A program made the translations under genes and the position numbers. From Chitinophagales bacterium (GTDB taxonomy: Bacteria; Bacteroidota; Bacteroidia; Chitinophagales; UBA2359): a DNA stretch of 64,000 bases. The DNA is taken from positions 1-64,000 of the forward strand of contig JAEUUX010000066.1 in assembly GCA_016787295.1 (NCBI GenBank), given 5' to 3'. The notes under the pieces are model-generated. The model was given only the letters and a program-made list of their open reading frames with translations, had not been told where the DNA came from and did not search any database. Positions 1-64,000 of the stretch are shown here, one piece after another. Numbering within the stretch: position 1 is the stretch's first letter; every line of letters starts with the position of its first letter.

Positions 1-231
1 GAAGCACCTTCGACCCGCTTCGAAGCACCTTCGACCCGCTTCGAAGCACCTTCGACCCGCTTCGAAGCACCTTCGACCCGCTTCGAAGCACCTTCGACCC
101 GCTTCGAAGCACCTTTGACCCGCTTCGAAGCACCTTTGACCCGCATCGAAGCACCTTTGACCCGCTTCGCAGCACCTTTGACCCGCTTCGAAGCACCTTC
201 GACCCGCTTCGAAGCACCTTCGACCCGCAAC
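1..231. repeat. 21-bp tandem repeat array (11 units), cut by window start
   Basis: Eleven head-to-tail units of 21 bp start at 1, 22, 43 and so on to 211. Each begins GAAGCACC, contains TTCGACCC or TTTGACCC and ends CGCTTC, with few substitutions (CGCATC in one unit, CGCAGC at one junction, CGCAAC at the end). Each junction forms the palindrome GCTTCGAAGC. The array probably continues to the left of the window. The pieces GAAGCACC and CGACCCGC also occur in the dispersed repeat at 375-490, so the array may have grown from that element. No start codon or protein context supports coding. Confidence 0.95.
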
Positions 232-374
232 GAAAGGGAATATATGTAGCTTCTCCTTAGTAGGGTGTTTTATTTTGTCAAAAAAAAATTGTTTTTGCGG
301 TATGGGTGTGTATGGACTATAGCCTTGTATCAACAATAAAATTCTATGACTAAAAAATAACGATACTTTTGTTC

Positions 375-490
375 GAATGGCGAAGCGCGTTAGGGATGCG
401 GAGGGTGGCGTTAGCCAGTGCGTAGCTTGCGAAGCACCGAAGCATAGCGAAGCCCGTAGCAGCCCGACCCGCAGGGAAACGCCCAAAAAA
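375..490 (+). repeat. dispersed repeat element, copy 1
   Basis: This element starts GAATGGCGAAGCGCGTTAG and ends CGACCCGCAGGGAAACGCCC followed by an A-run. The same two ends flank the elements at 14061-14168 (inverted) and 26421-26529. The interior of this copy differs from the other two and is rich in GAAGC and CGTAGC words. It is more GC-rich than its surroundings and lies in a gene-free stretch (232-720). The remainder of that stretch shows only a promoter-like box near 648. Confidence 0.85.
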
Positions 491-647
491 ATGTATTCGA
501 CAAAATAATCTGAATGGAACAGCAGTGTCGTTTTTCATGATGGAACAACTTTGTGAGCTTGTTTAATATTGTTGTCAAAGCACAGGTTCAAACCCCATCG
601 CTACATAGTTTTGCTACAAAATCTATCTAAATATGGTATAAAAACCC

Positions 648-655
648 TAACTTTG
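648..655 (+). promoter_or_regulatory. Bacteroidota -7 promoter box (TAACTTTG)
   Basis: TAACTTTG fits the Bacteroidota -7 consensus TAnnTTTG and lies 65 bp before the ATG at 721. No good TTTG -33 element sits 19-21 bp upstream, so the call rests on the -7 box and its position. Confidence 0.45.
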
Positions 656-720
656 CGGCTCAAATAGGGCTAATAGCTTTTGGGATTAGCCATTATTATT
701 AAAAAAAACAATCAAAAAAG

Positions 721-3705
721 ATGGATACTACAGCACCTACCATTAATAGGAAGTTGCAAATGGCATTGTCAAAATTGGCAACACAATTGGAGGGCGACCT
801 ACATACAGACCTGCTTACCCGCTCGCTATATGCCACCGACGGCTCGGTATATCGCCAAATTCCGTTGGCGGTATGCTACCCCAAGACGGTTGCCGATGTG
901 CAAAAAATGGTGGCGTTCGCTGCCAAACACCAAACTCACCTTATTCCGCGCACCGCTGGCACGTCCTTAGCAGGACAATGTGTTGGCACGGGCATTGTGA
1001 TGGATTGTTCGCACTATCTCAACCAAGTGTTGGAAATTAATGCCGAAGAAAATTATGCCATTGTGCAGCCCGGTGTTATTCGTGACGACCTCAATGTGTT
1101 GTTGCGTCCCTATCAGCGCTATTTTGGACCCAATACAGCCACCTCGTCGCGGGCAATGATTGGCGGCATGGTAGGCAACAATTCTTGCGGTACTTATTCG
1201 TTGGTCTATGGCACCACGCGCGAACATGTTATTGCCTTAGAAACCGTTTTGAGTGATGGCAGTTTGTGTACTTTTGAGCCAATAGAAGCCGATGTTTTTC
1301 GCAAAAAATGTGTTGGCAGTAGCCTCGAAAACCAGATTTATAGACAAATAGCACACGACCTCCAAAATCCCGCTGTGCAGGCAGAGATAGCCGCCGAATT
1401 TCCGAAAGCCAGCGTCACGCGCCGCAATACGGGTTATGCGGTTGACGAATTGTTGCAGTCCGAAGTGTTTGACCGCAGTAGTGAAATCCCTTTCAATTTT
1501 TGCCGTTTGTTGTGCGGGTCAGAGGGAACTTTGGCATTTGTAACACACATCAAAATACGCCTTTCGCCTTTGCCGCCGCCTTGTCAAGTGGTGGTTTGTT
1601 CGCATTTTGGGTCATTGTTGGAGTCTGCCGAAGCCGTGTTGGTGGCAATGCAACACCAGCCGCGTGCTGTCGAGATGATAGACAAAATTATTTTGGATTG
1701 TACCAAAGAAAATATCGAACAACAAAAAAATCGCTTCTTTGTGGAAGGCGACCCGCAAATTATTTTGGCTATCGAGTTTGGCGAATCGACAATAGAATTG
1801 GCTACACAAAAAGCCCAAGCTATGGTGAAGGATCTGCAACAACATGGTTATGGCTATGCTCATCCCTTGGTGTATGCGCCATATATCAGCAAAGTGTGGG
1901 CGTTGCGAAATGCAGGTTTAGGGCTTTTGTCCAATGTGCCGACAAGTGCCAAACCACTGTCTTTTATCGAGGATATGGCGGTGGCGGTGGCAGATTTGCC
2001 TGCTTATTTAGCCGAATTAGATGCGATGTTGCACCATTTGGGACAAACGAATGTGGTGTATTATGCCCACGCGGGCGCAGGCGAACTGCATGTAAAACCT
2101 ACGCTCGATTTAAAAAAAGTTGCTGATGTCAAGCGGTTTCGCGAAATAGGCTACGAATCGGCACGCCTTATTAAACGTTTTCAAGGCTCTTTGAGTGGCG
2201 AACATGGTGATGGACGCGTGCGGGGCGAGTTTATTCCTTTGGTGGTGGGAGAGAAAAATTATGCTTTGTTCCAAAAAATAAAACGCACTTGGGATCCACA
2301 AGGTGTTTTCAATATAGGAAAAATTACCGATGCTCCGCCGATGGACACCGATTTGCGCTATGTGCCAGGACAAGAAACCTCGTCGGTAGACACATTGTTC
2401 GATTTTTCTGATGCGGGCGAATTGGGTATGCTTCATGCCACCGAAAAATGCAACGGGTCGGGTGACTGCCGCAAAACACAACTTACTGGTGGCACGATGT
2501 GTCCGAGTTATATGGCAACCAAAAACGAACGCGATACGACCCGCGCCCGTGCCAACGCTTTGCGCGAATTTTTGACTGCCAACAATGCCGAACGCCACCA
2601 AAACAACAGCTTGACTGGTGATGATGTAGCCGCTGTTTTAGACCTGTGCCTGTCGTGCAAAGCCTGTAAATCGGAATGTCCCTCGAATGTGGATATGGCA
2701 ATGCTCAAGGCAGAATTTATGCACCGTCACCACGCCGAAAAAGGAGTGTCGTTGCGGACGCGTTTGGTGGGCAATATCAACCGCATCAACCGTTATGCGT
2801 CTTGCTTGCCTTCGCTCCACAATTGGACGATGAACAACGGCATTGTGGGCGGAACGGTGAAAAAAATGCTCGGTTTTGCACCAAAACGCTCCATGCCAAG
2901 CCTCCACAAAACTACTTTGCGAAGATGGTATCAGCAACAAATCGCGCGTTTGCAAGCGGGCAAGACTTTTCGGCAAAGTCTGTATCTTTTTTGCGATGAA
3001 TTTACGAATTATTACGACACCGAAATAGGTATGGCAGCCGTTCAGTTGCTCACCCATTTGGGATACAAGGTGGAACTTATCGAACACCCCGAAAGCGGAC
3101 GTGCCTATCTGTCCAAAGCCATGCTTGACGAAGTGTTGCCTATTGCCCAAGAGCAGGTGCGTTTGTTTGCGCCGCTCATTAGCGTCGATGTTCCTTTGGT
3201 GGGCATTGAGCCGTCTGCCATTTTGACTTTTCGCGACGAATATCCCAAACTGTTGCGCGGCGAAGCACAAACCCATGCCCAAGAGTTGGCAAAACATTGT
3301 TATACGATAGAAGAATTTTTGGCACAAGAGGCAACGCGCGGCAACATTCGCTCCGAGCAGTTCAGCACGGAGGCAAGGTATGTGAAAGTGCATGGACACT
3401 GCCACCAAAAAGCTTTATCCAATATGCAGCACACTGCCACTATGTTGTCTTTGCCCAAAAACTACAGCCTCGAAATGATTCCGTCGGGTTGTTGTGGCAT
3501 GGCAGGGGCGTTTGGCTACGAAGCCGAACATTATGATGTGAGCATGAAAATAGGTGAATTGGTGTTGTTTCCTGCTGTTCGAGCTGCTCAAAATAATATG
3601 CTTATTGCCGCCGCAGGCACGAGTTGCCGCCACCAAATCAAAGACGGCACCGGACGCATCGCCTTGCACCCTGTCGTTATTTTGTGGGAGGCTTTGTTGC
3701 GGTAG
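721..3705 (+). CDS. FAD-linked oxidase / 4Fe-4S fusion dehydrogenase (D-2-hydroxyacid dehydrogenase type)
   Basis: This 994-residue protein joins a GlcD-like flavoprotein to a GlpC-like iron-sulfur module, as in the YdiJ/Dld family that oxidises D-2-hydroxyacids such as D-lactate or D-2-hydroxyglutarate. The PCMH-type FAD domain spans about residues 48-275, with PRTAGTSLAGQ and GMVGNNSCGTYSLVYG. The FAD-oxidase C-terminal domain follows, with HAGAGELHVKP and SGEHGDGRVRGEF. Two ferredoxin-like cysteine clusters lie near 577 and 643 (CLSCKACKSECP). The C-terminus carries CCG-type motifs, HGHCHQK and PSGCCGMAG. Length matches E. coli YdiJ (about 1018 residues). It probably donates electrons to the quinone pool at the inner face of the membrane. 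The exact substrate cannot be read from the sequence. The ATG at 721 is preferred because the FAD domain follows at normal distance. Confidence 0.93.
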   Translation: MDTTAPTINRKLQMALSKLATQLEGDLHTDLLTRSLYATDGSVYRQIPLAVCYPKTVADVQKMVAFAAKHQTHLIPRTAGTSLAGQCVGTGIVMDCSHYLNQVLEINAEENYAIVQPGVIRDDLNVLLRPYQRYFGPNTATSSRAMIGGMVGNNSCGTYSLVYGTTREHVIALETVLSDGSLCTFEPIEADVFRKKCVGSSLENQIYRQIAHDLQNPAVQAEIAAEFPKASVTRRNTGYAVDELLQSEVFDRSSEIPFNFCRLLCGSEGTLAFVTHIKIRLSPLPPPCQVVVCSHFGSLLESAEAVLVAMQHQPRAVEMIDKIILDCTKENIEQQKNRFFVEGDPQIILAIEFGESTIELATQKAQAMVKDLQQHGYGYAHPLVYAPYISKVWALRNAGLGLLSNVPTSAKPLSFIEDMAVAVADLPAYLAELDAMLHHLGQTNVVYYAHAGAGELHVKPTLDLKKVADVKRFREIGYESARLIKRFQGSLSGEHGDGRVRGEFIPLVVGEKNYALFQKIKRTWDPQGVFNIGKITDAPPMDTDLRYVPGQETSSVDTLFDFSDAGELGMLHATEKCNGSGDCRKTQLTGGTMCPSYMATKNERDTTRARANALREFLTANNAERHQNNSLTGDDVAAVLDLCLSCKACKSECPSNVDMAMLKAEFMHRHHAEKGVSLRTRLVGNINRINRYASCLPSLHNWTMNNGIVGGTVKKMLGFAPKRSMPSLHKTTLRRWYQQQIARLQAGKTFRQSLYLFCDEFTNYYDTEIGMAAVQLLTHLGYKVELIEHPESGRAYLSKAMLDEVLPIAQEQVRLFAPLISVDVPLVGIEPSAILTFRDEYPKLLRGEAQTHAQELAKHCYTIEEFLAQEATRGNIRSEQFSTEARYVKVHGHCHQKALSNMQHTATMLSLPKNYSLEMIPSGCCGMAGAFGYEAEHYDVSMKIGELVLFPAVRAAQNNMLIAAAGTSCRHQIKDGTGRIALHPVVILWEALLR

Positions 3706-3835
3706 GAGGGAAGGGATACGGCAGATTTTGCACTCTCCCGCAAAACCTGCCATATTTTTGTGTAAAAAAAACTATTTTTTTCAAAAACCTGCACAAATTC
3801 AGTTGAATTGGGCAGAAATTGTGTTACCTTCCCTA

Positions 3836-4411
3836 ATGAATCAACATCAATATAAAAATTTGGTAGTTGCTGTGATGGACGAACCGACTTATAAATTTGG
3901 TTCGTCGGACAATACTTTTAGTTACACAAAACACTATTTTGGCGATGAGGCAACAGAATATCCAATTTCCAAACATGGAATAAAAATTTATCAAGACAAG
4001 CAAGTTATTAACAGTTGCTTGGTTGTGGGTTCTGGTGGAGCAACGAGCGTTCACAAAAATTCATCGCTTCTTGACGATAACCAACTACTAATTTGTTGTT
4101 GTGACACTATATTTTGTTTGGCACTTCCTGATTTACAATTAAAATGGAAAACACAAGCAGACATGGCGACTTGTTTTCAAATTTTCGGACAGCAAGACAG
4201 CTATATTATACATGGAGAACTTCAGATAACAAAACTTGACAGAGACGGAAATAAGCAGTGGGGATTCTGTGGTACAGACATTTTTGTATCGATGGACGAG
4301 GAAGAAGCCATTAAAATAGAAAGTGACGGAATTTTACTCACAGACTTTGCCAAGACAAAATATAAAATCGACTTTGACGGAAAATTAGTTGATAGTAGGT
4401 GCAAAAAATAG
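3836..4411 (+). CDS. hypothetical protein, possibly a small beta-propeller-like fold
   Basis: A 191-residue soluble protein of unknown function. I start it at the ATG at 3836; the frame is open further upstream but that part overlaps the previous gene and reads like noise. The sequence has short beta-strand-like segments separated by polar turns (NSCLVVGSGGATSVHKNS, LLICCCDTIFCLALPDLQL, KLDRDGNKQWGF), reminiscent of PQQ-like propeller blades. It has no signal peptide or membrane segment. It lies 130 bp after the dehydrogenase on the same strand and may be cotranscribed. A gene remnant and a terminator follow. Confidence 0.7.
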   Translation: MNQHQYKNLVVAVMDEPTYKFGSSDNTFSYTKHYFGDEATEYPISKHGIKIYQDKQVINSCLVVGSGGATSVHKNSSLLDDNQLLICCCDTIFCLALPDLQLKWKTQADMATCFQIFGQQDSYIIHGELQITKLDRDGNKQWGFCGTDIFVSMDEEEAIKIESDGILLTDFAKTKYKIDFDGKLVDSRCKK

Positions 4412-4462
4412 TCAAATTGGATAGCAACTGCATTTTAAAACACTACAAGGAATCGACCTTAA

Positions 4463-4642
4463 TCTAAACTAAAAAATCAACCCATCAAATTAACACAAGA
4501 AATTACACAAACCATCAATACCTTGCCCAGAGAAGTTTGGGGTGCTATTGAGAAAGAGTCGAAAGAAAAAATGCGTTTGTCCTTGCACTTTAAAACCATG
4601 TTAATCGAAGATAAAAAACTACTCAAAAAATTAACCAAATGA
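4463..4642 (+). pseudogene. remnant of a small lysine-rich protein gene
   Basis: An open frame of 59 codons follows a TAA at 4460 and ends at a TGA at 4640. It reads like protein: LTQEITQTINTLPREVW, then a charged helix ending KKLLKKLTK. There is no ATG in the first part; the first internal ATG is at 4571. I read it as the 3' end of a small gene that lost its start, or a gene with a non-standard start. The 4412-4797 gap otherwise holds only the terminator at 4697. Confidence 0.3.
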
Positions 4643-4696
4643 TTGAGGTAGAAGAAGTTTCAACGAATATCTATACATAAACCCAACCTAAAAACA

Positions 4697-4736
4697 AACC
4701 CTCCCTTCGAAAGTTGTATTTCGAAAGGAGGGTTTT
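4697..4736. terminator. bidirectional rho-independent terminator
   Basis: An inverted repeat of about 14 bp (CCCTCCCTTCGAAA against TTTCGAAAGGAGGG, one G-T pair) is flanked by an A-run and a T-run. It sits between genes converging from both sides. Confidence 0.85.
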
Positions 4737-4797
4737 TGCGTATGTGGCATGATGGATTTGGGCAGAGATATATGGACTGCCTTAGTTGTGTTAGCTA

Positions 4798-5280
4798 CTA
4801 TTTGGGTATTAAGCTAACACGGCAGTCATTATAGTCACCATCACCGCCCGACATAGTATAGGAAAAAGTGATAATGCCTGTTGCTTTGTCGCGCACAGCT
4901 TTACCATTGACTTTGATTTGCATATCGTTGGTAGTTGTTTCGCCAATTTCTAACTGCATCGCATCAAGCATTTGGGCAGATAGTACTACTTCGTTGCCCA
5001 TACTTCCCACACCAAGCAAGAGTAGTTCGTTGGCTTCCGTACCTTGTTTAATGGCGACATTATAGGTAAAATCGCCATTACATTGGTCTTGTGCCGTATA
5101 ATTGCCTACATACTTGTTGGCTTCGGCAGTACTCGAAGCAGCAGTATTAGTGGTATTTTTAGGACTGTTGGTGCTTTGGCTGCTATTGGTGGTGGTGTTG
5201 GCTTGCGTTGTCGCGTTTTTGCGGCTTCCACAAGCAATACTTAGACAAAATATGCCAATAATTAAGCAATATAAACGCAT
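4798..5280 (-). CDS. lipoprotein of unknown function
   Basis: A 160-residue protein with a signal peptide and lipobox LSIAC, so Cys17 would be lipidated. A Thr/Asn/Ser-rich linker (about residues 20-55) leads to a C-terminal domain of about 100 residues that looks beta-rich, with NYTAQDQCNGDFTYNVAI near its start and CRVSLIPK at its end. The two domain cysteines could form a disulfide. I do not recognise the family. It is the last gene of a minus-strand run with the endonuclease/phosphatase-fold gene (26-bp gap) and gcvT. Confidence 0.8.
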   Translation of the reverse strand: MRLYCLIIGIFCLSIACGSRKNATTQANTTTNSSQSTNSPKNTTNTAASSTAEANKYVGNYTAQDQCNGDFTYNVAIKQGTEANELLLLGVGSMGNEVVLSAQMLDAMQLEIGETTTNDMQIKVNGKAVRDKATGIITFSYTMSGGDGDYNDCRVSLIPK

Positions 5281-5306
5281 AGAGAAAAAGGAAGATTGGT
5301 TTGGAA

Positions 5307-6365
5307 TTATGGTTTAAGTTTTACTTTCATATAGACAGGCTGATGGTCGGAGTATTCAAAACCAACATCGATGCCTTTGACTTCCAACAACTCCACATTG
5401 GGTGAAATTAGGTAGAAATCTATCACAGTAGTAAAACTTTTATCGGGAGAATACGGAGCGGTCACTTCGCGATTGGTGGCAACTTTGGGGTCGTATACCC
5501 ACAACCATTGCGGCAGAAAATCGGGTTCGATGGTCATTTGTGCAGGTTTGTTCATGCCTGTCTTCCAAAACTTATCGGGCTGAAAATGCGGCGGACACTG
5601 ATTCCAATCACCCCCAACAACAATATAATTGCCTTTTTTGTCGTATTCCTCTTGATACAGTTTTTGGATAAATTCCATCTCGTGTTTTTTCAATTTACCA
5701 CCATCGTAGGCAGAATGGTGCGTATTGACCACCACCAACTCTTTGCCGTTGGACAAAGGATAGCGTTGCACCAACAAACAACGGTCGAGAAAATAAACTG
5801 ACAGGGGCCACTCAAAACTACCCGGCAACTGATAGCGCATACTACTGCTGGGTTTAAAACGGCTATAACTCGCCAAACCGCCATGCACACCGCCCATAGG
5901 ATTGGTGAAAGGTTGAGGCACAAAAGCTACTTTATAGTTGGTGGCAAAAGTGGTGTTATATGGAGCTAATGCTTTGCCAATATGTTCCACCTGATTCACA
6001 CCATAGCCACGGCGCGATTTGATATCCACTTCTTGCAGCAATACAAAATCGGCTTTGTTTTGTGTCAAGAATTGCGTGACACCTTGCAGGTTTTTTTGTG
6101 ACATTTCGCGCGTCGGAATAGACATTTTTCCGCCATCATAAAAGAAGTCAGACTCCTTGCCCAAACCCGCATAGCCGATATTCCAAATCAAAAACGAAAG
6201 TTCGTTAGACAAGGTATCGTTGGCACTGCCTTGGGTGTCGAGCGATTCGGTGGGTGGTGGCGTATAGTTGGTATAGGTGGCATGGAGCAACAAACCAGCC
6301 ACAACAAGTCCCGCAGCTAATGCAAGGATTAGGAAAGCACGTATTATTTTAAATAACAGTTGCAT
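5307..6365 (-). CDS. endonuclease/exonuclease/phosphatase-family protein, membrane-anchored
   Basis: A 352-residue protein. The ATG at 6365 places a hydrophobic anchor (about residues 5-28) at the N-terminus; longer frames run into gcvT. After a Pro/Ser/Thr linker comes a DNase I-like fold: LSFLIWNIGYAG for the first strand, FVLLQEVDIKSRRGYG carrying the metal-binding Glu, VVVNTHHSAYDGG, VVGGDWNQCPP and the final YSDHQPVYMKVKL with the catalytic Asp-His. The family cleaves phosphodiesters (nucleases, sphingomyelinases, inositol phosphatases) and the substrate here is unknown. The domain should lie outside the cytoplasmic membrane. It follows gcvT by 37 bp on the same strand. Confidence 0.85.
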   Translation of the reverse strand: MQLLFKIIRAFLILALAAGLVVAGLLLHATYTNYTPPPTESLDTQGSANDTLSNELSFLIWNIGYAGLGKESDFFYDGGKMSIPTREMSQKNLQGVTQFLTQNKADFVLLQEVDIKSRRGYGVNQVEHIGKALAPYNTTFATNYKVAFVPQPFTNPMGGVHGGLASYSRFKPSSSMRYQLPGSFEWPLSVYFLDRCLLVQRYPLSNGKELVVVNTHHSAYDGGKLKKHEMEFIQKLYQEEYDKKGNYIVVGGDWNQCPPHFQPDKFWKTGMNKPAQMTIEPDFLPQWLWVYDPKVATNREVTAPYSPDKSFTTVIDFYLISPNVELLEVKGIDVGFEYSDHQPVYMKVKLKP

Positions 6366-6402
6366 GAGCTTATTATTTTTAGGTGAAAAACTCGCAATAA
6401 AA

Positions 6403-7500
6403 CTACTTGAGTGCATTAGGCAAAAAAGGCATTGCAACAACTTTTGCAGCAAGGGCTTTGTCGCGCACCACAATATTAATAGATGTTTCAGGCTTCGCAA
6501 AAGGCATAGCAACATACGCCATACCAATAGATTTTTTGAGTGAAGGCGATGGTGCCGCCGATGTTACCTTGCCAATGACCATTCCGTTGGCATCTTGCAC
6601 CAAACAACCGTCTCGCGCCACACCTTTATCCAACAACTCAAAACCCACCAAACGCCGCGTCAAGCCAGTTTGTTTTTGGGCTTGTAGCGCATCGCGTCCC
6701 ACAAAATCGCCTTTGTTCAACTTACATATCCAACCCAAACCAGCTTCCAAAGGGCTTGTGGTATCGTCGATGTCGTTGCCATAAAGCATATACCCTTTTT
6801 CGAGGCGAAGCGTGTTGCGGGCTGCCAAACCAATGGGAGCAATACCACAACTCTTGCCTGCCTCAAAAATGGCGTTCCAGATAGTATCGGCATGTTCTTG
6901 GTCGAAATAAATCTCAAATCCGCCCGCTCCCGTATAACCCGTAGCCGACACCAAAACGTTGGAAACACCCGCAAAAACACCTTTTTCGCAAGTATAATAA
7001 TCCATGTTTTTCAAGTCCATAGCCGTGAGCGTATGCAGAACTTCGGTTGCCAACGGACCCTGTACTGCCAACAAAGCCGTGCGGTCAGAGATGTCGATGA
7101 GTGTTGTTTCGGGTGCGGCATGTTGCACAATATAGTCCCAATCTTTTTGGATATTGGCAGCATTCACCACCAACATATAGACACCATTTGGCAAACAATA
7201 TACCAACATATCGTCCACTATCGTGCCATTGGGATAGAGCAAACAAGAGTACTGCACCTTACCTTCGTACAACTGCGCCACATCGTTGCTGCTCAATTTT
7301 TGCACCAACTCAAAGGCTCCTTCGCCGCGCACAATAAACTGTCCCATATGTGAAACATCAAAGACTCCCACCTTTTGGCGCACCAATAAATGCTCCTCGT
7401 TAATACTTGTATAACTAATGGGCATATTATAACCCGCAAAAGGCAACATTTTGGCACCCAACTGTTGATGAAAATGGTAGAAAGGCGTATTTTTTAACAT
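6403..7500 (-). CDS. gcvT: aminomethyltransferase, glycine cleavage system T protein
   Basis: A 365-residue T protein, nearly the same length as the E. coli enzyme. It transfers the methylene group from the aminomethyl-lipoyl H protein to tetrahydrofolate and releases ammonia. Diagnostic stretches are the N-terminal FHQQLGAKMLPFAGYNMPI, VGVFDVSHMGQ, the folate-binding region ATGYTGAGGFEIY, and LRLEKGYMLYGNDID followed by TSPLEAGLGW. The genes for the P and H proteins are not in the window, so the system is split on this chromosome. It is first of a minus-strand group and has its own promoter-like sequence at 7538-7570. No glycine riboswitch was seen. Confidence 0.96.
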   Translation of the reverse strand: MLKNTPFYHFHQQLGAKMLPFAGYNMPISYTSINEEHLLVRQKVGVFDVSHMGQFIVRGEGAFELVQKLSSNDVAQLYEGKVQYSCLLYPNGTIVDDMLVYCLPNGVYMLVVNAANIQKDWDYIVQHAAPETTLIDISDRTALLAVQGPLATEVLHTLTAMDLKNMDYYTCEKGVFAGVSNVLVSATGYTGAGGFEIYFDQEHADTIWNAIFEAGKSCGIAPIGLAARNTLRLEKGYMLYGNDIDDTTSPLEAGLGWICKLNKGDFVGRDALQAQKQTGLTRRLVGFELLDKGVARDGCLVQDANGMVIGKVTSAAPSPSLKKSIGMAYVAMPFAKPETSINIVVRDKALAAKVVAMPFLPNALK

Positions 7501-7537
7501 CTTTTTTTATTAAATAGCAAAGACACAAAATCGGCTG

Positions 7538-7570
7538 CAAAGGTACAAAAACTGTAGCAACAAATTCAAA
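7538..7570 (-). promoter_or_regulatory. promoter for gcvT
   Basis: On the minus strand, TTTG and TACCTTTG are separated by 21 bp, matching the Bacteroidota -33/-7 pattern. The -7 box lies 37 bp before the gcvT start. Confidence 0.6.
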
Positions 7571-7575
7571 TAAAC

Positions 7576-7606
7576 TTCGTATATTCAAAATATTGTGGTA
7601 TCTTTG
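7576..7606 (+). promoter_or_regulatory. promoter for the response regulator gene
   Basis: TTCG, 19 bp, TATCTTTG. The start codon at 7628 follows 21 bp after the -7 box. The box lies inside the longer possible reading frame from 7595, which supports the later start. It is divergent from and adjacent to the gcvT promoter. Confidence 0.65.
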
Positions 7607-7627
7607 CCCCAAAAAACACCTACCAAC

Positions 7628-8311
7628 ATGCTTTCGGAGATAACCATACTTGTTGTTGACGACGAAATTGATATTGTAGAAATAGTAAAATACAACCTTG
7701 CCAAAGAAGGATACAATGTTGTGACGGCTCGCAACGGCAAAGAAGCAATAGCACAAGCCCAAATCCACCTGCCACAATTGATCCTCTTAGACATGATGAT
7801 GCCCGAAATGAACGGCATGGATACTTGCCAAACCTTGCGCAGTATGCCACAATTCAGAGACACCCTGATTGTCTTTTTGTCTGCCCGAAGCGAAGAGTAT
7901 ACCCAAGTCTGGGCATTAGATATTGGAGCAGATGACTATATTGCCAAACCCATCAAACCGCGCTTATTGGTGAGCAAAGTGAAAGCCCTTTTGCGACGCT
8001 ATCTGACAAACGATAACGAAGAAGAAAATATCCTTAAAGTAGGCAATTTGGTGATTGACCGCCAACAATTTTTGGTGCGACAAGATGATGTGTTGATTGA
8101 ACTGCCGCGCAAAGAATTTAATTTACTCTACCTCTTAGCCACACAACAAGGAAAAGTTTTTACGCGCGAAGAAATTTTAAGCCGCATTTGGGGCGACGAT
8201 GTCATCGTAAACGACCGAACAATTGATGTGCATGTCAGAAAATTGCGTGAAAAATTTGGCGATAACTTTATTAAAACCATCAAAGGAGTCGGATACAAAT
8301 TAGACGGTTAA
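7628..8311 (+). CDS. OmpR/PhoB-family response regulator
   Basis: A 227-residue two-domain regulator. The receiver domain (about 1-120) has the acidic pair VVDDE, phospho-acceptor Asp55 in LILLDMMMPEMNG, the switch residue in FLSARSE and the conserved Lys in IAKPIKP. A winged-helix DNA-binding domain (about 130-227) follows, with RKEFNLLYLLA and the recognition-helix region NDRTIDVHVRKLREKFG. It most resembles the PhoP-like regulators of Bacteroidota. No histidine kinase gene is adjacent, so it is orphan here. The start at 7628 is supported by the promoter just upstream. Confidence 0.95.
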   Translation: MLSEITILVVDDEIDIVEIVKYNLAKEGYNVVTARNGKEAIAQAQIHLPQLILLDMMMPEMNGMDTCQTLRSMPQFRDTLIVFLSARSEEYTQVWALDIGADDYIAKPIKPRLLVSKVKALLRRYLTNDNEEENILKVGNLVIDRQQFLVRQDDVLIELPRKEFNLLYLLATQQGKVFTREEILSRIWGDDVIVNDRTIDVHVRKLREKFGDNFIKTIKGVGYKLDG

Positions 8312-8375
8312 AACAACGGCAATGATTTTGATAACGACATTATTTAGGGGTATCTCAGAAAATAACAACAATAAA

Positions 8376-8456
8376 AAAATCGGATAAACCCTGAAAGGGT
8401 GATAGGTTTATAGCAAACAAACGGAGCAAAAAAGGAAAAACCGCGACGGGGTGACA
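8376..8456. repeat. short dispersed-repeat-like element in intergenic region
   Basis: The stretch contains AACCCTGAAAGGGTGATAGG and, after an A-rich spacer, CCGCGACGGGGTGACATTA. Small hairpin words of this kind (ACCCTGAAAGGGT and a related GGGGTGACA) occur as repeated intergenic elements in many Bacteroidota. There is only one copy in this window, so it is recognised by appearance only. The rest of 8312-8598 is AT-rich with nothing else seen. Confidence 0.35.
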
Positions 8457-8598
8457 TTATGTTGTGTTTTTTTGAATAATTTCACCTCATTGGGCTTATT
8501 TGATGATACAATAAATAACGCTTTTTTGTTGTTGTTATCAAAATGGTGTTTGTTGAATATAACCATATTGTTTTCTGGAATGAAAAAGAGAAACACCA

Positions 8599-8634
8599 AA
8601 CCCCCTTCCTCAATTTTTCAAGGAAGGGGGTTTG
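8599..8634. terminator. bidirectional rho-independent terminator
   Basis: A perfect 10-bp stem (CCCCCTTCCT / AGGAAGGGGG) with a 10-nt loop is flanked by A-rich and T-rich sides, between convergent genes. Confidence 0.9.
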
Positions 8635-8662
8635 TTATGCCTAAGCAGCAGCACCAACAAAA

Positions 8663-9250
8663 CTATTTTTTCTTTGGCGTATGTGCAGGTTTTTGTTTTT
8701 GGATAGCCATAGCAGTAGTATCACCTTGGGCTGCGGCTTTTTTCATCAACTCCTCAAACATTTGCTCATCGGTTTTGCCAATATTTTCCAAAAGAATTTT
8801 TGCATCATCAGCCAATTCGTGTTGTGGAAACTTTTGCAAAAACTCCGCATAGTATTGTTTCGCTTTGGTAGTATCGTTCAAGTTATCTTTGTAGCTCATC
8901 GCCATCAAAAACAAGGCATTAGGTGCTTTCGCCGACTGCGGATACTGTTGATACACCGACTCAAAAGTACCAACTGCCGTTTTGAAATCATGAAGTTGCT
9001 GGTACAATTGTCCCGTATTGAACAAATACTCCGCCGATTTTTCATCTTTTGGCGCATTTTTTACGTAATTTTCGTAGGCAACAATCAAGTTTTTAGTTGT
9101 CACACTATCAGGCATAGCGTTTTTGACAGAGGTATATGCTTCTTTGGCTTTGGTGACTTGTTCGTCGAAGCTGGCAGTGCCGCCCGTGTTGCAGGCAGAC
9201 CAAATAAACAAATTAGTGACAAATAGGATTGGAAATATCAGTTTTTTCAT
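8663..9250 (-). CDS. TPR-containing lipoprotein
   Basis: A 195-residue protein with a signal peptide and lipobox IWSAC (Cys20). From about residue 55 it carries tetratricopeptide-like helices: SAEYLFNTGQLYQQLHDFK, then FESVYQQYPQSAKAPNALFL, then AKQYYAEFLQKFPQHELADD. This is the pattern of BamD/YbgF-type periplasmic TPR proteins, but it is shorter and lacks features that would name it. It is likely an outer-membrane-anchored periplasmic scaffold. I prefer the second ATG (9250), which gives a compact signal peptide; 9259 is also possible. Confidence 0.85.
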   Translation of the reverse strand: MKKLIFPILFVTNLFIWSACNTGGTASFDEQVTKAKEAYTSVKNAMPDSVTTKNLIVAYENYVKNAPKDEKSAEYLFNTGQLYQQLHDFKTAVGTFESVYQQYPQSAKAPNALFLMAMSYKDNLNDTTKAKQYYAEFLQKFPQHELADDAKILLENIGKTDEQMFEELMKKAAAQGDTTAMAIQKQKPAHTPKKK

Positions 9251-9371
9251 GTTAGACAATTATTTTTTTTGGTTTTTTGTTATTAATTTTTTGTTGGCAG
9301 ATAAGAACACTTTGATTTTCGAACGACACACAAGGCACAATAAAACACACAACCTTCAGCATGATGAAACC

Positions 9372-9782
9372 TCATAAAATCGGCAGGTACAACACCAATT
9401 CGTTTTGTGAGCGATAATCTTCTATTTGCGGACGCGACGAATCGTGCGCAAAATAGTTTTCCATATCCATAAAAACATGCTTAATTTTTGTGACTTGTTC
9501 CGCCCAATTGAGGAGTTTGCAATACGCATATTTACCTTCGGGCAGCGTAAATGGCTCCAAACCATACAATTCAAATTCCGTATCCACAAAAGGAGCTACA
9601 CAAGCCCAATACTCCAAGGCTGTTCCCACACAACGGCACGCCCCATAGAAATGCCGTCCTTTCAAAGAAGGCAACACCATTTCCAATTTCGCAAAAGCCG
9701 TAGGTATACCCAACTGCATATCGCTTGCTTTGATGCTCATCACCACTTGTGTTGGCAGGTAAGTAACTTGGTAACTTGGCAT
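9372..9782 (-). CDS. GyrI-like / AraC effector-binding domain protein
   Basis: A stand-alone small-molecule-binding domain of 136 residues, of the type found in GyrI and at the C-terminus of some AraC and MerR regulators. The opening strand YQVTYLPTQVVMSIKA, the middle GRHFYGACRCVG, and the closing strand GKYAYCKLLNW leading to the helix QVTKIKHVFMDMENYFA fit the duplicated beta-alpha-beta fold. Frames upstream of the ATG at 9782 look non-coding. There is no DNA-binding part, so it may sequester or sense a ligand. Confidence 0.7.
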   Translation of the reverse strand: MPSYQVTYLPTQVVMSIKASDMQLGIPTAFAKLEMVLPSLKGRHFYGACRCVGTALEYWACVAPFVDTEFELYGLEPFTLPEGKYAYCKLLNWAEQVTKIKHVFMDMENYFAHDSSRPQIEDYRSQNELVLYLPIL

Positions 9783-9835
9783 AGCTGTATATTTGGCACA
9801 AAAATAATGCTTTTTGCGCAAAAAAAAGCACATCT

Positions 9836-9866
9836 GTTGTTTTGTCAATAAGAATCACTAACTTTG
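9836..9866 (+). promoter_or_regulatory. promoter for the glpD-like gene
   Basis: TAACTTTG at 9859-9866 with GTTG 19 bp upstream resembles the Bacteroidota promoter pattern, 47 bp before the start codon at 9914. Confidence 0.5.
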
Positions 9867-9913
9867 CAGTAAAATACTGCCACAAGGCTTATAATTTCTA
9901 ATAATTCTTGATC

Positions 9914-11605
9914 ATGAAACAACCCACAACAATGCTTTCTAGCCTACAAAGAGCCAAAGATTTTGAAGCATTAGACCAACAACATTTCGACGTATTAATC
10001 ATTGGAGGCGGAATCACAGGAGCAGGCATTGCCTTAGATGCAAGTTCCCGCGGATTGAGCAACGTCCTATTCGAAAAACAAGATTTTGCAGCAGGCACAA
10101 GTAGCCGCTCCACCAAACTCATCCACGGAGGCTTGCGCTACCTCAAACAATTAGAAATCGGACTCGTGCGCGAAGTCGGACAAGAACGAGCCTTGCTCCA
10201 CCGCAACGCACCCCACATCGTACAGCCCAAACAAATGCTCTTGCCCATCATCAAAGAAGGATCTTTGGGCAAAACAAGTACCGCTTTTGGCTTATACGTC
10301 TATGATTGGTTAGCCAACGTCGACGACGACGAACGCCGCACCATGCACGAAAAAAACGAAGTCATGGAAATGGAGCCTTTGCTAAGAGAAGACATTATCC
10401 AAGCAGGCGGACGCTATTGGGAATACCAAACCGACGACGCACGCCTCACCATCGAAGTCCTCAAAACAGCCATTAGCCTCGGCAGCCATGCCTTCAATTA
10501 TACCGAAATCACAGACTTTCTCTACAACGACGACAACAAAATCATCGGAGCAAAAATCTATGACCATATCCACCAAAAAGCCATCGTCGTATATGCCCAA
10601 CACATCGTCAATGCCGCCGGCCCATGGGTCGACACAGTCCGCCGAAAAGACGATATAGTCAAAGGAAAACGCCTACACCTCACCAAAGGCGTACATATTG
10701 TCGTCCCATATAACCGCTTACCCCTGCGCGAAGCCGTTTATTTTGACGTACAAGATGGACGAATGATTTTCGCCATTCCCCGCCGAAAAACCACCTATAT
10801 TGGCACCACCGACACCTTTTATCCCACCAATTTATCCATCGAAAAACCCGAAGTCAGCCTCCAAGACGTAGAATACCTCCTCAAAGCCACCAACGAAATG
10901 TTCCCATCAACCAACCTCCAAATCGAAGACATAGTATCGAGTTGGGTAGGCTTGCGTCCCCTTATCCACGAAGACGGCAAATCCCCCTCCGAACTATCCC
11001 GCAAAGACGAAATTTTCATCTCATCCAAAGGCTTGATTTCTATTGCAGGAGGCAAACTAACAGGCTTCCGAAAAATGGCAGAACGAACAATAGATGTAGT
11101 AGTAAAACAACGCTACAAACAAAACAAAACACCCATCAGCACCTCTGCCACAGAAGACCTTAAACTATCAGGAGGCAACTTCAAAAACCCCGAAGACATT
11201 CCCAACTATATCACCGACCTAAGCAATACCTACAGCCAATTACAAATCACAGAACAACAAATCCACGATTTGGTCTACAAATATGGCACCAACACACCCC
11301 ATATCATCGAAATTTACCAAGAACTATTGCCAAAAAACACCAAATTATCAACCACGCAACGCCTTTTATTAGCAGAACTGCACTACAGCATTCGCCACGA
11401 AATGGTCACAAACCTATCCGACTTCCTAATTCGCCGAACAGCCCGCCTCTATTTCGAACGAGAAACCATCGAGGAAACCTACTTTCTACTACTCGATGAA
11501 TTAGCCAAACAACTACAGTGGAACAAAAAACAAAAACTGCAATACCTCCGCGAGTTTGAGCAAGAATACCAAGCCGTTTTATCATTCATTCCCCAACAAG
11601 CATAA
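9914..11605 (+). CDS. glpD: glycerol-3-phosphate dehydrogenase, FAD-dependent
   Basis: A 563-residue aerobic-type enzyme that oxidises sn-glycerol 3-phosphate to dihydroxyacetone phosphate and passes electrons to quinone at the membrane. The N-terminal dinucleotide-binding motif is DVLIIGGGITGAGIALDASS, followed by the family signature GTSSRSTKLIHGGLRYLK. The middle has VNAAGPWVD and RRKTTYIGTTDTFY, and ISIAGGKLTGFRKMAE closes the FAD domain. A helical C-terminal domain of about 130 residues follows. No glycerol kinase or facilitator gene is nearby. The coding strand is strikingly A/C-rich, as are the next two genes. Confidence 0.95.
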   Translation: MKQPTTMLSSLQRAKDFEALDQQHFDVLIIGGGITGAGIALDASSRGLSNVLFEKQDFAAGTSSRSTKLIHGGLRYLKQLEIGLVREVGQERALLHRNAPHIVQPKQMLLPIIKEGSLGKTSTAFGLYVYDWLANVDDDERRTMHEKNEVMEMEPLLREDIIQAGGRYWEYQTDDARLTIEVLKTAISLGSHAFNYTEITDFLYNDDNKIIGAKIYDHIHQKAIVVYAQHIVNAAGPWVDTVRRKDDIVKGKRLHLTKGVHIVVPYNRLPLREAVYFDVQDGRMIFAIPRRKTTYIGTTDTFYPTNLSIEKPEVSLQDVEYLLKATNEMFPSTNLQIEDIVSSWVGLRPLIHEDGKSPSELSRKDEIFISSKGLISIAGGKLTGFRKMAERTIDVVVKQRYKQNKTPISTSATEDLKLSGGNFKNPEDIPNYITDLSNTYSQLQITEQQIHDLVYKYGTNTPHIIEIYQELLPKNTKLSTTQRLLLAELHYSIRHEMVTNLSDFLIRRTARLYFERETIEETYFLLLDELAKQLQWNKKQKLQYLREFEQEYQAVLSFIPQQA

Positions 11606-11617
11606 CCACCACCAAAA

Positions 11618-11735
11618 TAGCCAACAACGCTGCTTGTACCATTAAAAAAACAGCCAGCAACAATAATATTGCCCCAATAGGTAGCAACGGTACTTGTACC
11701 GTTGAAAATAGGCAACAATAGTACAATTACTGTTA
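11618..11735. repeat. three imperfect hairpin repeats after glpD
   Basis: Three related units of about 35-50 bp follow glpD, each centred on a small inverted repeat and followed by an A-run. The middle unit has a perfect 8-bp stem AACGGTAC/GTACCGTT with a two-base loop at 11684-11701. The first (AACGCTGC TT GTACCATT) and third (AATAGTAC AA TTACTGTT) are decayed versions. They may act together as a terminator or be a small repeat family. The 11606-11871 gap holds nothing else. Confidence 0.5.
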
Positions 11736-11871
11736 AAAAAAAACAACCTATATCATTTAAAACCCCGAAGTAGTGACACAACATAAACAAAAAGAAACTA
11801 CCACCACAAAACACCACCAACAAACAACACACCCAAAAAAAACAAACCCATCACCCCTTAAAAAAGCACCA

Positions 11872-12216
11872 ATGAAACCCCAAATAATCCTCAGTTTCCT
11901 ATTATGTTGCTGGGTTTTCGCACAACAAGCAACAGCACAAAACACACCTGCCCCCATCGTCACACCACCCACCGAAACCATCGAACCCGCCCGACTCCAC
12001 CAACTATACCTACCCAAGCCCGCCATTAAGATAGGCGTATTGCGCCATCGCGACGGAGAAGTCCTAGACGGCGAACTATCTCCCGACGGCTTGCGAATCA
12101 TCATCAAAAACTACACCCGCCGCAACGGTGTAGAAGTAGAAGTACTCTTCAAAGACGGCACAGAAGAAAAAATATCCCGAAGCCCATGCGTCATCGACGA
12201 AGTACCCGCCCTATAA
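11872..12216 (+). CDS. small secreted protein of unknown function
   Basis: A 114-residue protein with an N-terminal signal peptide (hydrophobic stretch IILSFLLCCWVFA, then AQQATAQ before the likely cleavage site). A Pro/Thr-rich linker leads to a domain of about 75 residues with alternating strands: IKIGVLRHRDGEVLDGELS, LRIIIKNYTRRN and VEVEVLFKDGTEEKISRS. I do not recognise the family. The ATG at 11872 is chosen because upstream codons are low-complexity Thr/His/Lys. It probably forms a unit with the PaaN-like gene 97 bp downstream. Confidence 0.7.
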   Translation: MKPQIILSFLLCCWVFAQQATAQNTPAPIVTPPTETIEPARLHQLYLPKPAIKIGVLRHRDGEVLDGELSPDGLRIIIKNYTRRNGVEVEVLFKDGTEEKISRSPCVIDEVPAL

Positions 12217-12313
12217 CACACACCACCAACAAACCAACAAACCAAATACCCATTATATCCAAACACAAACACAACAGCATAATATTCTCCCACAACTAAC
12301 CAATAAAAATACC

Positions 12314-13972
12314 ATGCAGTTATCCGAACAACAAAAAAACAGCTTAGACAAAGCTATAACAGCTATCCAAGACCGAAACTTCTATGCCCATCACCCCGAA
12401 CACCCAGGAGCTTATGGCGAAGAAGCAGCCAATAGTGGCAAAGCCGCTTTCGAACAACAACTCAACAAACCCTTTACACAACTCCTCCAAACAGGCACCA
12501 CAGCACAAGCAGGCGACGAAACATCGCCCTATACAGGACAAAAATTGGGCATTACATATCCAACAACAACCACCGACACCCTAATCAACAACGCAAATAC
12601 AGCCTTCGAACAGTGGCGAAAAACCACACCCGACACAAGAGCAGCCCTGCTCATCGAAGCCCTAGAACAAATCAAAAATCGCTATCACGAAATCGCACAC
12701 GCCACTATGCACACCACAGGACAATCTTTCGTCATGTCATTCCAAGCCTCCGGTCCCCATGCCGCCGACCGAGCAATGGAAACCCTCGCCTTAGCCTATC
12801 AAGAACTCACCCGTTTTCCCGCCCAAAAAACATGGACAAAACCAATGGGAAAATTCGCCATTCAACTCCAAAAAACATTCACACCCATTCCGCATGGCAT
12901 AGGATTAGTCATAGGCTGCTCCACATTCCCAACATGGAACTCCGTCCCCGGACTATTTGCCGACCTAATGACAGGCAACACAGCCATCGTCAAACCACAC
13001 CCATTAGCAATACTACCCATTGCCATTTTCGTCGCAGAAATCCAACAAACACTCCAAAAAAATGGATTCAACCCCAACATCGTACAATTAGCCGTCGATA
13101 CACCAGACCAACTCATCACAAAGCAATTAGCCGAACACCCCAACATTCGCCTCATCGACTACACAGGTGGAAACACCTTTGGAGACTATGTAGAATCCCT
13201 CCCCAACAAAATCACATTCACCGAAAAAGCAGGAGTCAATTCAGTCATCATCGACTCCGTCCGCGACCTCCGCGAAGTCATGCGAAACCTCGCCTTCTCC
13301 GTCTCCCTATACTCAGGACAAATGTGTACAGCCCCACAAAACCTATTCATTCCCGAAGGTGGAATCACCACTACCGACAACGAAAACATACCATTCGAAA
13401 CCGTCGTCGACGTATTCAAAAATGAAGTAGCCGCTTTGGTCTTAAACCCCAAAATGGGAGCTGGTACACTCGGCGCAATACAAAACCCACACACATTAGA
13501 AAGAGCCAAAAACGCCGTACATCTCGGAGCAACCGTAGTCCTATCACCCTTAGACATAAAAGACACTATTTTTCCCGACTCACGCCTTATATCACCCACC
13601 ATTTTACAAGCCGATGCCACCCAAACCGACATCTACCAACAAGAACTCTTTGGCCCCATCGTCGTCATAGTAAAAACCCGCAACACAGAACACTCCACCG
13701 CATTAGCCAAAGCTATGGCAGCCAAACACGGAGCAATCACCTGTGCCGCATACACCACCTCCAACCAAACAGCACAACAAATCACCGACGAAATGAACCA
13801 AGTATTTGCTCCCGTTTCCCTCAACCTCACAGGATTTATTTGGGTCAACCAACATGCAGCCTTCTCCGACTTCCACGTCACGGGCGGCAATCCCGCAGGC
13901 AACGCCTCATTCACCGACCCCAACTATGTCAACAAACGATTTGTATGGGTAGGCAACCGTTCCATCGCCTAA
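12314..13972 (+). CDS. paaN: PaaN-like aldehyde dehydrogenase (phenylacetic acid degradation family)
   Basis: A 552-residue protein of the aldehyde dehydrogenase superfamily with a long N-terminal extension (about residues 1-85, beginning LSEQQKNSLDKAITAIQDRN) typical of the second PaaN family. Catalytic features are the general-base Glu in FTEKAGVNS and the nucleophile Cys in YSGQMCTAPQN. GLVIGCSTFPTWNSVPGL and TGNTAIVKPHP form the cofactor-binding region. In phenylacetate degradation such enzymes oxidise the ring-opened semialdehyde. No other paa gene is in the window, so that pathway role is inferred from the family. The coding strand is very A/C-rich. A strong terminator follows. Confidence 0.85.
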   Translation: MQLSEQQKNSLDKAITAIQDRNFYAHHPEHPGAYGEEAANSGKAAFEQQLNKPFTQLLQTGTTAQAGDETSPYTGQKLGITYPTTTTDTLINNANTAFEQWRKTTPDTRAALLIEALEQIKNRYHEIAHATMHTTGQSFVMSFQASGPHAADRAMETLALAYQELTRFPAQKTWTKPMGKFAIQLQKTFTPIPHGIGLVIGCSTFPTWNSVPGLFADLMTGNTAIVKPHPLAILPIAIFVAEIQQTLQKNGFNPNIVQLAVDTPDQLITKQLAEHPNIRLIDYTGGNTFGDYVESLPNKITFTEKAGVNSVIIDSVRDLREVMRNLAFSVSLYSGQMCTAPQNLFIPEGGITTTDNENIPFETVVDVFKNEVAALVLNPKMGAGTLGAIQNPHTLERAKNAVHLGATVVLSPLDIKDTIFPDSRLISPTILQADATQTDIYQQELFGPIVVIVKTRNTEHSTALAKAMAAKHGAITCAAYTTSNQTAQQITDEMNQVFAPVSLNLTGFIWVNQHAAFSDFHVTGGNPAGNASFTDPNYVNKRFVWVGNRSIA

Positions 13973-13997
13973 ACCTTTCAAAACATAAACACCCAAA

Positions 13998-14037
13998 AAC
14001 GCCAAATTTGCCACCCACAGCAAATTTGGCGTTTTTA
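13998..14037 (+). terminator. rho-independent terminator after paaN
   Basis: A perfect 14-bp stem AACGCCAAATTTGC/GCAAATTTGGCGTT with an 8-nt loop, followed by a T-rich tract. Confidence 0.92.
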
Positions 14038-14060
14038 TTTAAAATACAAATTAAATACTA

Positions 14061-14168
14061 TTTTTTGGGCGTTCCCATACGGGTCGGGCTTTACGAGGCT
14101 TCGCTAACGCTACGGTGCAAGCACCAGCCTGCGGCTGCCCCTACAATCCCTAACGCGCTACGCCATTC
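14061..14168 (-). repeat. dispersed repeat element, copy 2 (inverted)
   Basis: Read on the minus strand it starts GAATGGCGTAGCGCGTTAGG and ends in CCCGACCCG, then a slightly diverged GGGAACGCCC and an A-run, like the copies at 375-490 and 26421-26529. Its interior (GGCTGGTGCTTGCACCGTAG, then CGTTAGCGAAGCCTCG) nearly matches copy 3. It lies directly after the paaN terminator. Confidence 0.85.
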
Positions 14169-14223
14169 AACAAATACACCCAACTCTTTTTTGCGGCGGC
14201 TTACGCCCACCAAAACAATAACA

Positions 14224-14465
14224 TAAAAAATAAAACTCCCTTCCTAAAAAATAAAACTCTCTTCCTAAAAAATAAAACTCCCTTCCTAAAAAATAAAACT
14301 CCTTTCCTAAAAAATAAAACTCCCTTCCTAAAAAACAAAACTCCTTTCCTAAAAAGTAAAACTCCTTTCCTAAAAAATAAAACTCCCTTCCTAAAAAATA
14401 AAACTCCCTTCCTAAAAAATAAAACTCCTTTCCTAAAAAGTAAAACTCCTTTCCTAAAAAGTAAA
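14224..14465. repeat. 21-bp tandem repeat array (about 11 units)
   Basis: About eleven units of 21 bp share the core AAAACTCCCTTCCTAAAAAA, with variants CTCCTTTCCT, CTCTCTTCCT, and AAAAAGT or AAAAAAC for the last bases. Because 21 is a multiple of three, all frames stay open; on the minus strand the array reads as a heptapeptide repeat (FRKGVLF). There is no credible start, so I do not call a gene. It lies between a dispersed repeat copy and hflX. The 13973-14621 gap contains the terminator, the dispersed repeat and this array. Confidence 0.93.
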
Positions 14466-14621
14466 ACTATCGACAAATATCACCATGCTTTTCACAAAAA
14501 ATAAACCTATTAAACCATAACAAAAAAAAATCCCTTCCTTACCATTGTAAAGAAGAGATTAAACATAAATAAAAATAAGATAAAGCCAATAACACAAAAC
14601 ATTATACCCAACTTTTAATAA

Positions 14622-15833
14622 CTACCATTCCTGTTGCTGTGGTTGATAATTAGTATAATAGTCAGCATAAACAGCTTGCACTTTCCCCAAAATAAGTTCT
14701 CGCAAATCATCGATATTTTCGCGTTCCGTTGCCGAAATAAAAATACAATTACCATCAGCACGTTTAAGCCATTGTGTCATCAATTCCTCCACGATTTCCG
14801 TTTTAGTAGCCTCATCCAAGTATTCATCTAAATATTCATTACGATAGCGATCAATTTTGTTAAACACCAAAATAGTTGGCTTCTCACCCGCTTTAATATC
14901 CACCAACGTTTGTTGAACAACATTAATTTGGTCTTCATATTGCAGATGAGAAACATCAACAATATGCAACAAAATATCAGCTTCGCGCACTTCGTCGAGT
15001 GTTGTCTTAAAACTTTCCACCAAGCGATGCGGCAGCTTTCGAATAAACCCAACAGTGTCAGACAGCAAAAAAGGAGTCTGTTCCCACACCACTTTGCGCG
15101 TTGTCGTGTCTAAGGTTGCAAACAGTTTGTCTTCGACAAACACCTCCGATTTGCTTAACAAAGACATCAGCGTACTTTTACCCACATTAGTATAGCCCAC
15201 CAACGACACCCGCACCAAATCGTGGCGTTGTTTGCGCATCGTCATGCTTTGGCGATCAATTTTTTCTAAGTGTTCTTTCAGACGACTAATCTTTTCGCGT
15301 ACAATTCGGCGGTCAGTTTCAATTTCCTGCTCGCCCGGCCCTCGCATACCAATACCACCGCGCTGTCTTTCCAAGTGCGTCCACAAACCACGCAAACGCG
15401 GCAAAAGATATTGCATTTGTGCCAACTCCACTTGTGTTTTAGCTTGTGCAGTTTGGGCGCGTTCCGCAAAAATATCCAAGATAAGAAAAGTGCGGTCTAA
15501 GACTTTTACCTTCAGTTCTCGCTCCAAAATAGCTTGTTGTTTAGGACTTAGGTCATCATCAAAAATCACCAAGTCTATTTCTTGCGCCACTACATATTCG
15601 CGTATTTCCTCCAATTTTCCCGACCCAATGAAAGTTGCACTATTAGGGTGTGGCAGTTTTTGTTTAAAAATCTTAACCACATCTGCACCAGCAGTTTGCG
15701 CCAAAAAACTTAATTCTGCCAGATATTCATCTAATTTGGTTTCGGGTTGTTGAGGCAATATCAATCCCACCAAGACGGCTTTTTCGGCTTGTGGATTTTG
15801 TTTTTTCTCCGATAACTTGACAAATTCCTTCAT
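14622..15833 (-). CDS. hflX: GTPase HflX
   Basis: A 403-residue ribosome-associated GTPase that binds the large subunit and helps split stalled ribosomes. The N-terminal HflX domain (about 1-190) includes ATFIGSGKLEEI and the family motif GERQ-like ERQRGGIGMRGPGE with EIETDRR. The G domain has G1 GYTNVGKSTLM, G3 DTVGFIRKLPH and G4 NKID; G5 is near FISATERENIDDL. Length is normal. It is transcribed alone. A short hairpin (GCCCTA/TAGGGC) lies in the presumed 5' leader at 15876-15890. Confidence 0.96.
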   Translation of the reverse strand: MKEFVKLSEKKQNPQAEKAVLVGLILPQQPETKLDEYLAELSFLAQTAGADVVKIFKQKLPHPNSATFIGSGKLEEIREYVVAQEIDLVIFDDDLSPKQQAILERELKVKVLDRTFLILDIFAERAQTAQAKTQVELAQMQYLLPRLRGLWTHLERQRGGIGMRGPGEQEIETDRRIVREKISRLKEHLEKIDRQSMTMRKQRHDLVRVSLVGYTNVGKSTLMSLLSKSEVFVEDKLFATLDTTTRKVVWEQTPFLLSDTVGFIRKLPHRLVESFKTTLDEVREADILLHIVDVSHLQYEDQINVVQQTLVDIKAGEKPTILVFNKIDRYRNEYLDEYLDEATKTEIVEELMTQWLKRADGNCIFISATERENIDDLRELILGKVQAVYADYYTNYQPQQQEW

Positions 15834-15916
15834 AAAGTTCGTTGTTTGTATTTTTTTATGGGGTGAATAAAGAATGCCCTAAAATAGGGCGCTAAGGTAA
15901 TAACATCTCAACAAAT

Positions 15917-15954
15917 AAAAAAGTTCCCAATTAGTTTTGTTTGGGAACTTTTTT
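15917..15954. terminator. rho-independent terminator
   Basis: A 12-bp stem AAAAGTTCCCAA/TTGGGAACTTTT with a 10-nt loop. It lies downstream of the minus-strand gene ending at 16005; upstream hflX is read away from it. Confidence 0.85.
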
Positions 15955-16004
15955 ATTACTACCAAAGGAATTTTATGCGGATAAATGGCATTCGTCTAAC
16001 AAAT

Positions 16005-19000
16005 TTATCTCATCAACACCACAAAACCTTTGCGTTCGATGGTTTCGTTGGTGCTATTGGTGATTTTGGCAAAATAACTATACGCACCAATAGGAAGGTC
16101 AATACCTTTATTTTTACCGTCCCAACCTTCGCTTATATTGCTACTTGCAAAAACTTCGCGTCCCCAGCGGTCATAAATGTGTATTTCGGCAGCAGTAGCA
16201 TCATTGCCAGCAATGCGAAATAAGTCGTTAACATCGTCACCGTTGGGCGAAAAAGCGGTCGGAATGAGAATGGCACGCACCGTTTGTTGCACAAAAAAGA
16301 CTTGTATAGTGTCGTTGGCTGTTGGCACAAAGCTGATAGTGGGCTGTTGTGTGTCAATACCCACCCAATTATTGCCTTCCCAATGCCCAAAGACAAAGCC
16401 TTCACCCGCCAAAGCCGCCAAGTCGAGGCTTTCTCCTTCGGTCAGCACGATGGTATAGGGTGATGTTGTGATGGTTCCGCCATTAGCGGTCAGGCTACCT
16501 TCGGTGCTGTTCAGTAGGAGAGTGATGGTATAAGTAATGATTTCGTCAAAATTTGCAGTAATTTGAAGGTCTGCTGTTGGCACAAAACTAAGATTGTTCG
16601 TGCTGGTATCGGCAAGAATTTGTCCCACAATGTTCCAACCCTCAAACGAAAAACCCTCGGCTGCCAGCGCTGCCAAATCGAGGTTACTGCCTTGTGGAAT
16701 GGTAAAAACATAAGGCGAAGGTGAGGCAGCACTATTGTTGGCTGTCACTGTCCCACCATTTTCGGTCACAATAGTAATGGTATAGGTGGGAATAGGTAGC
16801 GCATTGAAGTGGGCAATAATGGTATCGGGTGCGGTGGTGTTAAAAACAACTGCCGAATCAGTTTGACTCGGGAAAAGAATATTGTTTTGTAATTCCCAAC
16901 TCACAAACTCAAAACCCGCAGCAGGAATAGCAGCCATATTAATGGGCGTATTGATGTTGTAGTCAACACTATTCGGATAGTTGCTAATGTTGCTATTGTT
17001 CAGATTGATTTGTCCTGCGCCCGCAGGCTCTACCATATATACAATGGTATACACAATTGGCGCAAAATGTACCACCAACGTATCATTTTGGGTCAAAACG
17101 AAGTTGGCGTTGGTGCTGGTGTTGTTGGGTAAAATGGTATGATTGCTCAGTTCCCAACTCAAAAAGTTATACCCAAAATCGGGCAATGCAGAGAGGCTAA
17201 TAGCAGTATTGGCATTAAGTTGCAAAGTCGTGGGCGAAGTGCTGATAGTGGTGCCATTGAGCAAAATTTCGCCGCCAGCGGGAGTATCTAAAATAACGGT
17301 TAAAGTAGTGGGATTCAATGGCATGAAATGCGCCACAATATTATCACCAGTTGTCATCAAAAAGTTAGCAGGGTTGCTTAAGCTATCTGCTAAAATAATA
17401 TGGTTGTCTACTTCCCAATAACTAAACACCCAGTTTGTGGCAGGTGTAGCCGCCAGTGATATAGTGGTATTGGCAAAATAATCGCCTGTAAATGGATAGC
17501 TATAGTTGCTTAAATCGAGTGTGTTGAGTGTTACATCTCCCGACAAAGGTGGTTCGACGGACACAGTAAGCGGGAAAGGACCTTCCACATCATAACAGTC
17601 GATAATTCCTGCGTCGATAGCTGCGCAGCGTGCTGTAATAAAGTCGCGCAATTGTTGCACATTGTTTTGCCAGCCGTTCATCGTTCCACCCCAACGTGCT
17701 ACTTGTTTGGGCATTTCGGGTTCAATGCGGTCTATCAATTGGTCAAGTATTCCCAACATATAGTCGCAAGAAAAAACGGTATTGTTTAAATCGGCATAAC
17801 GGTTGATATACAAAGATCTGAATTGCTCATTTTCATATAAACGTTCAAAAATATTTATATGCTGTTCGGGGTCGTCTACGCCCGGCGATTCCACGCCACA
17901 AGGTGCTGCATTAGGGCTTGTGCTTGGTACACCTGTATAATTAATGTAGTGGTCAAAAGTTGCGTCCATATCCCACAACACGTATCGCCAACGCACCTCA
18001 TTGTCGTTGCTATGCCACCAAGATGTATTGTAGTTTAGCCAGTCGGAGCAAACCGTGTGTGAGTTGATAATAATATAATCTATCAAACTCAGAGGATTCA
18101 GACGTTCGGTGACATATTGATAGTTGGCATCGTTGCTCATATCATTTGATAAGACATAGTTGCGCAAAGCATTCCAATCGTTCATATCGCCATACGCATT
18201 CCACGTTCCGCCCCATGTTTGGATATAATCTATTTCGTTGCCTTCTTTGTCATAATAATAATCAGTGAAATCAGAATCGTCCGTTTTTTCGCGGACATCG
18301 TATAAACCCCAGTATTCTCCATTCATAAAAACCACACAAGGTTCGTAGGCACGTTCGTCTAATTCCAAATTGCCTACTTGTGACAGGTGATGTACAAAAG
18401 CGTCTCGAATATGCGCTCCACCTGTTTGAAAGGGATAGTTATCATTGGCAGCGGCTTTGAAAATCAGGCGCTGAAAACTATTGCGGTCTGTTGTACTAAA
18501 AATTGTTTCGTCAACATCACTATCATAACCCAACTCGTCGCGTGTAATATAGTCAAATCCGCGTTGAGCGTATGCCCATGAGTCGTTGCCGTGTTTGTTG
18601 TATTCGCCAACAGTTTCGTCTTGTAATTGTAGATTGGCATCGAACCATTCAAACGAACCAATGGGAGTGGCATTATAATCACCTTCGAGCAATTCGTCTA
18701 CCTGTGTGCCACTAATCGACACCACTGGCATGGTAAACGTTTCGTTAATGAAATAGGTGTTGGTTTCCATAAAACTCGACAAAATATTGCCATCGGCACT
18801 CACCGCAATAGCATGAACAACGCTGGTGGAACTGACATCAAAAGGTGCTGTATAGAGCGTCGCGGCTGTTGTTGGAAAATTGCCATTGGTAGTATAATAG
18901 ATAGTGGCTGTTGGGTCGGAGCAAGTTATTGTGATGCTGGTGGTGGAGGCATAACCGCCTGACGAAGGTTCGATGTCGGGTGTGGGAGTATAGGCAGTAA

Positions 19001-19508
19001 AAAAAGAACCGGTAGTATTGTTGGTGGCATTGGGCGAGGGAGATGTGTCTATGCCCCAAACCATGTTGCCATCAGTTTGGCGGGCGTGCGAATGGTTGGT
19101 TTGGGTGGGCGAAAAAACGTAGGAGTCTATAATCACACCCGATGGGTCGGCAAACACAACTGCTTCGTTATTGGCAGTTTGGGTGAGTTTAAAATTGGTA
19201 TGATGTGTGTTGCCTGTGGAGGTGTTGCGCCCCGATGCCCACACCAACAAACGTCCATTAGGCGCGATGCTGGCTCCTGCGGGAAATGCCCATTTGTCGG
19301 GATTACTAATACGGTCGCTGAGGTGATAACCCGACAGGTCGATGGTCATAGAACTTGTATTATAAAGCTCTATCCAATCTTCGTATTCGCCAAAATTATC
19401 CGTTATGATGCTTCGGTTAGCAGCCGAATATTCGTTAATGACCACTTGTGAAAAAGCGGAAAAAGTGACAAAACAAAGTGTGAACAATAATAATGTATTT
19501 TTTTTCAT
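16005..19508 (-). CDS. T9SS-exported LTD / CotH-kinase protein with InlB-like repeats
   Basis: A 1167-residue secreted protein. After the signal peptide comes a lamin-tail domain (about 20-150, VVINEYSAANRSI and EDWIELYNTSS). A chitobiase C-terminal-like domain follows (about 180-255, ATIYYTTNGNFPTT). A CotH-type protein kinase fold covers about 265-640, with NGEYWGLYDVREK and the metal-binding-like WDMDATFDHY near 511. Five InlB/Flg_new-like repeats of about 85 residues follow (650-1075), each with a FxxW motif. The C-terminus is a CHU_C gliding-motility domain (IPTAFSPNGDDVNDLF, IYDRWGREVF), the type B sorting signal of the type IX system. It should be secreted or surface-attached and could phosphorylate extracellular proteins, as CotH does in spore coats. 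Activity is inferred. Confidence 0.9.
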   Translation of the reverse strand: MKKNTLLLFTLCFVTFSAFSQVVINEYSAANRSIITDNFGEYEDWIELYNTSSMTIDLSGYHLSDRISNPDKWAFPAGASIAPNGRLLVWASGRNTSTGNTHHTNFKLTQTANNEAVVFADPSGVIIDSYVFSPTQTNHSHARQTDGNMVWGIDTSPSPNATNNTTGSFFTAYTPTPDIEPSSGGYASTTSITITCSDPTATIYYTTNGNFPTTAATLYTAPFDVSSTSVVHAIAVSADGNILSSFMETNTYFINETFTMPVVSISGTQVDELLEGDYNATPIGSFEWFDANLQLQDETVGEYNKHGNDSWAYAQRGFDYITRDELGYDSDVDETIFSTTDRNSFQRLIFKAAANDNYPFQTGGAHIRDAFVHHLSQVGNLELDERAYEPCVVFMNGEYWGLYDVREKTDDSDFTDYYYDKEGNEIDYIQTWGGTWNAYGDMNDWNALRNYVLSNDMSNDANYQYVTERLNPLSLIDYIIINSHTVCSDWLNYNTSWWHSNDNEVRWRYVLWDMDATFDHYINYTGVPSTSPNAAPCGVESPGVDDPEQHINIFERLYENEQFRSLYINRYADLNNTVFSCDYMLGILDQLIDRIEPEMPKQVARWGGTMNGWQNNVQQLRDFITARCAAIDAGIIDCYDVEGPFPLTVSVEPPLSGDVTLNTLDLSNYSYPFTGDYFANTTISLAATPATNWVFSYWEVDNHIILADSLSNPANFLMTTGDNIVAHFMPLNPTTLTVILDTPAGGEILLNGTTISTSPTTLQLNANTAISLSALPDFGYNFLSWELSNHTILPNNTSTNANFVLTQNDTLVVHFAPIVYTIVYMVEPAGAGQINLNNSNISNYPNSVDYNINTPINMAAIPAAGFEFVSWELQNNILFPSQTDSAVVFNTTAPDTIIAHFNALPIPTYTITIVTENGGTVTANNSAASPSPYVFTIPQGSNLDLAALAAEGFSFEGWNIVGQILADTSTNNLSFVPTADLQITANFDEIITYTITLLLNSTEGSLTANGGTITTSPYTIVLTEGESLDLAALAGEGFVFGHWEGNNWVGIDTQQPTISFVPTANDTIQVFFVQQTVRAILIPTAFSPNGDDVNDLFRIAGNDATAAEIHIYDRWGREVFASSNISEGWDGKNKGIDLPIGAYSYFAKITNSTNETIERKGFVVLMR

Positions 19509-19543
19509 AGTAACTATGATTTGTGTGGTATTATTTTTTCACA

Positions 19544-19575
19544 CAAAATTACGCCATTTTGAGACAAATAGCAAA
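19544..19575 (-). promoter_or_regulatory. promoter for the CotH/LTD gene
   Basis: On the minus strand, TTTG, 20 bp, TAATTTTG. The -7 box ends 36 bp before the start codon at 19508. Confidence 0.6.
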
Positions 19576-19895
19576 TACATTTTTAGGGACTTTCCAAATT
19601 TTTTATAACCCTAATAGTTGGTCAACAAATGAAGCTATTATTTTTAAAATGAACCTCAAAACGTTGATTAAGGTCACTTTGGGACTGCTAATTGGTCACA
19701 ATAATATAAAAAATAGCCCCAAATAGAGAAAAACTGACAAATTTATAGAGCTATAGACACAAAAATTTTGCAGTCTGAACAAAAAGCCCTACCTTTAAGC
19801 GTTTAAAACCGTCATCATCGCATTCATATCGTTATTTATTGTATGGTTTCAGAATAATTGCAAGAAAATCCCCAAGATTTTTTTGTTTTTTGCGC

Positions 19896-19924
19896 TATCT
19901 TTGGCAAATAAAATAGTATATTTG
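19896..19924 (+). promoter_or_regulatory. candidate promoter boxes before the cohesin-like gene
   Basis: Two TAnnTTTG boxes occur, TATCTTTG at 19896 and TATATTTG at 19917, 66-87 bp before the start at 19990. Neither has a well-spaced TTTG -33 element. The rest of the 19576-19989 gap is AT-rich with no other feature seen. Confidence 0.4.
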
Positions 19925-19989
19925 CACCCAAATAAACACCCTATAGCATTTTTCGAGTACCTTATTAAAATAAGTAAAATTATATCAAT

Positions 19990-21198
19990 ATGAAAATTAA
20001 TCAACCCTATTTACTCTTAACCTTGATGATCTGGTTGGCGGGTGCGTCTGTAATGGCGGGTACTGTCGATCTTCGTTTTAACAACATCAGTACTAATTGT
20101 AACACCAATCAAGTGTGTGTGAATGTACAGATGCGCGCCCAAAGTGGCACTGTCAAAGTAGGTAATGGAACAGTATATATTACTTACAATACCCAAGCAA
20201 TCAACAATCCCACTGCTACGGCTCTCAATTTTACGACTCCTCAATATGGGTATGCTCCACAGTTTAGTTCTTATGAAAATGGTAGCGTAGGAGAGGGTAA
20301 TTACAACATCTTACTTGGTTCGGCAGGAGGCAATCCTACCACAACTATTAGCACCGACTGGATTGATGTTGCACAATTTTGTTTTACTTTGGTAAATGTC
20401 AACCAATCTCCCAATCTACAGTTTAGTTCTACCTATACCGGTTTTAATAGCGAAACGAATCAGCCATCTGCCCAACATACTTTGGGTACGCTTAGTGGCG
20501 AAAATAATGCTTTGGCGTGTGTAACCAACCAAACCTTGCAACTCAAAGTTTTCTTAGAAGGACCTTTTAGTGCAGGCACAGGCTCGATGAGCAAAACCCT
20601 TAATACTTCCAACCTTATTCCATTAGCACAACCCTATAACATCACTCCGTTCAACTATGCAGGCACAGAAAGCCTCGCTTCGTTGCCTACTGATATGGTT
20701 GACTGGGTATTGGTACAATTGTCATCAGACCCTGCTGTGACTGGCAATAGCGATATTGTTCGTTCGAAAGCGGCTGTTTTGTTGAGCAATGGCAGTGTGG
20801 TTGACCCTGGTGGAACATCTTTATCGTTTAGTGGTTTGTCTGGTTCATCATATTATGTCATTGTGCGTCATCGCAACCATATGGCAGTTGTAACTCCAAC
20901 AGCAGTTAGTTTGTCATCTGGTTCAACAGTAGATTTGACCACCAGTACTTTGACTTATAATGGTATTGCTCAATGCAAACAAGTTGGTGCATCTAACTAT
21001 TATGTGATGAAAGCAGGCAATGCAGATGGCAATATGAATATCAATACTGTTGATTTTGTGCAGTGGAGAAACCAAAATTCACAATTAGGTCAATACCTAA
21101 AAGGTGATTTTGACATGAATGCCAATGTCAATACCGTTGACTTTGTAAAATGGAGAGCTAATAATGGACAATTAGGTGTGTCTACTATTGCCCCCTAA
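19990..21198 (+). CDS. secreted cohesin-like protein with C-terminal dockerin-like repeats
   Basis: A 402-residue exported protein with a signal peptide ending near VMAGTV. Residues about 24-175 look like a cohesin-type beta-sandwich (VDLRFNNIS, VCVNVQMRAQSG, WIDVAQFCFTLV). A middle region (about 180-345) begins LQLKVFLEGPFSAGTGSMS, a domain common in Bacteroidota exoproteins. The C-terminus has two dockerin-like calcium loops, NADGNMNINTVDF and DFDMNANVNTVDF, each followed by a short helix (VQWRN, VKWRA), matching type I dockerin spacing (acidic/amide at 1, 3, 5, 9 and 12). There is no T9SS sorting domain. It sits 54 bp before the giant adhesin on the same strand. Confidence 0.8.
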   Translation: MKINQPYLLLTLMIWLAGASVMAGTVDLRFNNISTNCNTNQVCVNVQMRAQSGTVKVGNGTVYITYNTQAINNPTATALNFTTPQYGYAPQFSSYENGSVGEGNYNILLGSAGGNPTTTISTDWIDVAQFCFTLVNVNQSPNLQFSSTYTGFNSETNQPSAQHTLGTLSGENNALACVTNQTLQLKVFLEGPFSAGTGSMSKTLNTSNLIPLAQPYNITPFNYAGTESLASLPTDMVDWVLVQLSSDPAVTGNSDIVRSKAAVLLSNGSVVDPGGTSLSFSGLSGSSYYVIVRHRNHMAVVTPTAVSLSSGSTVDLTTSTLTYNGIAQCKQVGASNYYVMKAGNADGNMNINTVDFVQWRNQNSQLGQYLKGDFDMNANVNTVDFVKWRANNGQLGVSTIAP

Positions 21199-21252
21199 TT
21201 GAATTGTCTTTTTTCCTAAAAAAATATTATAATAACAAATAAACAGCAAGTT

Positions 21253-24200
21253 ATGAATTTGAAAAAAATTTTTACACTCTGTGCATTACTGTTGTGTATC
21301 GGTTCGTCCTATCGCGTAGCGGGTCAGGGAAGCATACAATTTGCTAATCCCGAAACCACCTGTAATGGGAGTACGCCTAGCAACTTCTGTATCGATGTCG
21401 TACTTACGGCAAGTACCGCTTTCAACACAGGAGGTTGGGCAACCCTTATCAACTTTGATAATGCCGTTTTGGGAAGTCCGCAAGTAACAGTTAATCCGGC
21501 ATTTAACGATGTCGCAAATTACCAAACTGCCTCTAGCACGACTTCTAATCAAGTTAATATCAGTTGCTTTCAAAACGGAACTGCCACTTTTGTTAACATC
21601 AGTGCTACTCCTACAGTAGCGGCTACTGTTTGTTTTTCTACATTACAAACAGGTAATCCCGGTTTAAGTTTTGATACTGGAGCTGGTAATATTGTTCTTT
21701 ACGATGATACTTTTTCAGAAGTATCACTTAACCCTGCTCCTGCTGCTTTTTCGGGTAGTGTTGCTTGTCAAACAGACCCTTGTGCGGGTGTTACAATTAC
21801 TGTTGATGCAGATTATAGCTGTGTGGCTGGTGTAGCAACTTTGACATTGGTTGAACAAGCAGGTATTACTTATGCCTATACCAACAGCCAACCTGCTGCT
21901 AATGGCAACGCTTTGACTGATGGACAAACAGTGAATGTAGTTGGTACAAATGCCGATGGTTGTGTGGGTACTTCTGGTTCTTTTACCGTAGATTGTCCTG
22001 CTCTTGATCCTTGTGCCGATGTTGTTATTCCTGTTTCTACTACCTATACTTGTGTTGATGGTGTAGCAAGCTTGGTTATCGAAAACCAAGATTTAGCTTT
22101 TGACTATACGTATGGTGATGGGTCGGTGGCAAGTAGTGGTGATATATTGACCGATGGACAAGTAGTAACTGTTTCTGCTACGAGCGCCGATGGTTGTGTG
22201 GGAACTGCTGCTGCTTTCACCGTCGATTGCCAACCTATTGAACCCCCTACAGTTGTGCCTTTGGTTATCAACGAAATTGACTATAATACAACAGGTACAG
22301 ATGCTGGCGAATTTATTGAATTATATAATCCTACCAATGAAGCTGCTTTGTTAGATGGTTTCTATCTTTCTCTTATTAATGGTAGCAATGGTACAGAATA
22401 TCTTAATATCCCATTAACAGGTTCTATCGCTGCTGGTGGCTACTTTGTAATTTGTGCAGCAGGATCGGGTACCACTAACTGTAACTTGGAGATTGATCCA
22501 GGTACAGCAGGTTTTATCCAAAACGCAACAGATGGTATTGGATTATACCTTACTGATGGTGGAGGTATAGGTACAGATTTATTGTTAGATGCTGTTAGTT
22601 ATGGTACAGGTACTATCGAAGGTTTGACCGAAGGTAGTGCTGGTGCTGGTAATGATGATGGTGAAGGAGATTTCGGTCTTTCACGCCTCCCTAATGGTAA
22701 TGATACTGACGACAATGGTGCCGACTTTGCTTTGGTAGGTATTACGCCCGGTGCAGCCAATGATGCTTGTGCTGGAGCAACTTTCAGCGTTCAGGCAAGT
22801 TCTACTTGTGATGCTACTACAGGTGTTGCTAATTTGATTCTTATCGAAGAAGCAGGCATTGGCTATACATATAGTAATGGTAGTGCTGCTGCCAATGGTG
22901 ACGAGTTAGTCAATGGTAGCTACACCATTTCTGGTACAGATGCCAATGGTTGCGTTCGTGCTTCCCAACCTTTCACTGTTAGTTGCGATGCTCCATCTCC
23001 ATGTGACGGTGTCGTAATTGAAGTAGCAGCAGGTTTTGCTTGTAATGAAGGTGTTGCAACCTTGACTTTGACCGAAGAAGCAGGTATTACTTATACCTAT
23101 AGTAATGGTAGCACTGCTGCCAATGGCGATTTATTGACCAACGGAACTACTTATACTATTACAGGTACAAATGCTGATGGTTGTACAGGTTCGGCTACAG
23201 TATCTGTACAAGGCTGTACTCCTCCCGACCCATGTGATGGTGTTGTGATTGAAGTAGCGACAAGTTTTACTTGTAACGAAGGTGTTGCAACTTTAGAAAT
23301 TGCCAACGAATCATTAGAGTTGAGCTATACATACGGTGATGGTTCTGCTGCCACAACAGGTGACTTATTAGCACACAACCAAGATGTAACTATTGTGGCT
23401 ACTAATGCGGACGGTTGTACAGGGTCAGCTTCCTTTGTAGTAAATTGCCCTCCAATAGGCGACCCATGTGAAGGTGTTGTGATTGATGTGGCTTCAAATA
23501 CAGGTTATAACTGTATTGATGGTGTAGCTAGTTTGGTACTTACACCACAAGCGGGAATCACCTATACTTATGGCGATGGTTCTACTGCTACTGCTGGCGA
23601 CCTATTGTCACATCTCCAAGATGTCGCAATTGTTGGAACAAATGCTGATGGTTGTTTTGGTGCCGATGACTTTGTAGTTGATTGTCCTCCACTAAGCGAC
23701 CCTTGTGATGGTGTGGTTATTTCTGTTAATGCTTCTTATAGTTGTACTACAGGCTTGAGCGTGAGCGCAAGTGGTGGTACTGGTTCATATAGCTTCACTA
23801 TTAATGGTAGCACTGTGAACAATGGTACAACTTTAGCCAACGGTAACTATACTGTAGTGGCTGTTGATGCAAATGGTTGTAGCGGTCAGTCACTAGGGTT
23901 AATCGTAAACTGCCAACAAGGTTGTGATAATCCACCTGTGGTGCAATTGGTTTCTCCACAAGCATTGTGTAACAGTAGCACTGAAGGTAATGCCAACTTA
24001 AACTTAAATAGTATTTTAGGCACAAGTACTCCGGGCGGAACTTGGTCTGCAAGTTGTGGTAGCTGTTTGAGTGGTGACAACTTCTCTGCTCAAGGTTTAG
24101 CTGTCGGAGCTTATGTTGTTACTTATAGCATTGCTGCTGCTGGTGACTGTCCTGCTGTTTCTGGTTCTCGTACTATCTTTGTGAATGACTGTAACCCTGC

Positions 24201-26295
24201 TCCTGTGGCTGTTCCCGACTTTACAGCGGCGGCTCCCGGTCAAACAGTTACTGTCAATGTTGTGTCTAATGATACCGACGCTGGTGGCGGTACTCTTGCA
24301 CTAACTGGTGCAACCGTAAATCCTGCTTTGGGTACAGTGACGACGGCTGGTAACAATGTTACTTTTGTGCCAGCAGCGGGTACAACAGGCAGTGTAACCA
24401 TTACTTATACGATTAGCGACATCGCAGGTCAAACAGCACAAGGCACATTGACCATCAACTATGGTTCTTGCTTGGCAAACGCAGGTTCAATCATCTTGAA
24501 CTCTAACTTTAACCAAGAAGAAGATAAATATATCTATTGTAGTGGTGCGTTTATACAAATTATCCAAACAAGTCCATTCAACGATGACAACGATTATACC
24601 CAAACTTATGTCGTAACAAATGAAAATGGTACTATTGTAAGTTTGGCACAAATTCCATTCATAACCCCTCCTGGCCCTGGGTTATACTTTGCTTGTGCGA
24701 TAAACTATGAAGAAGGCAATATTTCCGGCTTACAATTAGGAGCAGATATTGATAACTTAAGTGGTTGTTTCTCTAAAACTTGTGCCGATAAGTTATTGGT
24801 ATTAACAGATATTAATATTACCTATACAGTAGCGCAAAATACTGCTGCCAACGAACAAGTCTATACTTTCTGTGTGAGTGGTGGTTATCCTGAATTGGCA
24901 AATGGTGGTTGTTACTCAATCAACTGGCCTCCCTATAGTATTTGTACCACACCCGTTATTGTTGGCGAAGATACCACTTATGTGGCATGTGGAGATGTAA
25001 CAATTCCATGCGAAACCGATGTAACCGAATTTAACTTTGCGGTATACAGCGACGGTTCTAACTGCGATGCCTTTATTACTGTTCCTGTTAATCCATGTCC
25101 GCCGATTCTTTGTAATCCTACTCCGGGTTCAATGCCTGGTCCTCAATTTATTTGTGCGGGCAATGTAGCTTCTGTATTGGCAAACGGTTTGGAAATTCAC
25201 CCTGAAGATGACGAAGTGGCAGTATATGTATTGTATAATCCTGCTAACTTTGATATTAACGACCCAACAACTTATATAGCAACTGCAACACCTACTGGTG
25301 CAAACAATTTTGTAACTTTTGCTTTTGTAGAAGGCGAAATGTCTTACAATACGACTTATGAAGTAATTGCTATTGTTGGTCCAGATGACAATGGTGATGG
25401 CTTGCCTGATATGAACAATGCTGAATGTACAGCAGTAGCTGATGGTGCTACAGAACTTACTTTCTTACCACCATTAGTATTAGATGCCACACATGTATGT
25501 AATGACCAAGAGCAAACCTATACTGTTCAGCTATCGTACAACGGGGGCTATGATATAGATGTATATGAAGATGCAGTCTTTACCATCGAAGGAACAAGCA
25601 CAAGTATTACTGCTTATGCCGCAGATAGCTTAATTGTTGGTCCATTCGCCGGCGGTAGTGTTTACCAATTTATGGTGACAGACCTTGCAGGTTGTACTGC
25701 TTCTGTTGAACAAACAGATGCGGTCGATTGCAAAGTGTTACCTATTAGTTTGTTAAACTTCAGTGGCGAAGTATTGCCTACTGCCAACTTGTTGAAATGG
25801 ACTACTGCCAACGAATTGAATAACAATTATTTCACTTTGTTGCGTTCTACAGATGGTGTTAACTTTACGCCTATCGCTACGGTTGATGGCGCGGGTAATA
25901 GCAACTTTGAACGTAACTATAGCTATGAAGATAAATCTGCTCCTGCGGGTGTGGCTTATTACCGCTTAGACCAAACAGACTTTGACGGTACTACCACTAC
26001 TCCTGCTGAATTGATTTCTTTGACGCGTGGCGAAGTGAAATTTGGCGTTACACAATTGGTGCCTGTTCCTGCTCACACTACGGTTGCTGTTAGCTTCTCT
26101 AACAATACAAAATCAAGTGTACAATTAACGGTACATAATATTGAAGGAAAAGTGGTGAGTACACAAATTGTTGAAGCTATTGCAGGTTTGAACAATGTGG
26201 TACTTGATGTGACTAATTATGTGGCTGGTACTTATTTCTTGACTCTTAACAACGGTTTAGAAGTACAAACCATTAAATTTGTAAAACAACAATAG
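21253..26295 (+). CDS. giant T9SS-exported repeat protein with cohesin-like and LTD domains
   Basis: A 1680-residue secreted protein. After the signal peptide, residues about 25-170 resemble the cohesin-like domain of the preceding gene (IQFANPETTCNG, NFCIDVVLTAST, ATVCFSTLQTG). Seven Cys-containing repeats of about 70 residues follow, each with a start like PCDGVVIEV, a core like ITYTYSNGS and an end like GTNADGCTG. A lamin-tail domain (VVPLVINEIDYNTTG, GEFIELYNPTNE) is inserted after the second repeat. Later come an Ig-like/cadherin-like domain (VNVVSNDTDAGGGTL) and cysteine-rich segments. The last 80 residues (VPVPAHTTVAVSF to QTIKFVKQQ) are a type A T9SS sorting domain. Likely a surface adhesin or matrix protein. 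Confidence 0.9.
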   Translation: MNLKKIFTLCALLLCIGSSYRVAGQGSIQFANPETTCNGSTPSNFCIDVVLTASTAFNTGGWATLINFDNAVLGSPQVTVNPAFNDVANYQTASSTTSNQVNISCFQNGTATFVNISATPTVAATVCFSTLQTGNPGLSFDTGAGNIVLYDDTFSEVSLNPAPAAFSGSVACQTDPCAGVTITVDADYSCVAGVATLTLVEQAGITYAYTNSQPAANGNALTDGQTVNVVGTNADGCVGTSGSFTVDCPALDPCADVVIPVSTTYTCVDGVASLVIENQDLAFDYTYGDGSVASSGDILTDGQVVTVSATSADGCVGTAAAFTVDCQPIEPPTVVPLVINEIDYNTTGTDAGEFIELYNPTNEAALLDGFYLSLINGSNGTEYLNIPLTGSIAAGGYFVICAAGSGTTNCNLEIDPGTAGFIQNATDGIGLYLTDGGGIGTDLLLDAVSYGTGTIEGLTEGSAGAGNDDGEGDFGLSRLPNGNDTDDNGADFALVGITPGAANDACAGATFSVQASSTCDATTGVANLILIEEAGIGYTYSNGSAAANGDELVNGSYTISGTDANGCVRASQPFTVSCDAPSPCDGVVIEVAAGFACNEGVATLTLTEEAGITYTYSNGSTAANGDLLTNGTTYTITGTNADGCTGSATVSVQGCTPPDPCDGVVIEVATSFTCNEGVATLEIANESLELSYTYGDGSAATTGDLLAHNQDVTIVATNADGCTGSASFVVNCPPIGDPCEGVVIDVASNTGYNCIDGVASLVLTPQAGITYTYGDGSTATAGDLLSHLQDVAIVGTNADGCFGADDFVVDCPPLSDPCDGVVISVNASYSCTTGLSVSASGGTGSYSFTINGSTVNNGTTLANGNYTVVAVDANGCSGQSLGLIVNCQQGCDNPPVVQLVSPQALCNSSTEGNANLNLNSILGTSTPGGTWSASCGSCLSGDNFSAQGLAVGAYVVTYSIAAAGDCPAVSGSRTIFVNDCNPAPVAVPDFTAAAPGQTVTVNVVSNDTDAGGGTLALTGATVNPALGTVTTAGNNVTFVPAAGTTGSVTITYTISDIAGQTAQGTLTINYGSCLANAGSIILNSNFNQEEDKYIYCSGAFIQIIQTSPFNDDNDYTQTYVVTNENGTIVSLAQIPFITPPGPGLYFACAINYEEGNISGLQLGADIDNLSGCFSKTCADKLLVLTDINITYTVAQNTAANEQVYTFCVSGGYPELANGGCYSINWPPYSICTTPVIVGEDTTYVACGDVTIPCETDVTEFNFAVYSDGSNCDAFITVPVNPCPPILCNPTPGSMPGPQFICAGNVASVLANGLEIHPEDDEVAVYVLYNPANFDINDPTTYIATATPTGANNFVTFAFVEGEMSYNTTYEVIAIVGPDDNGDGLPDMNNAECTAVADGATELTFLPPLVLDATHVCNDQEQTYTVQLSYNGGYDIDVYEDAVFTIEGTSTSITAYAADSLIVGPFAGGSVYQFMVTDLAGCTASVEQTDAVDCKVLPISLLNFSGEVLPTANLLKWTTANELNNNYFTLLRSTDGVNFTPIATVDGAGNSNFERNYSYEDKSAPAGVAYYRLDQTDFDGTTTTPAELISLTRGEVKFGVTQLVPVPAHTTVAVSFSNNTKSSVQLTVHNIEGKVVSTQIVEAIAGLNNVVLDVTNYVAGTYFLTLNNGLEVQTIKFVKQQ

Positions 26296-26311
26296 GCATT
26301 AGCCAATAAAT

Positions 26312-26353
26312 AAAAACCCCCTCGAATCTCAAAAGATTCGAGGGGGTTTTTGC
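26312..26353 (+). terminator. strong rho-independent terminator
   Basis: A perfect 13-bp stem CCCCCTCGAATCT/AGATTCGAGGGGG is flanked by A5 and T5, just after the giant adhesin. Confidence 0.93.
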
Positions 26354-26420
26354 ATTATACAGTCAAGTATTGATTGTTTGTTGTGATTTTAGCTAAAAAA
26401 AGAATTGGGACAAAATGAAC

Positions 26421-26529
26421 GAATGGCGAAGCGCGTTAGAGATGGTAGAGGCAGCCTGTTAAGGCTGGTGCTTGCACCGTAGCGTTAGCGAAGCCTCGAA
26501 CAGCTCGACCCGCAGGGAAACGCCCAAAA
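26421..26529 (+). repeat. dispersed repeat element, copy 3
   Basis: It starts GAATGGCGAAGCGCGTTAG and ends CGACCCGCAGGGAAACGCCC, with an interior close to the copy at 14061-14168. It lies after the adhesin terminator, like copy 2 after the paaN terminator. Confidence 0.88.
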
Positions 26530-26569
26530 TAATATCAAAAAAATGATGAACGAAAAAAGATTCGATGTT

Positions 26570-27166
26570 TTATTGTTTGAAACCACCTTTTTGCAATAAT
26601 TCTTCGCGGGAAGGTGTTTTGTCTTTGAGGTTTTCGGGGTTGATGTTTATTCGGTAGGAACTTTTGGTGGGTTGTGCATTTTGAGGCATTTCGATACGCA
26701 CAATATAGTTTCCATTAGCGGGTAAAGTTCCTTTCCACTCGTGCTGTTTTGATGCTAAATGTTGCTCGTCGGGACGCAAAAGGTGGAAATACAAATCTTT
26801 GCTTGTGGCTGTGAGTTTGACCTCTGTTTTTTGTCCGCCTCTACCTTTGAAGGTATATTCATGCACATCACCCGCATTCATAACACCCTTTTGGCTTAAA
26901 TTGTCCACAAAACGAAAGTCTTTGCGAATGTGTTTGGGCATATTGGCTTGTGGCGATGTATTTGCCTGATTGGTGTTTGTCGTGGAGGTTGTTTGGGAAG
27001 TGGTATTTGGAGTGTTGGAGTTAGTGGTTGTGTTAGCGGTGGCGGCAACGGTTTTCTCACTATCAGGGGTGAGTGGCAAGGTATTGTTGGATTGACAAGC
27101 CGATAAGGTTGCTGCACAGCATATAGCTATGATATGTTTTAATGAAAATTTGGGAATCAATAACAT
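26570..27166 (-). CDS. lipoprotein with PPC-like beta-sandwich domain
   Basis: A 198-residue lipoprotein (lipobox LSAC, Cys24). An Asn/Thr-rich linker runs to about residue 75. The rest (KDFRFVDNLSQKGVMNAGDV, HEYTFKGRGGQKTEVKLTA, LYFHLLRPDEQHL, GTLPANGNYIVRIEM) resembles bacterial pre-peptidase C-terminal (PPC) domains, which are small beta-sandwiches on secreted proteins. It ends a minus-strand cluster, 12 bp after a second small lipoprotein gene. Function unknown. Confidence 0.8.
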   Translation of the reverse strand: MLLIPKFSLKHIIAICCAATLSACQSNNTLPLTPDSEKTVAATANTTTNSNTPNTTSQTTSTTNTNQANTSPQANMPKHIRKDFRFVDNLSQKGVMNAGDVHEYTFKGRGGQKTEVKLTATSKDLYFHLLRPDEQHLASKQHEWKGTLPANGNYIVRIEMPQNAQPTKSSYRININPENLKDKTPSREELLQKGGFKQ

Positions 27167-27178
27167 GCGAAAAGGAAC

Positions 27179-27352
27179 TTAATGTTTAGTGGTATCTGTT
27201 TGTTGGGTGTCGGAGGGTGCGGGGTGTTTGGTGACGGTGATGCCTTGTGCGGGACGTGCTGGTTCTGTGGTGGTTTTTTCGGTTGATTCGTTGGAGCTGC
27301 AAGCAACCAAAAAGGCGGTGCAACAGATGGCGTACAATAATAGATGTTTCAT
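27179..27352 (-). CDS. very small lipoprotein
   Basis: A 57-residue protein found by reading the gap between its neighbours. It begins MKHLLLYAICCTAFLVAC, a complete signal peptide and lipobox with Cys18, then SSNESTEKTTTEP and a polar Thr/Pro-rich tail without recognisable fold. It lies 12 bp before the PPC-like lipoprotein gene and 44 bp after the kinase-like gene, all on the minus strand. It may be a spacer lipoprotein or a partner of its neighbour. Confidence 0.7.
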   Translation of the reverse strand: MKHLLLYAICCTAFLVACSSNESTEKTTTEPARPAQGITVTKHPAPSDTQQTDTTKH

Positions 27353-27396
27353 AATGAAAAAGAATTATGGGAGATTTTGGGTATGGTTTAGCGATA

Positions 27397-28449
27397 TTAG
27401 TGGTTTTGCATGACGATATATAGGCTTTGTTTTACGATTTCGCCCATAGTTTGGCAAGCCAAGAAACGGTCGTTGCGGTAGTGTGCGGTCAGCTCGTGTT
27501 TGAGTTGGTATATTTTTTCGTTGGTAGATATTTCTGCTTTGACCATGATGTCCATGAGTGCTTTTAGACGGTAGCGTGAGGTGTGTATGCGTCCTGCAAT
27601 GAGGGAGCATTCTTCGCTTTGGTATTGACGCACGGTTTTTTGGTTGAGGCGTTTAATACACAATTGGACAAATTCGAAGTTTTCCTTAAAAAATTGAGGG
27701 CGGTAGATGTTCATGCGCCCTTCGTGGCATTGTTGGTCAAAGTCGATGGCTCTGATTCGGTATTGCAAATCGTCGAAATCAGGTGTGATGTCGACCACAA
27801 AGTTGTAGGCTCGCATATCACCCAAAAGTTTGACAAAGCAACGTTCGTTGAATTTGACAAATTCTTTGGCGAGGCGGGTTTCGTTCATTTGAGGGTCTTT
27901 GAAGTGAGTGGTGATGAATTGGTCACCGGGAATGCCGGCTATGTGTTCTTCGATGAGGGTTTCGTGGTCGACGAGATAGTTGATGCGGTTGGGCGACAGG
28001 ATATGTTCTAGTTCTAAACCATAGATGCGCGAACTATCGCCCAATTTGACATAAAAATAATCGTAGTTGTCATTAAAACTATTGATGATTTTTACGCGAA
28101 AGGGTTTAGAGTTGCCAAAAATACAATAGTCTATCCTATCGACGCGCAAGTGTTCCATGACCGATACGTCGCCTGCATTTTTTAGGATAGCATAAATTTT
28201 GGTTAAGCCACTGTGGAGTTCTTGCTGTTCATAGTCGTTGTAGAACACGGTTTCCCACAAAGTATCTTTTCCTTGTTTGTCTAACAAAGGAATGGCATTG
28301 GAAAAACGCAAAAGGTCTTGATAGTGGCAAGGAATGCGCGTTTTTCGGTCAAATTCTTTGAGATATTTTAGGAGGCTTGAGGTAAGTGGATAAGAAGGTT
28401 TTCGCATCGAGATATGCGCCTCGCCTCGCTCCAAAGCGGGTTCTTCCAT
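27397..28449 (-). CDS. unknown protein with kinase-like catalytic motifs
   Basis: A 350-residue protein I cannot place in a named family. LGDMRAYNFVVD (Asp211, Asn216) followed 20 residues later by IRAIDFDQQ (Asp236, Asp238) looks like the catalytic loop and metal-binding motif of kinase or aminoglycoside-phosphotransferase folds. Upstream segments (FRVKIINSFNDNYDYFYVKLG) could be the N-lobe with a Lys. There is no signal peptide. The longer frame upstream of the ATG at 28449 would start with GTG and looks non-coding. It follows the PP2C phosphatase gene by 69 bp on the same strand, suggesting a phospho-signalling pair. The kinase reading is inference. Confidence 0.6.
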   Translation of the reverse strand: MEEPALERGEAHISMRKPSYPLTSSLLKYLKEFDRKTRIPCHYQDLLRFSNAIPLLDKQGKDTLWETVFYNDYEQQELHSGLTKIYAILKNAGDVSVMEHLRVDRIDYCIFGNSKPFRVKIINSFNDNYDYFYVKLGDSSRIYGLELEHILSPNRINYLVDHETLIEEHIAGIPGDQFITTHFKDPQMNETRLAKEFVKFNERCFVKLLGDMRAYNFVVDITPDFDDLQYRIRAIDFDQQCHEGRMNIYRPQFFKENFEFVQLCIKRLNQKTVRQYQSEECSLIAGRIHTSRYRLKALMDIMVKAEISTNEKIYQLKHELTAHYRNDRFLACQTMGEIVKQSLYIVMQNH

Positions 28450-28518
28450 AATTATTGAGGGGAGTTTTGTTATTGGTGTATAAAATAGATGAAAGATATT
28501 AAACAACACGATTGTGTG

Positions 28519-29742
28519 TTATACAAACCTGCAAACTAGGATAGAAATGTCGTCGGTATAGTTTACTTTACCTTTGAAGTTGCTGAAGTATTGAGTAAAC
28601 AAACTTTTAAATTCAGTGAGTGGAATGTTTTGATGTTGTTTTGCAAAATTTTCTACTCTATCAATGCCCAGATTTTCGCCTTTATCGTTTTCTATATCGG
28701 TTAGACCATCGGTATAAATGAGTAATTGGGAAGCAAATGGCACATACAGAGTTGTTTCTACTATCTTGGGTAGGCGGTCAAACACCCCCAACAAGGTAGA
28801 ACCTTTTGTGAGTAGCTCCAGCGATTCGGCTGTTGTTAATACAGGAGGATTGTGTCCTGCATTGATATAGGTGAGCAGGCGTGTTTGTGTGTTATATCGG
28901 CAGACGAAAAAAGTCACAAATCGGTCACCGCCTGTTAGGTCATATAGTAATTCGTTGAGGCGTTTAACTAAATAGGCAAGTGATGATGATTCTCTTGCTA
29001 TGGCTCGCACTAAAGCCTGTAGGTTGGACATTAGCAGTGCAGCTCCAATCCCTTTGCCTGTCACATCTGCCATACACAACAAAAATTCATCTTTGTTCAA
29101 TTGAATATAGTCGTAATAATCGCCTCCAATTGTCGAATGTGGTTTGTAGATAGCCATCATTTTCACCTTATCATTATTGGGCAATTGGTTGGCAATCAAC
29201 ATATTTTGTATTTGTTCTGCCACTTCTAAGTCTTTTTTAAGACTTTCTTGCTCCAATTGTTGTTTAAAAAGGCGTTTGTTTTCAATAGCCACCACGATGA
29301 TATTGGTAATAGTTTGTAGAAACCCTATTTCGTCTTTGGTTAGCTCTGTGTTTCCTGTGTCAATATTGCCTAATAGTAGGTATGCCAAAGGTCGTTCTTT
29401 GTGAATAACAGGAATAAGATAGCGAAAATCCAACAATAAGTCGGTATCTAAATCGTTACACAAAGTTACTTCGGTGTGAGGAGCTAAAAGTTTGTTTACA
29501 TCAAGTTTTTGCAATATACGGGTATCTACATTTCGATGTAATACTGCTTCCCAATTTATATCGGCATGATAAAGCAGTATTTTGTCGAAACCTAGGTAGG
29601 AGGTTAAAATAAATTCGTAAATTTGAAATAATTCTGCCGCATTTCGGTTGGTGTTGATAGCTTGAGTAATTTTTAATAATGACGTAAGCAAAAGTTTATT
29701 GCGGCGCAATTCACCCTCTAAATTGTTGATAATTGCTTGCAT
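28519..29742 (-). CDS. GAF-domain SpoIIE-type serine phosphatase
   Basis: A 407-residue RsbU-like regulator. A GAF-like sensor domain covers about 20-160, followed by a linker helix LEVAEQIQNMLIANQLP, the usual signature before SpoIIE phosphatase domains. The PP2C-type catalytic part has the metal-binding motifs IGGDYYDYI, CMADVTGKGIGAALLMS, INAGHNPPVL, LIYTDGLTDIEN and DDISILVCRF. It should dephosphorylate a phospho-Ser/Thr protein, classically an anti-anti-sigma factor. No STAS or anti-sigma gene is adjacent; the neighbour is the kinase-like protein. Confidence 0.93.
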   Translation of the reverse strand: MQAIINNLEGELRRNKLLLTSLLKITQAINTNRNAAELFQIYEFILTSYLGFDKILLYHADINWEAVLHRNVDTRILQKLDVNKLLAPHTEVTLCNDLDTDLLLDFRYLIPVIHKERPLAYLLLGNIDTGNTELTKDEIGFLQTITNIIVVAIENKRLFKQQLEQESLKKDLEVAEQIQNMLIANQLPNNDKVKMMAIYKPHSTIGGDYYDYIQLNKDEFLLCMADVTGKGIGAALLMSNLQALVRAIARESSSLAYLVKRLNELLYDLTGGDRFVTFFVCRYNTQTRLLTYINAGHNPPVLTTAESLELLTKGSTLLGVFDRLPKIVETTLYVPFASQLLIYTDGLTDIENDKGENLGIDRVENFAKQHQNIPLTEFKSLFTQYFSNFKGKVNYTDDISILVCRFV

Positions 29743-29773
29743 ACTGCTTAATTAATTTGGTAGAACTTGGGTG

Positions 29774-29781
29774 CAAAGATA
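29774..29781 (-). promoter_or_regulatory. -7 promoter box for the phosphatase gene
   Basis: TATCTTTG on the minus strand, 32 bp before the start at 29742. No well-spaced -33 TTTG was found. The remaining part of the gap to 29965 shows nothing. Confidence 0.45.
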
Positions 29782-29965
29782 ATTCTTTTACTCAACAAAA
29801 CGGTTAACTAAGGTTTTTTTTCTTGTTTCTTAACAATTTTGCTTATTACAAACTCAAAATGCCTTTTTATGGGCAATTTGGATAGGTTATGTGTCATAGT
29901 TTATTTGGTCAAAAGTTGTAAAATTTTGTGTGATGTTTGTTTATTGCATTGTTAGATACGATTAA

Positions 29966-30015
29966 ACACGATAAAACGCCATCGGATAGTACAAACCGAT
30001 AGCGTTTTGTCGTGT
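29966..30015 (-). terminator. terminator-like hairpin after the SBBP gene
   Basis: A 20-bp stem with two wobble-type mismatches (ACACGATAAAACGCCATCGG against the end ACCGATAGCGTTTTGTCGTG) lies just past the minus-strand gene ending at 30034. Confidence 0.75.
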
Positions 30016-30033
30016 ATTATATGGTTGTTGGTG

Positions 30034-33000
30034 TTATTTGATAATGGTGACATTACCTTTTTCAAAAACTTCATGCTCGCCTTCACAGTCTACTACAAAA
30101 GCTCTGCAATACCAAGCATATACACCTACTTCTTTCAATATCCCGTTGAGTGTGCCGTCCCAAGCAACAGTCGGGTCAGTAGTGTGGAATAATTTTTGCC
30201 CCCAACGGTCATAAATACTAAATTCATAATCACCCGAAACACCAATGAGTAAAGGTCTAAAAATATCGTTTACATCATCATTATTGGGTGAAAAAGCATT
30301 GGGCATGATGATTGGGTCTTCGATTAGTGGTAATTGGCGGAACGTTATGGCTACTTCGTCGCGCACTGTGTCGCAAGCAGAGGTCATTTGTAGCGAATAG
30401 ATACCACTTTCGGTAGGAGTATAAGTGGGAGTGCTACTGCCATCTTGCCATGTAAAACTGCTATTGGAAGGGGGTGTGGGAGCAGTAAGTACAATACTTT
30501 CGCCAAGACACAAGGTTTGATCATCACCTAAATTGATTGCGGGCAATAGTGGTGCAATATTAATTTGAATGGTATCTCGTGCTTCGCAACCTGTAGTGCT
30601 ATTGACAGTTACAATGTAATTACCACTTTCGGAGGCAATTAAAGTAGGCGTATTACTGCCATTATTCCAACTATAGGTTACATTTGGAATACTTTGAGTG
30701 GCATCTAAAAGTGTCGTTTCGTTGGGACAAAGATTTTTATCATCGCCCAAATTGAGGATTAAATTGTCATAAACCACAGTTATTTCGTCTGTATCAACAC
30801 AGTCGCCATTGGTGCCGTATGTGATAGTAACACTATAAGTACCTGATTGTGTTATGCTAATGTTGGCTATTTGTTCGCCATTGTTCCATTGGTAGGTAGC
30901 GTTGGGACTATTGAGCGTCGCATTAAGCGAAACGGGCGTGCCGTCACACACATTCATGTCGGGTATATTGATGTCTTGCTTTTCTTCTAGTGTCAAATTC
31001 ATGGCATCGGATAGAGTGCAACCTTGAATCGTGGCGATAATAAAATAAGTACCCGATTGTGTGGCAGTAAAAGTGGGATTACTGGATCCATCTTGCCACA
31101 TATAGCTGGTAGCATCAGGATGTGTGGCATCTATCACAAATTGGTCGGCACAAATGGTAGTATCAGGTGGCAGCGAAAAGGCGGGGTCTATAATATCTAC
31201 CGCAAAATTTTGAGTTTGGGAACAATTACTGTGAGTCATCACAACGGAATAATTGCCGTCTTCTGTTATGCTAATATGCGGCAAGGTGCTTCCGTTGTCC
31301 CAAAGATAAGTAATGCCATTTATAGGAACACCCACATTGATAACCAAAGGTCCTTCGATGGCACAATGAGAGACTGTGTGGTTGTTAGTGGTATTTTCTA
31401 ATACCACCATCTGCAAAAATGAGGTATCAACAATATTACAACTCATCGAGTCAATAGCCAATAACATCACCTCAAAAGTGCCTGCTTCCAAATAAGTATG
31501 CGTGGGTTCGTCTAAGGTACTTGAGTCACCATCACCAAAATACCAGATAAAATGGTCGGCGCTACTTCCTACATTGGTAAAATTAACCGTAAAAGGCACA
31601 CAACCTGTTAGTTGTGGAGAGGCTGCTGATTGTGCATTGACGCTGGGTGTTTGAAAATCTATTTTGAAAACGCCAATATCCCAACCATTTGATTGATTGG
31701 TTGCCCATGCTGTTGGAGTGGTATTAAAACCGCCACCAGAACAAACACCTTGATAAACAATACCATTGCGGTCAAAGCGGCTTGTGCCACCATCGACGTG
31801 GTTGGCAGAATAATAGGTGCCATAGTTCAAGGCAACAGCATCAGGTTCTAACACACCCAGATAAAAACCACCTGTAGAAAACAAAGCACCAGAAGTAGTG
31901 GGCAAACCTGGCGAAGCACTATAGCCCGACATATAGACATAACCACAACCGTCAACCATGAATGCTACAGGTACCAAACCGCTTTGGGGACCAATAGTAG
32001 TTGCATAATCAATAGCAGAGAGGTTATAGTCGTATGCAGTTACAAATATCGTTCCGTTGGCTTGTCCATATGTGCCTGCTGTAATAGGCATATTACCCGA
32101 TGTTTGTCCATAGATAAGAATCCTATCGCTGCGGTCGTCAATGTCTAAGAAGAAAGCGTGGTCAGTACTTGATGTTCCTCTAAAAGTACCTTGCAAAATT
32201 TGGGAAGCATCATCATTCAAATGCAATAAAAAACCGTCATTGTTGCCTGCATAAGTGGCTTGTGCGCCAGGATTAGGTCCCAAAGGAAAGTCGTTACTAG
32301 CAGCGGTTCCGCAAACATAAATAGTGCCATCTTCGGCTATGCGGATGCCAAAAGCCATGTCCAAACCTGCTCCACCAAGATAGGTGCTAAACACAAGGTC
32401 GGATAAATCGGTATTGAGTTTAAACAAAACACCATCTTGAGGCTGATTGTCCCAACCACCACCGACTGGGTTGATGGCAGGCTGAACAGCATTGGCAGAT
32501 ACAGGAAAATTAGTAGAAGATGACCCACAAGCAATATATGTGTTATTAAATTGGTCAATCATAATCTCACCACGATAGCTGTCGCCGTAGTTATTTGTAG
32601 CAGCATTTCGCCCATCTGAACCGCTACCTCCCATATAGGTAGAAGCTACCAAACTGTTACCTGTTTCAGACAGAATTGAAACAACAATATCGGTGCTTCC
32701 TGCAAAATTAGGTTGAAAACAGCCAGTTGTAGTGGGATAATTGGAACCATCAGTGCTACCCAAGACGTGTATTTGGTCTTCGTAGTCGACAATAAGACTG
32801 TGCGGATAATCGCTACCGTTGCTACCTATATAGGTGCCATAGAGGCGACTAGAAGCATCAGGAGAGTATTTGGATATAGCAATATCGGTGCCGCCGCCAT
32901 TGAAACTTACATCAAAACTACCTGTATTGGTCGAATAACCCGCACTAAAAGAAATAGCACCTGTATAGATATTGCCCAAACGGTCGTAGGTAGCGCAGTG

Positions 33001-33816
33001 CCCATAGTTGGTTGAACTGGAACCAGATAAAGTTGCGCCTACCAATACAGGGTCGATGATTAAGGGATAATTTTTCTGATAACCTTGTGGAAAAGCAAAG
33101 GAAACAACTTGCGCTGAAGAAAGAACAAACTCACAAGGCACTATCGTTTTTTGTCCATTGATGATTTGATAGGCTAATGGTCGTTGTTCTATCAAATCGC
33201 CAACTGAGGTTTTGATAACCAAATTACCATCAGTCAAAATCAATTTATCTGCTCCGACATACTGCATTTTAATCTGTTCGGTGTTGGCATTAGCAGCCAC
33301 TATAAAATCGTATTTCAAATTCAAATCGCTGCTATATACATTCAAATCTATGCCTTGATAAAGCTGGTGGTACTTTATAGCATCGAATATTGGAACATTA
33401 CTTTGCCATTTTGAGGGGGCGTTGCCAATAAAATAGTTGTTGTAATCGGAATGTTTGCCCATAGTCTCAAGGGTTGCAGTAGATAGTGAATGTAAGAAAT
33501 TAACTTTGTAGGTGTGCCCTGATAAGCGAAAAGCCGCTTTTTCTTCAAGGGATTTTTGGGATAGGTCATGTAATTGAGCTACATCTGTGGGGTCGAAAAA
33601 GACGTAGGTGAAACTTTGTTGTTCCAAAAAAGCTGCATTCAAACCGCCCAAATCAGTTCGGTACAACACGTTGGAATGCCATTGTCCTTTATTTTGAACA
33701 AAAGATAGGTTGTGTGGGTGGTCGTGTACACTTACTAAACCACCATTGGCACAAAGTGGTAAAACATATAATATCAGTAAGGTGCCTAACAAAGCAGATA
33801 GTCTAAATTTTCTCAT
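30034..33816 (-). CDS. T9SS type B exported SBBP beta-propeller protein with PKD domain
   Basis: A 1260-residue secreted protein. After the signal peptide, residues about 35-260 form the domain that precedes SBBP repeats (LSFVQNKGQWHSNVLYRT, YNNYFIGNAPSKWQSNVP, PLIIDPVLV). About 265-720 are SBBP propeller repeats (YGTYIGSNGSD, ASTYMGGSGSDG, FSTYLGGAGLDMAFG). A PKD domain (WYFGDGDSSTLDEPTHTY) lies near 735-795. Repeated Ig-like segments with LPPDTTICADQ or LGDDQTLCLGES follow. The C-terminus (IIMPNAFSPNNDDVNDIFRP, IYDRWGQKLFH) is a CHU_C gliding/type B sorting domain. It is likely surface-exposed or released; ligand unknown. Confidence 0.92.
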   Translation of the reverse strand: MRKFRLSALLGTLLILYVLPLCANGGLVSVHDHPHNLSFVQNKGQWHSNVLYRTDLGGLNAAFLEQQSFTYVFFDPTDVAQLHDLSQKSLEEKAAFRLSGHTYKVNFLHSLSTATLETMGKHSDYNNYFIGNAPSKWQSNVPIFDAIKYHQLYQGIDLNVYSSDLNLKYDFIVAANANTEQIKMQYVGADKLILTDGNLVIKTSVGDLIEQRPLAYQIINGQKTIVPCEFVLSSAQVVSFAFPQGYQKNYPLIIDPVLVGATLSGSSSTNYGHCATYDRLGNIYTGAISFSAGYSTNTGSFDVSFNGGGTDIAISKYSPDASSRLYGTYIGSNGSDYPHSLIVDYEDQIHVLGSTDGSNYPTTTGCFQPNFAGSTDIVVSILSETGNSLVASTYMGGSGSDGRNAATNNYGDSYRGEIMIDQFNNTYIACGSSSTNFPVSANAVQPAINPVGGGWDNQPQDGVLFKLNTDLSDLVFSTYLGGAGLDMAFGIRIAEDGTIYVCGTAASNDFPLGPNPGAQATYAGNNDGFLLHLNDDASQILQGTFRGTSSTDHAFFLDIDDRSDRILIYGQTSGNMPITAGTYGQANGTIFVTAYDYNLSAIDYATTIGPQSGLVPVAFMVDGCGYVYMSGYSASPGLPTTSGALFSTGGFYLGVLEPDAVALNYGTYYSANHVDGGTSRFDRNGIVYQGVCSGGGFNTTPTAWATNQSNGWDIGVFKIDFQTPSVNAQSAASPQLTGCVPFTVNFTNVGSSADHFIWYFGDGDSSTLDEPTHTYLEAGTFEVMLLAIDSMSCNIVDTSFLQMVVLENTTNNHTVSHCAIEGPLVINVGVPINGITYLWDNGSTLPHISITEDGNYSVVMTHSNCSQTQNFAVDIIDPAFSLPPDTTICADQFVIDATHPDATSYMWQDGSSNPTFTATQSGTYFIIATIQGCTLSDAMNLTLEEKQDINIPDMNVCDGTPVSLNATLNSPNATYQWNNGEQIANISITQSGTYSVTITYGTNGDCVDTDEITVVYDNLILNLGDDKNLCPNETTLLDATQSIPNVTYSWNNGSNTPTLIASESGNYIVTVNSTTGCEARDTIQINIAPLLPAINLGDDQTLCLGESIVLTAPTPPSNSSFTWQDGSSTPTYTPTESGIYSLQMTSACDTVRDEVAITFRQLPLIEDPIIMPNAFSPNNDDVNDIFRPLLIGVSGDYEFSIYDRWGQKLFHTTDPTVAWDGTLNGILKEVGVYAWYCRAFVVDCEGEHEVFEKGNVTIIK

Positions 33817-33921
33817 GGTATTTGGTTTTAGCTGTTATGGCATTAAGGCTATAAAGTAAATGGTAGACGTATTAATAGCCATAATGGTTGCAAAGCAATG
33901 ATAGTTTATTATGCTGAATGG

Positions 33922-33929
33922 CAAAGTTA
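33922..33929 (-). promoter_or_regulatory. -7 promoter box for the SBBP gene
   Basis: TAACTTTG on the minus strand, 106 bp before the start at 33816. No matching -33 element was found, so a long leader would be needed. Confidence 0.35.
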
Positions 33930-34035
33930 AGTTTTTTTTTACTGTTTTGGCATGTTTGTATAGAAAAAATGTTGTTTTTTGACCAAAAAATGTTGAAATG
34001 CGTATTGTGAGTGCTTATTGTTGATATATTAGCAC

Positions 34036-34069
34036 AAAAAAGCCTCCATCTTTCATAGACGGAGGCTTT
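34036..34069 (-). terminator. rho-independent terminator after the TPR membrane protein gene
   Basis: Stem AAGCCTCCATCT / AGACGGAGGCTT with one mismatch and a 5-nt loop, with a T-rich tract on the minus strand. Confidence 0.85.
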
Positions 34070-34090
34070 CTGTTCGGATACTTACTTGTT

Positions 34091-34831
34091 TTATTGCAAT
34101 TTTTGTTCAGCTCGCGTAAGGTATTTATCTGCGTCTTTGCCTTGTGCGGAGTTAGGATATTTTTGCACCAACTGTTCATAAGCACTTTTAGCTGCTTTGA
34201 AATTGTTTTGTGTTTCGGCAATCAAACCTGCTTTTAACAAAAACATAGGTGCTGTAAATTCATTGGGGCTGCTGGCAGCGGCTTTTTGGTAGTATCCCAA
34301 AGCCTCTTGCATTTTACCCAACTCGCTATAGGCATCACCCAAAGCACCATTTGCCATAGCGGTCACAAGGTCATCGTTAGATGATACATCGCTAAGGTGG
34401 TCAACGGCTTTTTGAAATTCACCTTTGTTGAGATAGGCGATACCTGCATAATAATGTGCCAAATTAACAGCTTTGGTAGAACCACTATGAGAACTTATCA
34501 CGTCTAAGGCACCTTTGGTTTTAGCAGTTTTGTCTCCGTTCAATACTTTGTCCCAATCATTTTTGTCGAAATAACGTTGTGCCTCGAACAAATCGGCTTG
34601 TGCGGCGGCTTCTTGGCGCGGAACATAGACATTGGTGTATAATAGATACAAGACAAATATCAATGCAATTACGCCCAAAATGCTTAAGATTTGGCGAGCA
34701 TTATCTTCTACAAAATGTTCTACTTTTTCGAAAGTAGTGCGCATGTCGCGGTCTATTTGTAGGGTATCATCTACAGTGGGGGCGGCGGTTTTAGTGGCGA
34801 GTGTGGTATTACGATGTTTATTTTTTGCCAT
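34091..34831 (-). CDS. membrane-anchored TPR protein (YfgM-like)
   Basis: A 246-residue protein with a charged cytoplasmic N-terminus (about 1-45), one transmembrane helix (about 47-68, ILSILGVIALIFVLYLLY) and a periplasmic part with TPR helices: AVNLAHYYAGIAYLNKGEFQ, ALGDAYSELGKMQEALGYYQ and SAYEQLVQKYPNSAQGKDAD. The layout matches YfgM/AncA-type proteins that associate with the Sec machinery and envelope chaperones; that role is inferred from layout. It follows pdhA by 66 bp on the same strand. Confidence 0.85.
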   Translation of the reverse strand: MAKNKHRNTTLATKTAAPTVDDTLQIDRDMRTTFEKVEHFVEDNARQILSILGVIALIFVLYLLYTNVYVPRQEAAAQADLFEAQRYFDKNDWDKVLNGDKTAKTKGALDVISSHSGSTKAVNLAHYYAGIAYLNKGEFQKAVDHLSDVSSNDDLVTAMANGALGDAYSELGKMQEALGYYQKAAASSPNEFTAPMFLLKAGLIAETQNNFKAAKSAYEQLVQKYPNSAQGKDADKYLTRAEQKLQ

Positions 34832-34897
34832 TTTTTATTGTTAGTTAAATATTTTGGGGGGGGTGAAGTATGGCGAGAGAATATAACAAAAGTGGTT

Positions 34898-35905
34898 TTA
34901 TTCCATCAAGAAAGGATAATCTGCCTCGGCGTAAGTGTCGTGGTAGAGTTCTGTATCATCGGGAAAAGGCGATTCCTCAGCGAAATGTATAGAGTCTTTG
35001 ATGGTTTGCATAATACGGTCATCGAGAGTTTCTATTTCAGCTTCGGTGAGCCAAGCGGCTTCCACAATTTTGTTTTTGATGGCGTTGAGTGGGTCTTTTT
35101 GGCGGTATGCAGCTACTTCTTCTTTGGTTCTATATAAACCGGGGTCAGAAACAGAATGTCCGCGATAGCGATAGGTTTCTATCTCTAAGAAAACGGGACC
35201 TTTACCTGCTCGGCAGTGTTCGGCTGCGCGGCTGACGGCTTCGTGTACGCTCTCGGGATTCATGCCGTCGACCGACTCAGAGGGCATTTCAAAAGCAAGT
35301 CCAATTTTTGCCAAATCTGTCACGTTGGAAGTTCTTTCGACCGATGTTCCCATGGCATATTGGTTATTTTCGCAGATGAAAATAACGGGCAACTTCCACA
35401 GCATTGCCATATTAAACGTTTCGTACAACGCACCTTGTCGCGCGGCTCCGTCACCAAACATACAAATACAGAGGTTGTCTGTGCCTTTGTATTTTTCAGC
35501 AAAAGCGATACCTGCTCCCATAGGAATTTGTGCGCCAACGATGCCATGTCCACCAAAAAAATAATGTTCTTTGGAGAAAAAGTGCATTGAACCGCCTTTG
35601 CCTTTGGAACAGCCCGTGGCTTTGCCAAATAGCTCTGCCATACATTCATTGGCACTCATACCACGTGCAAGGGCTAAACCATGGTCGCGGTAGGCAGTAA
35701 TGATGGGGTCGGTGAGACGTGTGGCAGAACATATTCCCGCTGATACGGCTTCTTGACCGATATAAACATGGAAAAATCCGCGTATGCCTTTGCCAAATTG
35801 TGTGCCTGCCTGTTCCTCGAAGCGGCGTTGCAACAACATAGATTCGTACCAACTGAGGTATTGTTCGCGGCTGTAGGGCAATGTGGTTGTTTTTTTCTTT
35901 GCCAT
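34898..35905 (-). CDS. pdhA: pyruvate dehydrogenase E1 component, alpha subunit
   Basis: A 335-residue thiamine-diphosphate enzyme subunit that decarboxylates pyruvate and acetylates the E2 lipoyl groups. Diagnostic parts are GKGIRGFFHVYIGQEA, TAYRDHGLALARG, the diphosphate-binding motif GDGAARQG ending in ENNQYAMGTS, and the phosphorylation-loop-like TYRYRGHSVSDPGLYRTKEEV. Length is normal for a separate alpha subunit. The E1 beta and E2 genes are absent from the window. It starts only 7 bp after the PD-(D/E)XK-like gene, so it may be cotranscribed with the upstream cassette. Confidence 0.95.
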   Translation of the reverse strand: MAKKKTTTLPYSREQYLSWYESMLLQRRFEEQAGTQFGKGIRGFFHVYIGQEAVSAGICSATRLTDPIITAYRDHGLALARGMSANECMAELFGKATGCSKGKGGSMHFFSKEHYFFGGHGIVGAQIPMGAGIAFAEKYKGTDNLCICMFGDGAARQGALYETFNMAMLWKLPVIFICENNQYAMGTSVERTSNVTDLAKIGLAFEMPSESVDGMNPESVHEAVSRAAEHCRAGKGPVFLEIETYRYRGHSVSDPGLYRTKEEVAAYRQKDPLNAIKNKIVEAAWLTEAEIETLDDRIMQTIKDSIHFAEESPFPDDTELYHDTYAEADYPFLME

Positions 35906-35912
35906 TTGGGAT

Positions 35913-36518
35913 TTAAATGTTTTGCAAATTACAAGTGCATTTCTTATCGGGTGGATAGCGATGTCCTACCAATAATTCGGCGGTGTATTCTTCAGTAAAA
36001 AAAGCTATTTGGTCTTGTGAGCTTGATGTGGTGGCAGGAATTTTTTGTTTTTCGTTATGGTCAAATACAGAGGCTATGGCTATGATGTTTATGCCTTGGG
36101 ATAACAATTGTTCTAAGATATTGTTAGTTGCAAAGATATTAAGTGTGTTTGCTAACTGTTCATAACTTTCTTTTCGCTTATTTTTCCGTTGTTTGTGTGT
36201 ATCTTTTCGCGTTTGCCAGCCGTCTTTGGGTTCAATTATTTTTAGTTCGACAAGGATTAATTCGACATCGCTACTTAAACCAAAATCGCATTTACTGTCA
36301 TCTCCATCACTAAAAAGACAGTTATCTATCTTTAAAAAAGTTGTCATTTGGGCGCAAACATTGCAAACGTCAAACTGACTTTCCGCGCTTTGAAAAGATA
36401 CCATAACCGAAACCTTGCCTGCTGTATCTTTTACACCAAATCTTTCTTGCGTGATTGGTTCGAAGCATGAGTCTTTATCGCAAAAATGTTGCTTGAGAAT
36501 ACGAACTACCTTGTCCAT
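35913..36518 (-). CDS. predicted PD-(D/E)XK nuclease-like protein, third gene of an ATPase cassette
   Basis: A 201-residue protein of unknown family. The core SKCDFGLSSDVELILVELK gives Asp78, then a hydrophobic strand with Glu91-Leu-Lys93, which fits the D-(X)n-ExK active site of restriction-endonuclease folds. The following helix YEQLANTLNIF matches the helix with a QL pair often seen after this strand. Several cysteines (CNVC at 52-55, C67, C77, CTC near the end) could bind metal. The ATG overlaps the stop of the ATPase gene by one base (TAATG), a sign of translational coupling. The nuclease assignment is from motif reading only. Confidence 0.6.
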   Translation of the reverse strand: MDKVVRILKQHFCDKDSCFEPITQERFGVKDTAGKVSVMVSFQSAESQFDVCNVCAQMTTFLKIDNCLFSDGDDSKCDFGLSSDVELILVELKIIEPKDGWQTRKDTHKQRKNKRKESYEQLANTLNIFATNNILEQLLSQGINIIAIASVFDHNEKQKIPATTSSSQDQIAFFTEEYTAELLVGHRYPPDKKCTCNLQNI

Positions 36519-37678
36519 TAAACTTGTTGTATTTTTTGTTTTTTGAGATGCAATAATAAACGATTAAGCTCCGAAAAAGTATCGTGTATTTCTTCAGAAA
36601 CACTGTCTATCATTTTGCCAGCTATTAAGCCCGTCGTTTCGTTTATCAACGCTTCAATGTTAATTTGTTGGTCTTCGTATTCTTCAGGATTATTAATATA
36701 GTAGGCAGTTACTTTATCAGGTGTTAAAAAGTGCGAACTACCAAGAATATCAGCTACTTCCTCGCGGCTTTCGGGATGCTTTTCAACAATACTTCCTGCC
36801 ATTAATAAATTATTGATAGCAGTAATAAGGTAAGGACTGTGTGTAGTAATCAACATATTGTGGTTTTGTGACAATACATTACTGACAACCCATTGCACAA
36901 GTTGCTCTTGCGCAGCAGGAAACAAACTAATTTCGGGTTCCTCGAAAGCGTAACTGCGTTGCGTACTTTTTTGTTTATGTGCTTCAAATATCACAAGAGT
37001 TGGGACACTAAACTGCATACCGCTTGCACTCAAAGCCAGCGGTAATTTGGTACTCGAATCGTTGCGTAATAACAAATAGTCTTCTTCTTCTTCGGAGCTA
37101 TAAGTAACACCCAAAAAGTCAACTTCAAGTTTCCTTACTTTTTTTCGGGCATCATTATAGGCAGCAGAAAAAGACAAAATAGTGGAAGGTAATGTAACTT
37201 CTTTCATGGCATTGGTCAATACAATATCCTTTAAGAAGGTCACTAAACTTCTTTCTACTGGAATATATGTGGTCTCGTAAGCAGGTAAAATAGACGAAAT
37301 AGCCTTGTATAGGTCGAATTCTTGGGCATTAATGAATTTGGAAAAAATCCTCTTGATGTCATCAGAAAAATCTACGCTAACTTTTTGTTGTTGATAATTA
37401 AATACAAAATCTCTATTTTTGTTGTAACTATACTGAATTTCGGTATTATGGTTAAAATAAGTGCGAATGCCATATTTTTCTGTATAGACTAAAAAAGTTT
37501 CGGTGCTATCGTCTTGTTGAAAAAGGTCATTCCAAAAGGATTCGTTCCTAAAAATACTGATAACTTTGGCAAGTGTACTTTTACCTGTGCCTTGTTTACC
37601 AATAAAAATAGTGAGTTGGGAGAGTTGAATATCAATATCAATAATAGCTCCCAAATTTTTGATGATTAATTTTTCCAT
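36518..37678 (-). CDS. AAA/ABC-type ATPase (OLD-like, AAA_15/AAA_21 class)
   Basis: A 386-residue ATPase. Walker A is GKQGTGKST at residues 27-35, right after an SMC-like start (LIIKNLGAIIDIDIQLSQLTIF). A signature-like ALSASGMQ, Walker B YAFEEPEISLFP and the switch TTHSPYLI follow. The pattern matches the ATPase class used in many two-gene anti-phage modules (for example OLD/Gabija, Septu, PARIS), but the protein has no TOPRIM domain of its own: the C-terminal 90 residues are helical and end in a Lys/Gln-rich tail. It starts 6 bp after the upstream 127-residue protein and is coupled to the nuclease-like gene. Confidence 0.85.
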   Translation of the reverse strand: MEKLIIKNLGAIIDIDIQLSQLTIFIGKQGTGKSTLAKVISIFRNESFWNDLFQQDDSTETFLVYTEKYGIRTYFNHNTEIQYSYNKNRDFVFNYQQQKVSVDFSDDIKRIFSKFINAQEFDLYKAISSILPAYETTYIPVERSLVTFLKDIVLTNAMKEVTLPSTILSFSAAYNDARKKVRKLEVDFLGVTYSSEEEEDYLLLRNDSSTKLPLALSASGMQFSVPTLVIFEAHKQKSTQRSYAFEEPEISLFPAAQEQLVQWVVSNVLSQNHNMLITTHSPYLITAINNLLMAGSIVEKHPESREEVADILGSSHFLTPDKVTAYYINNPEEYEDQQINIEALINETTGLIAGKMIDSVSEEIHDTFSELNRLLLHLKKQKIQQV

Positions 37679-37684
37679 GGAATT

Positions 37685-38068
37685 TTAGATTGTTATTTGA
37701 AAAAGTTCTAAACGTCTACTATCGTAATAGAAAACTAAGAAATCCCCATCATCGTCTATCAAACCAAGAGCAATATTTAATGGTTCATGAAAATAGGGTG
37801 TTCCTGCTCCACTTTCTGTGTCATAAATAGGTTCTTTCAATACTTCGACCACTACTGCGGGTTCTTTTTCGGCAGGTCGGGCTTTGTTTTTCATGCCTTG
37901 TTTCCACACCACAATGTCACCCGGTTTCAGGTCTTGTTGGACACTAAATTTTTTATACGCATTAGTTAGGTTTGCCGTATGTTCAGGCACATTTTCAATA
38001 ACCCTATTGCGAAATCGGTCTTTCAGCATTTGTGCAATTTCTTGCTCCAATCTTTCATTCTTTGCCAT
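37685..38068 (-). CDS. conserved-looking hypothetical protein, first gene of the ATPase cassette
   Basis: A 127-residue soluble protein. The N-terminal half is helical and charged (ERLEQEIAQMLKDRFRNRV, HTANLTNAYKKF). The second half is beta-rich: LKPGDIVVWKQGMKNKARP, AVVVEVLKEP, PLNIALGLIDDDGDFLVFYY and SRRLELFQ. The LKPGDIVVWK part resembles an SH3-like barrel strand. Function unknown. It is the promoter-proximal gene of a tight three-gene unit and may be a sensor, adaptor or immunity-like part. Confidence 0.75.
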   Translation of the reverse strand: MAKNERLEQEIAQMLKDRFRNRVIENVPEHTANLTNAYKKFSVQQDLKPGDIVVWKQGMKNKARPAEKEPAVVVEVLKEPIYDTESGAGTPYFHEPLNIALGLIDDDGDFLVFYYDSRRLELFQITI

Positions 38069-38087
38069 AGACTACACTTTTGGGGCG

Positions 38088-38118
38088 CAAAGGTAGCGCT
38101 TTTTTTGCGCATAGTAAA
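38088..38118 (-). promoter_or_regulatory. promoter for the three-gene ATPase cassette
   Basis: On the minus strand, TTTA, 19 bp, TACCTTTG; the -7 box lies 19 bp before the start at 38068. Confidence 0.55.
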
Positions 38119-38198
38119 CACCTACATAGCGCTTTTTTTATTCTTTGTGCAATGTTTTTGGTAATGAACAGTTTTTTGCACTTTTTGAGACAAAAAAC

Positions 38199-38235
38199 AT
38201 ACGACAAATTTGGGCAAAAACCAAATTTGTCGTAT
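38199..38235 (-). terminator. rho-independent terminator after the alpha/beta hydrolase gene
   Basis: A perfect 15-bp stem ATACGACAAATTTGG/CCAAATTTGTCGTAT with a 7-nt loop; reading on the minus strand, it is followed by GTTTTTTG. Confidence 0.9.
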
Positions 38236-38254
38236 ATCATAACTATGATTAGCC

Positions 38255-38953
38255 TTATACTTTTTGCATAAAACGCAACAAAACATCTGCCAAAACTTGT
38301 GGGTCGGGCAGAAAAATATCATGGTCGCTATCTGCCAACACAACAACTTCACCTTGCGGAGTTGAACCTTCAAACAACGGTATGTATTCATCAGGAAACA
38401 AACTGCCCTCCTTGCCGCCTTTGACCAATAGACACGGACAAGTCATAGTTTTTAACAGCGGCACATATTCGCGCAATTCGCTTTCGCGCACCGTAGCCTC
38501 AAAAAAAGTGGGACTCAAATGTGGATTTTGTTCTTGGGCGCGTGCCGCCCATGCTTCGCTAAAAGGTGGATAGATAGGCACATAATCTCCAATCACCACG
38601 CCCGCTATGGCATCACGATGCTGGCTATAGAGTTCCAAAGCAATGCCTGTTCCCACCGAATAGCCAAACACCACCGCTTTTTCGATGTTTTTGTGCTGCA
38701 TAAAAGCCCACACATCTGCCGCTAAACTTTCTACACTATAGCCCGTTGTTGGCACATCACTTTGCCCTTTGCCACGCATATCCAAAACATAATGCAAGTG
38801 GGAAAAGGCAGCCGAAAAATCGTCTGCAATTTCTTGGGCGTTAGTAGTAGCTCCCGGAATAATTATCATCGGAATATCGGCAGGCGCAGTGCCGCATTCC
38901 AAGGCGTGTAGACGCACGCCGTCGCGTTCAAAAAAGCAACTTTTCATGGTCAT
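38255..38953 (-). CDS. alpha/beta hydrolase
   Basis: A 232-residue hydrolase. The oxyanion region is IIIPGATTNA, followed by YVLDMRGKGQSD. The nucleophile is Ser99 in GYSVG, and the His of the triad lies in ADSDHDIFLPD near the end. The lid part (about 115-165) is short. It is probably an esterase or related enzyme; the substrate is unknown. A second ATG six bases downstream is possible. It is transcribed alone, with its own terminator, and converges with no neighbour. Confidence 0.88.
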   Translation of the reverse strand: MTMKSCFFERDGVRLHALECGTAPADIPMIIIPGATTNAQEIADDFSAAFSHLHYVLDMRGKGQSDVPTTGYSVESLAADVWAFMQHKNIEKAVVFGYSVGTGIALELYSQHRDAIAGVVIGDYVPIYPPFSEAWAARAQEQNPHLSPTFFEATVRESELREYVPLLKTMTCPCLLVKGGKEGSLFPDEYIPLFEGSTPQGEVVVLADSDHDIFLPDPQVLADVLLRFMQKV

Positions 38954-39129
38954 ACAATTTTTATAGGTAAATAGAAAAAACGCACAAAAATAGGCATTTT
39001 GTTAAACTTTGGAGCAATATTTCGTTCACAAACGCTAATTTTTTCGTTTTTATCGACAATTTTTATAGCTCTGGCGCACTATTTGATGTACAAATACCCG
39101 CTATACACCACATTTTGTAGAGAATTGCT

Positions 39130-39137
39130 TATCTTTG
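39130..39137 (+). promoter_or_regulatory. -7 promoter box for the phosphohexomutase gene
   Basis: TATCTTTG followed by GC, 91 bp before the start at 39229, with no clear -33 element. Confidence 0.4.
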
Positions 39138-39228
39138 CACGGCTAAATCGTCCCTATCCGCTTGTCCAATCTATATTGCGACTTACTCGTTTCATTTTTT
39201 TACCATATCAATACAAAAAAATTAGACC

Positions 39229-40641
39229 ATGTCAACACCAATAAAATTCGGCACCGATGGCTGGCGTGCTATCATTGCCGATACTTTTACCAATACAAAT
39301 GTGGCGCGCGTGGCAACTGCTACGGCTTCGTGGTTGTGCCAAAACGCCGAAAAACCTGCTGCTGTGGTGGGTTATGACTGCCGTTTTGGTGGCTTAATGT
39401 TTGCCGAAATTACTGCCAAAGTTTTATGCCAACACGGAGTAAAAGTTTATTTCACCACCCATTTTTGTTCTACGCCTATGGTTTCTTTGGCAACAAACCG
39501 CTTAGGTTGTCAGTTGGGCGTTATTCTCACTGCCTCCCACAATCCGCCGAGTTATAATGGCTACAAACTCAAAGCACAGTTTGGTGGTCCTGCCGCACCG
39601 AGCGTTATTACGGCTGTAGAAAATTTGATTCCTGACCATGCCGAAATACCTACCGCAACGATGGAGTCTTTGGTAGCTAATGGACAGTTGGAATATGTCG
39701 ATTTTGAGGAGATGTATTTCCAACAGGTTATGGCGAGTTTTGATATGGCTGCTATCCACCAAGCCAACTTAAAAGTGGTGTATGATGCGATGTATGGCGC
39801 AGGACAGCGCGTTTTGCCGCGCATTTTGCCCAATGCCGACCTTTTGCATTGCGACTACAATCCGTCTTTCAAGGGACAAGCACCCGAACCAATTCACAAA
39901 AATTTATTGCAACTATCCGAACACATTCGCCAAACAGGTGACTATGATTTGGGTATTGCAACCGACGGCGATGCCGACCGCATTGGCTTGTATAGCCCCG
40001 ATGGTAAATTTGTGGATTCGCACCACATCATTTTGCTCCTTATCTATTATTTCTATCATTTCAAAGGCGAGCAAAAAGGTAAAATAGTTATTGCGTTTTC
40101 GGTTACGGAAAAAGCAAAACGTTTGTGTGAAAAATTGGGTTTGGACTACGAAATCACCAAAATTGGTTTCAAATATATTGGAGAAATCATGGTTCAGCCC
40201 ACCGAACACGTCATTGTTGGGGCAGAAGAGTCGGGTGGCATTGCGGTTATTGGACACGTGCCTGAGCGCGATGGCATTTGGATATCGTTATTGGTGCTTG
40301 AGATGATGGCAAAGACAGGTAAAACGTTGCAACAACTTATCGACGAAGTATATGCTTTGGTGGGAAGTTTTACTTATGACCGCGACGACCTGCACATTAC
40401 CAACGAAATCAAACAGCGCGTTCTTGACCAATGCAATGCTGATGCCTACCAACAATTTGGCAAATTCAAGCCCACACATCGCGAAACCATCGATGGTTTC
40501 AAATACCATTTTGCTAATGGCGACTGGATGATGATTCGTGCTTCTGGTACCGAGCCTGTGTTGCGTGTCTATGCCGAATCAAATAGCCCTGCTGCCGTGC
40601 GCGAATTATTGGACGACATTAAAGCAACCATTTTGGCATAA
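39229..40641 (+). CDS. phosphoglucomutase/phosphomannomutase family protein
   Basis: A 470-residue alpha-D-phosphohexomutase, interconverting sugar 1- and 6-phosphates. It shows all four family sites: FGTDGWRAII near the start, the phosphoserine loop LTASHNPPSYNGYK (Ser103), the magnesium site ATDGDADRIG, the sugar-binding loop GAEESGGIAV, and the phosphate-binding RASGTEPVLRVYAE near the end. Whether glucose, mannose or glucosamine is the main substrate cannot be told from these motifs. A complex hairpin follows the gene at 40765. Confidence 0.94.
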   Translation: MSTPIKFGTDGWRAIIADTFTNTNVARVATATASWLCQNAEKPAAVVGYDCRFGGLMFAEITAKVLCQHGVKVYFTTHFCSTPMVSLATNRLGCQLGVILTASHNPPSYNGYKLKAQFGGPAAPSVITAVENLIPDHAEIPTATMESLVANGQLEYVDFEEMYFQQVMASFDMAAIHQANLKVVYDAMYGAGQRVLPRILPNADLLHCDYNPSFKGQAPEPIHKNLLQLSEHIRQTGDYDLGIATDGDADRIGLYSPDGKFVDSHHIILLLIYYFYHFKGEQKGKIVIAFSVTEKAKRLCEKLGLDYEITKIGFKYIGEIMVQPTEHVIVGAEESGGIAVIGHVPERDGIWISLLVLEMMAKTGKTLQQLIDEVYALVGSFTYDRDDLHITNEIKQRVLDQCNADAYQQFGKFKPTHRETIDGFKYHFANGDWMMIRASGTEPVLRVYAESNSPAAVRELLDDIKATILA

Positions 40642-40764
40642 AAATTATTTAGTCACATCAACAGAAAGCATCGAATAAATCCATTATTTTGTTTCCTTGC
40701 GCTGCTATCAATGTGTTTGAACAACTAAAATACTAAACAATAAGCGCAAAATGCCGGAGTTATC

Positions 40765-40833
40765 AAAGGTTATGTACACAGAAAGTATATAGCGCAGTTG
40801 CGCAAAATACTTGGTGTGCATAACCTTTTTTGT
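40765..40833 (+). terminator. extended multi-stem hairpin, likely terminator of the mutase gene
   Basis: Nested arms fold into one long hairpin: AAAGGTTATG pairs with CATAACCTTT, then ACAC with GTGT, AAGTAT with ATACTT, and GCGC with GCGC around an AGTT loop, with small internal loops. A T-run follows. It is longer and more structured than the other terminators here, so another RNA role is possible. Confidence 0.65.
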
Positions 40834-40925
40834 TTTATACAATGAAGCGTTTGTAAAATACAAAAAGAAATTTTTTGCTTCTGCTAAATGTAGTACACCA
40901 TCAAAATCGATACTGAACAAAAGAG

Positions 40926-41515
40926 CTTCAAGGCTTCCAACTGACAAATCAGCAGTGAAGTTGATGGTTTCGAGACAGCGCACCCCCAGCGCGAGTCTGA
41001 AGTTGTCTGAGTCAAATGTTCGAAGTGCTGATTCAGTGTTGAAGTTGAGGGTTTCGAGACAGCGCACCCCTAACTTCAGTACTGAAGTTAGGGGTTTCGA
41101 GACGGCGCACCCCCAGCGCGAGTCTGAAGTTGTAGGTTTCGAGACTTCCAACTGACAAATCAGCAGTGAAGTTAGGGGTTTCGAGACTTCCAACTGACAA
41201 ATCAGCAGTGAAGTTAATGGTTTCGAGACAGCGCACCCCCAGCGCGAGTCTGAAGTTGCCTGAGTCAAATGTTCGAAGTGCTGATTCAGTGTTGAAGTTG
41301 ATGGTTTCGAGACAGCGCACCCCTAACTTCAGTACTGAAGTTAGGGGTTTCGAGACGGCGCACCCCCAGCGCGAGTCTGAAGTTGATGGTTTCGAGATTT
41401 CCAACTGACAAATCAGCAGTGAAGTTAGGGGTTTCGAGACTTCCAACTGACAAATCAGCAGTGAAGTTAAGGGTTTCGAGACGGCGCACCCCCAGCGCGA
41501 GTCTGAAGTTGTAGG
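40926..41515. repeat. 42-bp mosaic tandem array with a six-unit higher-order repeat
   Basis: Fourteen units of 42-43 bp start at 40926, 40968, 41010, 41052, 41095, 41137, 41179, 41221, 41263, 41305, 41348, 41390, 41432 and 41474. Most units begin TTTCGAGAC and end with GAAGTT plus a few bases and GG, around four core types: A (CCAACTGACAAATCAGCAG), B (GCGCACCCCCAGCGCGAG), C (a 28-bp palindrome) and D (TCAAATGTTCGAAGTGCTG). The order is A B D C B A, A B D C B A, A B, so a block of about 253 bp is duplicated. Several frames are open on both strands, but no gene signals are seen. Confidence 0.92.
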
Positions 41516-41699
41516 TTTCGATATTGTATACCATCAACTTCGATATTGAACATTAAAATTTTGAGGGTTAAAATAACCATATCAAATTTCATTTGCTTTC
41601 CCAACGATACTCCAATAAGTAATAATAACTAAGATATTACTCCTATAAAATTTTAAATAAACTTTGCTTCCTTCATTGCTATAATTTCATGACTTTTTT

Positions 41700-42990
41700 A
41701 GGGTTTATTGACTTTTGCCCAATACAAAAAAAATATCCCAATAAAGACTTTGTAAAAAAAAGTGTTTATTGGAACAATAAAAAGATAAAGAAATATTAAG
41801 CTTGACTACAAAAAAACAGACAGCTTACTATTATTTTTTTAGAACAGAACAAAATAAGCAAATAGTAAAGCTAAGTTTTTTTTTCACCCAACACAAAAAA
41901 AATACCCAAATAAAGATTTCGTAAAAAAAAGCGTTTGTTGGAACAATAAAAAGATAAAGAAATATTAAGCTTGACTACAAAAAAATGGACAGCTTGCTAT
42001 TATTTTTTTAGAACAGAACAAAATAAGCAAATAGTAAAGCTAAGTTTTTTTTTCACCCAACACAAAAAAAATATCCCAATAAAGACTTCGTAAAAAAAAG
42101 TGTTTATTGGAATAATAAAAAGATAAAGAAATATTAAGCTTGACTACAAAAAAATGGACAGCTTACTATTATTTTTTTAGAACAGAATAGAATAAGCAAA
42201 TAATAAAGCTAAGTTTTTTTTCACCTAAAACAAAAAAAATACTCCAATAAAGACTTCGTAAAAAAAAGTGTTTATTGGAATAATAAAAAGATAAAGAAAT
42301 ATTAAGCTTGACTACAAAAAAAATGACAGCTTGCTATTATTTTTTTAGAACAGAACAGAATAAGCAAATAATAAAGCTTAGTTTTTTTTCGCCCAACACA
42401 AAAAAAATATCCCAAAAAAGACTTCGTAAAAAAAAGTGTTTATTGGAACAATAAAAAGATAAAGAAATATTAAGCTTGACTACAAAAAAACAGACAGCTT
42501 ACTATTATTTTTTTAGAACAGAATAGAATAAGCAAATAATAAAGCTAAGTTTTTTTTCGCTCAACACAAAAAAATATCCCAATAAAGACTTCGTAAAAAA
42601 AATCGTTTATTGGAACAATAAAAAGATAAAGAAATATTGAGCTTGACTACAAATAAATGGACAGCTTGCTATTATTTTTTTAGAACAGAATAGAATAAGC
42701 AAATAGTAAAGCTAAGTTTTTTTTCGCCCAACACAAAAAAAATACCCCAATAAAGACTTCGTAAAAAAAAGTGTTTATTGGAACAATAAAAAGATAAAGA
42801 AATATTGAGCTTGACTACAAAAAAACGGACAGCTTACTATTATTTTTTTAGAACAGAACAAAATAAGCAAATAGTAAAGCTAAGTTTTTTTTCGCTCAAC
42901 ACAAAAAAAATATCCCAATAAAGACTTCGTAAAAAAAAGCATTTGTTGGAACAATAAAAAGATAAAGAAATATTAAGCTTGACTACAAAA
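41700..42990. repeat. 168-bp satellite-like tandem repeat (about 7.7 units)
   Basis: The marker CTTGACTAC recurs at 41801, 41970, 42139, 42307, 42475, 42642, 42810 and 42978, a period of 167-169 bp. Units are very AT-rich and differ by scattered substitutions and one-base indels in A and T runs. No open frame crosses a unit. Each unit holds two potential hairpins (CCAATAAA/TTTATTGG and AGCTT..CTATT/AATAG..AAGCT). The flanks at 41516-41699 and 42991-43112 are unique AT-rich sequence in which I see nothing. Confidence 0.95.
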
Positions 42991-43112
42991 AAAGACTTAA
43001 TTCAGACAAGTATTATTTTGATAATGTTTTTATTGCATAGAAACAATGTACTTCTTGATAATTTTTTAGTGATTTATACCAGTCCAATATAAGATCAAGA
43101 ATAAAATTAATA

Positions 43113-43152
43113 ACACAACGGCTTCATGAGTTTTCCCATGAAGCCGTTGTGT
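43113..43152 (-). terminator. terminator of the C25 peptidase gene
   Basis: A perfect 16-bp stem ACACAACGGCTTCATG/CATGAAGCCGTTGTGT with an 8-nt loop, 28 bp past the stop codon. Confidence 0.88.
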
Positions 43153-43180
43153 CGTTATAAATAAGTTTTGGGAAAAACAA

Positions 43181-46100
43181 TTATTGCTTCACAAAACTTT
43201 GCGTAATAATTTGTGTGCCTTGTTTGACCACCACAATATAACTGCCATTGCTCCAGCTTATAACAGGAAGATTAATGTGTTGTTGTGGTGCTGCATTGAG
43301 TTGTTGATAAAACACAATTTGACCTAAATAGTTGTATATCTGTACCTCTTGTGGCAACAGTTGTGGATTTTGGAGTTGTAAAGTGAGTTGGGTGGTAGCA
43401 GGAATAGGCGTAAGGCTCAAATGAGCGTTAACGACATTTGTTTCGATACCCACCACTTGTAAATTAAGCGTTTGTGGAGAACTAATGGCAACACAGTCGA
43501 TGGTATTGTCCAAGTCGTCGATATTTATGCCGTTGGTCAATGAATTATTGGGTGTGGTATTGATCGTATATACCCAATAGTTGCCCGCAGGTAAGGAGAA
43601 CGTACCTGTAGTGTTGGTACTAATGATGGTATGAGGAGCAGTAGGGCTTGTTATTGCATACCATTGTACCAACGCAGTATTATAAGCAGTGCTGTTTATG
43701 GTAAAAGATTCGTTGGCATATAGGGGAAGGGCGGGCAATATGGGCAAACCTGCATCGGCTAAACAAGTATTGCTGCTGGCTTCGGCAGGTAGTTGGACAA
43801 AATCTATCCACACGGCATCTTCATTGTCTGTGAGGTATTCATCTTTGGTATAACTCCAGCGGAAAGTGTGTTGTCCGGCGGGAACAAAATAGGCTTCGCG
43901 CGACCATTCGCTTAATCCAGACCACGTACCTACTTCTGCATTATCGATGTAGAAATGCAAATAATCCCAATCTTGCTCTGTTGAAATGCGTTTGTAGAAC
44001 GAAATGGAATCAGCATTGCTCATATTGCGGCTAATCTCCAAAACAGTAGCGTCATTGTTGTCAATGCTGCCCGAACGTGCGCTTTCTTGTCCTTCAAAGT
44101 ATATATTGTTATCGATTTGCCAAGGTTGGTTGCTATTGTTTTGCCAATTGAATTGTGCAAAGCTGCCTGACTCGAAGTCTTCTACGATTAGCCCAATAGG
44201 TAAGGCAAAACTGTATTGCAAATTGGCATTGTTCGCATTAACTTGGTACGTAAAATTGACGGTGCTACCCACAGGTGCCGCAGCATTCACAATAATGCCA
44301 AAAGTAGCAGGCGTTTCGGCATCGATAGCAAGGGCAGGCATTGGTATATTATTGTTGGCAAATGTGATGTTGGTGTTGGCGGTATTGAGGTTGGCGGTGC
44401 CAGATTCGGCGGCTCTATGTCCTACGTTTTGGGTAGCTATGTTGAGTGTAACCGTTTCGTTGGGGTCTAATCTACCGTTGTTGTTGCCACCGAAAGAGTC
44501 GTCAACAGCGACAGCAATAACGTGCAAATCGGGTGCATTGACCGTCAATTGGATATAAGACTGCCACGTGTTGCCGTCGGAGTCGGTGATGGTGATGATA
44601 AAAGGAATAAGGGTTTGGTCGGGTGTGTTGGGAGCAATAGTAAAGGCAAATGCGCTTTCGACAAGCGAATTAGTTTCGGCGGCTACATTGCCAATAGTGG
44701 CAGTATTGTCGCTAATGGTAACATAAGAACTATTGGACGACAAAGTAGCTGTGGCATTATTGGCGGGCAAGAGACCTACATTTTTGAAATCGATGTTCCA
44801 TTGTCCTGCTTCGCCATTTTCAGCTATATTGTTATTAGCATCGGCAAAAGTGCTGGCAAATGCAGTGATGTAAGGGGCATTGCTCGGCACAATAGTTGCA
44901 CTACCCAAATAGGGAATATAATTATAGCCCGAAACGGTTATTAACATTTCCCCGATGTTGTTGATAGGAGCAAAAGAAAGTTGCGCCGCGCCACCAATAA
45001 CGGGTGCTGTAGCAATAATTTGTCCATCAACAACTAAACTTACCAGCGCTCCTTCAGCATCGGCAGCCACTGCAAAACTATTACTGCCAATAAAAACAGT
45101 TGGATTGTGTGTGGCGGTAATAGCTTGTGGAATATCGGTGCGAACCATCAAAGTTGGGTCGCCAAAACAGGTCCAAGAGTCGGTCATTGCCTCTCCTTCG
45201 GTGCCATAATCGTCGTTCATTTGCATACAACCATTGTAGGATATGCCCGCAAAAGATTTGTGGTTTTTATCTGCATATTGTTCTGTCAAAATATCTACCA
45301 TTTCGTCTTGTGCCGCCATAGGTGGATTCCACGATTGATTAACCGTTGACATCAGTGTTGCGATACAACCTACTGCTTCGCCATTATTTTCGCTGCGCAA
45401 CAAGGCTTCTGCGAAACAAGTGGCATCTACAAACTCGCCATTGACACATGCCACAGACCAAAAGAATGGCAAACGGTGTTGGTTTTGGAGACTTGGTATT
45501 TGCGCCATATCGAGTCCTGTGGTAGCACAACCACCCGCATAACCGTGGCCTGTATAAGTGATAGCTGTCATGCCTTCGTTGAGGATATTCATGAAAGCAT
45601 TGGCAGATGGATTGCCCGAAGCATCGGCACCACCTTGTGAGCCGTCATAAAGTTCGTGACCTGTGGTGTAGCCATAATTCATAAAATCGGTGCGCATATT
45701 GCGTTCGTGTTCCCAGTCCATTTCGTTGTCGTCACCAGGTCCTTGGTCGGAGCCGATGAAACCTGCTTTTTTGTACCAATTGCTCAAATCGCTGGGGTTG
45801 CGTTCATATTCAATAGTACGGTTGATTTGGGTGCGAATGTGTGCGACATTTTCACCCGAAAAACGTCCTACAAATACTTCGGGATAGGAGTCGTTGCCCA
45901 GCAAACAACCATACTGCACATCGGAATAGCCTTGTGCCAAACCCGAATAGAGAGCAGGCACAAATTGCGAATCGCCTACCAACAAGACATGTGTGATTTG
46001 TTGGGTATTGTATCGGTTTCGAATAAATTCTTTAATGGCATTTTCATCGCCGATAGTTGCTACATCGACTACTTCTGTGGGAATGCCGCGCCGTGTTTTC

Positions 46101-46888
46101 CAAAAAGCTAATTGTTGGATAAGGTCAATAAAATTGGCGTGGGATATGATTAACAATTTGGCGGGTGTGTCGCTTAGGTTTTCATAGCGGCTACCCGACA
46201 CTGTTGCATAGTTCAGCAATTGTCTTTCGTAAATGCTGCGCCATTCGGCAGTTGGTGGCGGTGTGGGTCGTGTGGCGTGTGCCAAAATGTTTTCGCCCAC
46301 GAGTGTTGTTTTTTGACTAAGGCGGACGGTCAAAGAGTGATAGACGCGCAAAGTGTGTGTGACAGGATTGTATTGGAAAGGTTGCGCCACGATGGTTTGG
46401 GCGCGGTGGTCGCGCAAAATGTAGGGTGTGCGCAATTGCACGATATTGCTGGGAAAAAAGGCATTTTGTTCATAGATGCTACTATAAGTATAAGGAACAT
46501 CTTGCGGATTTTGGTTGCGCGACAAATTGCCTTTGGACGGAGCAATCAACACATTGGGATAGTCTGTATAATCAGAACTAATGACCTCAATGGTAGTGCC
46601 GTGTGTGGGTGGAATAATAACCGAAGCCGTCATCTTGGGCAAATCGGGCGCTCCAGCTTTGAGCAAAGGAGTGGTGTTGTTGGCTTGAACGATGTGTGCT
46701 GTACCATTAGGAGTGGTGACGGCGTGTAGCTCAAAATGTTGCACATCGAAGCGAACAATCGATGTGCTAATATCAGAGTTTAGCAACACAGCTTGGTTAG
46801 TAGGAATGGTGTTGGCTGCTTGAGCGAAAAGCCTTGCCGCAAAGTTGCCCAATATGAGCAACAACAATACAATGAATATCTGTTTCAT
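43181..46888 (-). CDS. gingipain-type C25 cysteine peptidase with T9SS sorting domain
   Basis: A 1235-residue exported protease. After the signal peptide comes a propeptide of about 200 residues. The C25 catalytic part (about 245-600) has His448 in YTGHGYAGG and Cys481 in WSVACVNGEF; the 33-residue spacing equals that of the gingipain RgpB dyad. Ig-like/CARDB-type segments follow (about 680-900). A jelly-roll-like domain (VEDFESGSFAQFNWQNN, about 900-1030) comes next. The last 80 residues are a type A T9SS sorting domain (LTPIPATTQLTLQL to TQSFVKQ). The sorting domain argues that it is a secreted substrate and not the PorU sortase. The ATG at 46888 gives the best signal peptide; the frame extends 17 codons upstream. 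Confidence 0.93.
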   Translation of the reverse strand: MKQIFIVLLLLILGNFAARLFAQAANTIPTNQAVLLNSDISTSIVRFDVQHFELHAVTTPNGTAHIVQANNTTPLLKAGAPDLPKMTASVIIPPTHGTTIEVISSDYTDYPNVLIAPSKGNLSRNQNPQDVPYTYSSIYEQNAFFPSNIVQLRTPYILRDHRAQTIVAQPFQYNPVTHTLRVYHSLTVRLSQKTTLVGENILAHATRPTPPPTAEWRSIYERQLLNYATVSGSRYENLSDTPAKLLIISHANFIDLIQQLAFWKTRRGIPTEVVDVATIGDENAIKEFIRNRYNTQQITHVLLVGDSQFVPALYSGLAQGYSDVQYGCLLGNDSYPEVFVGRFSGENVAHIRTQINRTIEYERNPSDLSNWYKKAGFIGSDQGPGDDNEMDWEHERNMRTDFMNYGYTTGHELYDGSQGGADASGNPSANAFMNILNEGMTAITYTGHGYAGGCATTGLDMAQIPSLQNQHRLPFFWSVACVNGEFVDATCFAEALLRSENNGEAVGCIATLMSTVNQSWNPPMAAQDEMVDILTEQYADKNHKSFAGISYNGCMQMNDDYGTEGEAMTDSWTCFGDPTLMVRTDIPQAITATHNPTVFIGSNSFAVAADAEGALVSLVVDGQIIATAPVIGGAAQLSFAPINNIGEMLITVSGYNYIPYLGSATIVPSNAPYITAFASTFADANNNIAENGEAGQWNIDFKNVGLLPANNATATLSSNSSYVTISDNTATIGNVAAETNSLVESAFAFTIAPNTPDQTLIPFIITITDSDGNTWQSYIQLTVNAPDLHVIAVAVDDSFGGNNNGRLDPNETVTLNIATQNVGHRAAESGTANLNTANTNITFANNNIPMPALAIDAETPATFGIIVNAAAPVGSTVNFTYQVNANNANLQYSFALPIGLIVEDFESGSFAQFNWQNNSNQPWQIDNNIYFEGQESARSGSIDNNDATVLEISRNMSNADSISFYKRISTEQDWDYLHFYIDNAEVGTWSGLSEWSREAYFVPAGQHTFRWSYTKDEYLTDNEDAVWIDFVQLPAEASSNTCLADAGLPILPALPLYANESFTINSTAYNTALVQWYAITSPTAPHTIISTNTTGTFSLPAGNYWVYTINTTPNNSLTNGINIDDLDNTIDCVAISSPQTLNLQVVGIETNVVNAHLSLTPIPATTQLTLQLQNPQLLPQEVQIYNYLGQIVFYQQLNAAPQQHINLPVISWSNGSYIVVVKQGTQIITQSFVKQ

Positions 46889-46908
46889 ATAAAGAAGTTT
46901 TTTTTGTG

Positions 46909-46940
46909 CAAAGGTTAAAAAAAATGCTGACATTACCAAA
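46909..46940 (-). promoter_or_regulatory. promoter for the C25 peptidase gene
   Basis: On the minus strand, TTTG, 20 bp, AACCTTTG (one mismatch in the -7 box), ending 20 bp before the start at 46888. Confidence 0.5.
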
Positions 46941-47184
46941 TCCCTTCGGCAAATGTCAGCAAATTTTTGGATATCTTACAAAATAAAATAGTACCACTAC
47001 TTCTTAATTTCAATTTTTATAGGAAATGGCTATCATGGATTAGGTTTTTAGGGCAACAGAAATTAAGAATAAGGCAGTATTTACTTACTTTTAGGTTTAA
47101 ATGGTGCAACATCACTGCTGTACTTTTTTGGCAAATGTAAACTAAGGTTTTTCTGGCAGCAGGTTAATTTAGGATTTGATGCAG

Positions 47185-47216
47185 CAAAGGTAGGGTGATT
47201 TTATGGCTACTCCAAA
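47185..47216 (-). promoter_or_regulatory. well-formed promoter without an obvious gene
   Basis: On the minus strand, TTTG, 20 bp, TACCTTTG. It points into the gap at 46941-47184, which contains no convincing gene; the best frame is about 31 codons starting MLHHLNLKVSKY. It could give a leader for the peptidase or a small RNA. The rest of the 46941-47501 gap shows nothing. Confidence 0.45.
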
Positions 47217-47501
47217 AACATTTTGTAAGCAATTCCAAAGCTCAATGCAATTTTTTTTTATTGCCAAATTGGATAAATTACATGTATAAGTCGTTGATTA
47301 TCAGGCAATTATGATAATGTTTTGTTTTTTTGTGGAACAAGTCCGCCAACAAAATTGCTAATTTTCCGCTAAAAGTTTTGGATATGAAAGAAAAATTAAG
47401 GAACTTTCCGCCACAAAACGACCATTTCGGTAGTTTTGATGCAACCTTATTGGAGAAAAAACAGTCTTTGTATAACAAAAAAATCACACGAATTATATTT
47501 T

Positions 47502-47951
47502 ATGAAACATCTGCTAATGGTATTATTGGTGGTCATGGCGATATCTTGTCGCAACAAAGACTATATTGTTATTGAAGGTTGGGAGGAAATTGGTATTGCC
47601 TCCTGCATGTATTTGGACAACGAAAGCTATGTTATTGACGATACAACAAGTTATCATGCTTTGTTGAATAACGGAATTATCGACTCCATAGTATGTGCGG
47701 ACTATACTTTGCCGCCCATAGATTTTTCGCGCAAAACCTTGTTGGGGCATTACACTTCTATATCGGGTTGCAATGCTTTTTATGAGCGTGAATTATTGGC
47801 AAATCCCAAAGACAAAACGTATACCTATAGTATACAGGTAACATCGGAAAAAACTTGTTCCGAACCTTCAATAATAGAGCATTATAATTGGATTGTTGTT
47901 CCCAAAATTCCTGAAGCCTATAACGTGGATTTTGAGGTGACATACGATTGA
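47502..47951 (+). CDS. lipoprotein of unknown function
   Basis: A 149-residue protein. The ATG at 47502 gives a short signal peptide ending in lipobox MAISC (Cys16); the longer frame upstream looks non-coding. The mature part has three more cysteines and beta-type segments (YIVIEGWEEIGIASCMYLD, KTLLGHYTSISGCNAFYER, WIVVPKIPEAYNVDFEVTY). No family recognised. It is separated by 63 bp from the LRR gene on the same strand. Confidence 0.75.
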   Translation: MKHLLMVLLVVMAISCRNKDYIVIEGWEEIGIASCMYLDNESYVIDDTTSYHALLNNGIIDSIVCADYTLPPIDFSRKTLLGHYTSISGCNAFYERELLANPKDKTYTYSIQVTSEKTCSEPSIIEHYNWIVVPKIPEAYNVDFEVTYD

Positions 47952-48014
47952 TAAAAGTATTGGGGTATAGACCCCAAATAACACTTTTCAACGGTTTAGT
48001 TAATTCATATTAAT

Positions 48015-50075
48015 ATGGTACACAACTTACAAACGCCCGAAGCTTTACAACTTTGGTGGGATAATCTAACGCCACAATGGAAGCAACTGTTTCTACAGCA
48101 AATGACTCTTCGGACCAAACAGCGCAAAAAACAAGCACCAACAATAGAGGATTTGCGAAACATCATTGCGCTCAAAAAGATGCAAATTAGTCATTCCAAA
48201 ATTACTAATTTACAACCACTTGCGCAGTTGCGTCATTTGCGACATTTGAGCATTCATCATTGCATAGTCACCGAAATTTATGCTATAGCTTATCTCCCCG
48301 AATTGGTGCATTTCACTTGTACCGACACACCTTTGGGCAATATTTCGCCTTTGAGCCATTGTCCGCAATTGGAGGTGGTGAAAATTGATAAAACCTTAGT
48401 CAAAGATTTATCTCCCTTGAAAGAATTGGTTAGTTTGCGCGAAATTTCTTGCGCCCATACCAAAGTGACTAACATTGCTCCTTTGCGAAATCTACCTTTG
48501 TTGCAGGTTGTGGACATTAGTTTTACGCGTGTTGACGACTTGTCGCCGTTGCGCGATTTGAAGTATTTGCAAGTGTTGCGTTTCGAGTCTACTTTTGTCA
48601 ATAATATAGAATATTTGCTACAATTGCCACAACTGAATATTGTGCATTGTGAACAAAACGACATCAAAAATTTGGGCTTGTTGCTGCATCTGTCCAACAT
48701 ACAGCAAGTTTTTCATGGCAAACAGTTGGTCAATTCCATAATTATTGAGACAACAACACCCACAACTACTTTCAATACACCCAGCAAAGAGCTGAAAAAC
48801 CCTCAGCTCTACGAAAAAAGACTAACATGGTGGCAGGCTTTGCCCGAACCGTGGAAACAAATTTTTTGTTACCACGTTTTGGATATGTATTATGTCGAAA
48901 ACATCCCATCGGAATACAATTTGGCAAAAATATGCCAACTGAAAAAAATTAGTGTGGCGATTCCTTTTGCACTCAATTATCAACATAAATCGGGCATCGC
49001 ACCGCATTTGCTTATCACTTCGCTTGAGCCATTAGCAGCCTTAGAGCGTTTGGAGCAAATTGATATTTCGGACTGTCATATCACCGACCTTAGTCCTTTG
49101 GCAAAACTGTCGCGCTTGCACAAGTTGATTTGCAACAACACACCTGTTAGTAATTTTCAGGCATTGGCATATTGTAATGCTTTACGCCGTATTGAGTGCA
49201 AAAATACCAACGTTTCGCGCCATGCCGTTCATGCCTTTCGCCAATATCAACCCAATTGTCGGATTGTGACCGACACCTTGTCTGAACTAAATCCTTTTGC
49301 ATGGTTGTCTAACTTGGCATTCAAATCAGCCGACGATGAGGAAACCTTTGAATCAAGCAATAATTTAGATTCTGCTGATTTGCGCCGAATTTGGTGGGAC
49401 GATTTGCACGAAAATTGGCAAAAAATGTTTGCAGAACGCTTTTTTGAGCAAAAAAACAGCGAAAATTTTGTGCCATCTGACGAAAATTTAGTAACTTTGC
49501 TCCAAACAAAACGCTTAGACTGTAGCCATGCAGCTATTATCAACCTCAAAGCCTTGCGGGTGTTCCAGCATTTGGAGGAATTGGACTGTAGCTATACCGA
49601 TATTTGCAGTTTAGAGCCTTTGAGCGAGACCTATTTTTTGCGCCAATTGATGTGCAACAATACGTATGTGGTGAGTCTGTTTCCGTTGGCTTTTTTGCCA
49701 AATTTGAATCTGTTAAACTGTAGTCATACGCCGATAACGGGTTTGGAGCCGCTTGCACACAAATCTGCCATTACGCACCTCTATTGCGAACAATTAGACC
49801 TCGATGATATTGATGCCAAAATAATTGCTACTTTGCCCCAGTTAACCCATTTGTCCATCGCACAAACGAGCATCACAGACCTGAAATTTGCCAAACCCTT
49901 ACACCGTCTCAATTATTTGGACTGTAATCACTGCGCTATCAGCAGTATTTTGCCAATCATCAATTTGCATTTGCTACAATATCTCAATTTTGCAGACACC
50001 CTTATTCCGCAAGAAGACATAGATTTGCTCCAAAAACAACACCCCGACTGCAAAATAGTTCTCAATTCGGAATAA
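48015..50075 (+). CDS. leucine-rich repeat protein with three repeated WW-helix modules
   Basis: A 686-residue protein without signal peptide. It consists of three modules, each starting with a helical motif like LWWDNLTPQWKQLF (residues about 13, 271 and 458), then a conserved PT/S..L stretch, then internalin/SDS22-like LRRs of about 22 residues (ITNLQPLAQLRHLRHLSI, VKDLSPLKELVSLREISC, ITDLSPLAKLSRLHKLIC). Module 1 has about nine LRRs, module 2 about four and module 3 about eight. Likely a cytoplasmic protein-interaction scaffold; partners unknown. Confidence 0.88.
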   Translation: MVHNLQTPEALQLWWDNLTPQWKQLFLQQMTLRTKQRKKQAPTIEDLRNIIALKKMQISHSKITNLQPLAQLRHLRHLSIHHCIVTEIYAIAYLPELVHFTCTDTPLGNISPLSHCPQLEVVKIDKTLVKDLSPLKELVSLREISCAHTKVTNIAPLRNLPLLQVVDISFTRVDDLSPLRDLKYLQVLRFESTFVNNIEYLLQLPQLNIVHCEQNDIKNLGLLLHLSNIQQVFHGKQLVNSIIIETTTPTTTFNTPSKELKNPQLYEKRLTWWQALPEPWKQIFCYHVLDMYYVENIPSEYNLAKICQLKKISVAIPFALNYQHKSGIAPHLLITSLEPLAALERLEQIDISDCHITDLSPLAKLSRLHKLICNNTPVSNFQALAYCNALRRIECKNTNVSRHAVHAFRQYQPNCRIVTDTLSELNPFAWLSNLAFKSADDEETFESSNNLDSADLRRIWWDDLHENWQKMFAERFFEQKNSENFVPSDENLVTLLQTKRLDCSHAAIINLKALRVFQHLEELDCSYTDICSLEPLSETYFLRQLMCNNTYVVSLFPLAFLPNLNLLNCSHTPITGLEPLAHKSAITHLYCEQLDLDDIDAKIIATLPQLTHLSIAQTSITDLKFAKPLHRLNYLDCNHCAISSILPIINLHLLQYLNFADTLIPQEDIDLLQKQHPDCKIVLNSE

Positions 50076-50112
50076 ATAGGGTTTCATGGACTAAATATTC
50101 GGCAAAATGCCT

Positions 50113-50120
50113 TACCTTTG
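50113..50120 (+). promoter_or_regulatory. -7 promoter box
   Basis: TACCTTTG lies 67 bp before the preferred start at 50187 and 31 bp before an alternative ATG at 50151. No -33 element was found. Confidence 0.4.
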
Positions 50121-50186
50121 TGACTTTGAAAGGTGGAGGTCGTCGAAAGGATGAAGGAACTTTTCTATGAGTTAGTAATAAGTGCT

Positions 50187-50660
50187 ATGCAAAAATATGT
50201 ACAACAAGTATTTGGGTTGTTTTTCCTCGTATTGTTAAGTGGCTATGCTTTGTCTGCTCAAAACCAAACAAGTATACAACAACAAATTCAGGGTAAATGG
50301 CAATGGATAGAATATCTTGAAGAACCAGGACGAACACCTATACCAACACTTCCATATATTATCACACCTAAGAGTTGTGGCTGTGAACGTGTTTTAACAA
50401 TTACTCCTACAACCATCAAAAGCCACAAAGCCACCAAAGGTAAACTTTATAAGTTGAGCGCTGTTGAACAACAAAAAGGTATCCAAAATAGTTCTACTTA
50501 TACCATAAGCGAAGGCAAGGCTTTGTTCGAAGAGGAAAAACCTATCTTTATTAATAGTGATATTTTGTTGGGACAAATAACTATAAAAAATGATACTATG
50601 CTTGTATTCGATCTTAGTTGTGCAAGTAGGTATCAAATTTTCAAAAAAATTGGTCCGTAA
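50187..50660 (+). CDS. secreted lipocalin-like protein of unknown function
   Basis: A 157-residue protein. The ATG at 50187 gives a standard signal peptide (FGLFFLVLLSGYALSAQ). The mature part starts with IQGKWQWIEYLEE, a typical first strand of lipocalin-like domains in Bacteroidota, and continues with CGCERVLTITPTTIKSHKA, TYTISEGKALF and ITIKNDTMLVFDLSC. A paired CGC and a later Cys could form a disulfide. An in-frame ATG at 50151 would give a longer N-terminus. Confidence 0.7.
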   Translation: MQKYVQQVFGLFFLVLLSGYALSAQNQTSIQQQIQGKWQWIEYLEEPGRTPIPTLPYIITPKSCGCERVLTITPTTIKSHKATKGKLYKLSAVEQQKGIQNSSTYTISEGKALFEEEKPIFINSDILLGQITIKNDTMLVFDLSCASRYQIFKKIGP

Positions 50661-50717
50661 ATGCAATGAGTATTTAGCATTATCTTTTAATCATAAAAAA
50701 AACCATATAACATCACC

Positions 50718-51365
50718 ATGTTAGACCAAATTATCCGCTTGGTGCAAGACCAAGCACAAGATTACTTTATCCAAAACCCCGATGTGCCTAACGAACAAGC
50801 ACAAGATGCCGCACAAGCAGCAGGGGCTTCTCTCTTAGCCGCTTTTCAGCACCAAGTAGCGAGCGGCAATGTAGAAGGTTTGCAAAATATGTTGTCGGGC
50901 GGACAAGTAGACGCAGGCATGATGCAGCAAATTCTTCAACAAGCAACAGGATTGCTTGGCGGACACTTGCAACAACAAGGTTTGAGTTCTGCCAATGCTT
51001 TGTCGGCTTCGCAGGGCATAATGCCCGCTATTTTGCAAATGGTACTCGGCAAGTTCATGTCTAAAGCCCCCGGCGACTCAGCTTTCGATGCTGGTAGCCT
51101 TATCCAAATGGTTTTGGGTGGTGCTTTGGGTGGCAATAGTGGTAGCGGTGGAGGTTTGGGCAGCTTGTTGGGTGGTTTGTTGGGCGGTATGCAGCAACAG
51201 CAGCAAAAAAACAGAGGTGGAGCTACCCGTACTGATGGCGGCGGCAACGACCTTTTGGGTGGTTTGTTGGGAAGCATCTTAGGCGGCGGCGGTCAACAAC
51301 AACAAAACCAAGGAGGTGCCGATATATTGGGAAGCATCTTAGGCAATGTTTTAGGTAAAAAATAA
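50718..51365 (+). CDS. glycine/glutamine-rich protein, DUF937/YidB-like
   Basis: A 215-residue protein. The N-terminal 140 residues are helical (LDQIIRLVQDQAQDYFI, MMQQILQQATGLLGGHLQ, IMPAILQMVLGKFMS). The C-terminal third is low-complexity: repeated GSLLGGLLGG, Q-runs and GGxxILGSILG. This is the appearance of YidB/DUF937 proteins, whose function is not established. It is followed 40 bp later by the DUF4332-like gene on the same strand. Confidence 0.7.
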   Translation: MLDQIIRLVQDQAQDYFIQNPDVPNEQAQDAAQAAGASLLAAFQHQVASGNVEGLQNMLSGGQVDAGMMQQILQQATGLLGGHLQQQGLSSANALSASQGIMPAILQMVLGKFMSKAPGDSAFDAGSLIQMVLGGALGGNSGSGGGLGSLLGGLLGGMQQQQQKNRGGATRTDGGGNDLLGGLLGSILGGGGQQQQNQGGADILGSILGNVLGKK

Positions 51366-51405
51366 CCATTATCATATTCTATTTTTCTAATAAATACTGT
51401 ATACT

Positions 51406-51813
51406 ATGGCGTATAAAATCGACGAAATCGAGGGCATCGGTCCTGCCTTAGCCGAAAAATTTAATGCTATTGGCATCAAAACCGTAGAAAAATTGTTAGA
51501 GCGCGGAGCCACTCCCAAAGGTCGCGCAGAGTTGGCAGAACAGACAGGCATTGCCAAAGAAAAAATTCTAAAATTCTGTAATCATGCCGATTTGTTCCGC
51601 ATCAAAGGTGTTGCGGGTGAATACTCCGAATTGTTAGAAGCATCAGGCGTAGATACCGTAAAAGAATTGCGTAACCGCAAACCCGAAAACCTTCATGCTA
51701 AGATGGTTGAGGTGAATGCTGAAAAAAAATTGGTTCGCCAGCTACCTACGCTTGAAAAAGTGGAAGGTTTTGTAGCGGCTGCCAAAGAACTTGAGCCTGT
51801 AATGACTTACTAA
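51406..51813 (+). CDS. DUF4332-like helix-hairpin-helix protein
   Basis: A 135-residue all-helical protein with two HhH-type motifs: IDEIEGIGPALAEKFNAIGI near the start and FRIKGVAGEYSELLEASGV in the middle. This matches the DUF4332 family; HhH motifs usually bind DNA or protein non-specifically. No catalytic site is seen. A terminator follows 9 bp after the stop. Confidence 0.85.
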   Translation: MAYKIDEIEGIGPALAEKFNAIGIKTVEKLLERGATPKGRAELAEQTGIAKEKILKFCNHADLFRIKGVAGEYSELLEASGVDTVKELRNRKPENLHAKMVEVNAEKKLVRQLPTLEKVEGFVAAAKELEPVMTY

Positions 51814-51822
51814 ATCCGATAT

Positions 51823-51858
51823 AAAAAACTGCCCCCGAAAGACGGAGGCAGTTTTTTT
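51823..51858 (+). terminator. rho-independent terminator
   Basis: Stem AAAACTGCCCCCG/CGGAGGCAGTTTT with one mismatch, then a T7 tract. Confidence 0.88.
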
Positions 51859-51891
51859 GTTGTTGTGTACCAACCATACCACAAGAAGCTG

Positions 51892-51899
51892 TATCTTTG
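51892..51899 (+). promoter_or_regulatory. -7 promoter box for the cytochrome c peroxidase gene
   Basis: TATCTTTG, 48 bp before the start at 51948; no clear -33 element. Confidence 0.4.
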
Positions 51900-51947
51900 T
51901 GCTGCAAAAACAGCAAATAGTTATTCCTAACAACACAAACAAAAATC

Positions 51948-52961
51948 ATGATTACAGAAAAAAAACAAACAAATAGTAAATTGTGCTACACATTATTTTC
52001 ATTATCCCAAACGCTTGTGAGCGTGTTTTTTATAAGTATTTTGGTCACGATTTGGGGATTTCGCAGCATCGATACACCACAAACACCTGCCGAATTGGGG
52101 AGAAAATTATTTTTTGACCCCATATTATCCTCCGACCGCTCGGTGAGTTGTGCTTCGTGCCACAAACCCGAATTTGCTTTTGCCGATACGGTGGCTTTTA
52201 GTAGTGGAGTCAATGGCAAATTGACGCGTCGCAATACACCAACTGCTATGAATACTGCCTCGCGAAGCAGTTTTTTCTGGGACGGACGTTCGGCTACCTT
52301 AGCAGAGCAAGCCTTACAACCTATCCAAAACCCCGATGAAATGAACTTGAGCATAGAAGAAGCCGTGCGCCGTTTGCGACAAAACGAACAATACCGCCAA
52401 TGGTTCAAAACTATTTTTGGCAAACAACCCAATAGTCATAACTTGGGCGAAGCCATCGCCGCTTTTGAGCGAACTTTGGAAACAGCCAACACGCCTTGGG
52501 ACAAATATGTGGTTAGCAACGACAGCTCTTTAATAACAGCAACCGTTTTGCAAGGCAGTTTGTTGTTCAGAACCAAAGCTCGCTGTGTTGAATGTCATTT
52601 TACACCCGATTTTACAGGTGACGAATTTCGCAATATCGGTTTGTATGACGAACAACAATGGACAGACAAAGGACGTTTTGACATTACTAAAAACCCCGAC
52701 GACCTTGGACGTTTCAAGGTGCCGGGATTGCGAAATGTGGGAGTTACTGCGCCCTATATGCACAACGGACAATTTAAAACCTTAGCCGAAGTTGTGCATT
52801 ATTACAACCAACCACAGTCGTTTGTACAACACCCCATCAACCGCGATACAGTGTTGAACCAAGAACTCTTACTTACAGCCCAAGAAGAGGCTGCTATTGT
52901 GGCGTTTTTAGAAAGTTTGACCGATAAACAGTTTGAGAAAACTCAAAAAATAAAAAATTAA
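51948..52961 (+). CDS. di-heme cytochrome c peroxidase family protein
   Basis: A 337-residue protein of the MauG/CcpA family. An N-terminal hydrophobic segment (about 17-38) directs it to the periplasm, with or without cleavage. Two heme-binding motifs are present: CASCH (Cys68, Cys71, His72) and CVECH (Cys213, Cys216, His217). The context fits: ELGRKLFFDPILSSDRSVS, NTPTAMNTASRSSFFWDGR, KVPGLRNVGVTAPYMHNGQF. It reduces hydrogen peroxide with electrons from small cytochromes, or acts as a MauG-like oxidase. Gene order gives no further hint. Confidence 0.93.
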   Translation: MITEKKQTNSKLCYTLFSLSQTLVSVFFISILVTIWGFRSIDTPQTPAELGRKLFFDPILSSDRSVSCASCHKPEFAFADTVAFSSGVNGKLTRRNTPTAMNTASRSSFFWDGRSATLAEQALQPIQNPDEMNLSIEEAVRRLRQNEQYRQWFKTIFGKQPNSHNLGEAIAAFERTLETANTPWDKYVVSNDSSLITATVLQGSLLFRTKARCVECHFTPDFTGDEFRNIGLYDEQQWTDKGRFDITKNPDDLGRFKVPGLRNVGVTAPYMHNGQFKTLAEVVHYYNQPQSFVQHPINRDTVLNQELLLTAQEEAAIVAFLESLTDKQFEKTQKIKN

Positions 52962-52975
52962 AACGCATAATTTCT

Positions 52976-54148
52976 TCAAAAAATATATCCCATTCCCGCC
53001 GAAAAATAATCTGCATTGGCATAATGCGTTCGCAAGTAAACTCCAACCAACAATTGTTTTCCGTAGTGTTGATAAGTGGGACGAAAATAGTATTGTACTC
53101 CCAATTTAGCAGGCAAAGGCTGTCGTTGCAAAAAGGGATTATAGGCATAAAAACCTGTGGTGAGCAGGAGTGAAAAACGTCCAAAAAAACTCTCTACGCC
53201 CAGATATGGCGCTACTTTAAGCGCTTTTGCTGTTGCTTGGTTGCTAGGAAAAGCCACTTGGTTGAGGACAAACCACCGAATAGATTCATAGTAATTGGTT
53301 TCTACACCTGCCAAAAACTGCCAAGCTGGTCGCCACCGTTTAGTAACAAATACATCTGCCACATAGATAGGAAAAGACGGTCCCCAAGCTGTTTCTCCCG
53401 CGTGTTGCCCGTATGCCAAACGCATTCCGATGTGCCACTTAGAGCGCACAAAAGGTGGTAGGTCGGGCAAAGTGGCAGATTGATTGGGAGCAATATCTGT
53501 ATCAAAGGAATAACGCAAAGTCACTCCTGCCGCTGCTACATTGATGCCTAAGTTGGGTGCTTGGCTGCGGGCGTTGGAGAAATGCGTCAGGCTACCCTCG
53601 CCCAACACTGCCCAATGATTGGCAGCCTGCCACACTGCCGATATTTGGACGGTAGTACAGTTGTTCCAATGCGACCCAATGACATTGTTGGTTGTGTTGT
53701 TGAGGCGATGATACGGACGGCTGATATAAGCGAGACCACTTCCCAAAGTGTAGCGCAACGAAAAATTATCCCAACGATTCACAAAACCAATGCTTCGAAC
53801 CAAACCGAAACCTTCTCCAAAAACGGAACGGTTGCCAAAACGTCCATAGATGCCTTGCCACGACACAATAGGATAATGATGGTATTGGTGCCACAATTGG
53901 CTGCCATTGGTTTGGCAAATATGGCGCAAAAAAAACACCGAAGAACTTTCGGTAATGGAAGGCAAAAAAATGGGTGTATGTTTGATTATGCGACCATAAT
54001 GTGCGCCCAATTCCCAACCATTTTTGTTATGTAGAACAACATTCGTCGCATTTTGCGCCATTGTATTAGTGTTTATAATGCAGAATAATAACACAAAATA
54101 AGTGACACAAAGTGCCATATAGCGGCAAAAATCAGTTTTTTTTGTCAT
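52976..54148 (-). CDS. PagL-like lipid A deacylase / acyloxyacyl hydrolase family outer-membrane protein
   Basis: A 390-residue protein with a signal peptide (YFVLLFCIINTNTMAQ). The middle segment VLGEGSLTHFSNARSQAPNLGINV matches the PagL catalytic strand with its His-x-Ser-Asn pair followed by a PN.G stretch. PagL is a small outer-membrane barrel that removes a 3-O-acyl chain from lipid A. This protein is about twice the length of classical PagL: a second region (from about 240) looks like additional barrel strands (WHIGMRLAYGQHAGE, FSLLLTTGFYAY) ending in an aromatic strand. A TATCTTTG box lies 39 bp upstream. Confidence 0.75.
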   Translation of the reverse strand: MTKKTDFCRYMALCVTYFVLLFCIINTNTMAQNATNVVLHNKNGWELGAHYGRIIKHTPIFLPSITESSSVFFLRHICQTNGSQLWHQYHHYPIVSWQGIYGRFGNRSVFGEGFGLVRSIGFVNRWDNFSLRYTLGSGLAYISRPYHRLNNTTNNVIGSHWNNCTTVQISAVWQAANHWAVLGEGSLTHFSNARSQAPNLGINVAAAGVTLRYSFDTDIAPNQSATLPDLPPFVRSKWHIGMRLAYGQHAGETAWGPSFPIYVADVFVTKRWRPAWQFLAGVETNYYESIRWFVLNQVAFPSNQATAKALKVAPYLGVESFFGRFSLLLTTGFYAYNPFLQRQPLPAKLGVQYYFRPTYQHYGKQLLVGVYLRTHYANADYFSAGMGYIF

Positions 54149-54186
54149 TTTGGCGTAAGAAAATAAATAGTCTAAAAAAAATGCGC

Positions 54187-54194
54187 CAAAGATA
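54187..54194 (-). promoter_or_regulatory. -7 promoter box for the PagL-like gene
   Basis: TATCTTTG on the minus strand, 39 bp before the start at 54148, without a well-spaced -33 box. Confidence 0.4.
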
Positions 54195-54278
54195 CACCCA
54201 AAATATCATTTTCTCATAAAATATCCCTAATATTACGCCCCAATAACACACATTAATAACGAACTAAAATAGTATAAC

Positions 54279-55907
54279 ATGCTCCTACAGAACAGATATG
54301 ACTATGAACCAACAACTGATTGGTTAGCGGACGGCAGCGCCTCGCGCATATATAAAGCCACCGACATACAACAACAAAAACCAGTGGTGTTGAAATTTTA
54401 TCACCATTTGGGCAATTTGACACCTATTGCTTTTAAAGCAAACATGCAAAAAGCGGCAACTTTGTCTCATGACAATTTGGTGCAGTTGTATGATTATTTC
54501 GAAATAGAAAACATCAACCCGCTCGGACAGTTAGATTACATTCGTATTGGTGTTTGGGAATATGTCGAGCGTGCCGAAGCCCAAGCCGATGCGACGGAAT
54601 CTTTGTTGCGTCAAGCCAATAATGCTATTCGTTATTTGCAAGAACAAAACAATAGTCATGGTTCGTTGGAGATAGACAATGTTTTTGTGACTGCCGACCA
54701 ACAGGTCAAATTGAATAATGCCAGTATTTTCCGAAACGAATACAGTACCACAATGCAAGATGTTGTTGCTCTTAGTCACATTTTGCGCCAGCATTTAGCC
54801 AACGAAAACGACGAATTGAAAGACAATACCCGCGAAGTATACCGTGTTATTATTGACCGTGCTGCCACCGACCAATTAAACGACCCCAAAGACATTGACA
54901 ATTTATTGGATACCTACGAACGCAATAAACGTTTTGATAGTGTGTTGCCATTTTCAAAAGAGCAATTCGAAAGCCGATACAATCTGCAAGGTATCATTGA
55001 TAGCTCCGATGAACACACAACCTACCAAGCCACTGACAATTTATCCGACGAAAGTTTGCAATTGGTGGTCTATCACGAAACACCTTCCGCCAAATTGTAC
55101 AATAGTTTGCAACAACATGCACGCGGCAGTTGGTTTAAAGTGGATTTTGGAGATAAATTATGTTTGGTAGCTACTCAAAGCGAAACCGCCCAACAAGATG
55201 CTCCTTTGGCACAAACCACCGAAGAACTTGCACACACTGCCACCGTGCCAACTGCTGCCTTGGCTGCTCTTGCCTTTGATGAAGTGGATACGACTGCCGA
55301 TGTGTTGCCCGAAGACAAAGATACTGCCACTTTTGTAGAGGATACTGCCGAAACTGACAGAGCAAGCGCAACACAGGGCGAAATGGTAGAAGAAGAACTA
55401 ATAGCCGACGAAATGCCCGCTGCGGCGGATATGTCTGCTGATAGCAACGAGGCTACTGCTGAAGCAGTAGATGCCAACTTTCGGAATGAAGAAACAATTG
55501 CCGAAACAAGCGAAACCGCCACTGTTACTGAAGTACTTGTTGATGTTGCCAATAGCGTTGCTGATGATGTGCCTGATATGGTGGAAGAACAAGCCACAGC
55601 GGTAGCCGATGAAACAGAGGCGGAAATGGACGCTACTTTGTTACAAGAAATCAAAGCCAGCGATTTTATGGACGAAGACCTTAAGTCGACCGAAGTGGTG
55701 CGTAACGAAGCCATTGCTCAAGTATTGCAAGAAGAAAACGAGTTGGACGATTTGATTAAGGATTTCGAAAGACGAAAATTGGAAGATGCTGAGGAAATCG
55801 CTACCGAAAACCTCAAATCGACCGAAATCATTAGGGGCGAAGCGATGGAACAAGTTCAGCGCGATATAGAACGTATGTTGGCAAATAAAAAAGACTTATC
55901 TGAATAG
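54279..55907 (+). CDS. pseudokinase with long acidic tail
   Basis: A 542-residue protein. Residues about 1-210 follow a Ser/Thr kinase fold: YKATDIQQQKPVVLKFYHH with the ATP-anchoring Lys39, LSHDNLVQLYDYFE, then HGSLEIDNVFV in place of the HRD loop (His127; the catalytic Asp position is not Asp) and VKLNNASIF where DFG should be. Both key aspartates are therefore missing. A second N-lobe-like segment (about 225-305, RYNLQGIIDSSDEHTTYQATD) follows. Residues about 305-470 are an acidic Ala/Thr/Glu-rich low-complexity linker. The end has two similar helices, DLKSTEVVRNEAIAQVL and NLKSTEIIRGEAMEQVQ. Likely a scaffold or regulator. Confidence 0.8.
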   Translation: MLLQNRYDYEPTTDWLADGSASRIYKATDIQQQKPVVLKFYHHLGNLTPIAFKANMQKAATLSHDNLVQLYDYFEIENINPLGQLDYIRIGVWEYVERAEAQADATESLLRQANNAIRYLQEQNNSHGSLEIDNVFVTADQQVKLNNASIFRNEYSTTMQDVVALSHILRQHLANENDELKDNTREVYRVIIDRAATDQLNDPKDIDNLLDTYERNKRFDSVLPFSKEQFESRYNLQGIIDSSDEHTTYQATDNLSDESLQLVVYHETPSAKLYNSLQQHARGSWFKVDFGDKLCLVATQSETAQQDAPLAQTTEELAHTATVPTAALAALAFDEVDTTADVLPEDKDTATFVEDTAETDRASATQGEMVEEELIADEMPAAADMSADSNEATAEAVDANFRNEETIAETSETATVTEVLVDVANSVADDVPDMVEEQATAVADETEAEMDATLLQEIKASDFMDEDLKSTEVVRNEAIAQVLQEENELDDLIKDFERRKLEDAEEIATENLKSTEIIRGEAMEQVQRDIERMLANKKDLSE

Positions 55908-55926
55908 TTTTGATAATAATAACCCA

Positions 55927-55967
55927 AAACAGCCCGTTCCAAACTCTGGAAACGGGCTGTTTTTTTA
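55927..55967. terminator. bidirectional rho-independent terminator
   Basis: Stem AACAGCCCGTTCCA / TGGAAACGGGCTGTT with one bulge and A/T-rich flanks, between convergent genes. Confidence 0.9.
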
Positions 55968-55990
55968 TAGTTTAATGACCAAAATATACA

Positions 55991-57706
55991 CTATAATTTC
56001 ACGACTTTCTGGCTATATTGGAAAGTGGGTGTTTGGATATGTACCACATAAATGCCTTGTGGCAAAACCGCCGTAGACTCAAACGTCAATTGCTGTTTGC
56101 CTACATTTTGCTGGGCATTTGCCAAAGTTGCTACCACTTTGCCTGACATATCAAACAATTGTACTACTACTTTTTCGGTTTGTTGCAAAGTATAATTGAC
56201 TTGCAAATTGCGGTCTAAAATAGTAGGTTGAATACTGATTTGATAGTTTTGACGAATAGGTTCTACACCATCGGCAATAACATTCACCACTTCACAAATC
56301 ATCTCACCACTACACCCTTGAATCAAACCATCAATTGTTAAACAAACATTATAACTGCCCGGAGCAGCATAGATATGAATAGGGTTTTGTAGACTTGAGA
56401 CCACACCGTCACCAAAATTCCAAAGATAGGTATCAGGGCCACCCAAACCAGTCGATGTGTTACTAAACGTATAGGCATTGCCAGTCGCAACATAGCTGAA
56501 ACTTGGATACAAATAACAACTTTGTTGAGCAAATTCGCTACAGAAAGAACTCATGCAACCGTCCGCAGTGGTAATGGTCAAACAAACAGGAATAAGGAAA
56601 GACACAGGCGAAATACCAGCGTTGTAAGTAACATTTTGTCCTGACAAAATAATGGTATCGGCAATTTTCCACGTCCAATCGATGATAGGACTGCCACTTG
56701 TTGAACTGTCATAGAAATAGAACACACCCAACGAATCAGTGAAGCTAAAATTGGCATTACAAACCCCGCCTTGACATTCACCGGGCGTAAAACTTGTCAC
56801 ACCGCCATAATTAATAGCCTCACAGCTATTGCCATAAGTCACACCATTACAACCACAAACGGGCTGATAAATATCAGGACACATGACATTGGGGTTGATT
56901 AGGGTTGAATCAACACAAGCACCACCACAATTCGGTCCGATTAAAGAACTTGGATTGTTGAGACCTGCCAAGAATTCAGATGTACAATTGCCGCCCAACA
57001 AACCACCCGTAAAGCAAATAACATTGCCATCGCAGTCATAGTAGTTGGTCGGGAAATCGGCGCACATCATATTGATGGTATTGTAAAAAACAGTTTGTCC
57101 GTTTACTGTGGTCATAAAAAATTGGTCGTTGCAGCTAAACGGGTCATTACAAGCCGCTTGCATCATTTCTTGCAACCAAGGCAAAGAAGTAGGCTCACAA
57201 GTATTACCTGACCCACAAGGTCCATCTGTCCAAAAGGTGACACCACCTAATTTTTGAGCAATGCAATCATTGTCGTAGGTCACACCGTTGCAGCCGCAAA
57301 CAGGAGCATAAATCAGCGGACAAATGCCGTTGGGATCAATCAACGAAGGGTCAATACATTCTACAGGCTCATCGCAAGGCGAGGCAATAGGCATGACATT
57401 GTTAAGATTAAAGCCAAGCGGACACATATCCGACGGCAATATTTCGCCCTGCACACAAAAAATCTCGCCCGAACAGTCATAATAAGTTGTAGGATAATCA
57501 ACTGCCGTACAATTAGGGTCTACTTGTGGAAAAAACAAGACAGTTCCATCGCTTAACGTGCCTGTTCGATATTCCAGCACACAAGGGTCATCGCAATGGG
57601 CAATCATAATGTTTTGTAACCAAGTCAAAGTGGCAGGGTTGCACTGCGACCATGCCAATAGTTGGTTGAACAACAAAAAAACAATCGTAAAAATTATGCG
57701 TTTCAT
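55991..57706 (-). CDS. T9SS-exported protein with two Kazal-like domains and a PKD domain
   Basis: A 571-residue secreted protein. After the signal peptide, a module of about 150 residues occurs twice. Each copy has a start like LTWLQNIMIAHCDDP or LPWLQEMMQAACNDP, a Cys-containing part with NYYDCDGNVICF, and a Kazal-type protease-inhibitor-like domain (CPLIYAPVCGCNGVTYDNDC and CPDIYQPVCGCNGVTYGNSC). Then follow an Ig-like segment, a PKD domain (YLWNFGDGVVSSLQNPIHIY) and a type A sorting domain (YQISIQPTILDRNLQ to QYSQKVVKL). It may protect against proteases at the cell surface, or be purely structural; inhibitor activity is inferred. Confidence 0.88.
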   Translation of the reverse strand: MKRIIFTIVFLLFNQLLAWSQCNPATLTWLQNIMIAHCDDPCVLEYRTGTLSDGTVLFFPQVDPNCTAVDYPTTYYDCSGEIFCVQGEILPSDMCPLGFNLNNVMPIASPCDEPVECIDPSLIDPNGICPLIYAPVCGCNGVTYDNDCIAQKLGGVTFWTDGPCGSGNTCEPTSLPWLQEMMQAACNDPFSCNDQFFMTTVNGQTVFYNTINMMCADFPTNYYDCDGNVICFTGGLLGGNCTSEFLAGLNNPSSLIGPNCGGACVDSTLINPNVMCPDIYQPVCGCNGVTYGNSCEAINYGGVTSFTPGECQGGVCNANFSFTDSLGVFYFYDSSTSGSPIIDWTWKIADTIILSGQNVTYNAGISPVSFLIPVCLTITTADGCMSSFCSEFAQQSCYLYPSFSYVATGNAYTFSNTSTGLGGPDTYLWNFGDGVVSSLQNPIHIYAAPGSYNVCLTIDGLIQGCSGEMICEVVNVIADGVEPIRQNYQISIQPTILDRNLQVNYTLQQTEKVVVQLFDMSGKVVATLANAQQNVGKQQLTFESTAVLPQGIYVVHIQTPTFQYSQKVVKL

Positions 57707-57789
57707 GGTTTTTGGGTTTTAGGAAAATTTATCTTTTGATTACCTATATAACGCAAAAATGCGCCTAAAGGTTGCTTTAGTGAATGCAA

Positions 57790-58317
57790 TTATCGTGTTT
57801 TTTTTAGACGAATGAAATAGCTGATGGTAACAATAATTTGCTCGATATTTTGCTCGGCATCAATCCGATATTGTGCTTGTTCATAGTAGATTTGTCTTTG
57901 TGCCAAACGTTGTTCAATACTGTATAGCAATTCATCAAAAGTTGTACAATTGGCGATAATGGGACGTTGTGCTTTTTGTTGCCACAAACGTTGTGCCAAG
58001 ATAGCTGGTTGTACATCTAAATATATTGTAATGCCTTGTTGTTGCATTGTTGCCAAATTATCAAAAAAACAAGGCATTCCACCACCTGTTGCCACCACCA
58101 ATTGAGTTTTAGTTGCCAAATTTTGCTCCAATATATTTTTCTCTAATTGTCGGAAATATATTTCTCCTTTTTCGGCAAAAATATTGGAAATACTTTGTTG
58201 CTCCTGTTGCTCGATAAGTTGGTCGGTATCCACCCAATCATAACCCAAACGGTGCGCCAAAGCCGCTCCAATCGTGCTTTTGCCCGCACCCATAAAGCCT
58301 ATCAAATAAATATTCAT
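57790..58317 (-). CDS. aroK: shikimate kinase
   Basis: A 175-residue enzyme that phosphorylates shikimate at the 3-OH using ATP in the aromatic amino acid pathway. Key motifs are the P-loop GFMGAGKSTIG, the shikimate/magnesium site DTDQLIE, the FRQLE segment, and VVATGGGMPCF. The Arg of the LID region lies in AQRPIIA. Length is standard. I use the ATG at 58317; a GTG two codons upstream is possible. No other aro genes are in the window. Confidence 0.95.
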   Translation of the reverse strand: MNIYLIGFMGAGKSTIGAALAHRLGYDWVDTDQLIEQQEQQSISNIFAEKGEIYFRQLEKNILEQNLATKTQLVVATGGGMPCFFDNLATMQQQGITIYLDVQPAILAQRLWQQKAQRPIIANCTTFDELLYSIEQRLAQRQIYYEQAQYRIDAEQNIEQIIVTISYFIRLKKTR

Positions 58318-58422
58318 CAGCACATTTAGATTTTTTTTGTTAAACAGCCGCTAAATCATGCACCAAACCCTCAAATGCCACACTTTTTCCGCACAAAAAA
58401 ATAATAAGCCCCAAAATTTTTG

Positions 58423-58430
58423 TATCTTTG
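58423..58430 (+). promoter_or_regulatory. -7 promoter box for the multiheme cytochrome gene
   Basis: TATCTTTG followed by GC, 33 bp before the start at 58464. It supports that start over the longer frame, which begins within the box. Confidence 0.5.
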
Positions 58431-58463
58431 CAGGTATTATTTTCTTCGACTATTTTCTTTTCT

Positions 58464-60392
58464 ATGCAACGAAGCCTACTAATCGGATTTTTGTGTTTAT
58501 TTTTGGTGCTTGTGTGGCGATGTAGTGGCGATGTTCCACAGAACATTGTTCTTGATAGCAGTTTGCCCTACCTCAACCTACACGATACAGTAAGTTATGT
58601 AGGCATGGAAACTTGTCGAGCTTGCCACGCCAACAAATTTGAAACATTTCAGCACACGGGCATGGGTTTGTCGTTTGATGTGGCAACACACAGCAAATCT
58701 GCCGCCCGATTTGACAAACATACAGTTGTATATGACTCCATTAACCAATTTTATTATCATCCTTTTTGGCGCAATGATTCTTTGTTTATCCAAGAATACC
58801 GTGTAGAAAAAGGAGACACAACGCATCAATTCACCCAGTATATTCGCTATATTATCGGGTCGGGACAGCACACCAACTCACATATCTATGAAGAAAACGG
58901 CTATCTTTACCAAGCACCTATCACATTTTATACTCAAAAGGGGATATGGGATTTGGCACCAGGATTTGGTAGTGGTTTTAGTTCGCGTTTTCAGCGCATC
59001 ATTGGGCAGGAGTGCATGAGTTGTCACAACGGTAAAAGCAATTTTGTGAGCGAATCGGAGAACAAATTCCTCAAAGTAGCCCATGGTATTGATTGCGAAC
59101 GCTGTCATGGTGCAGGTGGCGAACATATTAGGCGGAAATTGGCAGGCGAAGTCATCGATACCGCTTTGCATACTGATTACAGTATTGTCAATCCTCGCCG
59201 TTTGCCCTCGCGCGACTATCAAATGAGCGTTTGTCAGCGTTGTCATTTGCAGGGTATCGCTGTATTGAAAAAAGAAACCGATGATTTTTATACTTTTCGT
59301 CCGGGGCGTTTGTTGTCTGATGTAATGGACGTATATTTGCCTGAATATGATGGCAACCAAACCCAATTCATCATGGCATCACAAGCACACCGTTTGACCA
59401 AAAGTCAATGTTATCAAAAAAGCGAAATGAATTGTTGGACTTGTCACAACCCGCATGTGAGCGTGCGCCAAACCCCTGCCGAACATTTTAATGCAACCTG
59501 CCAAAAGTGCCACCAACAGAAAACTTGTAGCTTATCGGAGCAGCAACGACAAAAGCAAAACAAAAATAATTGTTATGCTTGCCACCTTCCACCTTCGCCA
59601 AGCATCGATATTCCACACGTGACGGTGCATGACCACTACATTCGCCGCCCTATTCCCGAACGAGAGAAAAAAAAGGTGGAGAAGTTTATCGGTTTGGTGG
59701 CTGCCAACAACCCACACCCCAGCGCTTTGAGTCGTGCGCAGGGCTATTTGCACTATTTCGAAAGCTATACAAGCGGAAAAAACAAAAATTTGTTAGATTC
59801 GGCGCAATACTATCTCAATGCTGCCACTCAAAAATATGCACCGCACCAACTTCTTGATGCCACTATTCATTTATATTATCTACAAGAAAATTATGAAAAG
59901 ATTATTGCGACGATTAATAAAATTGCTCCTCAAAATGTTCAGAAAGCGTGGACGGCGTATCGGATAGGAGAGGCTTTTTGGCAACAAAAAAATATTGCGC
60001 AAGCCGAAAGTTTCTTCGCACGTGCCAATCAATTGTTGCCACTACAAAGCGATTTTCAAAACAAATTGGCAGCCTGCTACATGGCAAACAGCCAATGGCA
60101 AAAAGCAGAACAATTACTCAACCAATTGCTTAAAGAAACCCCCAAACACGTTTCGGCGCTTACCAATTTGGGATTTGTCTATGTCAATATCGGCAATCTT
60201 TCGCGAGCAGAGCAGTATTATCAAAAAGCCCTCGCCTTAGATCCCGACTATACCGCAGCATTGATGAACTATGCCGCACTGCTTTTGCTCCAACAAGACA
60301 AAGCCAAAGCACGACAACTGCTCGGCAAAGTGCTGCAAAAACAACCTAATAATGACCAAGCAAAAGCTATTTTGTTGCAGTTGAATAGGTAA
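58464..60392 (+). CDS. seven-heme cytochrome c with C-terminal TPR domain
   Basis: A 642-residue exported protein. An N-terminal hydrophobic segment ends in VLVWRCSG, a poor lipobox, so it may be a signal peptide or a lipoprotein. Seven heme motifs follow within about residues 45-380: CRACH, CMSCH, CERCH, CQRCH, CWTCH, CQKCH and CYACH, in a cytochrome c554-like pattern (GQECMSCHNGKSNF, MNCWTCHNPHVS). From about 430 the protein is a TPR solenoid (AYRIGEAFWQQKNIAQAESF, ALTNLGFVYVNIGNLSRAEQYYQKAL). It could be a periplasmic electron carrier or oxidoreductase assembled through its TPR arm. No partner oxidoreductase gene is adjacent. Confidence 0.92.
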   Translation: MQRSLLIGFLCLFLVLVWRCSGDVPQNIVLDSSLPYLNLHDTVSYVGMETCRACHANKFETFQHTGMGLSFDVATHSKSAARFDKHTVVYDSINQFYYHPFWRNDSLFIQEYRVEKGDTTHQFTQYIRYIIGSGQHTNSHIYEENGYLYQAPITFYTQKGIWDLAPGFGSGFSSRFQRIIGQECMSCHNGKSNFVSESENKFLKVAHGIDCERCHGAGGEHIRRKLAGEVIDTALHTDYSIVNPRRLPSRDYQMSVCQRCHLQGIAVLKKETDDFYTFRPGRLLSDVMDVYLPEYDGNQTQFIMASQAHRLTKSQCYQKSEMNCWTCHNPHVSVRQTPAEHFNATCQKCHQQKTCSLSEQQRQKQNKNNCYACHLPPSPSIDIPHVTVHDHYIRRPIPEREKKKVEKFIGLVAANNPHPSALSRAQGYLHYFESYTSGKNKNLLDSAQYYLNAATQKYAPHQLLDATIHLYYLQENYEKIIATINKIAPQNVQKAWTAYRIGEAFWQQKNIAQAESFFARANQLLPLQSDFQNKLAACYMANSQWQKAEQLLNQLLKETPKHVSALTNLGFVYVNIGNLSRAEQYYQKALALDPDYTAALMNYAALLLLQQDKAKARQLLGKVLQKQPNNDQAKAILLQLNR

Positions 60393-60422
60393 AACCCCTT
60401 CCTCCTTGTCCTGTTTGGTCTC

Positions 60423-60463
60423 AACCTTTCGAAAGTTTTAATCTTTCGAAAGGTTGTTTTTTT
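60423..60463. terminator. bidirectional rho-independent terminator
   Basis: A perfect 13-bp stem AACCTTTCGAAAG/CTTTCGAAAGGTT with a 7-nt loop and a T7 tract, between convergent genes. Confidence 0.92.
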
Positions 60464-60469
60464 ATACGG

Positions 60470-62173
60470 TTAAATATCTACTCTTTTGTTTTTGGCAGTA
60501 ATAAAAAAGTATTCTCCTTCTTTTTCCACCTCTGCCACGCCACCTTCAAACCATTGCGCACCGTCATATTCCAATGGAATGACAATTTTTCCTTTTCGGT
60601 TAATGTAGCCCCAGCGGTCATCTTTGCACACAACAGCGAGTCCTTCCCTGAAATCGTGTGCGAAATCATAGTCAAAAGGAATGACTGTTTTGCCTTTGGG
60701 GTTAATCCAACCCCATTTGTCATCTTTTTCTACCAATGCCATGCTATTTTCGAACAGATAGGCAGTGGAATATTGAAGCGGGATCACTATTTTTCCACGT
60801 TCGTTTATCCAGCCCCAAAGGTTGTTGGCTTTCACCAATGCCAAGCCACCAGCAAAATGGTAAGTGTTTTCGTATTGTAGTGGAATAATTTCCTTGCCAT
60901 TTTGGTTTATCCAGCCCCAGAGGTTATCCTTTTTCACCTTTGCCAAGCCATTTTCACCAAATACAGAACTGTCATCATACTGCGGCTCGACTAATATTTC
61001 GCCGTTTTTGTTAATCCAGCCCCATTTGCCATTTTTTTTGATGCGCGCCCTATCATACATAGTTTCTACACCTGCATCGTAGGACGAGTCGGACAATTGT
61101 TCGCCTTTGCTGTTCCAGAACGCCCATTGATTATCTTTTACGCCAATGGCTATGCCCTGATTGTAATCATAAACGGCATCGTAGTTACAAGAGGCTGCGT
61201 CGAGTGGAGAGTTTTTTTCTTTTTTCTTGCGGGGATTATCCATAGAATATAGGTTTGGGTCATTAATAGATTTAGTAGACTTTTTGTTTTTACGTTTGAT
61301 AGTTTTGGGTGTTTTTTTGCCGCCACTTGTCAATGTATTCTTTGCAGGACTATTGGAACGTTCGGTTGTTATTTCATTTTCCAATAATTCGGTCGAAAAA
61401 TCATCGGCACTATCGTCCTTAATCATTGTAGCAATGGGAGGAACTGTTATAGCGAAAGGCACTTTGATGGATTTGGGAGAATCATCTAAGGAAGGTTCAT
61501 TTGTTTTTTCTTCTATTTCATCAGGAACATCGCCAGCGGAGGCGGTAAGGTCGGGAGGAGGCAAAAAGTCTGTTTCTTTGCTCAAAGAGGAAGGCTGATT
61601 TAAGTTGTTTGTTTCGGTGGTAGGTGGTGGCAAAGTGTTGTCCATTTCTATCTGGCGAATGAGGTTGCTAATATATTTGGTTATCACAAAAAAAGGTTCG
61701 TCTTCTGTCTGCCAATTTTTGCTCAACACAGGACGTTTCTTTTCAGCATTTTGTTCCAACAAGTCGGGCAAAATGGGAATATTGTCCAAAGGTAGCTCTT
61801 CCCACAAACAAAAATCCAACAAAACAGGAACGACATAACTGTTTTGCTGTTTGTGGTGTTCAATAGCCACCAAGAGTTCTTCGTCGTAGTGAAAATCAGA
61901 ATTTACAAAATTGTCGCTAATCAACAAAATGATGATTTCTGAACGTGCCAAAAGCTCCTTTACTGTTTGACTAAGTGTGTCATAATCATCACCAATTTTC
62001 ATCAAAACGGTCTCGAATTGGAAATCGATGGGATAAAGGCGTTTGCGTTTTTGAAAAAAGGCTAATTGGTGGCGCAGTTTTTCGGATTGTTCTGCATTTT
62101 CGGGCGCATAACCCACAAAAATGGTAATGTCGTTGTTGCGAACAGACACACCCTGTTTTCCGAGTGCTGACAT
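60470..62173 (-). CDS. TIR-domain protein with C-terminal WG repeats
   Basis: A 567-residue protein starting at the ATG at 62173. Residues about 14-150 are a TIR/SEFIR-like domain: NDITIFVGYAPEN, RSEIIILLISDNFVNSDFHY, then DEELLVAIEHH with Glu98/Glu99 at the position of the NADase catalytic Glu, and VVPVLLDFCLWEELPL. A Pro/Ser/Asp/Lys-rich linker covers about 190-325. Seven WG repeats follow (about 330-567), such as LAKVKKDNLWGWINQNGKEI and LAVVCKDDRWGYINRKGKIV; the first and last are degenerate. The TIR domain may hydrolyse NAD or signal; the WG repeats may bind a ligand or protein. Activity is not shown by sequence alone. Confidence 0.87.
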   Translation of the reverse strand: MSALGKQGVSVRNNDITIFVGYAPENAEQSEKLRHQLAFFQKRKRLYPIDFQFETVLMKIGDDYDTLSQTVKELLARSEIIILLISDNFVNSDFHYDEELLVAIEHHKQQNSYVVPVLLDFCLWEELPLDNIPILPDLLEQNAEKKRPVLSKNWQTEDEPFFVITKYISNLIRQIEMDNTLPPPTTETNNLNQPSSLSKETDFLPPPDLTASAGDVPDEIEEKTNEPSLDDSPKSIKVPFAITVPPIATMIKDDSADDFSTELLENEITTERSNSPAKNTLTSGGKKTPKTIKRKNKKSTKSINDPNLYSMDNPRKKKEKNSPLDAASCNYDAVYDYNQGIAIGVKDNQWAFWNSKGEQLSDSSYDAGVETMYDRARIKKNGKWGWINKNGEILVEPQYDDSSVFGENGLAKVKKDNLWGWINQNGKEIIPLQYENTYHFAGGLALVKANNLWGWINERGKIVIPLQYSTAYLFENSMALVEKDDKWGWINPKGKTVIPFDYDFAHDFREGLAVVCKDDRWGYINRKGKIVIPLEYDGAQWFEGGVAEVEKEGEYFFITAKNKRVDI

Positions 62174-62329
62174 TGTTTTAAAATTATGGTTAAAAAAAGA
62201 TGATACAATTTTGAATGGGTGTTGAAAAGCTGGTTTTTTAAGGATTTTTATAAACAAAACGCTAACAAGTATTATGGCACAAAAATAGGAATTTGAAAAA
62301 CTTGAGCAGAGCAAAGCAAAATTTTGCCA

Positions 62330-63319
62330 TTATACTGACTGTTGTCCCACTGTTTTTTGTGCTTCTTGTCGTCCCAAAGCAAAAGGGTATAAGACAAAAT
62401 AAAATAAAACCACGCAAGCAGACCCACCAATGATAGCTATCTTCAACCAAGTAGGCATTTCGGTGTGGCGTGTTACGTAGCCCTCCAAAAAACCTGCCAC
62501 AATGAAAACAGGCACCAATCCTAACAGCATTTTTACGCCTTTTTTGGCACCACGGATGAACGAGTCTATGCGCGAATAAGTTTGCGGAAACAACGCACTA
62601 TTGCCCATCACCATACCCGCTGCACCAGCAATAATAATCGCACTAATCTCAAGCGTACCATGAATCCAGATGGTTAGGAAAGATGTCCAGAACAAACCGC
62701 GCTGATAGAAAAAATACTGAAAAACACCCACCATCGTGCCATTATATAACAACATGAAAGCTGTTCCCAAAGAAGAAAAAATACCCATTACAAAACAGAA
62801 AAAAGACACCCGAATATTGTGAATGGTTATTACAACGGACACATACCATTCATTACCGGTTTTGTATACGCCCATGGGGTCGCCTTTTTCTATGTTTTCG
62901 AGGGTCATATTCACATAACCATCGCTCAAAATAAGCCGAGCAAAATTGTTGTCATAATGAGAACTCACCACACCCAATACGACTGCCGACACAAAAATCA
63001 AGAAGGCATACAACAAATAACGTCTTTGTTCATAATACAACAAGGGCAACTCTTGTGTCCAAAAGCGCATGATTCTTCCCCTATCTTCTTGTTTATTTTT
63101 GTAGATAAGGCTATAAATACTCGACGTTAGCTGGTTTAGATATTGGGTCGTTTTGCTGCGAGGATAAAAAGTTTTGGCGTAGGACAGATCGTCGGTCAGG
63201 TGAATAAACAAATCGGCTTTTTCATCAGGTGTGGCATTGGCACGATTAGCACCGCGCAACATCTCTTCAAAACGTTGCCATTTTGCCTTATTGCGGCTAA
63301 CAAAAGCAGGTTCGCGCAT
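62330..63319 (-). CDS. SpoIIM / DUF95-type membrane protein
   Basis: A 329-residue integral membrane protein. A soluble N-terminal part (about 1-100) contains YAKTFYPRSKTTQYLNQL, then several transmembrane helices follow (YLLYAFLIFVSAVVLGVV, VSFFCFVMGIFSSLGTAFML, ISAIIIAGAAGMVMG, LGLVPVFIVAGFLEG, IIGGSACVVLFYFVLYPFA). The motif WIHGTLEISAIIIAG is the SpoIIM hallmark. In Bacteroidota this family sits beside RDD genes in a conserved neighbourhood with MoxR and DUF58 genes; here it diverges from an RDD gene. Its biochemical function outside sporulation is unknown. Confidence 0.9.
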   Translation of the reverse strand: MREPAFVSRNKAKWQRFEEMLRGANRANATPDEKADLFIHLTDDLSYAKTFYPRSKTTQYLNQLTSSIYSLIYKNKQEDRGRIMRFWTQELPLLYYEQRRYLLYAFLIFVSAVVLGVVSSHYDNNFARLILSDGYVNMTLENIEKGDPMGVYKTGNEWYVSVVITIHNIRVSFFCFVMGIFSSLGTAFMLLYNGTMVGVFQYFFYQRGLFWTSFLTIWIHGTLEISAIIIAGAAGMVMGNSALFPQTYSRIDSFIRGAKKGVKMLLGLVPVFIVAGFLEGYVTRHTEMPTWLKIAIIGGSACVVLFYFVLYPFALGRQEAQKTVGQQSV

Positions 63320-63390
63320 AATTTATCGATTATATGTGGCAAATGTAGGGCTTTTTTGGCAGAATAGATAATAGAACCACAAAAAAATAG

Positions 63391-63398
63391 TACTTTTG
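63391..63398 (+). promoter_or_regulatory. -7 promoter box for the RDD gene
   Basis: TACTTTTG followed by CA, 27 bp before the start at 63426; no clear -33 box. Confidence 0.45.
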
Positions 63399-63425
63399 CA
63401 GTAAATAATGCCATTCCCCCGCGCT

Positions 63426-64000
63426 ATGCCTAATGCTTACAGCCATTTAGAAATTGAAACTACGCAACATGTTAACCTACAATACGAAATTGCAGGTATT
63501 GGTAGGCGATTCATTGCAGCTATGTTAGATACCCTTTTAATATGGTCCTACATAGTGGCTTTTGTTTATGTCTTGGACAGAACGGGCAGGTTAGATGCTT
63601 GGATGGATTTTCAAGCTGCCTACTATGTTTATTTGTTCATCATTCTGCCGGTGGGTTTGTATCATCCCGTTTGTGAATTGCTTTTTGGGGGAAAATCGAT
63701 AGGCAAAATGATTATGGGATTGAGGGTAGTGCAAATGGACGGCTCGCCTTTGCGTTTGGGTAACATTATTTTGCGATGGATGTTTCGTTTGGTGGAAGTC
63801 ATGCTCACATCGGGTTCTATTGGTACTTGGGCAATTATCCTTACTGCCAAATCACAACGATTGGGTGACATGGCTGCCAATACGATTGTCGTTGTCGAAA
63901 ATGCACCTGTAGCCTTGCACTATGACTTTCAATTAGACCTGCCGCCCAACTACCAAGTACAGTTCCCGCAAGTCGCCAACCTCACCGACGAAGATATCCA
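63426..64000 (+). CDS. RDD-family membrane protein, truncated by window end
   Basis: The first 191 residues are visible and no stop occurs before the window end. The RDD signature is clear: IAGIGRRFIAAMLDTLLIW at residues about 23-41, GKSIGKMIMGLRVV in the second half and QRLGDMAANTIVVVE at the end of the domain. Three membrane segments are seen (LLIWSYIVAFVYVL, YVYLFIILPVGLYH, VMLTSGSIGTWAIIL). The following residues (FQLDLPPNYQVQFP) lead into a soluble tail. It is divergent from the SpoIIM gene, with a promoter-like box between them. Confidence 0.9.
   Translation, partial: MPNAYSHLEIETTQHVNLQYEIAGIGRRFIAAMLDTLLIWSYIVAFVYVLDRTGRLDAWMDFQAAYYVYLFIILPVGLYHPVCELLFGGKSIGKMIMGLRVVQMDGSPLRLGNIILRWMFRLVEVMLTSGSIGTWAIILTAKSQRLGDMAANTIVVVENAPVALHYDFQLDLPPNYQVQFPQVANLTDEDI

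What the first reader, a model, noticed from the sequence alone, without database searches (positions are those of the whole stretch)
35913..38068. Three-gene ATPase / nuclease-like cassette: candidate undescribed defence system
Three minus-strand genes are packed with a 6-bp gap and a one-base TAATG overlap: a 127-residue protein of unknown fold, an OLD/AAA_15-type ATPase with Walker A GKQGTGKST and Walker B FEEPE, and a 201-residue protein with a D78...E91-x-K93 core like PD-(D/E)XK nucleases. An ATPase plus a separate effector is the architecture of Septu, Gabija and PARIS, but there is no TOPRIM, HNH or helicase gene here, and the first gene has no counterpart I know in those systems.
Basis: partly seen in the sequence, partly recalled or inferred. 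Interest (0 to 1): 0.78.

Follow-up and report, generated by a model that had tools for sequence, protein, structure and literature searches.

The report
Phage-defence gene pair plus new partner
A small three-gene cassette in a Bacteroidota genome pairs an ATP-driven sensor with a nuclease, a kind of bacterial self-sacrifice defence against viruses already described in cholera bacteria, and adds a small protein of an unnamed family that recurs beside the same pair in a giant sulfur bacterium.

Summary
In detail: three minus-strand genes, C (127 aa), A (386 aa) and B (201 aa), with a 6-bp gap and a TAATG overlap. A is an OLD-type ABC ATPase. B carries a PD-(D/E)xK core: D65, D78, E91 and K93, with Q121 nearly invariant. 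The A-B pair is not undescribed. It is best matched by PADLOC's candidate PDC-M29, and it has the architecture and key residues of WonAB, an experimentally shown abortive-infection system of Vibrio cholerae (PMC12137116). All 42 B homologues in my collected loci lie directly downstream of an A homologue.

The first gene is the novel part. It belongs to a family without any Pfam, NCBIfam or PADLOC model. AlphaFold2 predicts two helices plus an SH3-like barrel. The exact C-A-B triad, again with a 6-bp gap, occurs in a Thiomargarita (Gammaproteobacteria) genome, and the two ATPases form a clade of their own (100/99). No other A-B pair found has C. Elsewhere C precedes an unrelated AAA+ ATPase with a WYL regulator, or lies in phages and plasmids.

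Best reading: a WonAB-like, translation-stopping suicide defence with a third, probably sensing or gating, subunit. That makes it a new variant of a known kind. Defence function itself is inferred, not shown.

The parts
37685..38068 (-). Gene C, 127 aa: two N-terminal helices plus SH3-like small beta-barrel; member of an unnamed family (invariant W55 K56 G58 N61 E95 R119)
   Evidence: ORF; family alignment A8; AlphaFold2 model pLDDT 90.1, pTM 0.71; SH3/KOW-type PDB matches, weak; no Pfam/NCBIfam/PADLOC family
36518..37678 (-). Gene A, 386 aa: OLD-family ABC ATPase; K33, R143, E247 and H280 correspond to WonA K34, R182, E300 and H333
   Evidence: Pfam AAA_15 4.9e-21; PADLOC PDC-M29A 7.5e-29; motif positions; clade with the Thiomargarita ATPase 100/99
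35913..36518 (-). Gene B, 201 aa: PD-(D/E)xK-type nuclease, D65/D78/E91-x-K93/Q121; K93 corresponds to WonB K71
   Evidence: PADLOC PDC-M29B 3e-9; alignment A7; AlphaFold2 model pLDDT 83, pTM 0.83, restriction-enzyme-like order of elements; PDB matches mostly PD-(D/E)xK nucleases but weak
38088..38095 (-). Possible Bacteroidota -7 promoter box TACCTTTG, 19 bp upstream of the start of C; weak evidence because the motif is common
   Evidence: 107 matches in 64 kb against 79.6 expected
38185..38250 (-). Strong hairpin followed by T-rich DNA, probably the terminator of the upstream hydrolase gene, separating it from the cassette
   Evidence: -22.5 kcal/mol, z -7.4

Best explanation
The cassette is a WonAB-like (PADLOC PDC-M29-like) abortive-infection module with an added third gene. 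Inferred mechanism: A forms an ATP-bound ABC dimer that carries B and keeps it in check. When a phage-linked signal appears, A switches and B cuts host nucleic acid, most likely tRNA or rRNA as proposed for WonAB, so translation and phage production stop. C, a small helix-plus-SH3-barrel protein made first from the operon, most likely binds the trigger (nucleic acid or a phage protein) or gates A. Shown here: gene order, conserved catalytic residues, predicted folds, conservation of the A-B pair, and recurrence of the C-A-B triad in a second phylum. Inferred: defence function, target of B, and every statement about what C does.
For: PADLOC PDC-M29A and PDC-M29B are the best hits for A and B. 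All 42 B homologues sit directly behind an A homologue, 23 of them with a 4-bp overlap. The residues whose mutation abolished WonAB defence (WonA K34, R182, E300, H333; WonB K71; PMC12137116) have counterparts in A (K33, R143, E247, H280) and B (K93). E. coli prophage relatives have the WonB-type E69-x-K71 numbering. The triad recurs in Thiomargarita with the same order and the same 6-bp gap (C 55%, A 1.1e-71, B 2.6e-14), on a contig carrying secB, a rhodanese gene, envC-like and ctpA-like genes (named from the sequences). The two triad ATPases form a 100/99 clade. C homologues stand directly before another ATPase class in 16 other loci. The cassette is absent next to pdhA in the related genomes examined.
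Against: No phage experiment exists for this subfamily. Identity to WonAB-like E. coli relatives is low (about 20% for B). The triad is known from only two genomes, so C could be a passenger. The window locus lies between housekeeping genes, not in a defence island. Fold matches of both models are weak, with no PDB match at E below 0.001.
Confidence: 0.68

Rival explanations
1. The A-B pair alone is the defence system, and C is a passenger or an unrelated regulator that happens to lie upstream.
For: About 40 or more A-B pairs lack C; C occurs in many unrelated contexts.
Against: The same order and 6-bp spacing in two phyla, with the ATPases forming their own clade, is hard to get by chance. 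In the two triads C is the best conserved of the three proteins (55% against 39% and 32%).
Confidence: 0.25
2. C is an antitoxin-like or autoregulatory protein that restrains B or represses the operon; the set works like a three-gene toxin-antitoxin module.
For: C is the first gene; the family lies beside WYL-type regulators in about 22 loci; WonB is toxic in excess of WonA and is degraded by Lon (PMC12137116).
Against: WonB toxicity needs WonA, which argues against simple sequestration in that system; C has no recognisable DNA-binding HTH.
Confidence: 0.2
3. The set has a housekeeping or DNA-repair role rather than defence.
For: OLD-family ATPases with cell-cycle roles exist in archaea (PMC12796447, abstract listed); the neighbours here are housekeeping genes.
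Against: Patchy presence (29 of 396 genomes of the phylum), absence from the same site in relatives, occurrence in viral contigs and E. coli prophage DNA, and close architecture to WonAB.
Confidence: 0.07

Closest known systems
WonAB (Vibrio cholerae WASA-1 prophage; PMC12137116), an 'OLD-ABC ATPase + novel REase' operon
   Same: OLD-type ABC ATPase followed by a small PD-(D/E)xK nuclease; counterparts of all five residues tested by mutation are present; adjacent or overlapping genes.
   Different: WonAB has two genes. This set has an extra SH3-barrel gene C, a shorter segment between Walker A and the YIPxER arginine in the ATPase (110 residues against 148 from the residue numbers given for WonA) and a longer nuclease (201 aa against a 16.1 kDa WonB).
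PDC-M29 (PADLOC candidate system; no paper held names it)
   Same: Best PADLOC hit for both A and B, same gene order.
   Different: Only moderate scores (A 99 bits and B 35 bits, against 619 and 210-226 bits for core members); no third component among the PADLOC models that matches C.
PD-T4-4
   Same: ATPase plus PD-(D/E)xK nuclease; A matches PD-T4-4_A at 1.7e-17.
   Different: Weaker match for A, and no match of B to PD-T4-4 models.
PARIS (AriA/AriB)
   Same: OLD-ABC ATPase sensor with separate RNA-cutting effector (mechanistic model).
   Different: The effector there is TOPRIM (AriB); here it is PD-(D/E)xK.
Septu / Gabija
   Same: OLD-type or related ATPase coupled to a nuclease.
   Different: Septu uses HNH; Gabija fuses TOPRIM to the ATPase and adds a helicase. 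None of these is present here.

Membership tests
WonAB / OLD-ABC ATPase + novel REase | OLD-type ABC ATPase with Walker A Lys, conserved Arg, Walker B Glu and H-loop His | tested here: met
   K33, R143, E247, H280
WonAB / OLD-ABC ATPase + novel REase | Separate downstream nuclease with PD-(D/E)xK core | tested here: met
   D65, D78, E91-x-K93, Q121; model with restriction-enzyme-like order of elements; PDB matches weak but mostly PD-(D/E)xK nucleases
WonAB / OLD-ABC ATPase + novel REase | Two-gene operon, both genes needed | tested here: inconclusive
   The pair is conserved, but here a third gene precedes it; necessity not testable
WonAB / OLD-ABC ATPase + novel REase | Direct sequence similarity to WonA and WonB themselves | not tested
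   WonAB sequences not held; a published wonA primer site was not found in viral contigs nor any of four primer sites in the loci
WonAB / OLD-ABC ATPase + novel REase | Abortive infection by translation arrest | not testable with these tools
   needs experiments
PDC-M29 (PADLOC) | Adjacent genes hitting PDC-M29A and PDC-M29B models | tested here: met
   Best hits for both, 7.5e-29 and 3e-9
PDC-M29 (PADLOC) | Scores and coverage above PADLOC's own cut-offs | not tested
   cut-offs are not shown by the tool
PARIS | TOPRIM effector AriB | tested here: not met
   B matches no AriB or TOPRIM model
Septu | HNH effector PtuB | tested here: not met
   no HNH model hit for B or C
Gabija | TOPRIM domain on the ATPase plus UvrD-like helicase | tested here: not met
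   A is 386 aa with AAA_15 and AAA_21 as the only Pfam hits above cut-off; no helicase in the cassette

The most novel reading that the evidence does not exclude
A three-component subtype of the WonAB-like systems in which a previously unnamed SH3-barrel protein is the trigger-recognising or gating subunit. The same protein family serves as interchangeable front-end for two unrelated ATPase classes (OLD-type ABC here, tandem AAA+ with a WYL regulator in purple sulfur bacteria) and has phage-encoded relatives that could be the mimicked or competing ligand.
Probability: 0.3. Interest if true: 0.75.

Novelty: new variant of a known kind. Interest (0 to 1): 0.52.

Why it matters
WonAB-like ATPase-nuclease pairs are common, but what they sense is not known. 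A subtype with a separate small subunit would give a handle on sensing, and the C family, present beside two different ATPases and in phages, would be a portable recognition module without a name in the reference libraries searched.

Tried and rejected
PARIS, Septu and Gabija membership was rejected because their effector domains are absent. A chance origin of the gene order was rejected on conservation. The single hit of C in another Bacteroidota genome (L009, 8.8e-4) was set aside: it lies inside an unrelated 281-aa protein and the family profile does not report it. A single-protein search of genome contigs with A found nothing, and one of viral contigs with C found nothing; family alignments were needed. 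Searching plasmids with B and looking for WonAB itself through a published primer found nothing. A defence-island context was looked for and not found: the neighbours are housekeeping genes. A class-wide sample of the Thiomargarita side (229 genomes) gave no further triad, and C is absent from a sample of 297 genomes of the phylum other than the window's own.

Full report
OBSERVATION. The three ORFs are exactly as reported: C 37685-38068, A 36518-37678, B 35913-36518, all minus strand, with a 6-bp gap and a one-base TAATG overlap. The window lies on contig C128 of a 5.4 Mb genome that I take to be of the phylum Bacteroidota from its CHU_C type IX secretion domains. A strong hairpin with a T-run lies between the upstream hydrolase gene and C (z -7.4). 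A TAnnTTTG box lies 19 bp before the start of C, but that motif is common in the window. So the cassette can be a transcription unit of its own. Its 3' end is only 7 bp from pdhA.

GENE A. Pfam AAA_15 at 4.9e-21 and AAA_21 at 1.2e-8. Best PADLOC hit PDC-M29A at 7.5e-29, then AriA and PD-T4-4_A. Walker A lysine K33, the YIPxER arginine R143, Walker B E247 and H-loop H280 are present. A is an OLD-type ABC ATPase without TOPRIM.

GENE B. No Pfam hit; best PADLOC hit PDC-M29B at 3e-9. In 27 relatives E91 and K93 are invariant, and C18, N53, D65, D78 and Q121 nearly so. AlphaFold2 (12-row alignment) gives pLDDT 83 and pTM 0.83. D78 lies at the edge of one strand, E91 and K93 on the next, and Q121 on the following helix. 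PDB matches are weak (none below 0.001) but are mostly PD-(D/E)xK enzymes: Hef/XPF nuclease domain, Hjc resolvase, Nt.BspD6I, cap-snatching endonucleases. The nuclease assignment therefore rests on the conserved motif, the order of elements and the PDC-M29/WonAB resemblance together.

THE A-B PAIR. A family search in 396 genomes of the phylum found B-like genes in 29. Together with viral, plasmid and own-genome loci, all 42 B homologues collected lie directly downstream of an A homologue, 23 of them with a 4-bp overlap. Two weak or broken B-like hits (L079, L080) had no intact A and are not counted among the 42. More pairs, also without C, were seen in other genomes of the same family and order. 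Pairs also occur in viral contigs and, at 99-100% identity to one of those, in 10 of 5426 complete E. coli genomes. The window's own genome holds a second, divergent pair on contig C254 (L053).

WHAT THE PAIR IS. PADLOC lists it as candidate PDC-M29. The literature held describes WonAB of the V. cholerae WASA-1 prophage: an OLD-ABC ATPase plus a PD-(D/E)xK nuclease, abortive infection of ICP1, activity in E. coli against Vequintavirinae, and translation arrest without genomic DNA loss, with tRNA or rRNA suggested as target (PMC12137116). WonA K34, R182, E300 and H333 and WonB K71 are essential there; A and B have the counterparts K33, R143, E247, H280 and K93. E. coli prophage relatives have the WonB numbering E69-x-K71. 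I could not compare with the WonAB sequences themselves.

GENE C. No Pfam, NCBIfam or PADLOC family; two PHROGs of unknown function match (1.5e-7 and 5.3e-6). Plasmid homologues gave an alignment that found 60 loci in GTDB species genomes, mostly purple sulfur bacteria, Competibacteraceae, Thiotrichaceae, Methylocystaceae and Halomonas. Invariant residues are W55, K56, G58, N61, E95 and R119. AlphaFold2 gives two helices and a small barrel (pLDDT 90, pTM 0.71). Its PDB matches are SH3-like folds (thiocyanate hydrolase and nitrile hydratase subunits, KOW proteins L24/L26 and NusG, NdhS, YorP), none below 0.01; the fold names of these entries are from my own knowledge. Three phage proteins of unknown function match at 1e-6 to 6e-6 (Bcep22, Pylas, an uncultured phage), and tblastn with a viral homologue finds further Erwinia and Burkholderia phages.

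THE TRIAD. Of the loci with C homologues, one, L089 of Thiomargarita sp., has the same C-A-B order with the same 6-bp gap: C 55% identical, A 1.1e-71, B 2.6e-14 and cut by the contig end. Its contig carries a secB gene, a rhodanese gene, a phosphoglycerate mutase gene, and envC-like and ctpA-like genes (named by me from the sequences), an arrangement I know from Gammaproteobacteria, so Bacteroidota contamination is unlikely. In the tree of 42 ATPases the two triad ATPases form a supported clade (100/99); both have long branches, as several others do. No other A-B pair carries C, and C is absent from 296 other genomes of the phylum. The window's triad was therefore probably acquired by horizontal transfer.

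LOCATION. In most related genomes pdhA is followed by the same TPR gene, and in most of those inspected a gene that looks like recF is divergent on its other side. None has the cassette there. The cassette is an accessory insertion at an otherwise conserved site.

OTHER CONTEXTS OF C. In 16 loci C is directly upstream of a tandem-AAA+ ATPase of about 750 aa (IetA/TRIP13-like), mostly with a divergent WYL regulator; in 8 it is followed by a WYL protein; in 13 Halomonas-type loci it is followed by a 122-aa gene; in 2 it follows a HEPN-like gene. C thus recurs next to two unrelated ATPase classes, which is the main reason to think of it as a recognition or gating subunit. That remains inference.

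MECHANISM. Most likely: ATP-bound A dimer holds B; a phage-linked signal, perhaps read by C, releases or activates B; B cuts host RNA; translation stops. The A-B steps rest on analogy with WonAB. The role of C is a hypothesis.

VERDICT. Its ATPase-nuclease core is a known kind; its three-gene form with the C protein is a new variant, resting on two genomes.

Noticed in passing
L098 4540-7469; also L082, L096, L102, L104, L106, L108, L109, L116, L119, L122-L127: A conserved module in purple sulfur bacteria and relatives: divergent WYL regulator, C-family gene, and directly downstream a tandem-AAA+ ATPase of about 750 aa (IetA/TRIP13-like); in Thiodictyon followed by a TmtA-like 1659-aa gene. 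Possibly an unnamed defence module.
   Followed up: partly
L053 (G000 contig C254) 9924-11803: The same genome carries a second, divergent OLD-ABC ATPase plus PD-(D/E)xK-like pair without C.
   Followed up: partly
L154-L162; phage records JN585957.1, OQ053201.1, OM283127.1, MH426726.1: C-family proteins are encoded by phages, in some viral contigs near genes that look like replication genes, all annotated as hypothetical.
   Followed up: partly
L046 5001-6748 (E. coli E24377A and 9 other complete genomes): A WonAB-like pair at 99-100% identity in 10 of 5426 complete E. coli genomes, annotated as AAA family ATPase and hypothetical protein.
   Followed up: partly
L095 423-1694; L100 2857-4047: C-family gene directly behind a HEPN-like gene in two Thiotrichaceae genomes.
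   Followed up: no
window 35905-35913: The cassette ends 7 bp before the start codon of pdhA, so pdhA transcription may now depend on the cassette or on a promoter inside gene B.
   Followed up: no
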